A stretch of DNA of 64,000 nt, from the NCBI GenBank assembly GCA_023151185.1, contig JAKLJL010000001.1:124001-188000 (forward strand). The letters run 5' to 3'. The notes below the pieces were generated by a model that saw nothing but the letters and a program-made list of their open reading frames with translations, was not told the DNA's origin and did not search any database. The DNA is from Bacteroidota bacterium (GTDB lineage Bacteria > Bacteroidota > JABWAT01). Every line of letters begins with the position of its first letter. Position 1 is the stretch's first letter. Positions 1 to 64,000 of the stretch are shown here, piece by piece. Made by a program: the position numbers and the translations under genes.

Positions 1-44
1 GGAAGACTACCAGCGGTTGATCTGAACTACCTGAAACCGGATGG

Positions 45-536
45 ATGGTTCCGGATCACTCCCTTTTTACTGGATTTCGTTTGAAACTATCTCCTTTTCT
101 GACCCGTCTGGCCCTGAATCTGTTTCCGCCGATTCTGTTTAACCGGATTAGAATAACCCATTTATCACGGGATTTTAAATACTGCCGTGTCCGGATCAGA
201 AAGTCAGTTCTGAATACCAATTTTCAGGGATCTGTGTTTGGCGGGACACTGTTCAGCGGTGGGGATCCGTTTCAGGCAATTTTGTACTGGCAGTATTTTG
301 AACATGAGGGCATCCACCTTCAGGCCTGGCTGAAAAAAGCACGGATTGATTACCTTAAACCGGCCCGGACCCATCTGATTCTGGAATTTCACCTGTCGGA
401 TGACGATATTCACGAAGCCCGGACTGCATTGGCAGAAACCGGCCGTTTTGAAAAATGGCACGACTGTCCCGTCCGGACAGTTCAGGGAGACCAGGTTGCC
501 CTGATGAAAACGTTGGTCCACCTGAAAAAAATCTGA
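45..536 (+). CDS. DUF4442 (thioesterase/hotdog-like) domain protein
   Basis: 163-aa ORF; GGTLFSGGDPFQAILYWQYF and C-terminal layout resemble DUF4442 proteins. Confidence 0.6.
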   Translation: MVPDHSLFTGFRLKLSPFLTRLALNLFPPILFNRIRITHLSRDFKYCRVRIRKSVLNTNFQGSVFGGTLFSGGDPFQAILYWQYFEHEGIHLQAWLKKARIDYLKPARTHLILEFHLSDDDIHEARTALAETGRFEKWHDCPVRTVQGDQVALMKTLVHLKKI

Positions 537-557
537 CCCTTTCCCGGAACAATAAAA

Positions 558-1748
558 ATGACTTACCATCCGTTATCCTTTGAAATTATTAAACGTTTTT
601 TTCCCGACGGGAAGCGGCTTGACAGTCTTTTCCGGCAGGTATTCAAAGAAAAAAAGGTCAAACCGCAGGAAAAAAAGCAGATTTACGGAGAAGTCACCGG
701 CTTTATCCGGTTATTCCCTGCCTGGCTTGCAGAAGAATTTCCTGAAATGGATCTGGCCGACACCGATTGGGTCACGGTTTTAAAGGCCATTCGGTCTTTC
801 GACTGGCAGTCCCATCAGGCCCGGTTACTTGCATTGCCGGATGATACCCCGGTAACCCCTGAAATTCTAAGGAAGTTCGGTCTGCCTGCCCTATTCCGTT
901 CCTGGATCGGAGAATCGGTACCCGACCGCGAAGTGCTGAAGTTTTTGAAAAAAACAATCCGCCCGAAACCGGTCTACCTGAGAGAAATCGGAAAAATTGA
1001 AAAACCGGGCCGGGACCTCATTCCGGTTGAAGGTTTTCAGGGTGCCTGGAAGTATACCGCATCCGTGCTTGATTTTGCCGATGACTGGTTCCAGTCCGGC
1101 CAGTTTGAGATTCAGGACCTTTCCGGGCAGATTGCCGCAATGCTGGCAAACCCAAAACCGAATGATAAAATTATGGATGCCTGCGCTGGTCATGGCGGTA
1201 AAACCATGACTCTGGCTTCTCTGATGAAGGGAAAAGGGAAGATCGTTACCGTGCATGTGTCTGAACAGGAACTGCAAACCCTGAAACTCAGAGCCAGGAA
1301 ACATCAGCTTGGCAATATCGTTTCGGTCATGCTCGACTCGCCCGATCTGGAGTCTGTTAAAAATTCACTGGATATCGTTTGGGTGGATGCTCCCTGCTCC
1401 GGATCGGGTGTTATCCGCCGGAATCCGGAAGTCGTGTACCGGCTGAATGAAACCGTGATTCAGAAAATGGAAGAGGAACAATCTATTCTGATCAATCATT
1501 ACTTCCAGTTTGTAAAACCCGGCGGCAGATTGGTATACTCAACCTGTTCGGTTTTTAGTGCAGAAAATGAGGCGGTCATTCAGGATTTTATTTCCGGAGC
1601 CGAAAATCAAACGGAATTCGCCTCTCTTCAACCCGGAATCAGTTACTTTGGCCTGTCGGTTCCTGATACCAATCCGCAGCGGATGGGCTTTTCAGATTCA
1701 CCGGATACAGATGGATTTTTCCTTGCTGTTCTGACCAAAAAGGCCTGA
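558..1748 (+). CDS. RsmB/NOP2-family RNA m5C methyltransferase
   Basis: MDACAGHGGKT SAM motif, DAPCSGSGVIRRNPE, YSTCSVFSAENE catalytic Cys motifs. Confidence 0.9.
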   Translation: MTYHPLSFEIIKRFFPDGKRLDSLFRQVFKEKKVKPQEKKQIYGEVTGFIRLFPAWLAEEFPEMDLADTDWVTVLKAIRSFDWQSHQARLLALPDDTPVTPEILRKFGLPALFRSWIGESVPDREVLKFLKKTIRPKPVYLREIGKIEKPGRDLIPVEGFQGAWKYTASVLDFADDWFQSGQFEIQDLSGQIAAMLANPKPNDKIMDACAGHGGKTMTLASLMKGKGKIVTVHVSEQELQTLKLRARKHQLGNIVSVMLDSPDLESVKNSLDIVWVDAPCSGSGVIRRNPEVVYRLNETVIQKMEEEQSILINHYFQFVKPGGRLVYSTCSVFSAENEAVIQDFISGAENQTEFASLQPGISYFGLSVPDTNPQRMGFSDSPDTDGFFLAVLTKKA

Positions 1749-1753
1749 ATTCA

Positions 1754-2143
1754 GTGGCAGATAAACGGATTGAAGGCCGTGATCTCTTTCTTGCCGGAAA
1801 GTATTTTGAGGCCCATGATTGCTGGGAAGAAGCCTGGCAGGAAGAAACCGGGGCAGAAAAACTGTTCCTTCAGGCTCTGATACAGATTTCGGTTGCGCTG
1901 TATCATGCCTCTTCTGATAATTATACCGGCGCAACCGGCTTGCTTGAAAAAGCCGGCAGTAAGCTGAAACAGCTCCCGGAATCTGAGCAGAATAAGGTCC
2001 TTGTTAACGTGAGCCTTCTCCTAAACCAATTCAGCAGGGAATTCAGCAGAGAAACGCCGATTAACCGGCTGAACACAGAGATTTCGTCTCTTAACCACCT
2101 GGTGGTCACACTTTTACCCGATTCAGGTCAAGTCCCTTTCTGA
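1754..2143 (+). CDS. DUF309 domain-containing protein
   Basis: GKYFEAHDCWEEAWQEETGAEKLFLQALIQISVALYHA is DUF309-like. Confidence 0.85.
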   Translation: MADKRIEGRDLFLAGKYFEAHDCWEEAWQEETGAEKLFLQALIQISVALYHASSDNYTGATGLLEKAGSKLKQLPESEQNKVLVNVSLLLNQFSREFSRETPINRLNTEISSLNHLVVTLLPDSGQVPF

Positions 2144-2190
2144 TTCCTCACTAACCTTTGGTTTTCTAATTTAGACTCACGTTTGTATTT

Positions 2191-3132
2191 TTGCAGGATG
2201 ATTTACAACCACACTGTCTACTTTTCCTTTCAGCAGGTCCCGGCTCACAGATGAAATTTCCGGCATTCCTTTCCCGCCTGATCGTGGATTCAACCGGTAA
2301 GTTCCGGTATGAAACGACTGTTTTTACCTTTTGGGCCGGCAGTATTGTGCTTTCATTGGTTTTTCTGATCCTGTTTTCGGCTATTTACTTTATGACCGAC
2401 AGTATTCTGCTGAAAAAAACCATTATTTTTCAAAGTATCCTGCTCGGATTTCTGACCGGTACTTTCGGAGCCTGGTACCTTTTCGCAGAAAAAACCGAAC
2501 TGAAAATTAACCTCGGCCTTACCGATTGGAAATGGCTCCGGTTTCTGAAAGGGTTTGCCATCAGCGGCAGCCTCATCATTCTGGTTTTCCTGCTTTTTAG
2601 TCTGCTGGGATGGATTCAGATAAGTTTTTTTCCGGCCACACAGTCACTTCCTGCTGTTGCACAGGGAATGGGGGTCCTGATCATTCTGACCTTGGTGCCC
2701 ACCGTATCAGAAGAACTCATGTTCCGTGGTTTTCCGCTGCAGGTAAACAGCCGGCAGAGTGACAGGCTTTACCGAATTGTTTTTCTGTCGGTCATCTTCA
2801 GTCTGCTTCATTTTAATGTGGCTGGGGTCTCTGCGGTAAGTTTTCTGAATTTTTTCCTGCTGGGTGTCTGGTTTTCATACGGAAATCTGGCTGAAGGAAC
2901 CGTTTGGTATTCTTCGGGACTTCATTTCGGCTGGAATTTTATCCAGACGGCAGTTTTTGGCCTTTCTGCCCGTGAAATGGGAATTCCGGGTCAGTCACTG
3001 GCAACTCTGGAATTTTCCGGTCCCGATTGGGTGACCTGGCTGACCGGAACCGGAAACGGAGTTGAAAACGGAGTGGTTATTTCTTTGATTATAGCTCTGC
3101 TGATCAGAAGGGAATATCTGCGGACACTATGA
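2191..3132 (+). CDS. CPBP-family intramembrane metalloprotease
   Basis: Multi-TM protein; SEELMFRGF and later HF/H motifs of the CPBP (Abi) family. Confidence 0.85.
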   Translation: MQDDLQPHCLLFLSAGPGSQMKFPAFLSRLIVDSTGKFRYETTVFTFWAGSIVLSLVFLILFSAIYFMTDSILLKKTIIFQSILLGFLTGTFGAWYLFAEKTELKINLGLTDWKWLRFLKGFAISGSLIILVFLLFSLLGWIQISFFPATQSLPAVAQGMGVLIILTLVPTVSEELMFRGFPLQVNSRQSDRLYRIVFLSVIFSLLHFNVAGVSAVSFLNFFLLGVWFSYGNLAEGTVWYSSGLHFGWNFIQTAVFGLSAREMGIPGQSLATLEFSGPDWVTWLTGTGNGVENGVVISLIIALLIRREYLRTL

Positions 3133-4244
3133 TTCTTTCTCTGTTTTTCCTTCTTTTTACCGGTTCATCCCAATTCATTCCGCCGGACTCTGATTTTCTG
3201 AAAAAGGGAATTGATCAGATTTACAGTATCCGGTTTCAGGAAGCCACCTCCACTTTTCAGACCTATCAGAAACGGTTCCCGAACCGACCTGAAGGCTACT
3301 TTTTTGAATCGATGGTGGTGTGGTGGCAGGTTCTTCTGACGGCTGACAACGAAGCCGGTGATTCGCTGTTTTTCACCTCGGCAGACAAAACGATTGCCCG
3401 CCTTGAATCCATTTCAAACGCCAACCGGAATAAACAGGTGGCAGAATATTACATCGCAGGATGTTACGGGTTCAAGGCCCGTCTGTATGGGATACGGGAA
3501 AAATGGTTCAGTGCCGCAAGAAACGGAAGTAAGGCCTTTCCGGTTCTGGAATCGGGACTGGAAGGTGGATACGACTTTATTGACGCCCGGTTCGGGACTG
3601 GCATTTACCGGTATTATGCTGCACGTATTCCTGAAAAATATCCTATCATCAAACCCATAATGGCTCTTTTTCCCGACGGCGACCGGGAATCCGGTTTGCA
3701 GGATCTGGAATCCGTGATGACCAACGGTTATTTTACCCGGTTTGAATCTGCCTGGTTCCTCATGCAGATTCAACTGAATTATGAGTTCGATTTTGAAAAA
3801 GCCCGGTCAATCGGCGAATTCCTTTCAAACCGGTTTCCGCAAAATCCGCTTATCCGGCTCAGCTATGGTAATGCCCTGTTCCGAACGGGAAAAAGGGAGC
3901 AGGCTGAACAGGTTTTTGCCGGATTTTTGGTTTCAATTGATTCCGGAACGCCCTATTTTCTGCCACAGCAAAAAGTTCAGTGCAATTATTTCCTTGCCGA
4001 AATCCGTCAGGCCGAAAAAAAGGATAAAGCAGCACTTGCCCTCTTCGAGGCTGCTGTACAGGTTTATGTCAAATCTCCGCAACGGTCACAGATCAGCTAT
4101 TACATTGAGTCTCTTCTCGAAGCTGGTATGATTTATAAAAAGCTGGGCCAGAAGGAAGAAGCGAAAAAAAAATTTCAGTTGGTGCTCAAATATCCCAACC
4201 AGCATAACTGGCATCAACGGGCAAAAGACGGGCTGAAGTCCTGA
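3129..4244 (+). CDS. TPR-repeat protein, secreted or periplasmic
   Basis: N-terminal hydrophobic segment, helical TPR-like repeats near C-terminus; overlaps upstream CDS by 4 bp. Confidence 0.7.
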   Translation: MILSLFFLLFTGSSQFIPPDSDFLKKGIDQIYSIRFQEATSTFQTYQKRFPNRPEGYFFESMVVWWQVLLTADNEAGDSLFFTSADKTIARLESISNANRNKQVAEYYIAGCYGFKARLYGIREKWFSAARNGSKAFPVLESGLEGGYDFIDARFGTGIYRYYAARIPEKYPIIKPIMALFPDGDRESGLQDLESVMTNGYFTRFESAWFLMQIQLNYEFDFEKARSIGEFLSNRFPQNPLIRLSYGNALFRTGKREQAEQVFAGFLVSIDSGTPYFLPQQKVQCNYFLAEIRQAEKKDKAALALFEAAVQVYVKSPQRSQISYYIESLLEAGMIYKKLGQKEEAKKKFQLVLKYPNQHNWHQRAKDGLKS

Positions 4245-4275
4245 TCTTTCATTTTTAGTTCCGGATAGAAGTCTT

Positions 4276-5016
4276 ATGGAAATTGTTTATCTGTTTATCA
4301 TGCTCCTGACAGTTTCAGGCGCACAGTATCTTGGTGGGTGGCTGGTTCTGAAAGGAACTGCCTGGGTAAAAAACTCTCAGGAGTTTTTTCTGGCGCTTTC
4401 AGCCGGATTCCTGCTATCCCTTGCTCTGGTGAACCTTATTCCGGAATCTCTTGAATTATCTGCTTCGGCGCCTTTATATGTTATTGTTGGGTTCGGCCTT
4501 CTGCACCTGTTAGAACATTCTTTCATCCATCATCTGCACTTCGGTGAAGAAAATCACCGGTTTGAACTAAAAAAAATCTCGTTTGTTCTCCCGACTTTTG
4601 CAGGCCTGTTTATCCATACCATTTTTGACGGGATTACCCTTGCTGCTGTTTTCCTTCATGACTGGGCACTGGGAATTCTGGCATTTCTTGGGCTGATTCT
4701 GCATAAACTGCCCGAAGGCCTCACGATTGCTTCGGTAACCCAGGCAGCCGGAATGTCAAAAACTGCAGGACACCGGGTGGTTCTTGCATTGGCTACCGGA
4801 AGTTTCCTTGGTCTGGCTATTGTTTATTTCCTGGATTCAGTTAACCCTGAGGTTTCTGGCGGGCTTCTGGCTTTTTCGGCCGGAATTGCCCTGTACATCT
4901 GTACGGCCGACCTGATCCCCGAGGTCAATAAATCAAAAAATAAACTGGTGCCCGTGACCCTTTTTGCCGGAATGTTTCTTTACTGGATCATGACTGCCCT
5001 CTTTCATGCGCATTGA
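4276..5016 (+). CDS. ZIP-family metal transporter
   Basis: Eight-TM pattern; HTIFDGITLAAVF and LHKLPEGLTIASV ZIP motifs. Confidence 0.85.
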   Translation: MEIVYLFIMLLTVSGAQYLGGWLVLKGTAWVKNSQEFFLALSAGFLLSLALVNLIPESLELSASAPLYVIVGFGLLHLLEHSFIHHLHFGEENHRFELKKISFVLPTFAGLFIHTIFDGITLAAVFLHDWALGILAFLGLILHKLPEGLTIASVTQAAGMSKTAGHRVVLALATGSFLGLAIVYFLDSVNPEVSGGLLAFSAGIALYICTADLIPEVNKSKNKLVPVTLFAGMFLYWIMTALFHAH

Positions 5017-5069
5017 AACCTGACTGGTGACCCCTCGTAAAACTCCGAAAAACCAAATCGGAGGTTCCC

Positions 5070-5744
5070 ATGGAAACTGCCTTTCCCTCACCGGCATTTG
5101 AAAAACCCAAACGCCTGACCCGGAATACCTCTCACCGTATACTTGGTGGCGTTGCTGCCGGGCTGGCCGCCTACTTTAATATAGACCGGATCCTTGTCAG
5201 AGTTTTGTTTCTGATCTCGGGAGTTGCCGGATTTGGTATTATCGCTTATATACTCCTCTGGATTTTTATCCCGCAGGATCATTCATTTACGGCTGAATCT
5301 TCTAAACCGGAGCTTTCTCAGGGAACAACCCGAAAAGTACACCTGCTGATCGGATCGGCTCTGATTCTGCTCGGTGTATTCTGGCTGTTCGATAACCTCG
5401 ATTTTTACTGGACAGAAAGCATCAGCAGATTTTTTGACGATTTCAGTATTCCCGTCCTGCTGATGGCTTGCGGGATAGCTGTTATTTATTTTTCAAGAAC
5501 GGTAGAAACTGAAGAAAAGGAACCCGAAATGAATCAGGCCCACGAACCCAAACGCCTTTACAGAGTGATGAGAGAACGAATGATTGCCGGAGTTTGCTCT
5601 GGTCTCGGATATTACTTCAAAGTGGATCCGGTTCTGGTCAGGATCCTGTTTCTGATCAGTGTTTTTATCAGCTTCGGCGCAACTTTGCTTGTTTATCTGG
5701 TTCTTGCGCTGGTAACTCCAAAAGAGGACGGATTTCAATCATGA
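5070..5744 (+). CDS. Tandem PspC-domain membrane protein
   Basis: Two PspC modules: RILGGVAAGLAAYFNIDRILVRVLFLIS and MIAGVCSGLGYYFKVDPVLVRILFLIS. Confidence 0.85.
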   Translation: METAFPSPAFEKPKRLTRNTSHRILGGVAAGLAAYFNIDRILVRVLFLISGVAGFGIIAYILLWIFIPQDHSFTAESSKPELSQGTTRKVHLLIGSALILLGVFWLFDNLDFYWTESISRFFDDFSIPVLLMACGIAVIYFSRTVETEEKEPEMNQAHEPKRLYRVMRERMIAGVCSGLGYYFKVDPVLVRILFLISVFISFGATLLVYLVLALVTPKEDGFQS

Positions 5745-6097
5745 AAAAATTCCCGACCATTCCGTTTATCAGTATTTTGCTCATATTTATCGGGGGTGAT
5801 TTGCTGATGGACCGGCTGGATATTTACTATGTATCCTGGCCGGAGCTTATCGGAGCCATTCTTTCTGCTCAGGGTTTGCTGCTGGTGGCCTACAGTTTCA
5901 GAGACCAGCAAACTTCACAGGCAATTTGGGGGATACTTTTTATTGCCTCAGGTTTCCTGCTTTTCTTTCCGCAGATAGTCGATCAGATAGACTGGCTTCT
6001 GGTCAGAGATTCCATCCGGGTGTGGTGGCCGCTTGTTTTTGTTTTACTTGGCGTCTGGATTCTTATCCGGTCCCTGTTCAGGAAAACCGAACCTTAA
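5741..6097 (+). CDS. LiaF/DUF5668-like transmembrane protein
   Basis: Starts MKKFPTIPFISILLIFIGG; four TM segments; 4-bp overlap (ATGA) with PspC gene. Track ORF begins earlier at 5594. Confidence 0.6.
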   Translation: MKKFPTIPFISILLIFIGGDLLMDRLDIYYVSWPELIGAILSAQGLLLVAYSFRDQQTSQAIWGILFIASGFLLFFPQIVDQIDWLLVRDSIRVWWPLVFVLLGVWILIRSLFRKTEP

Positions 6098-7485
6098 CTT
6101 CCAGTATGTGGACCGGAGGAGAAATTGCCAATCTCTTCCGGTTTTAGTCCAAGAGAATCCAGAATCGCCTTCAGTTTTATCAGAGTTTCGGCATATTCCT
6201 GTGCTGGATCAGAATCAGCGGTAATGGCACCTCCGGCCTTTGCAGAAAATGCATCACCCTCAACTTCCAGACATCGGATGAGTACTGACCATTCAGACAG
6301 TCCGGAACCGTCAAAGTATCCCGAGATTCCCGAGTAATACCCCCTTGGTCCGGTTTCTTCCTCCGAAATAATATCCATGGTTCGCTTTTTTGGTGCTCCT
6401 GTCATGGACCCGGGCGGAAAAAGTGCTTCAATCACATCCCAGATGGTCAGTCCGCCGGTTAACTTTCCGGAAATAGTAGAGGTCATCTGGTGGACAGTTG
6501 GGTAGGATTCAACGGTAAAAAGCTGTTCAGTCAGAACGGAGCCGGGGCTGCAGATTTTCCCGAGATCGTTCCGCATCAGATCCACAATCATCAGGTTTTC
6601 GGCCCGGTCCTTTTCCGAATTTTTCAGGGAGTCAGATTCCTGTTTATCCAGTTCCGGATCCGAGTGTCTTTTTCGGGTACCTTTCATTGGCTGGACGAGA
6701 ATCCGGTTGTTTTCAAGTCTGAAAAACCGTTCCGGTGATGAACTGATGAGAATACGGCTGCCGGTTCTGAACCAGGTGAAGAAAGAAGATGGACTTGTAG
6801 CCGTTAGGCGTTTCCAGAGGGATGCCGGCCCGTAAGGGATCAGGATTCCGGTTAATTCATGAACAAAATTAACTTCATACGTATCTCCCCGCGTTATAGC
6901 TTCCAGGATCCGGTTCACTTTTTCACGGTAGTCCGGGAATGGAATCCGGAAACAGGCAGACCCCGCAATTTTTCCCGGGTAGTCCTGTAATTCAGGGGTT
7001 CTGGAAATATCCTGAATCACTTTTTCTGAACTCCTGTCTGTGGTAAATAGCCGGGTTTCACCGGTTTTCAGATCCTTCCGGAACAGAATTCCCGGCCGGA
7101 GTCCTGCGGCAAGGATCTGGTCATCCGGGAACCTGCAGACAGGCAGCGATAAAAAACAGGAAAATTCATAGGAAAGCGTAAAAAACCAGCCCGGCTGGTC
7201 GAAAGGCGCATCTCCCTGACCATCAATAAGCATGGGACGTGTCAGCGTTTTCAACAACGAAAGCAGGTCAGAGTCCACCGGGTAGGCCGACTCGGTTTTT
7301 CCTTTTTGGTGAGTCAGTTTTTTTTTGCTGATCAGGATTTTTTCTTCAGGACTCCATCCGGCAAAATGAAACCGGCTGCGGAGATCCTGTTCTGCCGGCG
7401 AGGCAAGGATAAATCCATCGGGTTGAGCCAGAGCAAAGGATTCAATTTGAACCCAGGATAGGGAGACAGGTGCTGAATTCCACAT
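6094..7485 (-). CDS. pabB: Aminodeoxychorismate/anthranilate synthase component I family
   Basis: Chorismate-binding motifs (YEVNFVHELTG, FRLENNRILVQPMKGTRKR, LMIVDLMRNDLG, PPGSMTGAPKKRTMDIISE); start MWNSAPV preferred over track start 7554. Confidence 0.88.
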   Translation of the reverse strand: MWNSAPVSLSWVQIESFALAQPDGFILASPAEQDLRSRFHFAGWSPEEKILISKKKLTHQKGKTESAYPVDSDLLSLLKTLTRPMLIDGQGDAPFDQPGWFFTLSYEFSCFLSLPVCRFPDDQILAAGLRPGILFRKDLKTGETRLFTTDRSSEKVIQDISRTPELQDYPGKIAGSACFRIPFPDYREKVNRILEAITRGDTYEVNFVHELTGILIPYGPASLWKRLTATSPSSFFTWFRTGSRILISSSPERFFRLENNRILVQPMKGTRKRHSDPELDKQESDSLKNSEKDRAENLMIVDLMRNDLGKICSPGSVLTEQLFTVESYPTVHQMTSTISGKLTGGLTIWDVIEALFPPGSMTGAPKKRTMDIISEEETGPRGYYSGISGYFDGSGLSEWSVLIRCLEVEGDAFSAKAGGAITADSDPAQEYAETLIKLKAILDSLGLKPEEIGNFSSGPHTGS

Positions 7486-7498
7486 GGTCAGAGCTTTC

Positions 7499-8281
7499 TC
7501 AGGATGGCATCCCAATGTAAAAATCCCAGAAATTTTCTGCAAAATCCGGGTCAATTCTGAAATTCCAGTCTTTTCCTGCAGAATTTATCTTTGTCACAGG
7601 GATAAGTCCATGCGTGGAGTTGGCATAAAAATAACCGGAGAATGAGTCCAGATCAGACATTAAAAGATGAGAAAACCGGATTTTCTTTCCATTTTTTTCG
7701 GAAAATTCTGAAACGAGAGTCAGGATAACCGATTCCAGCACCTCACCGGTATGGGAGTTTAAAACCAGAGAGCCATCCCGGTCAACACCAATCAGGGCTG
7801 CGGTTGTGGTTTCGAGCAGACGGTTTTCATTTCTGATCACCGTGTCGTATCCTGCGGGATCATGGTTCCGGATAATAGCCCAGGGTTGATAATGACTCCA
7901 TTTAAGTTCAGGGAATTCCGGCAGCGGAATCTGGTAATTCAGGCGGGAGACAGAAAGAGAAATTCCCCGGTTCCGCAACACTTCAAGATCCGGATTGACC
8001 GGTCTGAGTTCGACCGTTACTTCAGATTCCGTTCCTTTTCTGAGATATAACCGGTCAGTTTCGGCTGCGGAAACCAGAATCCGGACTGCAGCAGTATCCG
8101 GAATTTCCCGTTCATACAGCCAGGATTTCAGTCCCTCCGATGAGGAAAAAGGAAGATCCAGCCCGAAAATTTCCGATTGGGCTTTCAGGCGGGAAAAATG
8201 ACCCGGCAGAGCACAGAATTGCTCATGCCAGCGCAAAAGGGTCGTGAAAAACCCGTCTCCGTTCAGGTAAAATCGATTCAT
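7499..8281 (-). CDS. pabC: Class IV aminotransferase, probable aminodeoxychorismate lyase
   Basis: MNRFYLNGDGFF start, class IV PLP fold motifs; operonic with pabB. Confidence 0.8.
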   Translation of the reverse strand: MNRFYLNGDGFFTTLLRWHEQFCALPGHFSRLKAQSEIFGLDLPFSSSEGLKSWLYEREIPDTAAVRILVSAAETDRLYLRKGTESEVTVELRPVNPDLEVLRNRGISLSVSRLNYQIPLPEFPELKWSHYQPWAIIRNHDPAGYDTVIRNENRLLETTTAALIGVDRDGSLVLNSHTGEVLESVILTLVSEFSEKNGKKIRFSHLLMSDLDSFSGYFYANSTHGLIPVTKINSAGKDWNFRIDPDFAENFWDFYIGMPS

Positions 8282-8346
8282 ACCAGAAATTCGTTGTTAG
8301 TTATGAAAAATTCAATTATTTTTGCAAGTTTCACTTTTAATACCCT

Positions 8347-9225
8347 ATGATAGAATCCATGACCGGCTTTGGTGCCGGTACCGCCTCGAAAGAGGGCCTG
8401 ACCGTTTCTGTTGAACTTAGATCGCTGAACAGCCGGTTTGTCGAATTGAATTCCCGCCTGCCCAAATCGGTTCAGGCACGGGAAAATGACATCAAGGACG
8501 TGCTCAGAAAAGAGCTTCAGCGGGGAAAAATTAATATTCTGGTTCAGGTGGAACGGGATGCTGAGGCCGAACCGGGGCTGACGATCAATGAGGAGGCTGT
8601 CCGCAGTTATACCGCTCTTCTGACGAAAGTAAGAGACACAGCCGGACTTACCGACCCCATCCGGTTGGACCATCTGCTCAAATTCAGTGACATTTTTGAG
8701 GCTGGTGAAGCCACTGATACCGATGAGCTTGAGTGGCATCTTACAGTTGAAGCCCTGAATCTGGCCATTCTTCAGTTGAAGGAGATGCGGAAACGGGAAG
8801 GAGAGGTTCTCGCCCGGGATTTAAGGGAACGGATCCGGCTGATTGGTTCAGGATGTGACACGGTTAAACGTCTGAGTGATGAACGGATTCCTCAGGAACG
8901 GGCCAGGCTAACCCAGAAAGTTGCCGATCTTCTCGGAGAGGAAAAAGTTAATCCGGACCGGCTGGAGCTTGAAATTGTCCTGATTGCGGAACGTTTGGAT
9001 ATCGCAGAGGAAGTAACCCGTCTTAACAGCCATCTGGAGTATTTCATTGAAGCACTCGACGGGAAAGAATCCGTCGGAAGAAAGCTGAATTTCCTGGTTC
9101 AGGAAATGAACAGGGAAATCAACACGATCGGCTCCAAATCAAATTCAGCGGAAATTGCCCGCTATGTGGTCCAGATGAAGGAAGAACTCGAACGGATCAG
9201 GGAACAAATTCAGAACCTGGAATAA
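8347..9225 (+). CDS. yicC: YicC-family endoribonuclease-like protein
   Basis: MIESMTGFGAG start and LNFLVQEMNREINTIGSKS C-terminus. Confidence 0.95.
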   Translation: MIESMTGFGAGTASKEGLTVSVELRSLNSRFVELNSRLPKSVQARENDIKDVLRKELQRGKINILVQVERDAEAEPGLTINEEAVRSYTALLTKVRDTAGLTDPIRLDHLLKFSDIFEAGEATDTDELEWHLTVEALNLAILQLKEMRKREGEVLARDLRERIRLIGSGCDTVKRLSDERIPQERARLTQKVADLLGEEKVNPDRLELEIVLIAERLDIAEEVTRLNSHLEYFIEALDGKESVGRKLNFLVQEMNREINTIGSKSNSAEIARYVVQMKEELERIREQIQNLE

Positions 9226-9228
9226 GCC

Positions 9229-9798
9229 ATGACCCGAAAAGGAAAAGTGATTGTTTTCTGTGCGCCCAGCGGGGCAGGCAAAACCACGCTTGCACGTGCC
9301 CTGCAAAAGCAGATCGAAAACCTGCACTTCTCTGTTTCGGCGACTACCCGGTTGCCCCGGCAAAATGAAAAAGACGGCGTCGATTATTTTTTTCTGTCGA
9401 AAACTGATTTTATCGAACGGGTTGAAAACGGCGAATTTATTGAATGGGAAGAGGTTTTCGGAAACTATTACGGAACGCTGCAGGCTCATATCGAAGAGAT
9501 GATGAATCTGGGGAAAAATGTGATTCTGGATATTGATGTTAAAGGCGGACTGAACATCAAGCAGATTTTCGGGAATGAAGCGCTGACCTTATTTATCCTT
9601 CCGCCGGATATCACCTCGCTTGAAAGCCGCCTGAGGGGCCGTCAGTCAGAAAGCGAAGAAACCCTGAAACTCAGGCTGGCACGGGTTCCCATGGAACTTG
9701 AACTGGGCAAACAATTTGATGCATCCATCGTCAATGACGATCTGGAAACGGCTGTCGGAAAGCTCCGGCAGATTGTGACTGAATTTTTAAATAAATAA
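9229..9798 (+). CDS. gmk: Guanylate kinase
   Basis: APSGAGKTTL P-loop, SVSATTRLPRQNEKDGVDYFF. Confidence 0.95.
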   Translation: MTRKGKVIVFCAPSGAGKTTLARALQKQIENLHFSVSATTRLPRQNEKDGVDYFFLSKTDFIERVENGEFIEWEEVFGNYYGTLQAHIEEMMNLGKNVILDIDVKGGLNIKQIFGNEALTLFILPPDITSLESRLRGRQSESEETLKLRLARVPMELELGKQFDASIVNDDLETAVGKLRQIVTEFLNK

Positions 9799-9815
9799 TA
9801 AAAAGGAGAAGGACC

Positions 9816-10103
9816 ATGCCAATTAATCCTGTTGATTTAAAAAAAGTGCAGGGCTCCAACGAGAACGTTTATGAGGCCATCAATGTCATGGCAAAACGGG
9901 CCCGCCAGATCAACGATGAAGTCCGTGCAGAACTGCATGACAAACTTTCACTTTTCAGCGAACTCGTCGAGAGTGATGAAGAGCAGGAAGTTAATCATGA
10001 ACAGGCCAGAATCAGCATCGAATATGAATTGAAGGATAAGCCGACCATTCAGTCTGTGAAGGAAAAAGGCAAGTCTGACATGGAATACCATTACTCTGAA
10101 TGA
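9816..10103 (+). CDS. rpoZ: RNA polymerase omega subunit (Rpb6-type)
   Basis: NVYEAINVMAKRARQINDEV; position between gmk and coaBC. Confidence 0.85.
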   Translation: MPINPVDLKKVQGSNENVYEAINVMAKRARQINDEVRAELHDKLSLFSELVESDEEQEVNHEQARISIEYELKDKPTIQSVKEKGKSDMEYHYSE

Positions 10104-11329
10104 AATCTGAACTGAACGGAAAAACAATACTTCTGGGGGTTTCTGGCGGGATTGCTGCCTACAAAACCCCCGAGCTTGTCCGGCTGCTTAAAAAAGCCGG
10201 TGCATCCGTTCAGGTTTTTATGACGGAACCGGCAAAACAGTTTGTGACACCGGTTACCCTTGGAACTGTTTCGGAAAATCCGGTTTTGTCGGATGTTTTT
10301 CCCGGGAACCGGGAAGGTTCCTGGACGGTCCATATTCACCAGGCCAGACGTGCTGCCCTGTTTATTGTGGCACCGGCAACAGCCAATACTCTGGCCAAAC
10401 TGGCTCACGGACATGCTGACAACATGCTCACAACAACCTACCTTGCCCTTCCGCCCGAGGTTCCGGTACTGATCGTTCCGGCTATGGATACCGATATGTT
10501 TGTCCACCCGGCAACCCAGGCCAACCTTGAAATTCTCAGGGGCAGGGGGCATGTGATTCTTCCGCCGGATGACGGCCCGCTGGCTTCTGGTCTGTCTGGC
10601 CCCGGCAGAATGCCAGAGCCGGCGAAAATCGCTGAAACTGCAGCCGGTATTCTGAAATCTGAACCGAAAATTCTGGCCGGGAAACGGGTTTTGATTTCTG
10701 CCGGACCTACACGCGAGCCGATTGATCCTGTCAGATTCATCTCAAATTATTCCAGCGGAAAAATGGGATTTGCCCTTGCCGAAACTGCCGCCCGCCTGGG
10801 CGCAGAGGTCACCCTCGTTTCCGGACCGGTTCATTTATCTGATCCTGCCGGGCTGCGGGTAATCCGGGTGGAATCAGCCCTTGAAATGCAGAAGGCACTT
10901 GAATCGGAGTTTCCACGGACCGATCTCCTTATTATGGCCGCCGCTGTTGCTGATTACCGGGTCGAAACGGTTGCCGGCAGTAAAATAAAAAAGGAAGACT
11001 CCGGAAATCTGGAGTTGAAATTGGTTAAAAACCCGGATATTCTGGCTGGTTTGGGCAAAAAGAAAAAACACCAGACACTTGTCGGATTTGCACTTGAAAC
11101 TGACCGGATTGTAGAGAATGCAACCCGGAAACTCAAGGAAAAGAATCTGGATGCCATTGTTCTGAACCGTGCCAATGAGCCGGGAGCCGGATTTGAAACC
11201 GATACCAATATTGTTAAAATACTCTTTCCGGACGGAACGGTAACTGAATTTTCAAAAATGTTAAAAAAAGATCTTGCCGGACAGATTCTTTCGGTCTGCA
11301 GCAGAGTGATGGAACACAACCATGTCTGA
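10100..11329 (+). CDS. coaBC: Bifunctional phosphopantothenoylcysteine decarboxylase/synthase
   Basis: GKTILLGVSGGIAAYKTPELVRLL; ISAGPTREPIDPVRFISNYSSGKMG. Confidence 0.97.
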   Translation: MKSELNGKTILLGVSGGIAAYKTPELVRLLKKAGASVQVFMTEPAKQFVTPVTLGTVSENPVLSDVFPGNREGSWTVHIHQARRAALFIVAPATANTLAKLAHGHADNMLTTTYLALPPEVPVLIVPAMDTDMFVHPATQANLEILRGRGHVILPPDDGPLASGLSGPGRMPEPAKIAETAAGILKSEPKILAGKRVLISAGPTREPIDPVRFISNYSSGKMGFALAETAARLGAEVTLVSGPVHLSDPAGLRVIRVESALEMQKALESEFPRTDLLIMAAAVADYRVETVAGSKIKKEDSGNLELKLVKNPDILAGLGKKKKHQTLVGFALETDRIVENATRKLKEKNLDAIVLNRANEPGAGFETDTNIVKILFPDGTVTEFSKMLKKDLAGQILSVCSRVMEHNHV

Positions 11330-12020
11330 CCTTCCGATTGAAGAAATCAGGAAATTATTTGCTTTTACACGGGTCTATCTTGACCAGCAGCATGAATTGT
11401 TCGGGCCGTCTCTTCCCGATCTGATGACATCACCAGAAATCAGTGCTGAAGCCCGTGAAAAAGCCCGGCTTTTAGATGAGTTTCAGGCTTCGTTTTCAGC
11501 CTGCCAGAATTGCAAACTGGGAAAAACCCGAAAGAACCTGGTTTTTGGATCAGGCAACCCGAATGCAAAGCTTCTGGTTATTGGTGAAGGTCCGGGTGCA
11601 GATGAAGATGAAACCGGATATCCGTTTGTTGGCCGGGCGGGACAGTTGCTGACCGCCATTCTGAAAGCCATCCAATTTACCCGCCAGGATGTGTACATCG
11701 CCAATATTGTGAAATGCCGCCCGCCGCAGAACCGGAAACCTGAACCGGATGAAGTTGCAGAATGTATGCCTTATTTAAAAAATCAGATCAGGATTATCCG
11801 GCCGGCAATTATTTTGGCATTGGGTGCAACGGCGGCCAATACCCTTCTGAACAACACGGATTCTCTTGGCTCCATGCGGGGCAAAATTCATACTTTTGAG
11901 GGAACCCCACTGATTGTGACCTACCATCCGGCTGCCCTGCTCCGGAACCCCAATTACAAACCCGATACCTGGCAGGACGTTCAGTTCCTCAGAAAACAGT
12001 ACGATTTACTCGTCAGATAA
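11322..12020 (+). CDS. Type 4/5-like Fe-S uracil-DNA glycosylase
   Basis: CQNCKLGKTRKNLVFGSG, GEGPGADEDETGYPFVGRAGQLL, VTYHPAALLRNP. Confidence 0.93.
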   Translation: MSDLPIEEIRKLFAFTRVYLDQQHELFGPSLPDLMTSPEISAEAREKARLLDEFQASFSACQNCKLGKTRKNLVFGSGNPNAKLLVIGEGPGADEDETGYPFVGRAGQLLTAILKAIQFTRQDVYIANIVKCRPPQNRKPEPDEVAECMPYLKNQIRIIRPAIILALGATAANTLLNNTDSLGSMRGKIHTFEGTPLIVTYHPAALLRNPNYKPDTWQDVQFLRKQYDLLVR

Positions 12021-12029
12021 GAAAGCAGT

Positions 12030-13541
12030 ATGGCTAAAGTTTTCGGTGAAGGAAAGTCCGGTAAATTTCCGATTGATGAGTTTCTGAACCGGAAGGGAAA
12101 AACAACACAAGTCCTCTCAATTGATGGAAGAACCCCACCACAAGCCGTAGATGTTGAACAGGCGGTTTTAGGAGCTATTCTTATAGATCCTGAAGCCTTT
12201 TACAAAGTTATCGACATTATTGATGATTCCTGTTTTTACAAACCATCACACCGTTTAATAATGGCAACCATTATTTGCATGGTTGAAAAAAATGAAGCTG
12301 TTGACATTGTAACTTTAACCGAAGAGTTAAGAAAAGCCAAAAAACTTGAGGAAGCTGGTGGAGCTGTTTACATTTCTGAACTAACAACTAAGGTCACAAC
12401 TTCTGCAAATATTGAGTATTATACTCGAATTGTACATGAAAAATTTATCCTACGTAGAATTATTTCAATTTCTGGGGAACTTGCCTCAGAAGCCTTCGAA
12501 GGTGAGGATGATCCCTTTGACATTCTGGACAAAGCTGAAAAGGAACTTTACCTAATTTCTGGGGCAAGACTCAGAAAAAGTGCACTGTCCATTTCTGAGA
12601 TACTTACAACTGCCATCGAAAAACTTGAGAATATTCACGAAAATGCTGGCGGGGTTTCAGGTGTCCCTTCCAGTTTTGTTGATCTTGACAAAATGACCGG
12701 CGGATTCCAACCTTCTGACCTGGTGATTATTGCCGCCCGTCCCTCTATGGGGAAAACAGCCTTTGCCATGACGGTGGCCATGAATGCTGCCTTGAAGGCG
12801 AAAAAGTCAATTCTGGTATTTTCCCTGGAAATGTCATCGCAGTCACTAATTGAACGGTTGCTGTATTCAACGGCCAAGGTTGATGCTCACCTGGCCCGTA
12901 ACGGCCGCCTTCCGCATGATGACTGGCCCAAAATCACAAAAGCAGCCGGCAAATTGAACGAAACCAGCATTTACATCGACGACACACCCGGACTTACCGT
13001 CATGGAAATCAGGGCAAAAGCCCGGCGGCTGAAGTCTGAAAAGGGAATTGACATGATTATTGTCGATTACCTTCAGTTTGTTCATGGCCCGAAAAATACC
13101 CAGTCCCGTGAGCAGGAAATTTCTGCCATCAGCCGGTCGCTGAAAATGCTGGCTAAAGAACTTCAGGTTCCGGTTCTGGCACTTTCGCAGCTTTCACGGG
13201 CAGTTGAAAGCCGGAATCCGAAACGACCCATGCTGTCTGACCTTCGGGAATCAGGAGCAATTGAACAGGATGCCGACGTTGTTCTTTTTATTTACCGGCC
13301 CGAGTTTTACGGCGAAAAAGAGACAGAGGATGGAGCTCCTGCAGAAGGAATGGCCGAAATCATCATCGGAAAACAAAGAAACGGACCAACCGGTACGGTG
13401 ATTCTTCAGTTCAATAAACAATATGCCGCTTTTGATAACCGGATTTCAACCGGTGGCCTCGGGGCGCCACCTCCCGGACCGGATGCTCCGTTAAACCCTG
13501 AGGATTTTGGGGCACCACCGCCGGGAATTGTTCCGTTTTAA
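12030..13541 (+). CDS. dnaB: Replicative DNA helicase DnaB
   Basis: N-terminal VDVEQAVLGAIL; Walker A ARPSMGKTAFA; DLRESGAIEQDADVV; composition mosaic (see findings). Confidence 0.97.
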   Translation: MAKVFGEGKSGKFPIDEFLNRKGKTTQVLSIDGRTPPQAVDVEQAVLGAILIDPEAFYKVIDIIDDSCFYKPSHRLIMATIICMVEKNEAVDIVTLTEELRKAKKLEEAGGAVYISELTTKVTTSANIEYYTRIVHEKFILRRIISISGELASEAFEGEDDPFDILDKAEKELYLISGARLRKSALSISEILTTAIEKLENIHENAGGVSGVPSSFVDLDKMTGGFQPSDLVIIAARPSMGKTAFAMTVAMNAALKAKKSILVFSLEMSSQSLIERLLYSTAKVDAHLARNGRLPHDDWPKITKAAGKLNETSIYIDDTPGLTVMEIRAKARRLKSEKGIDMIIVDYLQFVHGPKNTQSREQEISAISRSLKMLAKELQVPVLALSQLSRAVESRNPKRPMLSDLRESGAIEQDADVVLFIYRPEFYGEKETEDGAPAEGMAEIIIGKQRNGPTGTVILQFNKQYAAFDNRISTGGLGAPPPGPDAPLNPEDFGAPPPGIVPF

Positions 13542-13546
13542 CCACT

Positions 13547-13572
13547 AAGTCCGGGAAAACCGGACTTTTTTT
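13547..13572 (+). terminator. Intrinsic terminator after dnaB
   Basis: AAGTCCGG-GAAAA-CCGGACTT followed by T-run. Confidence 0.85.
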
Positions 13573-13597
13573 ATTCAGATTAAGTGCAGGAGAATTT

Positions 13598-14476
13598 ATG
13601 GCTGGCGGAAGTTTGCTGGCATTGCTGGATGATATTACGACAATTCTCGATGATGTCTCGGTTATGACTAAAGTGGCGGCCAAAAAAACAGCCGGAGTGC
13701 TTGGCGATGATCTTGCGCTTAATGCCCAGCAGGTTTCTGGCGTCAATGCAGACCGGGAATTACCGGTTGTTTGGGCTGTGGCAAAAGGCTCGTTTTTAAA
13801 TAAACTGATTTTGGTTCCGGCCGCACTTTTAATCAGTTCCTTTATTCCATGGGCTGTTCTTCCTCTTCTGATGATCGGTGGGGCATTTCTTTGCTTTGAA
13901 GGGGTTGAAAAGGTTCTTCATCCGTTTTTTCATCACGAAAAGTTACCAGAAACCCGGTCTGAACCGGTAGACTCCACTGAAAAGGAAAAAGTAAAGGGTG
14001 CCATCCGGACGGACTTTATTCTGTCTGCCGAAATCATAGTTATTGCTCTTGGAACCGTGGCCGGACAGCCTTTCGCTGTACAGCTTTCTGTTCTTGCAGG
14101 AATTGCTGTGATCATGACAATCGGAGTTTACGGGTTGGTTGCCGGAATTGTGAAGCTGGATGATGCCGGACTCTGGCTTCTGAAATCTGATTTACCTTCA
14201 TTCTTCCGTCGTGCCGGCCTGTGGATTCTGAATCTGGCGCCCTGGTTAATGAAAGGACTTTCGGTTGCGGGTACGGTTGCAATGTTTCTGGTTGGTGGAG
14301 GGATTGTAGTGCACGGCATTCCGGCAGTACATCACCTGATAACCGGATTTTCGGAGACTGTATCACCTGCCTGGATAGGAACTCTGGCAGAAAACGCGGC
14401 CAATGCTGTTGCTGGTTTTCTGGTTGGGCTGCTGGTTCTGGGGGCAGTTTCGGTTTTCAGCAAATTAAAAAAATAA
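13598..14476 (+). CDS. DUF808 family membrane protein
   Basis: MAGGSLLALLDDITTILDDVSVMTKVAAKKTAGVLGDDLALNAQQVSG signature. Confidence 0.93.
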   Translation: MAGGSLLALLDDITTILDDVSVMTKVAAKKTAGVLGDDLALNAQQVSGVNADRELPVVWAVAKGSFLNKLILVPAALLISSFIPWAVLPLLMIGGAFLCFEGVEKVLHPFFHHEKLPETRSEPVDSTEKEKVKGAIRTDFILSAEIIVIALGTVAGQPFAVQLSVLAGIAVIMTIGVYGLVAGIVKLDDAGLWLLKSDLPSFFRRAGLWILNLAPWLMKGLSVAGTVAMFLVGGGIVVHGIPAVHHLITGFSETVSPAWIGTLAENAANAVAGFLVGLLVLGAVSVFSKLKK

Positions 14477-14517
14477 CCCGGCCCCACCTGACGGCTGAAC
14501 CGGGCTGTAAGACAGAC

Positions 14518-17331
14518 CTACCGGATGAGGACCATTTTCCGGACCAGAGTCCGGTTTCCGGCAGATATGGAATAAAAGTAAACTCCGCTTGGATGCAGGG
14601 ATCCATCAAAGTCGATCCGGTGCGAACCGGCAGGCTGAACTCCAGCCTCCTCCTTTATTATTTCTTTCCCCAAAACATCAAAAACACGGAACGTGACCTT
14701 TCCTGCAACCGGCAGTGAATACCGGATTGAGGTGACGGGGTTAAACGGGTTCGGATAGTTTTGATCCAGATAATACCCGGCCGGTAATTCCGGATCGCCG
14801 ACCGAAACAACCGAAGGTTTTGAGTCATACCAAACCGAATTATAATACCATCCTTCCCTGTCTCTGAAAAGATCAGCGGTCTGGGGCTGCCCGGCATTAT
14901 TGAAAATCAGATTCGCCGATTTGGTTCCTTTCAGGGTAAACGAAAACCAACCATCCCCATTTGGTTTCATGGCAGTGCCGGGCCAGGTTGCCGGTGTGGC
15001 AGAACCGGCGTTCCACCAGTAAATCCAGGCTTGTGAGTAGTTTGCAGGTTTAAAGAAATGAACGGTAAGTGAATCACCGCCGGGAGCAGTTGTTGTATCA
15101 TTCCCCGAAACCTTAAATCCGAAATCTTTTCCGCCGTTGTTATCCCAGGTATTATCTGAATAATTAATTACAAAGGCCACCTGGTATACTTTCTGCTCGG
15201 GTTTGTTAAATGGTCCGATTTTAAGTATCAGTCTGGAGGAATCATCCGGGCCGGAAAACGGCGTTTGGACTGCCGGTCCCGATCCGAATAAAACGGTTCC
15301 GGCCGGCCGGTAAACCGGGTTGGGAGTCTGCCAGGTTGCTCCTGAGTTATTGACTCCCCAATGGAGTTTACCACCCTGAGTGGCATTCTTTATCGTAATG
15401 GTTACCGTATCCTGAATCGTTGGCTCGGCGGGAGTGATCACCACGGTTCCATCTCCGCCCTGGCCGCCTCCCTGATTATTTCCAACCCAGACGTGCAGAA
15501 TCGGTGACCGGGATTGGTTGCCAAGACTATCGGTCGCTTCGACGTAGTAATCAAGAAGCTGATCAGAAAATCCGGATACTTTGGCAGAATATTCTGCTGC
15601 AATTTTTATAGGAAGCGGATCGGTTTTTGGTGATTGGGTTGCTGCATTCAGGGGAATGGAGATCCAGTCTGTGACCTCAGAACCACCCGAAATAGTTTCA
15701 TTGTCAGTTGAAAGCGGTGAGTTAACTCCGTCTTTGTCGGTCCGGAGTTTAAGGGTAACAGCCTGAAGCCCGCTGATGTCGAAGGCATAGGTCCAGACCG
15801 TGAACTCTTTGGGTTGTGCAAGTTCCCATTCTGTTCCGCCGGGGTTATAAGGTTCCCGTTGCGGTACAAACAAAGTTGGCGGAGTTTTATCGGCTGGTTT
15901 GGATATTACCGGCAGAACGCTTTGAATGGCCAGATTTGCCCCACGGGTCGGGTGAGAATCCCACATTTCAGTTCCATCCCAGTACCAGTAATCAGACGCC
16001 TGGGAATTCATCAGAAATTTCCAGCCCTCCTGAGTCTGCTGAGAACCGGGCGATTGGTCCTGTGCTGTTGCCAGGTAATTCTGTGCAGCCGTGATAACCG
16101 CCCAACTGTTTCTGTCGGGACTATATCCGCCGGAAGGATCTCCCAGCCACTTTTTAAATTCAGGATCACCGGCATCGGCACCAGCCCAGCTTCCGGCCTC
16201 GATTTGGATCAGATCAGAAGGGTCCGGGGGATAGGAGTCAAGATAATCCTGAACCGTGGTACAGTTGAACCGGTCGGGATTTGACTTCAGCCAGTCTACA
16301 AAGGCCTGGAAATTACTCTGATAGTAGTAATCTGCCCCACCGCCGAAATTATCTCCGTCATGATGGAGCACAATCAAAATAGGGTGAGCCGGGTCGGTGT
16401 TGTAACTTTCCAGCTGGCTCATGACGGTTTCATAATTCAGGGCGCCAAAACCGCCTCTCCCGTCTTCATTTCCCAGATACCGATCGGTCGGGACCGCGAT
16501 GATTTTCTTTGTTTCCCCAGTTTCCGGGTTAGTATAGGCCACGTAGTGCGGCTGGCGTCCCCAGCGGGCAGAATTTTTTGTCGGAGCCCAAAGTCCGTTA
16601 AGCTGAACCCAGTCGTTCGGGTTGGCATTAACCTGATCTGCTTTGTTAGGCTCAACAACGCTGCCGCCTTTTCCCCAGGGGTAACCCTGAGCGGCCCGGT
16701 CAAAGTGGATATTATCAACCAGGGCCCATTCAATCCCCTCATCAGCCAACGCCGGAACCATCCGGTCCGCAAAGGCATTTTCGGGCGGGAAAATTCCTTT
16801 TGAATAATTTCCCCCAAAATTGGCAATCACGGATTCACGGTGGGCCGCAATCTGTCGGCGGATATCATCATACCGGATCAGTCCCATCAGCGGATGGTGG
16901 TAACCGAATCCGACCAGATCAGTCCTCGGATTTCCTTTAACGGTCTTGGACTGACGGGCCTCTTTCCAGTTTTGCTTCCAGTTTTGAAATCCCTTTCCGG
17001 CAGATTCCAGATTATTCAGGTTTTCTATCAGGGATCCCGAAAAACTGACCTGTGCGCCAAAATTGGGAAGGGAAGCGCCTTTGGCGACGGCATCTTTTGG
17101 CCAGGAGGTATAAGGCCCTGTTCTGGACTGGTGGATGGCGACAACCGAATAGGAGTAAGCACCCCGGTTTTCGGTTTGCATAATGGATTCATACGGCCAG
17201 TAAATGGGCTGGTGCATGTGCCAGAGAAAGGCAATCTGAATCGGTGGCTGGGTGGATTTTTTTTCCTGGGCGGATGCGCAGGTAATCAGCGTCTGAAGAA
17301 AAACGGCAGAAAGAAACAGTCGGGTTGTCAT
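14518..17331 (-). CDS. Secreted GH57-family glycoside hydrolase with C-terminal sorting domain
   Basis: IQIAFLWHMHQPIYWP GH57 N-terminus; starch-binding-like modules; C-terminal LDQNYPNPFNPVTSIRYSLP; likely start MTTRLFLSAVF. Confidence 0.85.
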   Translation of the reverse strand: MTTRLFLSAVFLQTLITCASAQEKKSTQPPIQIAFLWHMHQPIYWPYESIMQTENRGAYSYSVVAIHQSRTGPYTSWPKDAVAKGASLPNFGAQVSFSGSLIENLNNLESAGKGFQNWKQNWKEARQSKTVKGNPRTDLVGFGYHHPLMGLIRYDDIRRQIAAHRESVIANFGGNYSKGIFPPENAFADRMVPALADEGIEWALVDNIHFDRAAQGYPWGKGGSVVEPNKADQVNANPNDWVQLNGLWAPTKNSARWGRQPHYVAYTNPETGETKKIIAVPTDRYLGNEDGRGGFGALNYETVMSQLESYNTDPAHPILIVLHHDGDNFGGGADYYYQSNFQAFVDWLKSNPDRFNCTTVQDYLDSYPPDPSDLIQIEAGSWAGADAGDPEFKKWLGDPSGGYSPDRNSWAVITAAQNYLATAQDQSPGSQQTQEGWKFLMNSQASDYWYWDGTEMWDSHPTRGANLAIQSVLPVISKPADKTPPTLFVPQREPYNPGGTEWELAQPKEFTVWTYAFDISGLQAVTLKLRTDKDGVNSPLSTDNETISGGSEVTDWISIPLNAATQSPKTDPLPIKIAAEYSAKVSGFSDQLLDYYVEATDSLGNQSRSPILHVWVGNNQGGGQGGDGTVVITPAEPTIQDTVTITIKNATQGGKLHWGVNNSGATWQTPNPVYRPAGTVLFGSGPAVQTPFSGPDDSSRLILKIGPFNKPEQKVYQVAFVINYSDNTWDNNGGKDFGFKVSGNDTTTAPGGDSLTVHFFKPANYSQAWIYWWNAGSATPATWPGTAMKPNGDGWFSFTLKGTKSANLIFNNAGQPQTADLFRDREGWYYNSVWYDSKPSVVSVGDPELPAGYYLDQNYPNPFNPVTSIRYSLPVAGKVTFRVFDVLGKEIIKEEAGVQPAGSHRIDFDGSLHPSGVYFYSISAGNRTLVRKMVLIR

Positions 17332-17460
17332 ACACTCCTCACGGAAGAAAAGGGCTTCCAAAACCGTGAAGATAGTAAAAACAGACTAAAAGTAAAAAAA
17401 TGTCAGAAAATGTTTATTTGATACAGGAGAAACTTTAATGACCCTCTAATCCGGAAAAAA

Positions 17461-17733
17461 TTAGTCTGCCAGATCCATGCCATCAACCACACCCATAATA
17501 ATGGCATTGGCCGGGATTTTATCAGAACCGGTTAGTTGTTTGACAACATCCCCTTCCTGAGCAACCAAAACGGTGTCACCAATACCGGCGTCCGAATAAT
17601 CAATGGCTAAAAGATCTGATCCTTCCGGATTTCCATTAAGATCCACCGGCTGGACGATCAGGAGTTTACATTTCTCGAGGTGTTCATTTTTTACCGGTGC
17701 CACCAAAGTGCCGGTCACTTTTGCTAAAATCAT
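17461..17733 (-). CDS. EutN/CcmL-family (bacterial microcompartment vertex-like) protein
   Basis: MILAKVTGTLVAPVKNEHLEKCKLLIVQPVD...AIDYSDAGIGDTVLVAQEGD; 4-bp overlap with glmM. Confidence 0.9.
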   Translation of the reverse strand: MILAKVTGTLVAPVKNEHLEKCKLLIVQPVDLNGNPEGSDLLAIDYSDAGIGDTVLVAQEGDVVKQLTGSDKIPANAIIMGVVDGMDLAD

Positions 17734-19097
17734 GCGGTCATGATCTCCCTGATTCTGGCAACGTACCGGTCTCCCAGTTCATCTGCCTCAGTTTGGGTTG
17801 GGGCTTCCGTGTAAATCCGGATAATAGGCTCTGTGTTCGATTTCCGGAGGTGAACCCACCGGTCAGGGAAACTGATTTTCAGTCCGTCCTGCAGATCAAT
17901 GACTTCATTCCGGCTGGATTCTGCCAATTGGCTGATAATCTTATCCGGATCTGCATCTCCCAGATCTACCTTTTTCTTACCCATTTCATAAGAGGGAAGG
18001 GAGGCTCTGAGCCGGGAAATGGGCTGGCCGCCTTCGGTTACCCAGGCGACGATCAGCAGGGCTGCAACCAGGGAATCACGGCCATAGTGTGAGTCTGGCA
18101 GAATAACCCCACCTGAACCTTCACCCCCAATAACCGAACCGGTTTCCTGCATTTTTTTGACGACGTTGATTTCACCGACTTTAGACCGGTGGCAGGTAAC
18201 GCCATACCTGGCTGCCACATCATCGACCGCACGGGTGGTAGACAGATTCACTGCCACATCCCCTTTTTTCCGCTTCAGAATGAAATCAACTGCTGCTGTG
18301 ATGGTATACTCTTCACCCATTGGGTCGCCGGTTTCGAGAATTACCGCCAGCCGGTCTGCATCCGGATCAACAGCAAGACCCAGATCTGCTTTTTCCTGCC
18401 GGACTTTTTCCATCAGACCGGTCAGATTTTGGGGAAGCGGTTCAGGGGTATGCGGAAACAGTCCGGAAGATCCGCAGTTCATCCGGATGACTTCACAGCC
18501 CAGGGTTTCGAGAAGTTCAGGAAGGGCTTCTGACCCGGCGCCCTCAACAGCGTCGAGCACGATCCTGATCTTCCGTTCCTTAATTCCTTTATAATCAATA
18601 AAGTCAAAGGATAAAAGCGAGTTGATGTGAGTTTTATGGTAGTCCCTGATTTTTTTAAAGGATCCGGTTTCATTCCATTTTGCTGTTGCAAACCGGCCGC
18701 TGTTTTTGATTGCCAGCAAGGCTTCTCCCTCTTCGGGGGACATGAACTCACCGGTGTGATTCAGAAGCTTCAAAGCATTCCATTCGGCCGGATTGTGCGA
18801 AGCAGATACAATAATTCCGCCCTGTGCTTTGAATTGGTCAACCCCAAACTGGACGGTCGGGGTTGGCACGATTCCAAGATCAATCACCCGGCAGCCGCAC
18901 CAGTTTAAGGTCGAACTGACCAGTTCTGAAACCATTTTTCCGGTAATTCTGGAATCCCGGCCCAAAACGATTAAAGCATCCGGAAACGATTGCCTGACCC
19001 AGGTTGCATATGCCGAGGTGAACTCAACGATGACCTGTGGCGTTAAGCCGTCTCCTACAATTCCCCGGATTCCCGAAACACTGACCATTAAAGGCAT
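17730..19097 (-). CDS. glmM: Phosphoglucosamine mutase / phosphohexomutase
   Basis: SVSGIRGIVG, IIVSASHNPAEWNALKLL, DPDADRLA, SNTEPIIRIYTEA. Confidence 0.9.
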   Translation of the reverse strand: MPLMVSVSGIRGIVGDGLTPQVIVEFTSAYATWVRQSFPDALIVLGRDSRITGKMVSELVSSTLNWCGCRVIDLGIVPTPTVQFGVDQFKAQGGIIVSASHNPAEWNALKLLNHTGEFMSPEEGEALLAIKNSGRFATAKWNETGSFKKIRDYHKTHINSLLSFDFIDYKGIKERKIRIVLDAVEGAGSEALPELLETLGCEVIRMNCGSSGLFPHTPEPLPQNLTGLMEKVRQEKADLGLAVDPDADRLAVILETGDPMGEEYTITAAVDFILKRKKGDVAVNLSTTRAVDDVAARYGVTCHRSKVGEINVVKKMQETGSVIGGEGSGGVILPDSHYGRDSLVAALLIVAWVTEGGQPISRLRASLPSYEMGKKKVDLGDADPDKIISQLAESSRNEVIDLQDGLKISFPDRWVHLRKSNTEPIIRIYTEAPTQTEADELGDRYVARIREIMTA

Positions 19098-19332
19098 ATA
19101 CTCACCCGCAAAAAAGACAAAAATACAAAGTTTCGGGGTAATTCGGAGGTTTTATCCCGACCTTGAAGACCGTTTTCCCGAATAACTGAACCAAGGGTTG
19201 GCTTTATTCAGTTTTTGCCGGGAAAAAAAGTATAAAATGGTTAGAAAAAAGAAAAAAGGGATACGAATATCCGGTAAGTGTTGAATTTGGTCTTAAAACT
19301 CGTTTACTTTAGCCAAAAATTCGGAGTATAAA

Positions 19333-19629
19333 ATGGAAAATCTAACCCTCCTGATCTCAATTCTTTCTGTTCTGGTAATGATTGTCGGGCTGATTTTGGT
19401 TTTGGCCGGAAAAAAACAATTCTCTGGTGGTGTTGTCGGTAAAAACTGGAATTTTCTGACCGGGTTGGTTATTCTCTTTACAATTGGTTATCTGACAGCA
19501 CCGTTCATGTCACTGATTCCGCCGGAATATTTCCAGTTCATCATCGCCAATATTCTTCTTTTTGGTGCCATATTTGTGATAATTACGATCCGGCTGATCA
19601 AAACCATCATTAATGACCTGATGAACTGA
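19333..19629 (+). CDS. Small hypothetical membrane protein
   Basis: 98-aa ORF with three hydrophobic segments; abuts downstream ORF. Confidence 0.55.
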   Translation: MENLTLLISILSVLVMIVGLILVLAGKKQFSGGVVGKNWNFLTGLVILFTIGYLTAPFMSLIPPEYFQFIIANILLFGAIFVIITIRLIKTIINDLMN

Positions 19630-20069
19630 TGATATACCGCCAGACTGAAGACGGAAAAAAGGAAGCAAGGAACCCATCATCAGGGTTACCCCACCTGTCC
19701 AGAATGATTTTGTTTCTGGTTGACGGGAAACAGGATTCTGCGGCGATTGATCTGACTCTTAAAAACCCGCCCGGCCTGGAATCTGCCTTTCAGTTTTTGG
19801 TGGATCACCACCTGATTGAATCTGCAGGTGAGGTCACCTCTGCAACCAACGGCACTGATTTGCGTGTCCAGTTAATCAGCCTTTTCAAAACTCACCTTCC
19901 GGCTTTTGCATCCAGGGCAGAAGCCAAATTGCTTTCTGTTCCTGATGATCCCGATTCCCTCCGGTCTGCATTTGAAGGCTGCTGCAAAGTTGTTCGTCTG
20001 ACGATTGATGAAAAAACGTCCTCAAAAATCCTTCAGGAAGGCCAAAGCCTTTTAACCCATCGGGGATAA
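19629..20069 (+). CDS. Hypothetical protein
   Basis: 146-aa ORF with native codon style, coupled to the upstream ORF. Confidence 0.55.
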   Translation: MIYRQTEDGKKEARNPSSGLPHLSRMILFLVDGKQDSAAIDLTLKNPPGLESAFQFLVDHHLIESAGEVTSATNGTDLRVQLISLFKTHLPAFASRAEAKLLSVPDDPDSLRSAFEGCCKVVRLTIDEKTSSKILQEGQSLLTHRG

Positions 20070-21584
20070 CCGGGCTGTAGTAACGGAGAATTAAATCAGT
20101 ATACCCGGCTTTCCGCCTCGGTTATTTGGCTGACTGCTTCCAAAACCGTACTTTCAACCTCTTCACTGTTATCAAACGGAACTTCCGGCAGTTGGTTGAA
20201 TGTCACAAAAACAGTAACGGCCCCGCTGAATGCTGTATTTGCGATTGTCAAATTTACTGCTGCAAACCCAGCAGGACCGGCAACAGCCTGGATTGATAAT
20301 GTTGTTTTTGAAGAAACAAATCTGGCCTATACTTATGACGGGAATGGAAACACAACACAGGATAAGGTGAGAGGTATCAGTAATATCGTGTATAATTCAC
20401 TGAACCTGCCAACCCAATTGACCAATGGATCAGGAACGGTCAGTTATGGATATTTGTGGTCTGGTGCCCGCTGGTTTAAAAAAATACCAGGTTCTGCCAA
20501 TGTGAGTTACTACATTAGAGGAACAGGCGGGGAATTACTGGGTGAGTATACCAATACCCCGTCGACGGTAAATTATCTGAATCGGTACGGAGCAGATCTG
20601 GAAGGGAAATGGCAAAAGGATACAGGGACAGACTACTATTATATGAAGGATCATTTGGGAAATATTCGACAAATTCTTCGGAATTCCTCAGGAACACCGG
20701 TGATAACCTCCAAGACAGACTATTACCCATTTGGGGCAGTGCTCAGAGAAACCAGTTCCAATACTTCAGCAGAAGCTAAATTTAAATACCAGAACAAGGA
20801 AAGAGATATAGAAACCGGTTGCGATTACTTCGAGGCCCGACTATATGATAGTCAAACCATTCGGTTTTTGCAGGTAGACCCGTTGGCGCATAAGTTTCTA
20901 ACAATGTCACCTTATGTCAGCATGGGAAATAACCCGATGTATTACACTGATCCTACTGGTGAAGAAATACAGGGTTCGAAAGAAGATCTGGAAGAGGCTA
21001 AAAAACTTATAGATAAAGCCATTCAGGATAACGGAATAAAAAATGCAACTGTTACAGTGGAAACCAGAACAGAAACTTCAGTTGATTTATTGGGAACACT
21101 GGCAAACATGTTGATGGGTTCAAATGAAGTTGCTTTCCAGACAGAAACAATAAACTATTTAGCAACTTCCGGCGATGGTTGGGCAGAGTTGGCAAATGGT
21201 ACGCAGACAACCGGAAATGAATGGGCAGACAAAGGGCTAATTGGTTTGTCAGACATTATCCGTTCTGAAACCGTGGTGAATTTTCAAATGACAGACCAAG
21301 GACCATTTCCAAGAACATCTTTGTCGGAAGGAATGGGTGGAGGTTCTAATCTTGATGGTGTTAGTCCTAGGTTATCACCATTGGGTAATGCAAAGAATCC
21401 ATACGACAGCAAGGTTGGAATTTTCTTTCATGAAGTGGTTGGTCATGGTCATCCCGATAGTAAAAATGGAGACGAAAATAAAATCGGACGTGCATTCGGT
21501 GGTCTGTCGACAAATCCTCATGGGGGTAGTGGTGGTTATCAAGGCAGAGGCTTTAAACGACCTGCAAAACTGAAATTACCCTAA
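20070..21584 (+). CDS. 5'-truncated RHS-repeat core protein with variable C-terminal domain (putative metallopeptidase toxin)
   Basis: RHS core YYYMKDHLGNIRQI...KYQNKERDIETGCDYFEARLYDSQTIRFLQVDPLAHKF..SPYVSMGNNPMYYTDPTGE; tip contains FFHEVVGHGHPD. Frame is open back to the stop of the previous CDS; track ORF starts at a TTG at 20196. Confidence 0.85.
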   Translation, partial: PGCSNGELNQYTRLSASVIWLTASKTVLSTSSLLSNGTSGSWLNVTKTVTAPLNAVFAIVKFTAANPAGPATAWIDNVVFEETNLAYTYDGNGNTTQDKVRGISNIVYNSLNLPTQLTNGSGTVSYGYLWSGARWFKKIPGSANVSYYIRGTGGELLGEYTNTPSTVNYLNRYGADLEGKWQKDTGTDYYYMKDHLGNIRQILRNSSGTPVITSKTDYYPFGAVLRETSSNTSAEAKFKYQNKERDIETGCDYFEARLYDSQTIRFLQVDPLAHKFLTMSPYVSMGNNPMYYTDPTGEEIQGSKEDLEEAKKLIDKAIQDNGIKNATVTVETRTETSVDLLGTLANMLMGSNEVAFQTETINYLATSGDGWAELANGTQTTGNEWADKGLIGLSDIIRSETVVNFQMTDQGPFPRTSLSEGMGGGSNLDGVSPRLSPLGNAKNPYDSKVGIFFHEVVGHGHPDSKNGDENKIGRAFGGLSTNPHGGSGGYQGRGFKRPAKLKLP

Positions 21585-21596
21585 GGAGATAAAATC

Positions 21597-22076
21597 ATGG
21601 CACCTAAAAAGATTTCAATCATTATTGCTGTTCTGATTGTGTTGAATTTTATTACTTCACTGCTTTTTGGTACAAAACGATTAGCTGAAAAAGGATTTGA
21701 TTATTTTGTTCATCAAACCAATTACTTATCCATGCATAGTGACAGTGTTTTATATCTGGCGATTATAGAGAATGACAGTATTTTTCTTGATATCAGTTTA
21801 CCGGAAAAAGCAGGAAATAAAATCGTAAAAATTGTATCAAGCGGAAACGAACAAGGCTATGTTTTGCACAACCAGTTTCTTGCCAGTATGAATAGTAAAT
21901 TGGAAAGTGCCTACCCGATAATTGTAATACATAAGAACTTGTTGTTTTATTCTGAAACTGAAGTATGTGTTTTTCAACATAATAAAGACTCGGAAAAACC
22001 CATTGGCTATGTTCATGATTATCTCTGGTTCTTTTGGGACTGGATAGAAGTAGGAAGTGAAATAAAAGGATATTGA
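21597..22076 (+). CDS. Hypothetical membrane-anchored protein, candidate immunity for the upstream RHS tip
   Basis: Immediately 3' of RHS tip; one N-terminal TM; low CCGG composition. Confidence 0.5.
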   Translation: MAPKKISIIIAVLIVLNFITSLLFGTKRLAEKGFDYFVHQTNYLSMHSDSVLYLAIIENDSIFLDISLPEKAGNKIVKIVSSGNEQGYVLHNQFLASMNSKLESAYPIIVIHKNLLFYSETEVCVFQHNKDSEKPIGYVHDYLWFFWDWIEVGSEIKGY

Positions 22077-22096
22077 TTTGAAAGCCGTTCGATTGA

Positions 22097-22468
22097 AGTG
22101 GTGTTAGCCCAGCACCATCGGGAACTACTCCAGTAGCAGACATTCACTCTCATGGTGGTTATGAGACAAAGTATGATAACAATAATTTCTCAAAAACAGA
22201 CTAACAAGACAATGATAAAACTAAATTGGTGGGTTACTTAACGACGCCAGATGGTTCGTTAAAGAAATATGACCCTGCTACTAAAAAGGAAACCGTCATA
22301 ACAGAACAATTACCAAGTGATCCGAATGACCCCAATAGAAAAAACAATATTAATCCAGATCAAAAAGTAACGCCTGAAGAAAAGGTTGTACCTGAGAAAA
22401 AACCGGAACCGGAAGAAAAAGATGAACCAGAAAAAAAGGAAGAACCGGAAAAAAAGGCAGGAAATTAA
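22097..22468 (+). pseudogene. Orphan RHS C-terminal tip, DUF4329-like, with in-frame stop
   Basis: In one frame: SGVSPAPSGTTPVADIHSHGGYETKYDNNNFSKTD*QDNDKTKLVGYLTTPDGSLKKYDPATKKETV; stop TAA at 22202-22204. Confidence 0.7.
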
Positions 22469-22501
22469 ATATGTTAGAATTTTCAAGGAAGGATTGATTT
22501 T

Positions 22502-22828
22502 ATGTTTAAGTTATTTATAACTTCAGTAACAATAATGGTATTTGCTATGGCTACACCGAATAAAGTTGAGAAGATTATTAATCAAACTAGTGGTTATGTA
22601 CCAAATGAAGGTTATGTACCAAATGAGGAAACAGCCATAAAGATTGCAGAAGCGATTTGGTTTCCCATATACGGTGAGAAAATCAATGACAACAAGCCTT
22701 TTCAAGCTGTTCTAGTTAAGGGAATTTGGCAAGTAACGGGAACGCTTCATACTAGCAAGGGTGGGGTGCCGTATGCTGAAATTCAAAAAAGTGACTGTAA
22801 AATACTCAAAGTAGCTCACGGAAAATAG
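22502..22828 (+). CDS. NTF2-fold (YbbC/YhhH-like) immunity protein
   Basis: VPNEETAIKIAEAIWFPIYGEKINDNKPFQAVLVKGIWQVTGTL..GGVPYAEIQKSDCKILKVAHGK. Confidence 0.8.
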   Translation: MFKLFITSVTIMVFAMATPNKVEKIINQTSGYVPNEGYVPNEETAIKIAEAIWFPIYGEKINDNKPFQAVLVKGIWQVTGTLHTSKGGVPYAEIQKSDCKILKVAHGK

Positions 22829-22839
22829 CAACATGAAAA

Positions 22840-22863
22840 GGCCGTTCGATGAACGGCTTTGTT
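22840..22863 (+). terminator. Probable hairpin terminator after immunity gene
   Basis: GCCGTTC-GAT-GAACGGC followed by TTTGTTGTTT. Confidence 0.5.
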
Positions 22864-23044
22864 GTTTATAGGAATCACATAAAAAGTTTCGCTTTTCAGG
22901 TCAACCTTCGCCGTTGGCTCAGTTGCCAATTGGTTATCCTTTGTCAAGCTCAGGACTGGCTGTATGTGTTTTTATATTCCGCTAACGCTTCTGTTATAGG
23001 CCATCATTCGGGAATGTGGGAATGTTCCAATAACTGTGTCAAAG

Positions 23045-23220
23045 TCATAAATTGAGTTTTACCCGATCACTAAAAATAATGGATAATTGAGCTAAAATCT
23101 GATTCCAGTTGTGAATAGGTTTGTTCCATTTAGCAACAATACTATCCTGAGCTAAAAACAGAAGTTTTACTAAGGCATCTTCGGAGTTAAAAGCTCTTTA
23201 GTGTCCCCCAAATAAGGCCT
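23045..23220 (-). mobile_element. IS256/mutator-family transposase remnant (C-terminal end only)
   Basis: Minus-strand translation DALVKLLFLAQDSIVAKWNKPIHNWNQILAQLSIIFSDRVKLNL* matches the C-terminus typical of mutator transposases; no upstream ORF. Confidence 0.7.
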
Positions 23221-23310
23221 TTAAAATGTTGCAATTGCTGAGCCCATCTTGCCCCTATTTCCCATCTTTCGATGTAAATCCGTATTTTTACCGATTTACC
23301 GGAGAAACCC

Positions 23311-25257
23311 ATGGTCCGTCTTCTTTTTGTTCTGCTTCTTGCCGCAACCAGTGCCGTTGCCCAGGAAGGAAAACCCTTCTATAAAAAACAAACTCAGCTA
23401 ACCCCTCCGAGTCCAGGACGGAATTTTGATATTCTTCATTACCGGATTGATCAGGATTGGTTTGCCCTGTTCAACAGCAATGATGTCAGAGTTCCGGGCG
23501 CAACTACCCTTTGGCTGATTCCGGATGACACCCTTTCTGCAGTCCGGCTGCAGTATGGCTCAATGGACCTGCTGTCGGCAGAAGTCAATGATCAGCCTGC
23601 AACTCTCCTGACTGAACCGGATGGAATGTTTATTGTGAAAACGGGACAGATATTTTCACATGCCGATACGGTTAAAATTAAAGTGAATTTCAAGCGCCAG
23701 AATGTCAATGAATTTGGTTTGTACTATTACCGGCCGACGATTCAGGTGAAAATACCTGAAAAAATCGCCTACACGATGGCTGAACCCTACGAAGGATGCC
23801 AATGGTTTCCCTGCTACAATTACCCCGATGAAAAATCCACAGTCGAAACCTTCACCCGGGTCCCGGCCGGGTATACTGTGACCTCCAACGGACTTCTGCA
23901 ATCTGTAAAAGACAACGGAGACAACACCCAAACCTTCCACTGGAAATCCGGCGATAAAATGGCCTCCTATCTGATTGTTGTTAATGCTTCAATCTTTGAT
24001 ACTTACCACCAGGCCTATCACAAAGTGACCTCACCCACAGATTCAATCCCGATTTTAAACTATTTCTGGGCAGCCGACCGGAATGGTTCCTCCTACAAAG
24101 CGGTGACAGCACTGAAAAACCTTCCGAAAATGATGGAAGTTTATTCTTCAACGTTTGGAGAGTATCCTTTTGAAAAATACGGGCATACCGTTGCGTCTCC
24201 GTTTTATTTCGGAGGCATGGAGCACCAGACCCTGACCACGGCCAACAGATCGTGGCTACGGATTAATGATGACGGATTTGCGCATGAACTTACCCACCAA
24301 TGGTTTGGTGACCTGATTACCTGCAAGACCTTCGACGACATCTGGCTGAATGAGGGGTTTGCAACTTATGGAGAAGCACTTTGGAATGAAAGCATGTATG
24401 GTGAGACTGCCCGGCAATCTGTTTCGGAAAATGATCGGTGGGGGTATCTTGGCGGCCTGAACACCATCCCGGTTTATGGCCCGGATGAGAATCTGATTTT
24501 CAATTATGCGACAACCTATGCCAAGGCAGGCTGGATTCTGCACATGCTCAGGAAAGAAGTGGGGGATGAGATGTTTTTTGCTCTTCTTCGTCATTATGTT
24601 GACACAAAGGCGGGCACCTCTGTCTCAACTCAGGAATTTGTGGAAATGGTTAATTCATTTACCGGGAAAAATTTTTCCTGGTTTTTCAATCAGTGGCTCT
24701 ATGTTGCCGGTCATCCCGAACTGGATATCACCTGGAATTACCGGGAAGAAGGGGCCATTGCCCTCCGGGTCCGGCAGCAGTCCATGTCGGGAACACCTTA
24801 CCGGTTCTTGCTGGACCTGGGACTCTCCGGTGAGAAAGATTCGACGGTAACGGTAAGGGTCACCGAAGCAGATCAGGACTTTCTGATCCCGGTCGGTTTT
24901 GTTGCAGACAATCTTACGGCAGATCCGCATGTTAATCTGCTGGCTGAGTTTAAATCGGTTCAGGTGGGGATCACAGGGCAGGAAAAGCCAACCGGATTTT
25001 CAGTCAGCCCAAACTATCCGAATCCGTTTAATGGCGGAACCCGGTTTAACCTCTCGGGAAGTGCCACTTCACCGGTACACCTGGAAGTTTTTGATCTGAC
25101 CGGTCGGCAGGTTTCTTCCATCCGGTACCCGGCAGGGACCAGCCAGATTTCCTGGCTGCCATCCGAAATCGGCCATGACCTGACTTCATCAGTTTATTTT
25201 TACCGGATATCTTCCGGACCGGTAACCGTTACCGGTAAAATGATTTACCTGAAGTAA
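23311..25257 (+). CDS. Secreted M1-family metallopeptidase with C-terminal sorting domain
   Basis: GGMEHQ, HELTHQWFGDLITCKTFDDIWLNEGFATY; C-terminal PNYPNPFNGGTRFNLSG. Confidence 0.93.
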   Translation: MVRLLFVLLLAATSAVAQEGKPFYKKQTQLTPPSPGRNFDILHYRIDQDWFALFNSNDVRVPGATTLWLIPDDTLSAVRLQYGSMDLLSAEVNDQPATLLTEPDGMFIVKTGQIFSHADTVKIKVNFKRQNVNEFGLYYYRPTIQVKIPEKIAYTMAEPYEGCQWFPCYNYPDEKSTVETFTRVPAGYTVTSNGLLQSVKDNGDNTQTFHWKSGDKMASYLIVVNASIFDTYHQAYHKVTSPTDSIPILNYFWAADRNGSSYKAVTALKNLPKMMEVYSSTFGEYPFEKYGHTVASPFYFGGMEHQTLTTANRSWLRINDDGFAHELTHQWFGDLITCKTFDDIWLNEGFATYGEALWNESMYGETARQSVSENDRWGYLGGLNTIPVYGPDENLIFNYATTYAKAGWILHMLRKEVGDEMFFALLRHYVDTKAGTSVSTQEFVEMVNSFTGKNFSWFFNQWLYVAGHPELDITWNYREEGAIALRVRQQSMSGTPYRFLLDLGLSGEKDSTVTVRVTEADQDFLIPVGFVADNLTADPHVNLLAEFKSVQVGITGQEKPTGFSVSPNYPNPFNGGTRFNLSGSATSPVHLEVFDLTGRQVSSIRYPAGTSQISWLPSEIGHDLTSSVYFYRISSGPVTVTGKMIYLK

Positions 25258-25279
25258 ACACACCCCGGCCGGTAAAAAA

Positions 25280-25301
25280 AACGGGGGCTTAAACCCCCGT
25301 T
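25280..25301. terminator. Bidirectional terminator between convergent genes
   Basis: AACGGGGG-CTTAAA-CCCCCGTT with A-run on one side and T-rich tract on the other. Confidence 0.8.
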
Positions 25302-25302
25302 A

Positions 25303-25689
25303 CTATTTTTTTAATGCTGGTTGCCAAAGCTCAATTTTATTTCCGTCCGGATCCATCATCCAGGCGAACCTGCCGTAATCAGCATTTTCCCGTTCCGGTA
25401 AAACCGGAATCTCTTTCTTTTCAAGGTCGGCAAGCAGGGCCTCCAGATCATCAACAATGAAATTGACCATAAAAGAGGATTCTGAGGGCTTAAAATAGGT
25501 GGTCGACTCTTTAAACGGTGAAAAAAGGGTCAACCGTTCCTGCGGGGATCCATCCGACTCCCGCCAGTTAAAATCAAAAGTTCCGTACTCAGAAACCGTC
25601 AGGTCAAAGGCTGAAGCGTACCAGACAGCCAGTTTTTTCGGATCGGGAGATTTAAAAAAAATTCCGCCGATTCCCTTCAGGTGACTCAC
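25303..25689 (-). CDS. VOC (glyoxalase-like) family protein
   Basis: GGIFFKSPDPKKLAVWYASAFDL and DPDGNKIELWQP. Confidence 0.85.
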   Translation of the reverse strand: MSHLKGIGGIFFKSPDPKKLAVWYASAFDLTVSEYGTFDFNWRESDGSPQERLTLFSPFKESTTYFKPSESSFMVNFIVDDLEALLADLEKKEIPVLPERENADYGRFAWMMDPDGNKIELWQPALKK

Positions 25690-25692
25690 CGG

Positions 25693-26430
25693 TTACCTCC
25701 CCTGTACTTTCAGCAGATTGGTTTTTTTACGAATGGTTCTGATGGTAATAAAAATGATAAATCCGGCACTTACCGCAATCAGCCAGAAAAAGCTGAGTTT
25801 GAGCTGATTAAACAGGATCAGGTTTCTGAACAGATCCACATAAGCAAAAGAAATGATGGCGGCAAAAAAACCGTTCTCTTCCCGTTTTAACACATTCCGG
25901 AAAGAAAATTCAAGTCCGGGTTTGCTCCATTGACTGAACCGTGGGATAAAGGCTGGCGTTCTTTCAGCCCAATGAAGGTAGGTTTGCCCAAATTTGTTCC
26001 GGAGAAAAAATTCTTCCGCAAACATAATCCGTTCATAATAAATCCAGAAAACCAGGGCAATGGCCAGAGAAAACCACCAGTTCCCGATGTAAAGCACAAT
26101 TCCCATCCACATAAAGAAATTACCCAGATATAACGGATGCCGGACAGTCGAATAAATTCCTTCTGTATTCAGGACTTCTGCAACCTGCTTTTTGGTGTTT
26201 CTGCCCGAGGTAAACCGGGGGACGTACCCAATGGCAACCGACCGGATGAAAAGCCCAAGGAAACTAACAGCAAGACACAGCCCGATTGCCCAGGGATTCT
26301 GGTGTGAAAAGGCGGGATCCCGGTCAAAATAAAGAACCAGACTGGCAAAGATATACAGAACCAGCGGAAGATAAGTGCGGTATCTGAACAGCCAGTTTCC
26401 GGTTTTGTCAAATTCTTCGATGAGTGCCAT
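25693..26430 (-). CDS. Isoprenylcysteine/phospholipid-type membrane methyltransferase family protein
   Basis: YSTVRHPLYLGNFFMWMGIVLYIGNWWF...YYERIMFAEEFFLRNKFGQTY. Confidence 0.8.
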   Translation of the reverse strand: MALIEEFDKTGNWLFRYRTYLPLVLYIFASLVLYFDRDPAFSHQNPWAIGLCLAVSFLGLFIRSVAIGYVPRFTSGRNTKKQVAEVLNTEGIYSTVRHPLYLGNFFMWMGIVLYIGNWWFSLAIALVFWIYYERIMFAEEFFLRNKFGQTYLHWAERTPAFIPRFSQWSKPGLEFSFRNVLKREENGFFAAIISFAYVDLFRNLILFNQLKLSFFWLIAVSAGFIIFITIRTIRKKTNLLKVQGR

Positions 26431-26590
26431 GGCAGTAAATCCTGTTAAAAGTTGGGACGAAGATAAAAAAGAAAGTAACTAAAATGAATTTCACGCCTGT
26501 GAGTACACCTGATTCAGAGATTTTAGGCCAATCAGTTTAAACTTTCGGGGCAGACCTCTATCTTCATCAGCGGAAAGTTGAGTCAGAAAA

Positions 26591-27595
26591 ATGGAAATTA
26601 AGACCTTTACCGATATTTTTAAGTGGTGCCAGACGGTTCCTTTTTCTCCGGTATTGCTGGTGGTTTCTGATGAGCATTATGTTCTGCAGCAGGCAGAGAA
26701 AATCCTGGTCAGCCGGTTTTACGACGGAACCGCCAAAGATTTCAATTATTCAATCGTCTACGGATCAGAATCAACAGGATCTGAAGTGGCCGGCCTGGCT
26801 GCTTCATACCCCATGATGGCAGACCGGCGGGCAGTTATTGTCAGGGAAGCCGAAAAGCTGAACAAGGAAAAGGAGGTTCTGACCGGGTATATCAAGCGGC
26901 CGGGTCAGACAACGTTTCTTCTGTTTCTGGCAACCAAGGTGAACCGGGCAACAAATCCCTGGAAGGCAATTGACAAACAGTTTACTGCCGAAATGCCGGC
27001 AATTTACGAAAATCATGTCAGGCCCTGGATTCCGGAACTGGCCAAAAGCCACGGACTCTCGATTGCCGAAGATGCCGTTGAGTTTATTCTTTCCACCATG
27101 GGAACCAATATTTCTTTTATTTCTGCCGAGTTTGAAAAAATATCCATAGCCGATGTCCCCGGGAAAAAGCTGACTCTTGATTTGGTGGCCCAGTTGACGG
27201 GAATCCGGCGGGACTGGAACCCTTGGGAATTAAAGGATGCCATTGTGAAAAATGAAGAGGAAAAAGCCCAGATGATTGTGGCCAAAATGATCCAGTCGGG
27301 GGAAAATCCGGTTGGAATGGTTGCCAGTCTGGCCATGTCCTTTAAATCCATGTGGCTGAAATCGTATCAGATTGCGGTAAATAAGACAATGGCACCGCCG
27401 CAGCGGTATCCCGAGCTGATTGAGTTTAATCAGGTTAAGGCAATGGGGCCAAAAGCAGCACGGAAAATTGAATATCTGCTCGAACGGCTCAGTCAGCTTG
27501 ATGCCGGCCTGAAGGGGTTCAGTCCCTTTCCTGCGGATATTCAGTTCGGGAGTTTTATTGCAGATGTCTGCAATTTTGAACGGCGGGAAGACTAA
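26591..27595 (+). CDS. holA: DNA polymerase III delta subunit
   Basis: Size and HolA-type pattern (YILQQAEKIL-like N-terminus, LLFLATKVNRATNPWKAI, LTGIRRDWNPWELKDAI). Confidence 0.82.
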   Translation: MEIKTFTDIFKWCQTVPFSPVLLVVSDEHYVLQQAEKILVSRFYDGTAKDFNYSIVYGSESTGSEVAGLAASYPMMADRRAVIVREAEKLNKEKEVLTGYIKRPGQTTFLLFLATKVNRATNPWKAIDKQFTAEMPAIYENHVRPWIPELAKSHGLSIAEDAVEFILSTMGTNISFISAEFEKISIADVPGKKLTLDLVAQLTGIRRDWNPWELKDAIVKNEEEKAQMIVAKMIQSGENPVGMVASLAMSFKSMWLKSYQIAVNKTMAPPQRYPELIEFNQVKAMGPKAARKIEYLLERLSQLDAGLKGFSPFPADIQFGSFIADVCNFERRED

Positions 27596-27651
27596 CCGGG
27601 AACCTTCATACCTGACCGGGGTAAAACCGGAAAGTGAAAGGAGGCCAGAGG

Positions 27652-28302
27652 ATGACGACTGCACTTTCTCTTGCACTGACTGAACCGGCAACTGAACTTC
27701 CCAATCTGAATCGGCGGATCATGCTGAATGAACTGACAAACGAAGACTTGCTGATCCTGCTTCGTGAGGGAAAGGAAGAGGCATTCCCGGTCTTTGTCCG
27801 CCGGTTTAAGGCACCCTTGTTTAACACGGTTTTCAGATATCTGGGCAGCCGGGAAGATGCTGAGGATATCGTTCAGGAGGCATTTGTTAAGGTCTTTCTG
27901 AACTCTGACCGGTACGACTCCTCCTTCAGGGCTTCAACCTGGGTATACACAATTGCCCTCAATCTGGCACGTTCTGCCTATAAAAGGAAACACCGCTGGC
28001 TTATTTTCAGCTCTGCCTTAAGGCGGGAAGAGGATGATCCGGATTTTATGGATACCATCCCGGATGAGTCTCTTTCTCCTGAGTTTTTCCAGGATCACGC
28101 CAATCAGATGGAAATTATCGAAACCGCCCTGTCAAAAATTAATCCGGTATTCAGGGAAGCCGTAATTCTCCGGGATATGGACGGGCTGAGTTATGAAGAG
28201 ATTGCAGTGATCATGAACATCGGAATCGGAACAGTGAAAAGTAAAATTAACCGGGGACGGGCATTGCTCAAGCACTATATACAAAAGGAACTTGACCGGT
28301 AA
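27652..28302 (+). CDS. ECF-type RNA polymerase sigma factor
   Basis: Region 2 YLGSREDAEDIVQEAFVKVF; region 4 LRDMDGLSYEEIAVIMNIGIGTVKSKINRGRALL. Confidence 0.93.
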   Translation: MTTALSLALTEPATELPNLNRRIMLNELTNEDLLILLREGKEEAFPVFVRRFKAPLFNTVFRYLGSREDAEDIVQEAFVKVFLNSDRYDSSFRASTWVYTIALNLARSAYKRKHRWLIFSSALRREEDDPDFMDTIPDESLSPEFFQDHANQMEIIETALSKINPVFREAVILRDMDGLSYEEIAVIMNIGIGTVKSKINRGRALLKHYIQKELDR

Positions 28303-28708
28303 AATGAACGATTTCTGCTCAGAAAACTGGGAACGGAAAATCCAGTCGTTTCTCCATCAGCCAACTCAAGGGGTTAAACGGGAGGTTCAGGATCACATCC
28401 GGATCTGTCCGGCCTGCAAATCCGCATTAGATGAGCATCTTGGCATCCGGAAGGTTCTGAAAGTGTTGCCTGATGAAGAACCGGGAGAGGAGTTTGACCG
28501 TCGGCTGTCCCGCCGGATTCAATTCATTAAGCAGGAAAGAAACCGTCCGGTTTTCCGGTATTTCGAAGTGTTCAATATATTCTTTACGATTATCATTGGC
28601 GTGATGATTGTCGTGTTGTTTTTTCTGTTCAGCCGGATGGCAGAATCCATAGAAAAGAAAAAGGATAAACAGGATCCGCCTAAACAGGAAGTTATTCTCC
28701 CGGATTAA
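28292..28708 (+). CDS. Anti-sigma factor with zinc-binding N-terminus and one TM
   Basis: HIRICPACKSALDEHL (HxxxCxxC) and C-terminal TM; overlaps sigma gene. Confidence 0.75.
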   Translation: MTGKMNDFCSENWERKIQSFLHQPTQGVKREVQDHIRICPACKSALDEHLGIRKVLKVLPDEEPGEEFDRRLSRRIQFIKQERNRPVFRYFEVFNIFFTIIIGVMIVVLFFLFSRMAESIEKKKDKQDPPKQEVILPD

Positions 28709-29331
28709 TCCGGTGAAGGAAGTTCACTGTTCCCGGTCATTTGCCGGATCTCAGTCCAGGAGAAGCCCCGGTACCGAAGATACCTGGCTGCTTTAATCTG
28801 GTTTCCCTGGTCGGACAGTGGTGAAAATTTTTTCCGGATTTTCTCAGCCAGCCTGTTAATCACTTCCGGATCCGGCTTTTCATCTGCCAGAAGATCCCGG
28901 ATTAACGCTTCTGCAATTCCTCTTTTTTTAAGTTCCTGCCGCAACCTTCCGGTCCCCCAGCCTTTTAAATTTTTCCCATCAGAAATCAGACTGCGGGAAT
29001 AGGCTTCATCATTAACCCAGCCCAGATGACGGGCTTTTTCAAGTAGGGCACTGATCAGATCCGGCTGGAAACCTTTCCTGATCATTTTTTGGCGGAGCCT
29101 GAATTCAGACTGGCCTGTTTTGGACAGACTTTTTTCCAGCCACTCCCAGGCTGCATCAGTTGAAACGGCCTGTTCAAGCTGGTGAATCTGAACGGAAGTC
29201 AGTGGTTGGTTAACCGGCAGACAGAGGGCATAAAATCGTTCGGCAGAAAGTCCGGCAAAGAACTTTCCGCCAATGAAAACAGAAACCCGCCCCTGATCAG
29301 ATTTCTGGGGTTGAATGTCTGTGATGGTCAC
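28705..29331 (-). CDS. recX: Regulatory protein RecX
   Basis: RLRQKMIRKGFQPDLISALLEKARHLGWVNDEAYSRSLI; adjacent to recA. Confidence 0.88.
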   Translation of the reverse strand: MTITDIQPQKSDQGRVSVFIGGKFFAGLSAERFYALCLPVNQPLTSVQIHQLEQAVSTDAAWEWLEKSLSKTGQSEFRLRQKMIRKGFQPDLISALLEKARHLGWVNDEAYSRSLISDGKNLKGWGTGRLRQELKKRGIAEALIRDLLADEKPDPEVINRLAEKIRKKFSPLSDQGNQIKAARYLRYRGFSWTEIRQMTGNSELPSPD

Positions 29332-29334
29332 AGG

Positions 29335-30381
29335 TTATTTGGATTTTCCCTTGCCGGATTCCGGTTGGGGCTGTTCTGCTTCCGGAAAACCCATTGTCCG
29401 TTTAATTTTGCCTTCGATTTCGGCAGCGAGATCAGGATTTTCAATAAGAATCCGTTTCACCGACTCTCGTCCCTGGCCGAGTTTTTCTTCTCCGTAACTG
29501 AACCAGCTTCCGCTTTTACCGATAATTTTGTGATCAACTCCAAGGTCTATAATTTCCCCGATTTTGGAGATTCCTTCCCCGAAATTGATATCAAATTCAC
29601 ATTCCGTAAAGGGTGGGGCAACCTTATTTTTGACAATTTTCACCTTCGTCCGGTTTCCGACAACGGTTTCGCCTTCCTTGATCGTTCCGATTTTCCGGAT
29701 ATCCATCCGGATTGAGGCATAAAATTTCAGTGATTTACCACCGGTGGTAGTTTCGGGATTTCCGAACATGACACCGATTTTTTCACGGAGCTGATTAATA
29801 AAAATAGCAATGCACCCGGTCTTTGAAATGGTTCCGGTCAGCTTTCGGAGTGCCTGAGACATCAACCTGGCCTGCAGACCGACGTGGCTGTCTCCCATTT
29901 CGCCCTCAATTTCAGCTTTCGGTACCAGGGCAGCAACCGAGTCGATCACCAGAACATCCAGGGCACCTGAACGAACCAGGGTTTCGGCAATTTCCAGAGC
30001 CTGCTCCCCGTTATCCGGTTGGGAGATCAGCAGGTTTTTGGTGTCAACGCCTAATTTTTCGGCATATCTGGGGTCAAAAGCATGTTCCGCATCAACAATT
30101 GCACACAAACCGCCCTGTTTCTGGGCTTCTGCGATGATATGGGTGGCCAGAGTTGTTTTACCAGAGGATTCCGGTCCGTAAATCTCAATAATCCGGCCTC
30201 TGGGAACGCCTCCGACGCCAAGAGAATAGTCCAGTGAAATGGATCCGGAAGAAATGGTCCGGATTGGCGCATTTGGCCTGTCTCCGAGCCGCATGATCGT
30301 TCCTTTTCCGTAAGCACGGTCAAGTGTTTCAATTGCGACACCAAGAGCTTTTAATTTTCCTTCGTTAATTTCGACAGCCAT
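29335..30381 (-). CDS. recA: Recombinase RecA
   Basis: [68 protein letters not shown]. Confidence 0.99.
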
Positions 30382-30466
30382 GGAGGTTTCCTTTCAATAC
30401 TAATTGGACACTTTAATTGAATTCTCCCAAACATGCAGGATGTTTTGCAAAAAAGCAATAAAAGTG

Positions 30467-30482
30467 CTGTAAAAAATAACAG
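30467..30482 (-). promoter_or_regulatory. Putative LexA (SOS) box upstream of recA
   Basis: Minus strand CTGTTATTTTTTACAG = CTGT-N8-ACAG, about 85 bp upstream of recA start. Confidence 0.7.
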
Positions 30483-30547
30483 TAGTTGGTCTGTAATGGT
30501 GAATACCCGGGATCAGGCGTTCAACAGGTAAAAATAGGAAATTGAGG

Positions 30548-31810
30548 TCAGGGTTGCAATCGGGGCGAAATGAATTCCCGAAGCAGATTCAGGGCAGAAA
30601 AGGCGGCCCGTTCCTTTATCATCTTCCGGTCGCCGGGAATCAGCAGTCTGCGGGTTTCTGTTTGTGCGGCCGAGGAGGCAGATACAAAAACAAGGCCGAC
30701 CGGTTTTTCCTGACTTCCCCCGCCGGGACCGGCAATACCGGTAACCGCAAGACCGAAATCAGTTCCCGTCCGCTTTCTGATGCCTTCCGCCATTTCCGCA
30801 GCAGTTGCTTCACTGACAGCGCCAAATCTGTTCAGAGTTTCCGTTCTGACATCCAGAAAGACAGTCTTTGCTGAATTTGAATAGGTGACGAGTGAAGCCA
30901 TGAATACGTCTGAGGCCCCCGGGATGTTGGTCAGCTTGTCTCCGATCAGACCGCCGGTTATGGACTCTGCAACTGATAGTGTTTGTCCGGCACTTTTCAA
31001 TTGGCGGATCACTGCTGCCTCAAGATCCTCGTCTTCTGAGCTGTAAAAATGGGAACCTGCTTTTTCAGCGAGAAAAGCAGTCAGCCTGTCCAGCTCTTTT
31101 TCAAGCTTAACAGAATCATCTCCCTTGACCATCACCCTGAGCCGGACTCCGGAGAAGGAGGGCAGAAAGGCAAGCGTTGCATTCCCCGGCAGAAACTGCT
31201 CAACCGGGCCAATCCGTTCGGCAAGAGTTGATTCGGGAATTCCGGTGGTCCTGAGAGTTTTCTGGAGAATAATGCTGGTTGTATTTTTCTGTTTCAGAAC
31301 CGGCCGGATCCGTTCATCCATCAGGAATTTCATTTCAGTCGGGACGCCGGGGAGCACAAAAAGGTCGTGGCCGTTTCTGGAAAACCACAATCCCGGTGCC
31401 GTTCCGGTTTCGTTGATCAGAGCTCTGGCGGTTGAAGGAACATCGGCCTGCTGCAGGTTCAGGTCTGAGACCGTCCGGCCCCGTTTTTCAAAAATCTGAC
31501 GGATAACGGCAAGCTGCTCTTCTGACCGGACCCAGGTACCGCCAAAAAGTTTCAGAAGAACAGCTTTGGTAATATCATCGTGTGTCGGACCGAGACCTCC
31601 GGTTGTAATGACAACATTGTAGTTGTCCAGGCAGTCTGAAATGGTGGACCGGATCGCTTCCTCCCTGTCGCTGACCGAAATGATGGTTTCAACTGAATAG
31701 CCGAGTTCCGTCAGGCGGATGCTGAGGTGGGTGGCATTGGTGTTTACAATCTGCCCAATGAGAATTTCATCACCAATGGTGATCAGTGCAGCCGTCAGCC
31801 CAGAATCCAT
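30548..31810 (-). CDS. cinA: CinA (MoCF-like domain + NMN amidohydrolase domain)
   Basis: ITIGDEILIGQIVNTNA, TTGGLGPTHDD, VAESITGGLIGDKLTNIPGASDVF. Confidence 0.96.
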   Translation of the reverse strand: MDSGLTAALITIGDEILIGQIVNTNATHLSIRLTELGYSVETIISVSDREEAIRSTISDCLDNYNVVITTGGLGPTHDDITKAVLLKLFGGTWVRSEEQLAVIRQIFEKRGRTVSDLNLQQADVPSTARALINETGTAPGLWFSRNGHDLFVLPGVPTEMKFLMDERIRPVLKQKNTTSIILQKTLRTTGIPESTLAERIGPVEQFLPGNATLAFLPSFSGVRLRVMVKGDDSVKLEKELDRLTAFLAEKAGSHFYSSEDEDLEAAVIRQLKSAGQTLSVAESITGGLIGDKLTNIPGASDVFMASLVTYSNSAKTVFLDVRTETLNRFGAVSEATAAEMAEGIRKRTGTDFGLAVTGIAGPGGGSQEKPVGLVFVSASSAAQTETRRLLIPGDRKMIKERAAFSALNLLREFISPRLQP

Positions 31811-32250
31811 TTCAGCGCCCCAATCAAAAGTAGAGTATAGGTACCGGCAAGCAGATCATCCAGCATGATGCCCCACCCGCCGGGTAAACTCTGAAGCCGG
31901 TTTATTTTCCAGATTTTGGATATGTCGAAGAACCGGAAAAGAACAAAAGAGGTTCCGGCCAGAAGCAGATCGGTTGAAGAGAGAACCATCAGCGGGAGTA
32001 ACTGTCCTGAAACTTCATCAAGTACAAACCAGTCCGGGTCTTTTTCAGAGAATACCTCGGAGCGGTAGCCGAGCCAGATTCCGGCTGCCGTTACCAAAAT
32101 GAAGACAGAAACCAGAACGGGAAGGGAAGAAAAACCGGGAATCAGCAGGAACAGTAAAACCGGAACGAGGCTTCCCCAGGTACCGGGGGCTTTAGGCAGC
32201 AATCCGGCACCAAAACAGGATCCCAGCAGTCTGACCCAGACAGAACTCAT
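31795..32250 (-). CDS. pgpA: Phosphatidylglycerophosphatase A
   Basis: GLLPKAPGTWGSL, DPDWFVLDEVSGQLL, GGWGIMLDDLLAG. Confidence 0.93.
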   Translation of the reverse strand: MSSVWVRLLGSCFGAGLLPKAPGTWGSLVPVLLFLLIPGFSSLPVLVSVFILVTAAGIWLGYRSEVFSEKDPDWFVLDEVSGQLLPLMVLSSTDLLLAGTSFVLFRFFDISKIWKINRLQSLPGGWGIMLDDLLAGTYTLLLIGALKWILG

Positions 32251-32252
32251 GA

Positions 32253-32858
32253 TCAGGAAGATTTCTTTTTATTCAGCGAAAAATCTTCAATCAGATAGAC
32301 GAGTCCGCTGAAAAGGGTGTAAAGTGTGATTCCCCAGAACAGAATCTCCAGCAAGGAGGAGGTCAGGAAGGCTTCCAGAAAGGGTGTCAGTATTTTGCCT
32401 TCCGGCCGGATTCTTGGATAGAGAACAGCGAAAAGGACCAGGTAAATGACCACGATCTGTGATGCTGTTTTCCATTTGGCAATCAGGTTTGCCGGGATTG
32501 ATTTCCCTTTCATTTCTTCATAAATCCGGTACAGAGTTAAGGAAATATCCCGGATAATAATTACCAGAACCATCCAAAGGGACATGATTCCCGCATCATA
32601 AAAGGCGAGAAATGCGGCACTTGTCAGGATTTTATCGGCCAGCGGGTCGAGGAATTTTCCCAGCCGGCTGATTTCGCCAAGTTTTCTGGCAAGGTATCCG
32701 TCATACCAGTCTGTGAGGCTGGCAATTGTAAACACAATGGCACACCACAGAGCTCCCGATGGGGTAGTGATAAAAAATAAGTAGTAAAAGACAGGGGCGA
32801 GAAGAATTCGCAGGTAGGTGAGCTGGTTAGGAAGCGAGAATACCGGATGATGCCACAT
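32253..32858 (-). CDS. pgsA: CDP-diacylglycerol-glycerol-3-phosphate 3-phosphatidyltransferase
   Basis: DWYDGYLARKLGEISRLGKFLDPLADK CDP-alcohol motif; start MWHHPVFSL chosen because track start 32891 runs into a terminator hairpin. Confidence 0.9.
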   Translation of the reverse strand: MWHHPVFSLPNQLTYLRILLAPVFYYLFFITTPSGALWCAIVFTIASLTDWYDGYLARKLGEISRLGKFLDPLADKILTSAAFLAFYDAGIMSLWMVLVIIIRDISLTLYRIYEEMKGKSIPANLIAKWKTASQIVVIYLVLFAVLYPRIRPEGKILTPFLEAFLTSSLLEILFWGITLYTLFSGLVYLIEDFSLNKKKSS

Positions 32859-32876
32859 GGGAACTCTGGAAAAGGG

Positions 32877-32904
32877 AAAAAGCCACAGCAAGGCGTGGCT
32901 TTTT
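32877..32904 (-). terminator. Intrinsic terminator after rpmB
   Basis: AAAAAGCCAC-AGCAAGGC-GTGGCTTTTT. Confidence 0.75.
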
Positions 32905-32918
32905 ATCCATCATTCCGT

Positions 32919-33110
32919 TCAGGCAGATTTGATGACCCGGCCCGATTTAATACAGTTGGTGCACACTTTCAGACGGGTGTGGCGACCTTCTACAATGGCA
33001 TGAACTTTTTGAAGATTTGGCTCCCACCGGCGGCGGGTACGATTGTTGGCGTGACTGACATGGTTCCCGTAAACAGGACCTTTACCGCAGATATCACAAC
33101 GCTTAGCCAT
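32919..33110 (-). CDS. rpmB: 50S ribosomal protein L28
   Basis: MAKRCDICGKGPVYGNHVSHANNRTRRRWEPNL. Confidence 0.98.
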   Translation of the reverse strand: MAKRCDICGKGPVYGNHVSHANNRTRRRWEPNLQKVHAIVEGRHTRLKVCTNCIKSGRVIKSA

Positions 33111-33271
33111 GACAAGACCTCTGAAACTTGAATTATGAATAAAATATGGTTGGTTTTTAAATAAGAACTACAAATATAGAACCGATTTCAGGATTATGCA
33201 AAACCGGTGCTGGAAAAAGTAGGGGTGGTTTTCATTTTCACAGCCAGAGTTCACCTGCTGCTTTCGTATCT

Positions 33272-33976
33272 TTGACTTATTTGAGGAAGAAAATGGAGTT
33301 TCAGTTCGGGTCTCTCGGGTATCCTTTGGTTACCGCACTGCTGGGATCGCTTCATTGCACGGGAATGTGCGGTGGTTTTATCGTCCTGCTGGGAAAATCA
33401 AACCCGGGGACTGTCTGGTATTGGAAGTACCAGGCGGGGAAAACTGCCGGATATGCCCTGATTGGAACCGTCGTAATGGTCTTCTCCTTTTTCCTGACCC
33501 GGTCGGGCGGATTTACCGGAGCCCAGTATCTGCTGACGACAGTTTCGGGATATCTGATGGGACATTATGCGGTACTGTCGCTGATGGGGAAACCCTGGTC
33601 GTTTACCGGTCGTCTTCCCGGATGGATCCACCCGGAAAAAGTGCTGAATTCGTCCTTTCTGTTCGGATTTTTCAACGGGCTGATGCCCTGCGGGCTTGTT
33701 TATATGCTTTTCATTGCCCTTCCGCTGGCACCCGGACCGGCAGAAGGGTATCTGATGATCATCCTGTTCGGACTGGGAACGGTTCCCTCTCTTCTCCTGA
33801 TCAGCCGGCTGCTTGGTTTCATTTCAGGACAAAGCCGGGTATGGGTTGAACGGGTGCTTTACAGTTATCTGCTGCTTTTTGCAGTGGTGACTCTGCTCCG
33901 GGGAAACCCGTTCACCGAAGCATTTGTCCATTCACTCTTCCCTCATTCAGTTCTGAGGTGGTTCCTGTTTACCTGA
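33272..33976 (+). CDS. Sulfite exporter TauE/SafE-family (cytochrome biogenesis-type) membrane protein
   Basis: LGSLHCTGMCGGFIVLLG and FGFFNGLMPCGLVYMLF. Confidence 0.85.
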   Translation: MTYLRKKMEFQFGSLGYPLVTALLGSLHCTGMCGGFIVLLGKSNPGTVWYWKYQAGKTAGYALIGTVVMVFSFFLTRSGGFTGAQYLLTTVSGYLMGHYAVLSLMGKPWSFTGRLPGWIHPEKVLNSSFLFGFFNGLMPCGLVYMLFIALPLAPGPAEGYLMIILFGLGTVPSLLLISRLLGFISGQSRVWVERVLYSYLLLFAVVTLLRGNPFTEAFVHSLFPHSVLRWFLFT

Positions 33977-35996
33977 TCAGGGTAATCCGGATCGTATTAA
34001 CCAGTTCGTTACCCGAGGTAAGTCTCACAAAGTAAACACCGCTGGCAAGAGCCCGGCCATCAAATCCGGCAGCATAGAAAAGAACTTCATTCCACCCGGC
34101 TTTGAAGCCGGTAATATCAATCACTGCAACAAGCTGACCGGTGATGCTGTAAATTTTAAGAAGGTTGATTTTTCCTTCCATTTCCCGGCTGATATAAATC
34201 CGGATGGTGGTAGACGGGTTAAACGGGTTGGGATAATTATCTTTCACTCCGGCAAAAGCAGGGACTTCGGGGTCATCACCAGTTCCGGTGTTAACCGTTT
34301 TGTAGTCTGCAATGTAAGCTGTATACCGGCACCGGATCCCATAGGTCAGACTAAGTGCAATCAGGCTGTCCTTAAGTGTCTGGGTCTCGCCATCAACCAG
34401 TATTACCTGTTCAAGTGCATCGATTTTTCCTTTAGCCCATAATGAAGGCACAAAGCCGAACTGAAGCGTGTCGGGTGAAAAAGTAGACGAAAACGGATAC
34501 TGAACCTGTTTTTGCATCTTATTCCGTCCTGAAAGGGTTACAACTGCATCTCCCGGTGTTGAATAGGTTCCGGATACACTTGTAAAGGCATTGGAGTAGA
34601 TCGAGGTTCCCTTCACCGCAGAAAGACCGGATAGATCACTTTTTGCCGAGGTAACCCGGATTCCGGCCATAATCGGGTCACTGACCATGCGGAATACTTT
34701 TTCAATTCCTGCTTTCAGGTTGTCGCTTTCCCGGAAATACCTGACGAAGCCGTAATTTAACGCAGATAAATATTCAAGCCGTTCCCTGTCGACGAGGTCA
34801 CCGAAAGCAATGCTGAAAATGCCCGCTTTTTTGGTATTCAATGTCTGGATTACTTTCGGATCGACCAGAGATTTCCCGTTGGTAAAATTCAGCACACTAT
34901 TTTGCTGAAGGGTATCGGTAAATTGTTTTAAGGCTTCCGGAAGGGCAGCGTCAAGTCTTGATCCGCCCGATACTGAAAGCTGGCTGATAAAGGATTTTGC
35001 CGACTCAACGGTGGTGGCAGAGGAAGCCTGCAGACTGGTTTTCCATTTGGTTATGCCGGAATTATAGGCAATAATATTGAACTGGTCCCCCGGTCTCAGG
35101 TAGTCGAGACAGGATGAAAGTCCTTCCTTGCTTTTCTGAATCTGGTCGGCGGTCATACCTGACGAGATGTTAACCAGAAATACCATCCGTTTCTGGAAAA
35201 GGCTGTCCGGGTTGGACGGGTTTGGCGGGGTAATGATGAGGTTGTACCATCCCGTCTGATCAGGGGAATATTTGGAGTACAGATTGAAAGTCAGTCCGGA
35301 AGCAGATTCCTGAAAGACCATTTCAACATCCCGGGTCAGCCAGGCTTTCGGTTCAGAATAGGTCAGTTCAAATTCTGACTCATTGTGAAGGGTTACCTTT
35401 GCTCCCGGATGGGAGGGCAGATCAGCCGTTTGGACCGGCCGGTTTGATTTCACTGAAAAATGGATATCCAGTTGTTCAATGGAATGTGTAACAAAGGGTG
35501 AGGTATTCAGCGGAAACCGGTAAGTACAATCCCCGTTGTAATAGTCCAGAAGAGAAATATAGGTCAATTGAATCCGCTGAATTTCATTTGGTGCAATATT
35601 TTTCAATAAAATGCGGATTGCATTGGAACCCATGTACCTGTTGACGGCAGCCACCAGCGGACTTTCACCTGTCCCCGGGTTTGTATCCTGACGTCTGACT
35701 TCAAGCACGGCCTTATAGGCAATGTCATTTTTCCAGTAGGTAATATCCGTTGCCCGGGCATCGGAAGGAAGCGGGAAGGAGTACATGGCATCTGTCGTCT
35801 GGTTCCAGTCGTTTCTGAATTCCTGATAGATTTTAGTTTCTGCAACCATTCCGGTAATGGAAACATCCACCTTCGACACCAGATTTTTAAGAAAATCCAT
35901 CGGGTAGTCTTTGTGGACCGGCAGCAGCAACCCATCGGCAAAAGTCCGAAGGGAGAAGATCAGAATGAAGGTGAGTGAAAGGAGAGTTTTTTTCAT
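33969..35996 (-). CDS. Secreted VIT/VWA-like protein with C-terminal sorting domain
   Basis: VIT-like N-terminus, VWA-like MVFLVNISSGMTADQIQ, C-terminal DNYPNPFNPSTTIRIYI. Confidence 0.8.
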   Translation of the reverse strand: MKKTLLSLTFILIFSLRTFADGLLLPVHKDYPMDFLKNLVSKVDVSITGMVAETKIYQEFRNDWNQTTDAMYSFPLPSDARATDITYWKNDIAYKAVLEVRRQDTNPGTGESPLVAAVNRYMGSNAIRILLKNIAPNEIQRIQLTYISLLDYYNGDCTYRFPLNTSPFVTHSIEQLDIHFSVKSNRPVQTADLPSHPGAKVTLHNESEFELTYSEPKAWLTRDVEMVFQESASGLTFNLYSKYSPDQTGWYNLIITPPNPSNPDSLFQKRMVFLVNISSGMTADQIQKSKEGLSSCLDYLRPGDQFNIIAYNSGITKWKTSLQASSATTVESAKSFISQLSVSGGSRLDAALPEALKQFTDTLQQNSVLNFTNGKSLVDPKVIQTLNTKKAGIFSIAFGDLVDRERLEYLSALNYGFVRYFRESDNLKAGIEKVFRMVSDPIMAGIRVTSAKSDLSGLSAVKGTSIYSNAFTSVSGTYSTPGDAVVTLSGRNKMQKQVQYPFSSTFSPDTLQFGFVPSLWAKGKIDALEQVILVDGETQTLKDSLIALSLTYGIRCRYTAYIADYKTVNTGTGDDPEVPAFAGVKDNYPNPFNPSTTIRIYISREMEGKINLLKIYSITGQLVAVIDITGFKAGWNEVLFYAAGFDGRALASGVYFVRLTSGNELVNTIRITLIR

Positions 35997-36008
35997 GGTG
36001 AGGACTCC

Positions 36009-38342
36009 TTATTTCAGAAAATAGAGTTTTTCAGTCTGTTTCCGGATCACCTTGCCGGTGGCATCCAGAAACCTGACCTGAATGAGGTAAATTCCGGTTG
36101 CAATCTGCTGCCCGGCAGAATTATCCGCATTCCAGATTACCCGTGATTCAGGTGAGCCGGGTGCAAGTTCAAACTGCCGGACTGACTGTCCAAGCAAATT
36201 GAAGACCTCAATCTGAAGGCCATATTTCTGGGGATTCCGGACCGAAATGGTCGCAGTCGGATTAAACGGATTCGGGTAAAGGGTAATCCCGGGCAGTGTC
36301 TTTTGCAGTCCGCCGGAGCTGAGGGTAAACTGGTCATGGCCGCCCAAACCGCTGTAGTAAACACTCAATTCGGTTACATAACCGGGTGAAACAGGGTCCT
36401 TCGCTGTAAATACCAGTTTAAACCGGGTCGGAGTTGTCATCCGGGAAATGTCCAGAAGAATATCCCGGAATTTTCCCAGGATATCATAAAAGGAACCGCC
36501 GGTTGGTAAAACGATCGGATCATAATAGCTGGTTGCATAGGCGGTAGGTCCGATACAGTTTACAACGATTGCCTTTGATACCAACTGATTCACGACCTGC
36601 TGGATTGTAAGGGGTGTAATTGAATTTGCGATATGATAAGTTGCATCTGTAATCCAGATGATCACCTTCTTCGCATTTGGCTTAAAATTCAATTCGGTTG
36701 CTGCTGCCAGAGCATCCAGTGAGTTTTCAGGAAAATCAGCACCGCCGTTTGCAGATTGCTGCCCGATAAGGGTTTTAAATGCACCGGCATCAGCGGTAAA
36801 AGCCGACGTCGACCTGACTTCATCCCCAAAGGTAACAAGTGCCAGGCGGTAGCTGATACCCTGGTTGGCAATGCTGTCTGTGAACTCGATCATATTATTT
36901 TTTACAGCCTCTATCTCTTCAGACATACTTCCAGTGACATCCAGAACAAAAACCAGGTCCAGATCTGAAACACCACCTGTTGTATCTTTCAGAAGAGTGA
37001 AATCGAAAACCCGGTTCTGGTTGCCGGTGAGTTTCAGGTTAGAGGGTTTCAGATTGGTCAGCAGTTGGTCTGTTTCGGTAATCCTGGCCTTAAAAAAAAC
37101 AGAGAGGTCTTTTCCTGAAGCGGTAACTGTATCAATTTTTACCGTTAACCCTGTTTCAGAAACCGGGGTTGCGGGGATGAAATAATTCCGGTTCTCGGTC
37201 AGTTTTTTCGTACTGTTCTGGTACAGGCTAAGAACCAACGGTGAAGTTTGGTTGTCATAAATTTCAGGGATGGAGACGGTTAATTTCTGATAGGATTTTT
37301 GATTCGGAGCAATTGCAAAACTAACTGATGAGGTGTCATTCGGGAAAACGGTTCCGCCATTCAGCCCAAGAGTCAGGTTGAACTGGGACTGTGCGCCTGG
37401 GTTGGAAACTTCGATCCAGGTAGTTGCCGTTGACGGGGTTAACAGTCCTCCCTGAATGGAGGAAAAAGGTTCCAGATCCCAGCGAAGAAATAACTGCCCA
37501 AAGTCCGGCTGCTTCAGGGTAATCAGAGTCCGGGTTTCTTTGCTGTCGCCGGCATTTAAAAGTGAAAGCGGCCAACTGGCTTTCAGGCATACGTCATACA
37601 GCAATGCCCCGGTGTTTGCAGGTTCCCCTGCCAGCAGATTTTTCCAGTTGATCACCTGCAATTCTGCCGGTGCAGCGCCAGGGAAACTGATTCCGGCCAC
37701 CATCCCGAAAGGAGCGGCTGACTTTTCCCGGAGTTCCAGGGCAAACGGAAAATCAGGGCCAAGGAGTGTTTCCTTCCCCAGTCCTTCCTGACCCGAAAAA
37801 AGAGTTCCGTCAGCCCATTTCCCAACCGACGGATCCAGAATCAGCCCAGGTGCAACAGTCTGTACCTGACCGGATAAATTCTGAATCCGGGATATCAGAC
37901 TGGCCGTCCCGCCGGAAATCCGGATTGTGAACTCAGCTTTGAAGTCGTTTTCTTTCAGGAAAATAACCGAAGCTGAATCTGTCCCGGTAACAGTTTCGGT
38001 CACACAGGTACCGGCAAGAGATTCCGGCGTCAGTTGGATGCCTCCCCACTCAAAAACGGGATAACTGGTTTTTGCCCATGGGTGCCCAAAGGTAATCGGG
38101 CAGGCGTCATCCAAATCGGTGCCCTCAGTCCCGCCTGTTGTACCGAGAGTAAAGTAACCGGAGGAAAGCAGTGCTGCTTCGATCTGGCTGTTTTTGATTT
38201 TATGGTCAGCAACAGCCGTCTGGCCCTTTAAAAATCTCACCTGATCGGTCGGGGGGGAGTCCAGATCATAACTTTTCTTGATCTGGCCGGTTGCAGTCAA
38301 CGCTGCCGGCAGCAGCAGCAGATGCACAAGCAGTTTTTTCAT
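36009..38342 (-). CDS. Secreted VWA-domain protein with C-terminal sorting domain
   Basis: DLVFVLDVTGSMSEEIEAVKNNM (intact MIDAS DxTGS); C-terminal LYPNPFNPTATISVRNP. Confidence 0.88.
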   Translation of the reverse strand: MKKLLVHLLLLPAALTATGQIKKSYDLDSPPTDQVRFLKGQTAVADHKIKNSQIEAALLSSGYFTLGTTGGTEGTDLDDACPITFGHPWAKTSYPVFEWGGIQLTPESLAGTCVTETVTGTDSASVIFLKENDFKAEFTIRISGGTASLISRIQNLSGQVQTVAPGLILDPSVGKWADGTLFSGQEGLGKETLLGPDFPFALELREKSAAPFGMVAGISFPGAAPAELQVINWKNLLAGEPANTGALLYDVCLKASWPLSLLNAGDSKETRTLITLKQPDFGQLFLRWDLEPFSSIQGGLLTPSTATTWIEVSNPGAQSQFNLTLGLNGGTVFPNDTSSVSFAIAPNQKSYQKLTVSIPEIYDNQTSPLVLSLYQNSTKKLTENRNYFIPATPVSETGLTVKIDTVTASGKDLSVFFKARITETDQLLTNLKPSNLKLTGNQNRVFDFTLLKDTTGGVSDLDLVFVLDVTGSMSEEIEAVKNNMIEFTDSIANQGISYRLALVTFGDEVRSTSAFTADAGAFKTLIGQQSANGGADFPENSLDALAAATELNFKPNAKKVIIWITDATYHIANSITPLTIQQVVNQLVSKAIVVNCIGPTAYATSYYDPIVLPTGGSFYDILGKFRDILLDISRMTTPTRFKLVFTAKDPVSPGYVTELSVYYSGLGGHDQFTLSSGGLQKTLPGITLYPNPFNPTATISVRNPQKYGLQIEVFNLLGQSVRQFELAPGSPESRVIWNADNSAGQQIATGIYLIQVRFLDATGKVIRKQTEKLYFLK

Positions 38343-38652
38343 AAGTCACTCACTTTCGGGATGACAGGGGTTTATCTGGTGTTACACGAATTTACTATGT
38401 ATAAAATTACTTAATTGATATAAAGGGTGCAAGAGCCGAAGGGTTAATTCCTGGTTAAAGAAATTTCTGCACGGATTGGCAAACCTATCGGTAACCTTTT
38501 TATTTTCATGCTGATAGACGGTGTTGAACTGAACCAGTTATCTGGGAATTCAGGATACGGATATCCAATTTGGTGATTTCGGTCAACCAGATTTTTCTTA
38601 ACCGGAACGCCTGACCAATCAGTACCTGAATAATTTGCCTTCTGGAGGGGTA

Positions 38653-39234
38653 ATGAAATCCGGAAAGTTAGCCGCAATAGACCTTTCTGCCTCATTTTTG
38701 AAGCCAAGCACTGCCGCCTGGCTGGCAGACGGTACGGTAAGTCTGGTAAAATTGCACGACAATCTGGAGATCGGCCGATGGGTTCAGGAAATCAAACCGG
38801 ATATTCTGGGATTGGATTCCCCTTTGTCAGTTCCTTCTGGACTAAATGGTAAATTTGGAAGCCGCCAGTGTGAACGGGATCTTCTTAGACTGGGTATACC
38901 GGTGCTGATGACATCTCTGCTGGCTCCGTTAACTTTCAGAGCACTGGATTTGCTGAAACAGGAGGGGTTAAAAGCCACCCGGATTGTTGAAGTCTACCCG
39001 CACAGCCTCCGTGAAAAATTCAATCTGCTGCCCGGTTTAAAAAAGACTGAGAATTACAACCGGATCTGGGAAGAAACCAACCCTCTGATTCCATTTCGGG
39101 TTAAGGATGCCGATATTCAGGACGACCACTGCCTGGATGCAGTTCTGGCCCTCTGGATGGTCTGGCTGATCAGGGAAGACCAGTATCAGGTCGTTGGAGA
39201 TCCGACGGAGGGGTTACTTTACCTGCCAAAATGA
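38653..39234 (+). CDS. DUF429 domain-containing protein
   Basis: KLAAIDLSASFLKPSTAAWL, LGLDSPLSVPSG, DDHCLDAVLALWM. Confidence 0.75.
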   Translation: MKSGKLAAIDLSASFLKPSTAAWLADGTVSLVKLHDNLEIGRWVQEIKPDILGLDSPLSVPSGLNGKFGSRQCERDLLRLGIPVLMTSLLAPLTFRALDLLKQEGLKATRIVEVYPHSLREKFNLLPGLKKTENYNRIWEETNPLIPFRVKDADIQDDHCLDAVLALWMVWLIREDQYQVVGDPTEGLLYLPK

Positions 39235-39839
39235 TTCAGACCGAAGAATTTAGAACACTTACTTCAGAACACCGGCCCGGGGCTGTTTGGGATGACTATG
39301 CCCGCAAAACAAAATATCCGGTCATCCAACGGGAATCTCTCGATTTTCTGCTTGTGCTTGCCAGAGCGCTGGCCCCTAAATCCATTCTGGAAGTTGGATG
39401 CGGCTATGGATATTGCGCATACCATCTGCTGACGGAAGTTCCTTTTTGTCACCTGACCGGAATTGATTTCCGGAAGGAAAACGAAGCCGTATTCAGGCAA
39501 CTGTCAACTGACTCCGGGATAAATGACCGGTTTCACTTTTTGGCAGGACCGGCAATTGACCGTCTGAATGAACTTCAGGAGTCCTTCGATTGGGTCATAC
39601 TGGACACCGATAAAAAGGACTATCCGGCTCTGGCGGAGAGTTGTCTGTCCAGGCTGAAAAAAGGGGGACTACTTATTGCCGATAACACGCTTTGGCAGGG
39701 AAGGGTGGCCGGGCTGAAGTCCGGAAAGGATCCTTCCGCTATTTTGTGGTGGAACGGGTGGGTGTACTCAAATTCAGAACTCGATACGGTCCTGATTCCG
39801 GTAGGTGACGGGCTGACTGTTTCCCGGAGGCGATTTTAA
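39231..39839 (+). CDS. O-methyltransferase family protein
   Basis: ILEVGCGYGYCAYHLL, FDWVILDTDKKDYPAL, GGLLIADNTLWQGRV. Confidence 0.9.
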   Translation: MIQTEEFRTLTSEHRPGAVWDDYARKTKYPVIQRESLDFLLVLARALAPKSILEVGCGYGYCAYHLLTEVPFCHLTGIDFRKENEAVFRQLSTDSGINDRFHFLAGPAIDRLNELQESFDWVILDTDKKDYPALAESCLSRLKKGGLLIADNTLWQGRVAGLKSGKDPSAILWWNGWVYSNSELDTVLIPVGDGLTVSRRRF

Positions 39840-41009
39840 AGCCACCGTCCCGTCAGTTCCTGCAATCCGGAGGGTCTTTTTTCCGTATTTGGTTTTAACC
39901 AGATCCACCTGCCGGTAGAGACTATCCATTTTTGAAGTTTCCTCTCCCTGAAAAAGATCAAGAGGTACTTCTTCTGCCGGATCGAGCTGATGGACACCGA
40001 ACCCGATAAGTCTGGTTTTCACTCCGGGTTTCCAGGCCAGGTCGAACAGATCGAGTGCATACCGGATCAGGTGAGGATCATCATTAACGGGAATGGGATA
40101 AGTTTCGGAATGGGTGTGGGTTGAAAACCCGGAAGTCCGGATCTTCAGAGTCATGGTTTTTCCCTTCAGCCCATTTTTCCTGAGCTGAAACCCGACTTCT
40201 TCGGCACATTTGATAATCTGATTCCGGATAAAGCCGGGATCGGAAGAATCTTCATGAAAAGTTCTCTCGGACGAAACCGATTTTCTTTCAGACTCTTCCG
40301 AAATTTCATCGCGTCCTTTGCCTCGGGCTTTCAGAAATAAATCGGATCCCCACTTTCCGAATTGTTTTTCCAGTTTTTCTGACGGTAAGGACTGAAGATC
40401 CCCAACGGTTTTAACTGCCCATTTTTTTAAAATTTCCTCGGTTGAATCACCGACACCGGGCAGGATGGAAACCGGAAGCGGTGCAAGAATTTCGGCTTCG
40501 GTACCGGGGGCTGTGTAGAAAATGCCGGCAGGTTTTGCCAGTTTGGAACCGACTTTGGCCATCAGGCGGTTTGATCCGATTCCGCAGGACGCAGGCAACC
40601 CGGTCCTTTGCCCGATTTCCTTCTGAAGCCAGGCAGCCGCTTCGACAGGAGTGTTGAATATGTATTTGTACATACCGGTAATGTCGATATAAAACTCATC
40701 AACACTGGCTTTTTCAAAACGGGGAGCAAACCCGGCAACGATTTGGGTCACTTTCTGGCTGTACCCGGAATACAGGGAATGGGTTCCCCGGATAAAAATG
40801 GCCTGAGGACACGCCTTTTTTGCCCATTTAAGCGGCATGGAGGAGTAAACGCCAAATGCCCGGGCCTCATAGGAGCAGGCCGCAACTACACCCCGTTCAT
40901 CTCCGTTTCCGCCAACAATGACTGGTTTCCCAATCAGTTCCGGCTTCTGAAGCCGTTCGCAGGAGACAAAAAAAGTATCCAGATCGAGATGCAGGATAAC
41001 CCGGCTCAT
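39774..41009 (-). CDS. dinB: DNA polymerase IV (Y-family)
   Basis: MSRVILHLDLDTFFVSCERL, YSSMPLKWAKKACPQAIFI, KASVDEFYIDIT; 4-bp overlap with lexA. Confidence 0.96.
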   Translation of the reverse strand: MSRVILHLDLDTFFVSCERLQKPELIGKPVIVGGNGDERGVVAACSYEARAFGVYSSMPLKWAKKACPQAIFIRGTHSLYSGYSQKVTQIVAGFAPRFEKASVDEFYIDITGMYKYIFNTPVEAAAWLQKEIGQRTGLPASCGIGSNRLMAKVGSKLAKPAGIFYTAPGTEAEILAPLPVSILPGVGDSTEEILKKWAVKTVGDLQSLPSEKLEKQFGKWGSDLFLKARGKGRDEISEESERKSVSSERTFHEDSSDPGFIRNQIIKCAEEVGFQLRKNGLKGKTMTLKIRTSGFSTHTHSETYPIPVNDDPHLIRYALDLFDLAWKPGVKTRLIGFGVHQLDPAEEVPLDLFQGEETSKMDSLYRQVDLVKTKYGKKTLRIAGTDGTVALKSPPGNSQPVTYRNQDRIEF

Positions 41010-41650
41010 GAGGCTTTATGACTGTATCCTGCGCCGGTTTTTCTGACAACTCCGATCACCTTGCCACCGATCCTGAAATTATTGGAATCGGTAACATAGA
41101 TTGGCTGATACCTGGGATTCTGTGGCTGAAGGCGGATTCTGTCGCCTTCATTATAGAAGGTTTTGACGGTTGCTTCTTCATCAATTATTGCCACGACAAT
41201 ATCACCGTTCAGCGCAGTAGCCTGGTGCTTGATAATGACGACATCTCCATCAAGAATGCCGTCATCCTTCATCGAGTCTCCCTGCACCTTCAGTGCAAAG
41301 ACATTGCCATTATCCGAAAAGTAATTCCCGAAATTCAGATATCCCTGTATGTTCTCCTGGGCCAGAATCGGTGAACCGGCAGCGACCTTCCCGATAATCG
41401 GAATTCCGGAGGGAATCAGGTCCTGATCCTCAGCCGGCAGAATCACATCAATAGCCCGGGCTTTGAAACCCGATTTCCGGATAAACCCCTTTTTTTCCAG
41501 CGCTTTCAGGTGATCCTTGACCGCAGTCAGAGAGGCAAACTGAAATTTGTCGGCAATTTCCTGAAAGGACGGCGGAAACCCGTATTCTTTCTTATACTGA
41601 AGGAGGTAAGACAGAATCTGTTTTTGCCTGTCTGTTAAACCGTCGGCCAT
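41006..41650 (-). CDS. lexA: LexA repressor
   Basis: LTDRQKQILSYLLQYKKEYGFPPSFQEIADKF, ALKVQGDSMKDDGILDGDVVIIK. Confidence 0.97.
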   Translation of the reverse strand: MADGLTDRQKQILSYLLQYKKEYGFPPSFQEIADKFQFASLTAVKDHLKALEKKGFIRKSGFKARAIDVILPAEDQDLIPSGIPIIGKVAAGSPILAQENIQGYLNFGNYFSDNGNVFALKVQGDSMKDDGILDGDVVIIKHQATALNGDIVVAIIDEEATVKTFYNEGDRIRLQPQNPRYQPIYVTDSNNFRIGGKVIGVVRKTGAGYSHKAS

Positions 41651-41689
41651 GATGGACTCCTGTATATTTGTTTACTGTATGTAAATATA

Positions 41690-41705
41690 CTGTCAATAAT
41701 AACAG
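41690..41705 (-). promoter_or_regulatory. Putative LexA (SOS) box upstream of lexA-dinB
   Basis: Minus strand CTGTTATTATTGACAG = CTGT-N8-ACAG, 40 bp upstream of lexA start. Confidence 0.7.
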
Positions 41706-41796
41706 ATAACAAGACCTGGTGTAAAAAAAAGTGAATCACCGGGACCGGACGGGTTTTTGATTGATGAAAAGGGGATTGTGGTGTACTTTTGCAGCC

Positions 41797-42699
41797 ATGA
41801 AAACAAATCTTTTGCCGATTGTCCTCTTTTTAACCCTGCTGGTCAGCCTGCCGGCAACCGGGCAGGAATTCGAGGTTCAGGTAACCGTTAACGATCAGAA
41901 GCTGAGCAACCAGTCAGACCGGGATAACCTGAAGGGGCTTGACCAGGCCATCCGGGAATTTGTCGGGCTCCAGAAATGGACTGATGACCCGACTTTTTCT
42001 CCCGAAAACCGGATCCAGCTTTCGCTGATTCTGATGATTGAAACATCTTCGATGGGTAGAAAATTTACCGGCCAGCTTTTCATCGGGGCCTCCCGCAAAA
42101 TTTTTAAAATGGATAAACCAACTACCCTGTTCAGATACTCGGATAAGAATGTTGAGTTTGATTACTACCCGGGCACGCAACTGGTCCACAATGAACAAAC
42201 CTTTGACCCGCTGCCTTCGCTGCTGAACTACTATGTTTACCTGATTCTCGGGATCGAGGCCGACAGTTATGAGCCGCTTGGCGGAACGCTGTATTTCGCC
42301 AGGGCGCATAAAATTGCAACCATGCCGGGAACGTCAGAAAGTATCGGGTGGGTAAGTGAGAATACAGGTGAAGGCCGGAAGCTGGCTATTGATGAAATTC
42401 TGGATACCAAATACCAGAATTTCCGGAATGGATTTTTCAAGTACCACTACGATGGTCTGGATGTTCTGCACCTGAACCCGGATGTTGCTTTTGAAGGCAT
42501 CACCGATGCCCTGCGGCTGATCCAGGAAGTTAACCAGAAGTACCCTAATTCCCTCTGGCGGCGCCGGTTTTTTGAAAGCAAATACAAGGAAATCCCGGAT
42601 ATCCTGAAGGATTTCCCGACACTGCAACGGCTGACGGTCTACAGCATCCTTTCAAAAGCTGACCCCAGTCACCTGTCAGAATATCAGTCTCTGAAATAA
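41797..42699 (+). CDS. DUF4835 family secreted protein
   Basis: Signal peptide then QEFEVQVTVNDQKLSNQSDRDNLKGLDQAIREFVGLQKWT; start MKTNLLPIVLF preferred. Confidence 0.88.
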   Translation: MKTNLLPIVLFLTLLVSLPATGQEFEVQVTVNDQKLSNQSDRDNLKGLDQAIREFVGLQKWTDDPTFSPENRIQLSLILMIETSSMGRKFTGQLFIGASRKIFKMDKPTTLFRYSDKNVEFDYYPGTQLVHNEQTFDPLPSLLNYYVYLILGIEADSYEPLGGTLYFARAHKIATMPGTSESIGWVSENTGEGRKLAIDEILDTKYQNFRNGFFKYHYDGLDVLHLNPDVAFEGITDALRLIQEVNQKYPNSLWRRRFFESKYKEIPDILKDFPTLQRLTVYSILSKADPSHLSEYQSLK

Positions 42700-42700
42700 A

Positions 42701-42730
42701 AAAAAATCCGGCCAAGAGCCGGATTTTTTT
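42701..42730. terminator. Bidirectional terminator between convergent genes
   Basis: A-run ATCCGGC-CAAGA-GCCGGAT T-run. Confidence 0.85.
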
Positions 42731-42751
42731 TAACCTCTTTTTCCTGATAAA

Positions 42752-43957
42752 TCAGAAATCGCTGGTCATGATGAGCTGCGGTTTATCCGAGAAGTGTTCG
42801 TATTTCGGACGGTACCGGTCGGTATCGTAGAACTTATTGACGTCGACCACCTTCTTGTAGCTGGTGACCACATCAATCGGAACATTGTCATACCGGCCGT
42901 TTCTGAGGCTCACGAGGCGGCCGCTGGTTCCCTGAAGCACAAGGTCAAGGGCCAGGTTGCCAAAAGCCATCGGAACGATTGAATCGAGAGCATCAGGAGC
43001 ACCGGACCGGACGATATAGCCCATCCGTTGGTTGATGACATCAATCCGGCGGCCGTTATTGAATTTGGCAGACATTTTCTTGAGCTGCTCAGAAACCACA
43101 TCCCCGATTCCGCCCAGTTTCTTGTGGCCGTAGGCATCTGCTTCTTCGCCCTGGAACATCATATCGCCACCTTTGATTTTGGCGCCTTCAGAAACCAGCA
43201 GAACCGAATATTTCGACGGATTGTCATTCCGGTCCTTCACCATCAGTTCAGTGATATGCTCCATGTCGAATTCATACTCGGGGATCAGACAGCGGTTGGC
43301 TGCACCGGCCATGGTGGGCAGAAGGGCAGAGAAACCGGCATACCGGCCGAAGACTTCGATGACCAGAAACCGTTCGTGAGAGCCGGCCGGAGTTCTGAGT
43401 TCGTGAGTCAGTTCAATGGTTCTGGAAATACAGGTTCCGAATCCGATACAATAATCTGTTCCCGGAACGTCGCCATCCATGGTTTTGGGAATTGCAATTA
43501 CCTTCATGCCCTGTTTGTGCATGTGAACGCCATAGCTCAGGGTATCGTCGCCGCCGATAGGAATCAGATAGTCCAGACCGAGGTAATCGATGTTTTTCAT
43601 GACTTCGCCGGTGAGGTCATTGATTGGTTCTTTATAAACATCTTTGTAAAGAGCAGGAACGTTGTCTTTTTTAACTTTGTCAGGACGGGTTCTGGAGGTG
43701 TGGAGGAAAGTACCGCCGGTTCTGCCGATCCGGTTCACGATTTGTTCGGTCAGAAGGATCGCATCATCCTGCTCTTCCAGTTTTTTACTCCGGTCGATGG
43801 TGATCATACCTTCCCAGCCGCGGCGGATACCGACAACCTGATATCCTTCTCTGATTGCACGGATTGTTACCGCACGGATTGCAGGGTTAAGACCGGGTAC
43901 GTCGCCGCCACCGGTGAGGATTCCGATGACGCCTTTCTTGTTTTTTACATTTGCCAT
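42752..43957 (-). CDS. 6-phosphofructokinase, PPi-type signature residues
   Basis: ILTGGGDVPGLNPAIRA, IPIGGDDTLSYG, IAIPKTMDGDVPGTDYCIGFGT. Confidence 0.92.
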   Translation of the reverse strand: MANVKNKKGVIGILTGGGDVPGLNPAIRAVTIRAIREGYQVVGIRRGWEGMITIDRSKKLEEQDDAILLTEQIVNRIGRTGGTFLHTSRTRPDKVKKDNVPALYKDVYKEPINDLTGEVMKNIDYLGLDYLIPIGGDDTLSYGVHMHKQGMKVIAIPKTMDGDVPGTDYCIGFGTCISRTIELTHELRTPAGSHERFLVIEVFGRYAGFSALLPTMAGAANRCLIPEYEFDMEHITELMVKDRNDNPSKYSVLLVSEGAKIKGGDMMFQGEEADAYGHKKLGGIGDVVSEQLKKMSAKFNNGRRIDVINQRMGYIVRSGAPDALDSIVPMAFGNLALDLVLQGTSGRLVSLRNGRYDNVPIDVVTSYKKVVDVNKFYDTDRYRPKYEHFSDKPQLIMTSDF

Positions 43958-44104
43958 GTCGTTTCCTTAGGTTTGATTGGAATTCGGAAAGTTACAAAAA
44001 TGTCCGGATTGATTAAATAAAAAAACGTGTGCTTAATTAATCTCTAATCTGAATTTCAGGGTTTGGTTTCCTTTTATAATATGATCACCGGCTCCCGGCA
44101 AAAA

Positions 44105-44134
44105 AAAAGCCCGTTCAGACCTGACGGGCTTTTT
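44105..44134 (-). terminator. Intrinsic terminator after phosphomannomutase gene
   Basis: GCCCGTTCAG-AC-CTGACGGGC stem (one bulge) flanked by A/T runs. Confidence 0.8.
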
Positions 44135-44149
44135 CAACACAAAACCGGA

Positions 44150-45523
44150 TCAGTGGCCGTGACCTTCGTGGAAGTCGCCGTATTCTTTCAGTTTGCCCAG
44201 CATGAGATGCATGATTTCATCCCGGCGTTCAGGCGTTCTGGCTTCGAACCGGACGACGATTACCGGTTGGGTGTTCGATGCCCGGATGAGTCCCCAGCCA
44301 TCGCCAAACTGAACCCTTACCCCGTCAATATCAATAACTTCGAAACCCTTTTTGAAGAATTCGACAGCTTTTGCCACCATTTCAAATTTGATGTCGTCAT
44401 TGGCCACATCAAGACGGGTTTCGGGAGTCGAATAGTATTTCGGGAAGGAGTCATGCATGGAAGACAGCTTTTCGCTGGTGTGCGACAGCAACTGAATCAG
44501 TCTGGCGCCATCAAAAATGGCATCATCAAACCCATAGAAATTATCGGCAATAAACAGGTGACCGCTCATTTCGCCGGCAATCGGGCCATTGATTTCTTTC
44601 ATTTTGGATTTAATCAGCGAGTGGCCGGTTTTCCACATGACCGGTTTCCCGCCGTGAGCCGTGATGTCTTCGATCAGACCCTGGCTGCACTTCACATCAA
44701 ATACGATTTCTGCGCCCGGATTCCGTTTAATCACATCCCGCGATAAAATGGCCAGTAAGGCATCACCCCTGACCACCCGGCCCAGATTATCGACCACACC
44801 GATCCGGTCAGAATCGCCGTCGAACCCGATACCCAGGTCAGCACCGGTTTCTTTGACTTTGGCAATCAGGTCAACCAGGTATTTGTCCACGGTCGGATCG
44901 GGATGGTGATTCGGGAACCGTCCATCGGGCTCAGAATATAATTCAATGACTTCGCATCCGATCATCCGGTAAAAATCGGGGGCAATGAGGCCGCCGGTTG
45001 CATTGGCGCAGTCGGTCACAACCCTGAGCTTTTTCCCGAGGGAAATCCGGCTGGTAATATCCTTCAGATACTCATCCCGGATACTGACTTCCTTTACGCT
45101 GCCGGTTCCGGTTGCAAACTTCCCGGTCTGGATCAGTTTCAGTAAATCCTGGATTTTGGATCCGTAAATTGAGTTGGTTCCGATTGAAATTTTAAATCCG
45201 TTATAATCGGCCGGATTGTGACTGGCGGTGACCATAATAGCCCCGTCGACCGGCATGGTGAAGGTAGACCAGTACGACATCGGTGAGGTGATTTCACCCA
45301 GGTCGATCACGTGAAGGCCGGCCCCGACAAATTCCCTGACGACGATATCTCTGAACCGTTTCCCGCTGAGTCTGACATCCCGCCCGACCGTGACAGTTTT
45401 ACAGCCTTCATTAAGAAAGTAAGTTGCGGCGCCTTTGGCCAGCAGGCTGACGGTATCATCGGTCAGATCCTTATCAACGATTCCTCTGATATCGTATTCT
45501 CTGAAAATTCCGGGATTGATCAT
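44150..45523 (-). CDS. Phosphomannomutase/phosphoglucomutase
   Basis: FREYDIRGIVDKDL, MVTASHNPADYNGFKI, GFDGDSDRIGVVD, RASNTQPVIVVRFEA. Confidence 0.95.
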   Translation of the reverse strand: MINPGIFREYDIRGIVDKDLTDDTVSLLAKGAATYFLNEGCKTVTVGRDVRLSGKRFRDIVVREFVGAGLHVIDLGEITSPMSYWSTFTMPVDGAIMVTASHNPADYNGFKISIGTNSIYGSKIQDLLKLIQTGKFATGTGSVKEVSIRDEYLKDITSRISLGKKLRVVTDCANATGGLIAPDFYRMIGCEVIELYSEPDGRFPNHHPDPTVDKYLVDLIAKVKETGADLGIGFDGDSDRIGVVDNLGRVVRGDALLAILSRDVIKRNPGAEIVFDVKCSQGLIEDITAHGGKPVMWKTGHSLIKSKMKEINGPIAGEMSGHLFIADNFYGFDDAIFDGARLIQLLSHTSEKLSSMHDSFPKYYSTPETRLDVANDDIKFEMVAKAVEFFKKGFEVIDIDGVRVQFGDGWGLIRASNTQPVIVVRFEARTPERRDEIMHLMLGKLKEYGDFHEGHGH

Positions 45524-45638
45524 ACATTTTCCTTTGAGTTAATCCATGAATGAAATATCTGCAAAAGTAATCAACTTTTTCAGATGAATGAAAGGGTTGA
45601 AAGTGAAAAGATGACAGGCGGGCAACCGGAAAAAAATC

Positions 45639-45663
45639 CGTGCCGGATGGGCAGTCCGGCACG
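45639..45663 (-). terminator. Intrinsic terminator
   Basis: CGTGCCGGA-TGGGCAG-TCCGGCACG with minus-strand T-run. Confidence 0.7.
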
Positions 45664-45679
45664 GCAGTGAGCTGCGGGA

Positions 45680-47332
45680 TTATTTGGACAGGATCATTCT
45701 GGCAACAAGTGACTTCCCGCCGGAGGACAGCCGGCTTAGGTAAATTCCTGAACTGACGGGGTTTCCGGCATCATCTTTTCCATCCCAGGTCAGTTCGGTT
45801 ACCCCTGCGGCAGCAGGACCGTCGAGCAGGACCCGGACTTTCTGTCCCAGAATATTGTAAATGACCAGGCTTGCAACCTGTTCCTTTTCCAGACTGAACG
45901 GAATGCGGGTTTCCGGATTGAAGGGGTTCGGATGGTTTTTACCGAGTGCAAAAACGGCCGGTTTCGCCGGGGTGTCGCCGTCTGTTTCAAGGGTAAAGGC
46001 CTGTTTTTCAGATTCGTTGACCGAAATCGTCCCCGAAATGGCACCCGAAAGGGATCCGGTATGGAAGGTTATCAGGTCTGAAAGGGTTTTGGGAATGCCG
46101 GATGCGGACGAAATTTTGAGGACGGCATTTCCTGAACCGGAGTGAAGGGCCTGCTCAGAGTTAAACCCGGCCGGCAGGGTCACTTTAAGTTGCCTGAGTG
46201 CTTGTTCGGGCCCCGTAAGGACAAGGTCCAGACCGGCAACCGGCAGGTCTGTCTTAAGAAAGAGAGAAAAAGTCCTGTTTTCTTTTCGGATCCCGGTTTC
46301 GACGGTGAAACTCCGGATTTTGCCCTTAAGATCTTCGGGACCTTTTCCATCCTGATTGGCATCGACCGGGAAATAGTCGAGAAGCCCGGCTGATTTCTGG
46401 AGAATCAGGGAAGCATCATAAGCTCCTGATTCCCCGTTCCCCGAAACATCGGCTGCAATCAGATCTTCTCCTTCGAAGGCATCGGTTAACCCGGCTGCTT
46501 CCTGAAGAACCAGTGAGGCATCGAGTGCATTCACGGCTTCATTGTCATTCAAATCGCCATAGAGAACGTAATTAAACACAGGACTGGATTCCGTCAGTTT
46601 AGCAATCACGTCCTTAAATACCTGGTCCCGGAGGGTTCCCGAGGCAATTTCATACAAATCAAAAAAGCAACTAAAAACCTTAAAAGAGGCTGTTTCATTA
46701 TAAACTGCGGCCGAATAACCGGCCAGCGAATAAGATTCCGGACCGAATTGATAGACCGATTCGCCAGTTCCGGTTGGGGTTACACCATCAATCCACCAGG
46801 CCGTCGGGTAAATCCAGGTGAGTTTATCAGCCGAAACCAGCGGACTTCCCGGGGCAAGATCCAGTTCAGAAACCCCGGTTCCGCCATCAGACCCATAAGA
46901 CTGAACATCATAGGAGGAAACACCCAGATAGTCGTATACGAAATCGCCGGGCGCAAAAGTATAAACCGGCGCACCGTACTTATCATACAGTAAATCCGTT
47001 CCTGAAACCCAAAGCCGGCCGCCGCCGTTCAGATACGATTGAATTGCCGGATTCACTTCGAAATTCCCGTTCCAGAACCAGGTTTTAAATCCGTCATAGG
47101 ACGTGTACCAGATGACCAGATCAAATCCCGAAAGTTCGGTGGCTGAAGGGGATCTCAGACTGTCGTTTGCATTGAAATAGGTATACTGAAAGCTCAGCCG
47201 GTACAGCGAAGCTCTGACCACATCCTTGTTTCCAAATCCAAGATCCTCATCCCCGACAAACAGGATTTTGGGCTGTGCCAAACCAGCCACCGAAAAAACG
47301 GACAGTACCAGCAACAGAAGCAATGCTCTCAT
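45680..47332 (-). CDS. Secreted protein with dockerin type I-like repeats and C-terminal sorting domain
   Basis: GDLNDNEAVNALDASLVLQEAAGL and ADVSGNGESGAYDASLILQKSAGLLDYF; C-terminal LGKNHPNPFNPETRIPFSLE. Confidence 0.8.
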   Translation of the reverse strand: MRALLLLLVLSVFSVAGLAQPKILFVGDEDLGFGNKDVVRASLYRLSFQYTYFNANDSLRSPSATELSGFDLVIWYTSYDGFKTWFWNGNFEVNPAIQSYLNGGGRLWVSGTDLLYDKYGAPVYTFAPGDFVYDYLGVSSYDVQSYGSDGGTGVSELDLAPGSPLVSADKLTWIYPTAWWIDGVTPTGTGESVYQFGPESYSLAGYSAAVYNETASFKVFSCFFDLYEIASGTLRDQVFKDVIAKLTESSPVFNYVLYGDLNDNEAVNALDASLVLQEAAGLTDAFEGEDLIAADVSGNGESGAYDASLILQKSAGLLDYFPVDANQDGKGPEDLKGKIRSFTVETGIRKENRTFSLFLKTDLPVAGLDLVLTGPEQALRQLKVTLPAGFNSEQALHSGSGNAVLKISSASGIPKTLSDLITFHTGSLSGAISGTISVNESEKQAFTLETDGDTPAKPAVFALGKNHPNPFNPETRIPFSLEKEQVASLVIYNILGQKVRVLLDGPAAAGVTELTWDGKDDAGNPVSSGIYLSRLSSGGKSLVARMILSK

Positions 47333-47511
47333 GGGTCTTTTACTCCTTAATAAGTTAAGTGGAATGTTGAATTAAATTACATTATTAATTTATTGGATGC
47401 AATATAACCCCTAAAAAATGACTTATCCGGTTTCCTGCAGGTGGCAGTTCCTGTCCGAAAACTTTTCCATGGTTCCGAAAACCCGAATTAATTTGGTAAT
47501 TTTGATGTTTC

Positions 47512-48231
47512 GTGCGGGAAAAAGGAGGAGTTGTGACCCGGGGGCAGCGATTATTTCTGGTATTGATGGCCATGTTTCTGACTTTTCTGATCATGGCCGA
47601 GGTAACGTCATCCAAATTTATCACCCTTTTCGGTTTTACCATGACCATGGGGGTTATCCCGTTCCCGGTCACCTTTATCATTACCGATCTGATGAATGAG
47701 TATTTCGGTCGGAAGGGTGTCCGGTTTGTGACGCTGGTCGGGATGGCCATGCTGGTCCTTGTTTATGTGCTGATTCTGATTGATGTTGCCATTCCGGCGG
47801 CACCCAACTCGCCGGTACCGGATGAGGCCTTCCGGATGGTATTTGCCAATTCGGGCATGGTGATTATCGGATCTATGGTGGCCTACCTGATCGGGCAACT
47901 TCTGGATATCCAGGTTTTTCACTGGCTCAGACGGAAAACCGGGAACCGGCATATCTGGCTGCGGGCAACCGGATCGACCGTTATCAGCCAACTGGTCGAC
48001 TCCCTGGTGGTTTTATACATTGCCTTTGGGGCCTCCATGCCGCTTGCCGACCTGACGGCAATCGGTCTGACCAACTATCTCTACAAATTCCTCATCGCCG
48101 TTTCCATTACCCCGGTCATTTACCTGGCCCATCATTTCATCGGCCGGTGGCTCGGTGAAGAAGCCCGGCATCTGTCGGGTTCAGCCAAAGAAGATTTAAG
48201 TTTTGAACTAATTCCCTGGAAAAAACCATGA
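47512..48231 (+). CDS. Queuosine precursor transporter family (DUF165/YhhQ)
   Basis: AEVTSSKFITLFGFTMTMGVIPFPVTFIITDLMNEYFGRKGVRFV. Confidence 0.9.
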   Translation: MREKGGVVTRGQRLFLVLMAMFLTFLIMAEVTSSKFITLFGFTMTMGVIPFPVTFIITDLMNEYFGRKGVRFVTLVGMAMLVLVYVLILIDVAIPAAPNSPVPDEAFRMVFANSGMVIIGSMVAYLIGQLLDIQVFHWLRRKTGNRHIWLRATGSTVISQLVDSLVVLYIAFGASMPLADLTAIGLTNYLYKFLIAVSITPVIYLAHHFIGRWLGEEARHLSGSAKEDLSFELIPWKKP

Positions 48232-50231
48232 CACTGCCCTTGATCTACGTCCCCGATCCGTTTATCAGAACCCGGAGAAAAACCCATGAAGTCCGGGTCG
48301 GATCAGTCGGGATCGGAGGAGACAACCCGATCCGGATTCAGTCCATGACCACGTCGGATACGATGGATACCGCCGGAACGGTTGACCAGATCCGCAAATT
48401 AAGTGATGCCGGATGTGAAATCGTCCGGATAACCGCACCCAGCATCCGGGATGCCGAAAATCTGGGGCAGATTAAAGCAGAAATGAAGCGGCAGGGTCTT
48501 TCCGTTCCGCTGGTTGCCGATATTCACTTTACACCGAATGCAGCCATGAAGGCAGCCGAATTCGTCGAAAAGGTCCGGGTCAATCCCGGAAACTATGCCG
48601 ACAGGAAGAAATTTGAAATCCGGGATTACACCGAGTCTGAATATCAGGAGGCGCTGGAGTACATTCACGACAAATTTTCACCGTTGGTTCTCAAATGCCG
48701 GGAGTCGGGTGTGGCCATGCGGATCGGGACCAATCACGGTAGTCTTTCTGACCGGATCATGAACCGGTTTGGCGACACACCCGAAGGCATGGTGGAATCG
48801 GCAATGGAATTTCTGGCCATCTGCCGGATGTACCACTACGATCAGGTTGTCCTGTCGATGAAATCGAGCAATACGCAGGTCATGATCCAGGCATACCGGC
48901 TGCTGGTTGCCCGGATGAACCGGGAAAATATGACGTATCCGCTGCACCTCGGGGTGACGGAAGCCGGTGACGGCGAAGACGGCCGGATCAAATCGGCAAT
49001 CGGGATCGGCTCCCTGCTTGAAGACGGCATCGGCGATACCCTCCGGGTCAGTCTGACGGAAGATGCCTGGTACGAAATTCCGGTTGCCCAGGCCATTGCA
49101 GCCCCCTACCAGCATCCCGCTGAAAAAAAATACACCGTCCGGACGGAAAAGGAAACCTTCCGGAACGCTCTGGATTTTCAACGGAAAGAGACCCGCCAGA
49201 TCAAAGGGAACCGGTTGAATTTCGGCGAAAAAGGATTAATCCGGGCCGGAATCCGGCTGGAAACCGTTCCTGATCCTGACGAGGTCATGGCTCTGATCCG
49301 GGAGCATGGTGTAATTTCCTTTTCTGAAGAACCCAAACTTGAGATGATATCCTTCCGGGTCAGCTCAGAAGACGACGTGGTCCGGCTGTTTCAGGTTTTG
49401 ACTGCGACCCGTGCGGAAGCCTTCGTTCCCGAATTTTGCCTGACGACTGACAACCCCGACCTTATCCCGGCCCATCTGCCGTATCAGCTTCGGTTTCTTG
49501 AACTGGAGCTGACCGAAAAAACCACAGCAGAGTCCCTGGCCGCGGTTAACTTTCCCGACCGGAATCTCATTCTGACCGTCCGGCAGACCGGCAGTGACTG
49601 GAAGTCCCGGCTGGAGGGTGCCGTCCGGATTTTGACCGCTTCCGGAAATGACCATCTGATGCTGTCGGGGATAACCGATGAGTCGACCGTTTCCTTTTTC
49701 CGGGAGCTGATTGAATGGAATTTCGCCGGCGGATTTCACTTTCCGCTGGTGCTGCAGGCTGAACCTGAGGTTTTTGATGACACGGCCGTTTTACGGATTG
49801 CGGTTGAACTGGGCGGACTTCTTGCGGATGGATTCGGTGATCTGTTCCTGATCGGCGGAACCGGAAATGCCGATGACCGCCGGCGGATCCTGTTCAACAT
49901 TCTTCAGGCGGCCCGTCAGCGGACGACCAAGACCGAGTATATTTCCTGTCCGTCCTGCGGCAGAACCCTGTTTAATCTGCAGGATACGACAGACCGCATC
50001 AAAAAGAAAACCTCGCATCTGAAGGGCGTTAAAATCGCCATAATGGGATGCATCGTCAACGGACCGGGAGAAATGGCCGATGCCGATTTCGGCTATGTCG
50101 GATCCGGACCGGGAAAAATTGATCTGTACGTCGGGAAAAAGGTGGTCAGGAAAGCCATTCCGCAGGAACTGGCGGATGCGGCACTCATTGAACTGATCCG
50201 GGAAGAAGGGAAGTGGGCCGACCCGGGATAA
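48228..50231 (+). CDS. ispG: 4-hydroxy-3-methylbut-2-enyl diphosphate synthase (IspG), long form
   Basis: NPIRIQSMTTSDTMDT, VPLVADIHFTPNAAMKAAEFVEKVRVNPGNY, SCPSCGRTLF, GCIVNGPGEMADADFGYVG. Confidence 0.97.
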   Translation: MTLPLIYVPDPFIRTRRKTHEVRVGSVGIGGDNPIRIQSMTTSDTMDTAGTVDQIRKLSDAGCEIVRITAPSIRDAENLGQIKAEMKRQGLSVPLVADIHFTPNAAMKAAEFVEKVRVNPGNYADRKKFEIRDYTESEYQEALEYIHDKFSPLVLKCRESGVAMRIGTNHGSLSDRIMNRFGDTPEGMVESAMEFLAICRMYHYDQVVLSMKSSNTQVMIQAYRLLVARMNRENMTYPLHLGVTEAGDGEDGRIKSAIGIGSLLEDGIGDTLRVSLTEDAWYEIPVAQAIAAPYQHPAEKKYTVRTEKETFRNALDFQRKETRQIKGNRLNFGEKGLIRAGIRLETVPDPDEVMALIREHGVISFSEEPKLEMISFRVSSEDDVVRLFQVLTATRAEAFVPEFCLTTDNPDLIPAHLPYQLRFLELELTEKTTAESLAAVNFPDRNLILTVRQTGSDWKSRLEGAVRILTASGNDHLMLSGITDESTVSFFRELIEWNFAGGFHFPLVLQAEPEVFDDTAVLRIAVELGGLLADGFGDLFLIGGTGNADDRRRILFNILQAARQRTTKTEYISCPSCGRTLFNLQDTTDRIKKKTSHLKGVKIAIMGCIVNGPGEMADADFGYVGSGPGKIDLYVGKKVVRKAIPQELADAALIELIREEGKWADPG

Positions 50232-50281
50232 AGGGGATTGCCCGTTCACTATACCACCGCAACATTTTCAACAGACCCGCC

Positions 50282-50310
50282 AGGCCGGACGAAAGTCCGG
50301 CCTTTTTTTT
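50282..50310 (+). terminator. Intrinsic terminator after ispG
   Basis: AGGCCGGAC-GAAA-GTCCGGCCT + TTTTTTT. Confidence 0.9.
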
Positions 50311-50321
50311 CCCTCACCCCA

Positions 50322-50993
50322 GCGACCAAGACCTTCGGTCGCGGGTTAAAAGGGTCATATGTGGGTAGAAAAACAAACGCAGCCAACCAAACCGCCCGGA
50401 CACAACCCTTTTTCCGGGTTTGGCCTTATTCAGGGCGAAAATGCACCAAACAGAAATTTCTTTGTCTTCGACGACCCACTTTTTCGGGAAAAGTGGGCAA
50501 AACCTTCGCCAGAATCCAAACGCAAAGGTTCTTTCCCTTTGAAACCAGCGGTTTCAAAAGTCCCGCTTGCCGCGGAAACTGACCGGAAAATGTTTTTGTG
50601 TGATTAAGAAACTTTTCAGGCCTTTCGGTCACTTTCCGAAACCCACGAACCTTCGCAGCCGCACTTGCCCTGATTCTGGCATTACTGCAATTCTCATCGC
50701 TCCAGCGGAGCGATCTAGTGGTAGAAATTCCAAAACAGGGAAATACCTGCCTGGCCGGACGAATGTCCGGACTTCCTGGTTTTTCCTTTATTTCGTTATA
50801 AATATTTAGTGGCTGAGTTCCATAAAACCGGTGAAGTTGATCGGGTAGTGAGGTTCCCGAAATGACCGGTCACTTCCTGCCAGGTGTCTTAGGGATCTGT
50901 TTTCTCTGCTTACCTCAAGTTATTTTTCCTTCGGGGAGGACCTGTTTGCAGATCCGTCATACCCCCCTTAGACGGATCTAAGGTCTTCCTTAG
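50322..50993. repeat. Cluster of short perfect inverted repeats in non-coding DNA
   Basis: Stems at 50322-50342, 50475-50497, 50538-50558, 50697-50713, 50755-50770, 50951-50978, 50978-50993. Confidence 0.6.
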
Positions 50994-51343
50994 CCGAAAA
51001 CTAAGGTGCGAAACCGGCAAAAAATACGGGGTTTCCTGTATTGCCAAAATGAAGGTTTTCTCCTTACCTTTAACCAAAGAATTTGAAAGCGGACTGGCTG
51101 GGTGTTTGTTATGTCCAAGTACAAAACCAGCTTCTCTTAATAAAAAGTGGTTTGGCTGTTGCGTATCAAGATAATAAGTAAAAAATCTACCTAAATATAA
51201 ATGGCGAAAACTTAAATCATTTGGGATTTTTGCATACCAACTTTGTTTTATTAAATCGATTTTGTTCAATAAATCTGCGTTTCTAATCGGGATTGCCCCT
51301 ATTTGATTTAAATCTGTGCTGAATTGCAGTCAAAAGGAAATAA

Positions 51344-51917
51344 ATGCCCAAGGCTATAATCCCTTCTTCAATACCGAGACTTTCTTTAACTGAACTGAAT
51401 GAGAGGTTAAGTCCTATTCAATTGGATAGAACCCTCCATCTGGTAATTTTGTTGAGAATCCATGGGTATTACCTGAAAGCAATTGGTGACTCCGCTTCCA
51501 AGGAGCGTGGTATATATGTTGGCGCCCTTTTTATGGACTCCCCCAAGTGACTTCTGCATTCTATGCCAGTACCAATCCGTCCCTTTTCAAGAAGGGTAAC
51601 GGATCAGGAAGTGAAAAAGGAATCGCCCGGCTAAAACCGGGATTGTATAACGCCCATTGCCATGTTCTGTTTAAAAACATATATCTACCTTTGGTTCAAC
51701 GATTGGGTGATGTGACTGACATCCGTGACGGTGAGCTAGACTATGAAGAAACCGGTTACTTCGGAATCAATATCCACAAAGGTGGATAATCTACAACCAC
51801 CTGTTTGGGTTGCCAGACTATTCACCCGGGTCAATGGGACAGTTTTATTTCAGTCCGTTCGGTATTTTGGAAAGAAATGGGATAAAACGGTGATACCGTA
51901 TGTGTTGATAGGGTGAG
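51344..51917 (+). pseudogene. Decayed phage-endolysin/peptidoglycan-hydrolase-like gene
   Basis: Fragments across frames: [27 protein letters not shown] / SAFYASTNPSLFKKG..KGIARLKPGLYN / [52 protein letters not shown] / VRYFGKKWDKTVIPYVLIG*. Confidence 0.65.
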
Positions 51918-51997
51918 GATGGGGAATTTGAATGAGATTAAATAGTTTAAATTATTTTTTTAACTAAAATATTACGTTAACAAAGAAGACTAATTTT

Positions 51998-53215
51998 ATG
52001 GCAAGCATACTAAATGAGTACATCTCAAAGCGTTTTGGATTATTGGATTTGCAAAATGAATTACATAGACTTCTGAAATTGTACAATAAGCATACTAGCC
52101 GATACATGTTTGTTTATGCAGCCGATATAAATAAAGCACGAAATGGTAGTATCGATGTAAGCCTAGTTCAAGATGACTTTTATAACATTCAGGATATTCT
52201 ACGGGAATCAAAGGAAACGCAAATTGATTTTTATATTGAGACTCCAGGCGGCAGTGGCGAAGCTGCTGAAGAAATTGCTAAATTTCTTAGAAAAAAATTT
52301 AGTGAAGTCAATTTTGTAATTGCAGGTGAAGCAAAAAGTGCAGGTACAATTCTTGTCTTATCTGGGGACAATATTTTCATGACTGAAACTGGTAGTTTAG
52401 GCCCAATTGATGCCCAGGTTAAAATCGGTCGGTCAGTTGTTTCTGCCCATGACTATAAAGAATGGGTCGATTCAAAACGTTTAGAAGCCGAGAAAAATGG
52501 AAGACTAAATCCTTTTGATGCAGTCATGGTTGCACAAATTTCGCCCGGTGAATTGTATGGTGTTATAAATTCTCTTGAATTCGCAAAGGATTTAGTCAAA
52601 GAGTGGTTGGAACAATATAAATTCAAAAATTGGGAAAAGACCAGAACATTGAAAACAGTTGTTACCCCAGAATTTAGGAAAAGACGAGCAAATGAAGTTG
52701 CTGATATGTTCTGTGATCACACAACTTGGAGAACCCATGGCCGATCATTAAAAATAGAGGATTTAAAAGAAGTATTGATCATCGAGCGGATTGAGGAAGA
52801 TAAAATTCTTGCTGATATAGTATATAGGATAAAAACTGTAATTCGATTGATTTTTGATGGTTCAACAGTTTATAAGTTGTTTTTTGTAGATGATTTGAAA
52901 ATCTCAAAAACATTTACTGTAAGCCCCGGAGGACATTTACCATTAGGGTCACCATTTCCCCAAACACAAGGGAAGAAACAACAAATTGATGCAGTTGAGT
53001 TGGACATTCAATGTCCTAAATGTTCAAAAAGGCACAAGGTTAATGGTTACATGGAGCTTGATAGTCAACAAATTACCGAACGAAAACTGCCGATCAATCA
53101 AAATATAAAAGATAATGATATTCTCATTTGCGATAATTGTAACTTTGCTTTAGATTTGAAACCAATAAAGAACCAAGTTGAATCACAGACAAAACGAAAA
53201 GTAAACTTTAAATAA
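51998..53215 (+). CDS. SDH/ClpP-fold serine protease-like protein with C-terminal zinc ribbon
   Basis: IDFYIETPGGSGEAAEEIAKFLR, IAGEAKSAGTILVLSGDNIFMTETGSLGPIDAQV; C-terminal CPKCSKRHKV...ICDNCNFALDL. Confidence 0.8.
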   Translation: MASILNEYISKRFGLLDLQNELHRLLKLYNKHTSRYMFVYAADINKARNGSIDVSLVQDDFYNIQDILRESKETQIDFYIETPGGSGEAAEEIAKFLRKKFSEVNFVIAGEAKSAGTILVLSGDNIFMTETGSLGPIDAQVKIGRSVVSAHDYKEWVDSKRLEAEKNGRLNPFDAVMVAQISPGELYGVINSLEFAKDLVKEWLEQYKFKNWEKTRTLKTVVTPEFRKRRANEVADMFCDHTTWRTHGRSLKIEDLKEVLIIERIEEDKILADIVYRIKTVIRLIFDGSTVYKLFFVDDLKISKTFTVSPGGHLPLGSPFPQTQGKKQQIDAVELDIQCPKCSKRHKVNGYMELDSQQITERKLPINQNIKDNDILICDNCNFALDLKPIKNQVESQTKRKVNFK

Positions 53216-53223
53216 ATACCAAT

Positions 53224-53439
53224 ATGCCTGAAACATTGAAAATAAAAGTTGACTTTGAAAATGAAAATGCACAAGCTTTGGTTAACTTCATTGTTGCCAC
53301 AAAAGAAGGGAGATATACAAAAGAGGTGCCTGTTTTAACCCAGATAACCTTCCAGCGCCTTCAAATTCAAGAACAAGATAAATCACACCAATTTGATGAA
53401 AATAATGATGAGATTATTCTTTTTGGAGTATCATATTAA
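53224..53439 (+). CDS. Small hypothetical protein, coupled to protease-like gene
   Basis: 71-aa ORF 9 nt after the upstream stop. Confidence 0.45.
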   Translation: MPETLKIKVDFENENAQALVNFIVATKEGRYTKEVPVLTQITFQRLQIQEQDKSHQFDENNDEIILFGVSY

Positions 53440-53641
53440 GTTCTGTTTTATTTTTTTAGAGAATTCGCCACTTTTTTCTGAATGATAAAATATTTAAAAA
53501 CAATAGTTTGGGTTCCTTTTGCAATTTGGGAAAATTTTCCAAAAGACTAAAGGCAACCCTTTCCCCCCTTTCCCTTCTCTCTCCTTGATTGATTGACATA
53601 AAACCGCTACTTTTTACTTTAACAAAAATCAATCTTTCAAT

Positions 53642-56512
53642 ATGACGCTTACTCCGTTCCACGCTAAGTATTTTGCCTGGGAACTTACCAAACGAAGTTC
53701 TTCAGATACCATTCAGAAATTAGCATCAACTTTGGTTGATGCACAGGTTGATTTAAACCCGCATCAGGTTGAGGCTGCGCTTTTTGCTTTCAGATCGCCT
53801 CTTTCAATGGGTGCAATTCTGGCTGATGAAGTTGGTTTGGGAAAAACGATTGAAGCCGGATTGGTTATTTCCCAAAAATGGGCAGAACGGAAAAGAAAAA
53901 TCCTGATCATTACTCCTGCCAATCTCAGAAAACAGTGGTCTCAGGAACTCCAGGACAAATTTTTTCTGCCCTCGGCAATTCTTGAAGCCAAATCCTTCAA
54001 TGAAAAAATAAAAAGTGGAAATCTGAATCCGTTCGATCAGTCAGAAATAATCCTGTGTTCCTACCAGTTTGCAAGAAGTAAAGACGCTTACTTAAAATCC
54101 ATCCGCTGGGATCTGGTTGTTATTGATGAAGCTCACCGGTTAAGGAATGTCTACAAACCGGGAAATAAAATAGCACGTTCAATAAAAGAGTCGCTGGAAA
54201 AAGTACCGAAAATCTTACTGACGGCAACACCCCTTCAAAACAGTCTTCTGGAACTATATGGTCTGGTCAGTATCATTGATGATTATGTATTTGGTGATCT
54301 GAAAAGTTTCAAAGTTCAGTTCAGCCGGGTGAATGACGCAGATGATGAATTTCTGTTCAATGAACTGAAAGAACGGTTAAAGCCGGTTTGTAAGCGAACA
54401 CTCCGCCGGCAGGTTCTTGAATACATCCGTTATACCAACCGGATTGCCCTAGTGGAAGAGTTTTACCCAACCGCTGATGAGCAGAAACTCTATGACCAGG
54501 TTTCAGACTATCTCCAGAGTGAAAAACTGTTTGCTCTGCCACCGGGTCAAAGAAGCCTGATGACTTTGATTTTAAGACGGCTACTGGCCTCTTCCACGTT
54601 TGCTATTTCGGGTACCCTGTCCGGTTTAAGTGAACGTCTCCAGGCTATGCTCAATCAGCATGAAGGGCAAGACCTTGGCGCTGACCTCAAAGAAGATTTT
54701 GAGACCTGGGATGAGCTGAATGAGGAATGGGATGAAGAGGACGATGAACAAGTTAAGGAACTCAGCGAATCTGACATTTTAAATATCAAATCAGAAATGG
54801 CTGCACTCCGTGAATTTGCTGCTCTGGCCAAATCCATTACCCGAAATTCTAAAGGGGAAAAGCTTTTTACAGCAATTGAAAATGGTTTTTCTGAGTTAAA
54901 ACGATTAGGTGCTCCCCAAAAGGCAATCATTTTTACCGAAAGTAAACGGACTCAGGAATACCTGCGTACGATTCTTGAATCAAAAGGATATCAGGGTAAA
55001 GTTGTTCTTTTCAATGGAACTAATACCGATCTGAAATCAAGGGAAATTTTTAAAGACTGGACGGAAAAGCATAAAAACACGGACAGAATCAGCGGATCTA
55101 AATCAGCCGATATGCGCGCAGCTCTGGTTGATTATTTCAGGGATGAAGCCACGGTTATGATTGCAACCGAAGCCGCCGCAGAAGGTATCAACCTGCAATT
55201 CTGTTCACTTGTTATCAACTATGACCTTCCATGGAATCCACAACGGATTGAACAGCGCATTGGCCGGTGTCACCGGTATGGTCAGAAGTTCGATGTTGTT
55301 GTGGTTAATTTTCTGAACAAGGCAAATGCAGCAGACCTGCGTGTCTATGAGTTGCTCAAAGATAAGTTTAAATTATTTGATGGTGTTTTTGGTGCCAGTG
55401 ATGAAGTTCTGGGCAGTATTGAAAGCGGAATTGATTTCGAAAAAAGAATTGCTGCTATTTATCAGGATTGCAGAACTCCCCAGCAAATTGATTTTGCCTT
55501 TAATGAACTGCAGACGGAACTGGAAGGAAGTATTACAAAAGAACTTCAGAAAACCCGTCAGCAATTGCTTGAGAATTTTGACGAGGAAGTTCATGAAAAA
55601 TTGCGGATTAATCTTGCGGAAAGCAAAGAGTATCTGACCCGGTATGAAAACTGGTTGTGGGCTGTAACCCGTTTTTTCCTGAAAGATTATGCCCACTTTT
55701 CAGAAAAAGTGTATTCTTTTACCTTGCATTCCAACCCCTTTCCGGGCAAACCTATTCATTCAGGACCCTACCGGATTGGAAAAGGGGTCGAGGATGTTAA
55801 TATTTACCGGATGAATCATCCGTTGGCACAGGAAGTCATTCATCGGTGCCGTGAGATTCAGCCAGAACCGGCGACCCTTGTTTTTGACTACTCAGGCGTA
55901 CAGAAAAAGATTTCCATTCTTGAACCTCTTGTTGGAAAAACGGGTTGGATGCTCGCCCGAAGTCTGACCGTTTCAACTTTTGAACAGGAAGATTTTGTGC
56001 TACTAACCGGCGTAACCCGTGAAGGTACTGAACTTGATCAGGGTCAGTGTTCAAGATTGTTTTCACTGAATGCCACATCGTCCCCACTTGAGACCCAGCT
56101 ATCGCCTGAAGAATTACAGATTCTCACTGTTGCATTCGAAAAAAGACAAGCTGAAATCCTGGGTATCGTTGGTGAGAGGAATATGCAGTTTTTCAATATC
56201 GAACTCGAAAAATTGGATAAATGGGGAGAAGACCGGCGGAATTCCCTGAAAGTTGCTCTTAAGGATTTGGATGAGCAAATCAGGGAAATTAAGAAAAGAG
56301 CACGGGTTGCCCCGAATCTTCCCGATAAACTGGCACTTGAAAAAGAGCGCAAAAAACTGGAAAACGAGAGAGATGAAGCCTGGCGTGATTATGACGGCGC
56401 TGCCAAAGAAATTGAGCGGCAAAAGGATGGCCTGATTGATAATATTGAGGCCAGGCTAAAGCAGGATTTGAAGAGTGAAGATTTATTTTTGGTGAATTGG
56501 CAGGTGAAATAA
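53642..56512 (+). CDS. SNF2-family (RapA/DrmD-like) helicase
   Basis: GAILADEVGLGKTIEAGLVISQ, DEAHRLRN, LTATPLQNSLLELYGL, ATEAAAEGINLQFC, IEQRIGRCHRYGQ. Confidence 0.93.
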   Translation: MTLTPFHAKYFAWELTKRSSSDTIQKLASTLVDAQVDLNPHQVEAALFAFRSPLSMGAILADEVGLGKTIEAGLVISQKWAERKRKILIITPANLRKQWSQELQDKFFLPSAILEAKSFNEKIKSGNLNPFDQSEIILCSYQFARSKDAYLKSIRWDLVVIDEAHRLRNVYKPGNKIARSIKESLEKVPKILLTATPLQNSLLELYGLVSIIDDYVFGDLKSFKVQFSRVNDADDEFLFNELKERLKPVCKRTLRRQVLEYIRYTNRIALVEEFYPTADEQKLYDQVSDYLQSEKLFALPPGQRSLMTLILRRLLASSTFAISGTLSGLSERLQAMLNQHEGQDLGADLKEDFETWDELNEEWDEEDDEQVKELSESDILNIKSEMAALREFAALAKSITRNSKGEKLFTAIENGFSELKRLGAPQKAIIFTESKRTQEYLRTILESKGYQGKVVLFNGTNTDLKSREIFKDWTEKHKNTDRISGSKSADMRAALVDYFRDEATVMIATEAAAEGINLQFCSLVINYDLPWNPQRIEQRIGRCHRYGQKFDVVVVNFLNKANAADLRVYELLKDKFKLFDGVFGASDEVLGSIESGIDFEKRIAAIYQDCRTPQQIDFAFNELQTELEGSITKELQKTRQQLLENFDEEVHEKLRINLAESKEYLTRYENWLWAVTRFFLKDYAHFSEKVYSFTLHSNPFPGKPIHSGPYRIGKGVEDVNIYRMNHPLAQEVIHRCREIQPEPATLVFDYSGVQKKISILEPLVGKTGWMLARSLTVSTFEQEDFVLLTGVTREGTELDQGQCSRLFSLNATSSPLETQLSPEELQILTVAFEKRQAEILGIVGERNMQFFNIELEKLDKWGEDRRNSLKVALKDLDEQIREIKKRARVAPNLPDKLALEKERKKLENERDEAWRDYDGAAKEIERQKDGLIDNIEARLKQDLKSEDLFLVNWQVK

Positions 56513-57258
56513 TGAGGGAAGTCATTAATATTTATTGCGATGAAAGTTGTCATCTTGAAAATGACAACCAATCTGTAATGGTTCTTGGAGCTGTTTACTG
56601 CCTTGCTTCCAAAAAAGATGAGATATTCGCAAGGCTTTCAGAAATGAAAGCTAAACATCGGCTTTACCCAAAGCACAAAAAAGACTCCAGGCAAAACAGA
56701 ACAATTTATGAAACAAAATGGAATAAAGTATCAGAGAACAAACTTGGTTTTTATCTTGAATTATTAGACTTTTTTTTTGATGACGATGACTTAAGTTTCC
56801 GTGTTTTAGTTGTCCCAAACAAAAAATCGCTTGACCATGAGGCATTTGGTCACAATCACGATACTTTTTATTATAAAATGTACTTCAGTATGTTAAAAAC
56901 AATTCTGAATCCAGATTTTGCACATAATGTTTTTATTGACATTAAGGATACCCGAAGTAAAGAAAAAGTTCACAAGCTGGAACAGGTTCTCAGAAACGAT
57001 AAGTATGATTTTTCGAAGGAAATTATTAAAAAAGTTCAGCAGGTCAAATCACATGAGGTAGAACTGGTTCAACTTGCTGATTTTTTGACGGGAGCAATGT
57101 CCTATGTTCACAGGGGGTTATCTGGCAGTAAAGCAAAAAATGAATTGATAGAATACATCCGCCACCGTTCAAGATACTCTCTGATGAAGTCAACCCTTAT
57201 AAAGGAAAAGAAGTTCAATATATTTATCTGGTCACCAACAAAAGTTGGTGGATTCTGA
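56512..57258 (+). CDS. DUF3800 domain-containing protein
   Basis: REVINIYCDESCHLENDN...MVLGAVYC...VQQVKSHEVELVQLADFLTGAMSY; ATG overlaps helicase stop by 1 bp. Confidence 0.88.
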   Translation: MREVINIYCDESCHLENDNQSVMVLGAVYCLASKKDEIFARLSEMKAKHRLYPKHKKDSRQNRTIYETKWNKVSENKLGFYLELLDFFFDDDDLSFRVLVVPNKKSLDHEAFGHNHDTFYYKMYFSMLKTILNPDFAHNVFIDIKDTRSKEKVHKLEQVLRNDKYDFSKEIIKKVQQVKSHEVELVQLADFLTGAMSYVHRGLSGSKAKNELIEYIRHRSRYSLMKSTLIKEKKFNIFIWSPTKVGGF

Positions 57259-57755
57259 TGTCTACCCAGAATTTATTGGTTTTTCCTGATCTGATCTTTT
57301 TAACTGATTACAATGGAAATATTCAAGAATATTTCAATGCAGTGTATCAAATCTTTGAAAGCCATTTTATAAAATCGAACCCTCATTTCAAAGGGATAAG
57401 AGTTAATACTCAAAAATTTCCGTTGGAGGACGGCATTCATCGAACCTTTTATCATATTACCCATGAAGGAAACGATGAAAAAAACAGGCTACCAGATTTG
57501 CGTAGGATGGAAAGAATCAGATACCCGCGATTTATAATTGAGTCTTTTAACCATCCGGATTTTCTGGTTTGGAAAAATAAACGCAAAAATGAAACCCGGG
57601 TTCTGATTTTTAACCAGAAGGAAAATTATCTTGTTGTGCTTGGGGAGCGCAAAGGGTATAACCTTTTGGTAACAGCTTACTTAGTGGATCATGAACATAC
57701 CCAAAAAAAGCTGTTGGCTGAATACAAAACCTCTATAAAAGCCGAAACCGCTTAG
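57258..57755 (+). CDS. Small conserved protein, possibly BECR-fold nuclease-like
   Basis: LPDLRRMERIRYPRFIIES..VWKNKRKNETRVLIFNQKENYLVVLGERKGYNLLVTAYLV; overlaps DUF3800 stop by 1 bp. Confidence 0.6.
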   Translation: MSTQNLLVFPDLIFLTDYNGNIQEYFNAVYQIFESHFIKSNPHFKGIRVNTQKFPLEDGIHRTFYHITHEGNDEKNRLPDLRRMERIRYPRFIIESFNHPDFLVWKNKRKNETRVLIFNQKENYLVVLGERKGYNLLVTAYLVDHEHTQKKLLAEYKTSIKAETA

Positions 57756-57858
57756 GGTCACTAAACGGTTTCTTTACTCCTTTAACGCTTACTCCATTTA
57801 GGGATGGTCAATGAGCTGCAACAAAGGTACCTTAAAATATTGAGTTTTGAAACACAAA

Positions 57859-57879
57859 CCGGAAAATTTAATTTTCCGG
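57859..57879. promoter_or_regulatory. 21-bp inverted repeat upstream of mod
   Basis: CCGGAAAATT-T-AATTTTCCGG, 39 bp before the mod ATG. Confidence 0.55.
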
Positions 57880-57917
57880 CAATACTCTGAAACTTACTCT
57901 GGATAAAACAAGTCGTC

Positions 57918-59801
57918 ATGTCAACCATTGAAAAACAAGAACTTACGTCTTTGCCTGTCACCGAGCTGCAACTTTCTAAGCTCAGGGAAATTTTCCCTGA
58001 AATTTTTACGGAAGGAAACCAAATCGACTGGGAAAAACTGAAACTGACCCTGGGTGAAAGTATTGATGCCGGCAAGGAACGGTATGGCATGACCTGGCCT
58101 GGAAAAGCAGAATGTTTTAAAACCATTCAGCAACCCAGTATTGCCACCCTGGTACCGGCACCAGAAGAAAGCATCAACTTTGAGACCTCAGGCAACCTGT
58201 TTATCGAAGGCGACAATCTGGAAGTTCTGAAATTACTTCAGAAAAGTTACCTTGGTAAAGTGAAAATGATTTACATTGACCCGCCTTATAATACCGGAAA
58301 TGATTTTATCTACCCTGACAATTACAGTGAAAGTCTGGATACCTACCTTGAATACACCGGGCAGGTGGATAATGAAGGACGGAAGTTTTCGACCAACACT
58401 GATACTGACGGCCGGTTCCACAGTAAATGGATGAACATGATGTACCCCCGTCTCTTTCTGGCAAAGAATTTATTAAAGGAAGACGGGGTGATTTTTATTT
58501 CAATTGATGATAAAGAAGTTAATAATTTACGATTTTTATGTAATGAGATTTTTGGTGAAGAAAATTTCCTGGTTTCTATTACAAGAAGAACTAAAAGTGG
58601 CGGTGGTAGTGCATCTCACCATTTTGCAATAGAAAATGATTTTATTATTTCATATTCAAAAAACAAATTATCACTTGAAAAAATATTTGTACCCCACGAG
58701 TCTGAATACGCTAAAAGGTATTCCCTTGAAGATGAAGAAGGAAGTTATTTTTGGGATACAATGGAAAGATCTTATACTGCGACCAAACCATATAAAATTG
58801 AAGCACCCGATGGTACTTTGCTTGAAGGGAAATGGTTCCGAAGTGAAGAACGATTTAAGTTAGATAAAATAAAAGGCGAAACCCGAATTATAAAAAAGAC
58901 AGATGGTAATTGGTCGGTTCAATTTAAACAGAGAATGCCAGAAGGAAAAAAAATTCGTTCAATCTTTAATGAAAAAGAATTTAAATCAAGTCAGGATGAT
59001 TTGATAAGTATTGAAATGGAAAGTGTTTTTCCGTTCCCAAAGCCAATTTATTTAATTAAATATTTATCAGTTGGGTTGGTATTAAATAATGACATTATTC
59101 TTGATTTTTTCTCGGGTTCCTCGACGACGGCTCATTCAATTTTAGATTTAAATCATGAGGATGGGGGCAATCGGAAATTCATCTGTGTTCAGCTTCCGGA
59201 GCCTACCAATGAGACCAGTGAAGCCTTTAAAGCTGGGTATACTACTATTGCAGAAATTGGAAAAGAGAGAATACGCCGGGTAATAAAGAAAATTGAGAAG
59301 GAAACAGCAGAAGAAAAAAAGAAAAAGGTAAATCCAACATTGTTTCCTGTTCAGGATCAGGGCGTTACGAGCCAACAGGAACCCGACCTGGGTTTTAAAG
59401 TTTTCAAGCTTGCGTCCTCCAATTTTAAAATCTGGGATGCCGGTATTCCAAAACATCCCGAAGCGATTCAGGAAGCCTTGTTTGGCCATATTAATCACAT
59501 CACACCTGAAGCCGAACAGGAAGCCATTCTGTATGAGTTACTGTTGAAATCCGGCTTTGAATTGACCACCTCGGTCAAACGGCTTACCTTCGGTGAACAA
59601 ACAGTTTTCAGTATTGCTGAAGGTCAGCTACTTATCTGTCTTGAAAAGAAACTGACCCACGATCTTATCAGGGAAATGGCAGAACTCAGACCAGTACGTG
59701 TCATCTGCCTTGATGAAGGATTTCAAAATAATGATCAGCTTAAAACCAATGCAGTTCAGATCATGAAAAGCAAAGGTGTTGTGAATTTCAGAACGGTGTA
59801 A
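57918..59801 (+). CDS. mod: Type III restriction-modification DNA methyltransferase (Mod)
   Basis: MIYIDPPYNTGNDF (DPPY), LFIEGDNLEVLKLLQ, IILDFFSGSSTTAHSIL (FxGxG-like). Confidence 0.95.
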   Translation: MSTIEKQELTSLPVTELQLSKLREIFPEIFTEGNQIDWEKLKLTLGESIDAGKERYGMTWPGKAECFKTIQQPSIATLVPAPEESINFETSGNLFIEGDNLEVLKLLQKSYLGKVKMIYIDPPYNTGNDFIYPDNYSESLDTYLEYTGQVDNEGRKFSTNTDTDGRFHSKWMNMMYPRLFLAKNLLKEDGVIFISIDDKEVNNLRFLCNEIFGEENFLVSITRRTKSGGGSASHHFAIENDFIISYSKNKLSLEKIFVPHESEYAKRYSLEDEEGSYFWDTMERSYTATKPYKIEAPDGTLLEGKWFRSEERFKLDKIKGETRIIKKTDGNWSVQFKQRMPEGKKIRSIFNEKEFKSSQDDLISIEMESVFPFPKPIYLIKYLSVGLVLNNDIILDFFSGSSTTAHSILDLNHEDGGNRKFICVQLPEPTNETSEAFKAGYTTIAEIGKERIRRVIKKIEKETAEEKKKKVNPTLFPVQDQGVTSQQEPDLGFKVFKLASSNFKIWDAGIPKHPEAIQEALFGHINHITPEAEQEAILYELLLKSGFELTTSVKRLTFGEQTVFSIAEGQLLICLEKKLTHDLIREMAELRPVRVICLDEGFQNNDQLKTNAVQIMKSKGVVNFRTV

Positions 59802-59816
59802 CGGGGTAAAGCCAAT

Positions 59817-60905
59817 ATGGCAATTCAATCTGTAAAAATTTATAACTTCAAATCCATTAAGAAAAGTGATGAAATCAAACTGCAGGCACTGAATATTCTG
59901 ATCGGGCCAAATGGAGCAGGAAAAAGTAATTTCATCAGTTTTTTTAAATTCCTCAATAAACTTTTTGAACAGCAGCTTCAGTTGTATATCAGCCAGAACG
60001 GAAGGGCAGACAATTTTCTTTACTTCGGCAGAAAAACATCTGAAATGTTGTTCGGTCAGATTACGTTTGATACTGAATATAATAATCGGTATGGCTTTAA
60101 ACTTGTGCCCGACCAGGCTGGAAATCTCATCTTTGCAGAAGAATGGAGTAGTATTTTTAGCGGGTTTACTAATTTTTGGGATAACAAAAAGATTAACAAT
60201 CCTGGGGCAATTGAAAGTGTTTTACCGAACTCAGATGGGTTTCGGGATAAGTATTTAAAAGACAGTTTCAGTTCTATGAAAATTTATCATTTTCATGATA
60301 CCGGTTTTAATTCTAAAATAAAACAACCTTGTACAACCAACGATTATTCCAGACTTTACGAAGATGGCCGGAATTTAGCAGCTTTCCTTTATAAACTGCA
60401 AAAAGCCCACCCATTACATTTTAACCTGATTGAAAAAATTATCAGGTCAATCGCTCCATTTTTCAACAAGTTTCATTTAGAACCTGACGAAATAGACGCG
60501 AGCCAAATTTATTTGCGTTGGTTTGAGAAGGGTTCAGACCAAGTTTTTAATGCACATAATTTTTCTGATGGCACACTCAGAATGATCTGTCTTACCACCC
60601 TAATGATGCAGCCAGAATTGCCAAAAACGATCATTATTGATGAACCTGAATTGGGTTTGCATCCTGTTGCAATTGAAAAACTGGCTTCGATGATAAAAAC
60701 AGCTTCTACCAAATCCCAGATTATTGTATCAACTCAATCTGTAACCCTTCTCAACCATTTCAATCCTGAAGATGTTTTAGTTGTTGAACGTGAAAACAAT
60801 CAAACTGTCATTAAGCGATTGTCTTCAGAAAATCTTCAAAATTGGCTTTCAGAATATACCCTTGGTGAACTTTGGAATAAAAATGTCTTTGGAGGCCGGC
60901 CGTGA
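59817..60905 (+). CDS. AAA family ATPase (AAA_21/OLD-like)
   Basis: NILIGPNGAGKSNFISFF, FSDGTLRMICLTTLM, TIIIDEPELGLHPVAIEKL, QIIVSTQS. Confidence 0.92.
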   Translation: MAIQSVKIYNFKSIKKSDEIKLQALNILIGPNGAGKSNFISFFKFLNKLFEQQLQLYISQNGRADNFLYFGRKTSEMLFGQITFDTEYNNRYGFKLVPDQAGNLIFAEEWSSIFSGFTNFWDNKKINNPGAIESVLPNSDGFRDKYLKDSFSSMKIYHFHDTGFNSKIKQPCTTNDYSRLYEDGRNLAAFLYKLQKAHPLHFNLIEKIIRSIAPFFNKFHLEPDEIDASQIYLRWFEKGSDQVFNAHNFSDGTLRMICLTTLMMQPELPKTIIIDEPELGLHPVAIEKLASMIKTASTKSQIIVSTQSVTLLNHFNPEDVLVVERENNQTVIKRLSSENLQNWLSEYTLGELWNKNVFGGRP

Positions 60906-61561
60906 TCAGGGGTATTTATATTCTGGTAGAGGGTCAAACCGAAGAAGAGTTTGTCAAAAGTTTGCTTTTGCCGTTTTTCCATGCCCACGAATTTTACGAT
61001 GTCAGAGCCATATTAATGAGTACCAGCCCGGGACATAAGGGAGGTGCAGTAACTTATTCAAGGTTCAAAAAAAATGCAGAAACGCTGTTATCGAGTCAAC
61101 AGGACATCATCGTAACCTCATTGATTGATTTTTTCAGACTTGAAAGTGATTTTCCAAAATATTCAGAGGGGAAAAAACTCAATAGTGTCGGTGAAAGGGT
61201 TGCATTTTACGAACAGGCCTGTGCAGTGGATATAAATCATCCGCGCTTTATTCCAAATATTCAACTCCATGAGTTTGAGGGTTTATTATTTACGTCAACC
61301 AAAGGGTTTGACCTTTTCCCGGATTTGTCCGATCAGTCCAAAGAGAAAATCGGTAATATCATTAGGGATTACCCAAATCCGGAATTAATAAATGACGGGT
61401 CATTAACGGCACCATCCAAACGTCTTGAAAAAATAATACCCGGTTACCAGAAACCCTTTCATGGTCCACTAATTGCATTGGAAAATAGTTTTGAACTTAT
61501 TATTGAGAAATGTCCAAGATTTAAAGCCTGGGTTGAACTTTTACTGTTAAGAGTCAAATAA
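60902..61561 (+). CDS. DUF4276 (TOPRIM-like) protein
   Basis: GIYILVEGQTEEEFVKSLL, DIIVTSLIDFFRLESDFP, HEFEGLLF; 4-bp overlap with AAA gene. Confidence 0.88.
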   Translation: MIRGIYILVEGQTEEEFVKSLLLPFFHAHEFYDVRAILMSTSPGHKGGAVTYSRFKKNAETLLSSQQDIIVTSLIDFFRLESDFPKYSEGKKLNSVGERVAFYEQACAVDINHPRFIPNIQLHEFEGLLFTSTKGFDLFPDLSDQSKEKIGNIIRDYPNPELINDGSLTAPSKRLEKIIPGYQKPFHGPLIALENSFELIIEKCPRFKAWVELLLLRVK

Positions 61562-61588
61562 TTACTGTTTAATAAAACCACTATTTAA

Positions 61589-64000
61589 ATGAAACTTAAA
61601 TTCGACAGTACCCAACCCTATCAACTCCAGGCTATTTCTGCGCTTGTTGATCTCTTTGATGGTCAGCCTCTGAACCAGGGTGATTTTGCAATTGAAATCA
61701 ATTCACAGGAAGCAGATGGGCAGGGGAGTATTTTCCAGTCAGAATTGGGTATTGCCAACCATTTAGTACCAGATCAGGATGCCATTTACAGGAATCTTGT
61801 ATCGATCCAGGAAAGAAATGATCTGGATCCGGTTCGTCAGGAAGATTTTGTTGCCAACGGCATGAACTTTTCGGTTGAAATGGAAACCGGAACCGGAAAA
61901 ACATACGTCTACCTGAGAACTATTTTTGAACTTTCCAGTAAATATGGTTTTAAAAAACATATTATTGTCGTACCGAGTGTAGCAATCAGGGAGGGTACCC
62001 TCAAAAATCTGGAAATTACGTCAGAACACTTCAGAGCCCTCTACAATAATCTTGAATTTGAATACTTTGTTTATGACAGCAGGAAGGTAAACCGTCTCAG
62101 GCAGTTTGCAACCAGTAATCAGCTGCAAATCATGGTGATTAATATTGACGCCTTCCGCAAAGATTTCTCAGACATCAATGAAGACAAAAAAAGTAACGTT
62201 ATTTTTAAGGAAAATGACAAATTATCCGGCCGTAAACCCATTGAGTTTATTCAGGCTACCCAGCCCTTTGTTTTTATTGATGAGCCACAGAGTGTAGATT
62301 CTACACCTAAAGCCCAGGAAGCCATTAAATCTTTAAACCCGCTTTGTATTTTCCGGTTTTCTGCAACCCACCGCAATGTTTATAATCTGGTTTATAAACT
62401 TGATCCGGTTCAGTCGTACAAGCTTCATTTGGTAAAGCAAATTGTCGTTGCATCTGTTACCGGTGTCAACGCCCAGAATGATGCCTATGTAAAACTGCTT
62501 GAGGTTGATAACAAAAAGGGAATCCGGGCAAAAATCAGAGTTCAGGTACAGGCTGGAAGCCTCGTGAAGGAAAAAGATATCTGGGTAACCCAGAATACGG
62601 ATCTTTTTTCTCTTTCGAATGAACGGACTGCCTATCAGAATGGATTTGAAGTTTTGGATATAAGTGCAGAACCCGGCAATGAATTCGTAGATTTTACCCT
62701 TGGCCGTCTTTACAAAGGCCAGGAACGGGGTGGCATTCAGGATGATGTTACAGATGTACAGATACGCAATACCATCAAGAAACATCTTGACAAAGAACTG
62801 CAGCTTAAAGGTCAGGGAATCAAAGTTCTGAGTTTGTTTTTCGTTGATAAGGTTTCAAATTACCGGGCCTATGATACAGAAGGAAAACCACAAAAAGGAA
62901 AATTTGCCCTTTTGTTTGAAAAATTCTATGGGGAACTCATTGCATTGCCCCAATACCGTGAACTGGCGGTTCATCCGGTAGAGATGCTTCATGACGGTTA
63001 CTTTTCACAGGATAAAAAGGGCGTCTATAAAGATACAAACGGGTCAACACAGGCAGATGATGATACTTATGCCAAAATCATGCGAAACAAGGAACAATTA
63101 TTGTCGTTTGAAGAACCGTTGAAATTTATTTTTTCACATTCTGCCTTGAGAGAGGGCTGGGACAGCCCAAATGTTTTCCAGATTTGCACACTTAATGAAA
63201 CCCGTTCAGCCATGAAGAAGCGCCAGGAAATCGGGCGTGGACTCCGGCTTCCCGTAAATCAGACCGGAGAACGTGTTTTTGATGATACTATTAATAAGTT
63301 GACCATCATTGCAAATGAGAGCTATGAAGAATTTGCTGCAAAGCTGCAGACCGAATACGAAGAAGATTGCGGCGTAACCTTTGGAAAGGTTCCCCGGCTT
63401 GCTTTTAAAGGGATTAGCTACTGGAAGGAAGAAACGGAATCCGCCTACACTAAAGATCATTCCGTTCAAATCTGGTCGGAATTGGTGGGAAATGGATTTC
63501 TGGATGAAAAAGGGAAAATTCTTCCTTCCTTTCAGCCTTCAGAACCGGGTTTTACTTTGAAATTATCAGAGGCATTTTCTGTTTCAGAGCCAGATATTGT
63601 GTCTGTTTTACAGACCTACCTGATGGAACGTCATATCAGGAGGGAAGAAGAGCCTAAGCATCTGAAAATTAACAAACAGATTTTCCTGGATCCTGAGTTT
63701 GAAAACCTGTGGTCAAAAATCAGATACCGGACTACCTATCAGGTGGAGTACGAAACCGGTAAATTGGTTGATAATTGTATTGATGCCATTAAAAAAATGG
63801 AAAAGATTGAGCCGGTTTCAATCCGTTACCGGGAAGCACAACTGGGTGTAGATAAAAAAGGTGTTAGTGCTTTTGAAACAAAATCCAATTTGTATCAGGT
63901 CACCTATGTTGGAAAATTGCCGGATGTGATCGCCTATCTCCAAAAACAAACCGAACTGACCCGCAATACATTGGTTCAGATTCTGGTCAAAAGTAACAGG
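61589..64000 (+). CDS. res: Type III restriction enzyme Res subunit (partial, runs off the window)
   Basis: MKLKFDSTQPYQLQAISALVDLFDGQ, VEMETGTGKTYVYLRTI, FIDEPQSVD, FSATHRNVYNLVYKL, REGWDSPNVFQICTL, RQEIGRGLRLPVN; absent from ORF track because it has no stop in window. Confidence 0.92.
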   Translation, partial: MKLKFDSTQPYQLQAISALVDLFDGQPLNQGDFAIEINSQEADGQGSIFQSELGIANHLVPDQDAIYRNLVSIQERNDLDPVRQEDFVANGMNFSVEMETGTGKTYVYLRTIFELSSKYGFKKHIIVVPSVAIREGTLKNLEITSEHFRALYNNLEFEYFVYDSRKVNRLRQFATSNQLQIMVINIDAFRKDFSDINEDKKSNVIFKENDKLSGRKPIEFIQATQPFVFIDEPQSVDSTPKAQEAIKSLNPLCIFRFSATHRNVYNLVYKLDPVQSYKLHLVKQIVVASVTGVNAQNDAYVKLLEVDNKKGIRAKIRVQVQAGSLVKEKDIWVTQNTDLFSLSNERTAYQNGFEVLDISAEPGNEFVDFTLGRLYKGQERGGIQDDVTDVQIRNTIKKHLDKELQLKGQGIKVLSLFFVDKVSNYRAYDTEGKPQKGKFALLFEKFYGELIALPQYRELAVHPVEMLHDGYFSQDKKGVYKDTNGSTQADDDTYAKIMRNKEQLLSFEEPLKFIFSHSALREGWDSPNVFQICTLNETRSAMKKRQEIGRGLRLPVNQTGERVFDDTINKLTIIANESYEEFAAKLQTEYEEDCGVTFGKVPRLAFKGISYWKEETESAYTKDHSVQIWSELVGNGFLDEKGKILPSFQPSEPGFTLKLSEAFSVSEPDIVSVLQTYLMERHIRREEEPKHLKINKQIFLDPEFENLWSKIRYRTTYQVEYETGKLVDNCIDAIKKMEKIEPVSIRYREAQLGVDKKGVSAFETKSNLYQVTYVGKLPDVIAYLQKQTELTRNTLVQILVKSNR

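Follow-up and report, generated by a model that had tools for sequence, protein, structure and literature searches.

A two-gene cassette lies between mod and res of the type III restriction-modification (R-M) operon in the window, i.e., the whole stretch of 64,000 nucleotides that was analysed. Judged by its profile matches, the cassette is HEC-01, a catalogued candidate defence that constitutes a family of its own, and the mod-res junction that holds it is a cargo slot with diverse, swapped defence genes. We consider it likely that HEC-01 is an OLD-type ATPase that probably controls a Toprim nuclease, and that the pair is a cassette for backup defence, interchangeable with others in this slot.

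The HEC-01 genes and their products

According to the ORF calls, mod, the gene of an OLD-type ABC ATPase, a DUF4276 gene and res form a tight single operon in the window, with 15 bp between mod and the ATPase gene, 27 bp between the DUF4276 gene and res, and a 4-bp overlap (GTGA) of the DUF4276 start codon with the ATPase stop codon. The first-pass annotation had described the two middle genes as a translationally coupled pair nested between mod and res, and the positions of both ORFs, the coupling and the gene identities (Pfam AAA_21, DUF4276, N6_N4_Mtase and ResIII) are all borne out. The features of the locus are:

57918..59801, plus strand: mod, type III DNA methyltransferase, 627 aa, left border of the slot (Pfam N6_N4_Mtase, 109.7 bits)
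59802..61588, no strand: mod-res cargo slot, 1787 bp, with HEC-01 inside; compared with 42 other mod-to-res pairs
59817..60905, plus strand: HEC-01A, OLD/SMC-type ABC ATPase, 362 aa, ATG start, predicted sensor/regulator (Pfam AAA_21, PADLOC HEC-01A)
59904..59930, plus strand: Walker A motif GPNGAGKSN, residues 30-38 in the translation; G30, N32, G35 and K36 invariant in 44 homologues
60639..60665, plus strand: Walker B/D-loop DEPELGLHP, residues 275-283; E276, P277, E278, L281, H282 and P283 invariant in 44 homologues
60902..61561, plus strand: HEC-01B, DUF4276 protein, 219 aa, GTG start, predicted Toprim nuclease effector (Pfam DUF4276, PADLOC HEC-01B)
60926..60943, plus strand: VEGQTE Toprim motif with E10 and E14, the counterparts by spacing of BpOLD E400 and E404
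61589..64000, plus strand: res, type III restriction subunit, right border of the slot (Pfam ResIII; PADLOC REase_III PDLC03647, 853 bits)

Type III Mod and Res are both present in the operon by their PADLOC profiles (MTase_III and REase_III), Mod matching PDLC03634 over its full length with 633 bits. The res ORF encodes 974 aa in full and extends beyond the end of the window (locus L107). The assembly that carries the window comprises 3.74 Mb in 27 contigs and holds a single DUF4276 gene.

Both members of the pair match the PADLOC-DB HEC-01A and HEC-01B models at full length and from adjacent genes. For the ATPase, the HEC-01A model (PDLC04175) gives 466 bits over residues 2-362 and profile positions 5-362 of 363, and Pfam AAA_21 gives 107 bits (cut-off 27); for the second protein, HEC-01B (PDLC04188) gives 241 bits and Pfam DUF4276 (PF14103) 165.7 bits (cut-off 30.2). 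Since PADLOC-DB already lists the pair, it is not unclassified. HEC stands for Hma-embedded candidate, a designation from the "guilt-by-embedding" preprint of Payne et al. (10.1101/2024.01.29.577857), and to judge from papers that cite it the window pair shares the catalogue's concept of defences embedded in other defence operons; set against the catalogue entry, the host operon is here a type III R-M system. The literature searched, outside which the defining preprint fell, held no experiment on HEC-01 and named it only in passing, and for this reason the defence activity is one that we infer.

The ATPase has the Walker B sequence IIIDEPELGLHP, and its structure model (pLDDT 95) has SMC/Rad50 heads and PtuA as nearest folds. 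The invariant Walker A and B motifs together with these fold matches identify an ABC/OLD/SMC ATPase head, so by its model the protein is of the ABC/OLD type rather than an AAA+ protein. The top NCBIfam match, MAD3, reaches 125 bits where 420 is the cut-off.

For the DUF4276 protein, an AlphaFold model built from 51 homologues reached a pLDDT of 94.2. In a fold search with this model, only class 2 OLD nucleases gave specific PDB matches, through their C-terminal Toprim regions: 6njv (prob 1.00, E 3.3e-4) and 6nk8 (prob 1.00, E 4.3e-3, TM 0.52/0.56). The Foldseek resemblance to OLD Toprim domains is moderate (TM about 0.4-0.55). PDB searches with the sequence, single or as a profile, gave no meaningful match, and the viral structure library gave only a weak RloB-like match to the model (E 0.11). 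Based on this confident model, the DUF4276 protein is predicted to have a Toprim fold that is nearest to the C-terminal nuclease of OLD/Gabija, in agreement with the Toprim-like effector proposed in the first-pass annotation. The closest named homologues are from Segatella, Prevotella and Saprospiraceae, and the phylum sampled for comparison is hence presumably Bacteroidota; no relatives were found in the phage genomes searched, and the literature searched contained no mention of DUF4276.

The homologue alignment shows conservation of E10, E14, D76, E124/E126 and K184, a set of two-metal-type residues of which E10 is conserved in at least 90% of the 51 homologues. The active site of BpOLD consists of E400 and E404, D455 and D457, T506 and E508, and K562 (PMC6755086). 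When the residues of the two proteins are matched by spacing, without superposition, the E-x3-E element agrees, the distance from D to K is 108 in the DUF4276 protein and 107 in BpOLD, and that from D76 to E126 is 50 as against 53. The second aspartate of the DxD element is replaced by F78 (D76-F-F78), and by Tyr in most relatives. With the residues mapped onto BpOLD by spacing, catalysis by the DUF4276 protein is a likely prediction.

Comparison with OLD, Gabija, PARIS and related systems

As for the OLD proteins of classes 1 and 2 (P2 Old, BpOLD and GajA of Gabija), the window pair combines an ABC ATPase with a Toprim domain, and the ATPase plus Toprim effector logic put forward initially agrees with the OLD/SMC-like ATPase and the OLD-like Toprim fold. 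The C-terminal region of BpOLD/XccOLD is nearest in fold to DUF4276, and its E/E/D/E/K spacing resembles that of the class 2 active site. Unlike the OLD nucleases, the pair consists of two separate proteins, the DxD is reduced to DxF/Y, and the genes are embedded in an R-M operon. Unlike Gabija, where the two activities are fused in GajA, the ORFs are separate, and there is no GajB UvrD helicase gene between mod and res. AbiL and MAD3 of MADS are listed, along with RloB-like Toprim proteins, as ABC ATPase-Toprim partnerships (PMC12409363), and resemble the pair in this respect; their scores on the ATPase are far below that of HEC-01A, with 98 bits for the PADLOC AbiLi model and 125 bits for MAD3.

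The original suggestion was a PARIS-like module with DUF4276 in place of DUF4435. PARIS and the window pair both have a split ATPase and Toprim effector and are both tied to anti-restriction biology, and one AriA model, which has an AAA_21 profile, matched the ATPase with 115 bits (a second gave 60). The HEC-01A model is nevertheless ahead by 350 bits, the second protein matches no AriB or DUF4435 model, AriB is absent from the fold matches shown, which lead to OLD C-terminal domains, and the ATPase has 362 aa as against 464 for the AriA chains in the PDB. Membership in PARIS was rejected on these grounds, and it is highly improbable that the pair is PARIS proper, i.e., AriA/AriB with DUF4276 as a stand-in; both proteins fall in families other than those of AriA and AriB.

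The mod-res junction as a cargo slot

Res and mod were searched in 395 sampled genomes of the window's phylum, and pairs on the same contig were listed by hand. In 33 of the 43 mod-then-res pairs, 0.6-5 kb lies between the two genes, and in the other 10 there is nothing between them; all seven res-then-mod pairs have gaps of 81-138 bp and none holds cargo. The proportions of 33/43 and 0/7 are descriptive counts, because related genomes are included and the loci are not independent. Known or candidate defence families account for most of the cargo, and in a few slots the genes have no clear role (Y1 transposase-like, ParA). The cargo includes:

YhcG/DUF1016 PD-DExK nucleases (PDC-S02), alone or with a Schlafen AlbA_2 protein
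Fic-containing PDC-M59; SoFic; GmrSD (HEC-06); HEC-01
PD-Lambda-4_A with AbiD
an NsnB-like ATPase with a 215-aa partner of no known family
PHP-ATPase (Ppl) with Schlafen; Schlafen with ParA
DUF488 PDC-M19; BRO PDC-S13; PDC-M64
proteins of 634, 232 and 204 aa with no family assigned

Three slot proteins, from genomes G184, G297 and G038, have no match in either Pfam or PADLOC and are candidate effectors:

L113:568-2472, minus strand: 634-aa protein (G184)
L123:472-1170, minus strand: 232-aa protein (G297)
L133:1912-2559, plus strand: 215-aa partner of the NsnB-like ATPase (G038)

The nearest relative of the window in a tree of res pieces is G373, with 61% identity in res and 55% in mod, and its cargo is PD-Lambda-4_A with AbiD.

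When closely related systems are compared in pairs, the differences are confined to the slot and to a central part of mod that is presumably its target-recognition region. Between G047 (SoFic) and G303 (PDC-M59), res is 95.8% and mod 80.7% identical and the cargo is different; between G259 and G038, res is 87.0% identical and the cargo is entirely different. In all pairs checked, DNA homology restarts precisely with the opening base of the res start codon (4086/3889, 4032/3857, 6207/4462, 10284/3386 and 10590/7453), and the G259/G038 alignment ends at the last base of mod (2374/2502). The mod stop codon and the res start codon are the exact borders of the swapped cargo.

Traces of earlier cargo are also found. 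In both SoFic slots (L130 and L134), a 149-aa remnant of PDC-M59A precedes SoFic, from which it follows that SoFic replaced the rest of a PDC-M59 module in place. Four slots with two modules (G373, G284, G140 and G200, the latter three related to each other) carry a decayed copy of the 5' end of res between the modules. These copies consist of the first 68-75 bases of res, are 85-90% identical to the genuine res start, and in two of the four cases include upstream sequence as well. The scars lie between the stacked cargo modules:

L126:4467-4534
L121:2325-2452
L114 and L128 (reverse strand)

Each scar looks as if a second incoming fragment, made up of a cassette and res, had left the beginning of the older res behind, and such scars could reveal the mechanism of exchange. 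In the window's own slot, a search for a res 5' scar found none. On the res tree, 17 cargo changes are counted for 16 classes at 33 loci, compared with a mean of 21.0 and a minimum of 18 after shuffling; related genomes make this test weak, and it says only that cargo turnover is fast and partly follows lineage.

Embedded defences have been described in other methylation-based operons. BREX operons contain backup effectors that include OLD-ABC/TOPRIM dyads, GmrSD, PD-DExK and Schlafen proteins (PMC12839542), DarTG2 lies between hsdS and hsdR at a potential recombination hotspot (PMC12255303), and TgvAB lies within a type I operon (PMC11411939). Both the phenomenon and the kinds of effector are akin to the mod-res cargo; different from the BREX and type I cases (DarTG2, TgvAB) are the type III host, the codon-exact exchange borders and the res 5' scars. 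The type III mod-res slot, its borders and its scars are undescribed in the open literature searched, which did not cover the preprint that defines HEC. The embedding of defences is hence already published, and the detail of the type III slot may be new. The slot offers a discovery rule, namely to inspect genes between mod and res, and near-identical type III systems with different cargo are natural experiments on how far an effector depends on its host restriction enzyme.

Recurrence of HEC-01 and its possible role

A DUF4276 match is present in 80 of the 395 sampled genomes of the window's phylum. Of about 58 related loci, nearly all have the DUF4276 gene directly 3' of the ATPase gene and on the same strand, so the pairing is more than chance. 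The exceptions are L079 (9700-13254), where a 527-aa ORF lies between the two HEC-01 genes, and L010, with a partial DUF4276 frame.

Besides the window, the complete mod-HEC-01-res arrangement occurs in two other members of its phylum (G296, locus L081, and G105, L088) and in one Verrucomicrobium (L005). Neither of two outcomes that the first-pass annotation had named as refuting it, a DUF4276 protein lacking the Toprim fold and a pair that does not recur with mod-res, was thus obtained. The pair in G105 belongs to a divergent HEC-01 subfamily (HEC-01A 521 bits, HEC-01B 216 bits), and the Verrucomicrobium locus has a different type III subfamily (MTase_III PDLC03646, REase_III PDLC03654). In G212 (L059), mod-HEC-01 runs to the contig end, and in G284 (L057) a truncated mod precedes HEC-01.

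Other hosts of the pair are not of type III. In the BREX locus L066, HEC-01 follows PglX (1490 bits) and precedes a PglZ-sized gene coupled by 4 bp; in L058 it is flanked by pglX and pglZ, Pfam confirms PglZ and BrxL, and the gene sizes in L067 and L068 match the arrangement of L066/L058. HEC-01 is immediately 5' of hsdR-type genes in two type I contexts (L011 and L078), follows hsdM-hsdS in a further member of the genus to which the window belongs (L074), and is near a type ISP gene in L062. On an Aeromonas plasmid (L174) it lies between a SNF2 helicase and mod, on an Ideonella plasmid (L175) between a methyltransferase and an Mrr-type gene, and in L004, L053, L061 and L069 it is alone among housekeeping genes. 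Because of these varied contexts, HEC-01 is regarded as a mobile module that favours methylation-based operons and is not specific to type III. As a separate observation, the BREX loci L058, L067 and L068 have several modules upstream of pglZ, where HEC-01 adjoins either GmrSD or another AAA_21 ATPase with a 207-aa protein.

The initial annotation also raised the possibility that the pair guards the R-M system. As a dedicated guard, the ATPase would sense the inhibition or disassembly of Mod-Res, or a phage anti-restriction protein, and unleash the Toprim nuclease. The translationally coupled position between mod and res and the recurrence beside restriction genes of several R-M classes and BREX are consistent with this, and there are published precedents in PrrC, which is embedded in ecoprrI, and in PARIS, which senses Ocr (PMC12707154); OLD-ABC/TOPRIM dyads in BREX have in addition been proposed as a backup against anti-restriction (PMC12839542). 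The precedents keep a guard function in consideration. However, HEC-01 also occurs with unrelated R-M types or alone, mod-res systems that closely resemble each other hold unrelated cargo or are empty, with the same slot in sister systems filled by many unrelated modules, and no contact of HEC-01 with Mod or Res was seen in any analysis run. Exchangeable cargo is favoured because HEC-01 contexts and slot contents are both promiscuous, and a specific guard of the type III system, which is not supported over cargo, is rather doubtful.

The pair could instead act as a toxin-antitoxin that stabilises the locus, or be trapped by recombination as a hitchhiker, in either case with no role in phage defence. 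Exact-boundary exchange and the res 5' scars indicate that recombination alone can move cassettes, and the slots with Y1 transposase-like or ParA genes would fit such a process; against this, slot contents are mostly of defence families, and both HEC-01 genes and the active-site residues are conserved across several phyla. We find this explanation unlikely.

The backup-cassette reading of HEC-01 is built on the gene identities, the strict pairing, the modelled Toprim/OLD-like fold and the conserved residues of the nuclease, together with the recurrence within R-M and BREX operons and the slot replacement from mod stop to res start. In PARIS, AriA keeps AriB inactive and frees it upon detecting a phage protein (PMC12409363), and by analogy the HEC-01 ATPase would hold the Toprim nuclease inactive and release it on a phage cue. 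The released nuclease would cut DNA or RNA and stop the infection, probably by an abortive route. Co-transcription with mod and res would couple the expression and spread of HEC-01 to the restriction system, and HEC-01 would back up restriction as a second line of defence, probably a suicidal one. The OLD/Gabija/PARIS group would gain a widespread and apparently untested branch, provided that HEC-01 is indeed an active Toprim nuclease under ATPase control. It is quite unlikely that the slot effectors (HEC-01, YhcG, Fic, AbiD, GmrSD and others) all respond to a single trigger, namely the failure or inhibition of Mod-Res; if they do, the restriction system would act as the shared sensor of a dozen plug-in suicide modules, and the junction a dedicated, recombination-fed docking slot.

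Further genes are associated with mod in the window and elsewhere. A DrmD-like SNF2 helicase (53642-56512; about 703 bits to DISARM DrmD_b, cut-off 950) lies upstream of the R-M genes, and relatives of it are found 5' of mod in G047, G303, G070 and a Rhizobium plasmid (L173). Because close relatives precede mod elsewhere, the helicase may regularly belong to such type III systems. Between the helicase and mod in the window lie genes for a DUF3800 protein and a 165-aa partner (PADLOC PDC-M04A/B; 56497-57755), and this interval, which on the Aeromonas plasmid (L174) is occupied by HEC-01, is possibly a second cargo slot. In L189, L191, L192, L196, L197 and L176, mod is preceded by the genes of a divergent helicase (about 1,090 aa) and then of a protein of 220-250 aa; the smaller protein is DUF4391 in E. 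faecium, and the four-gene arrangement recurs with type III loci.
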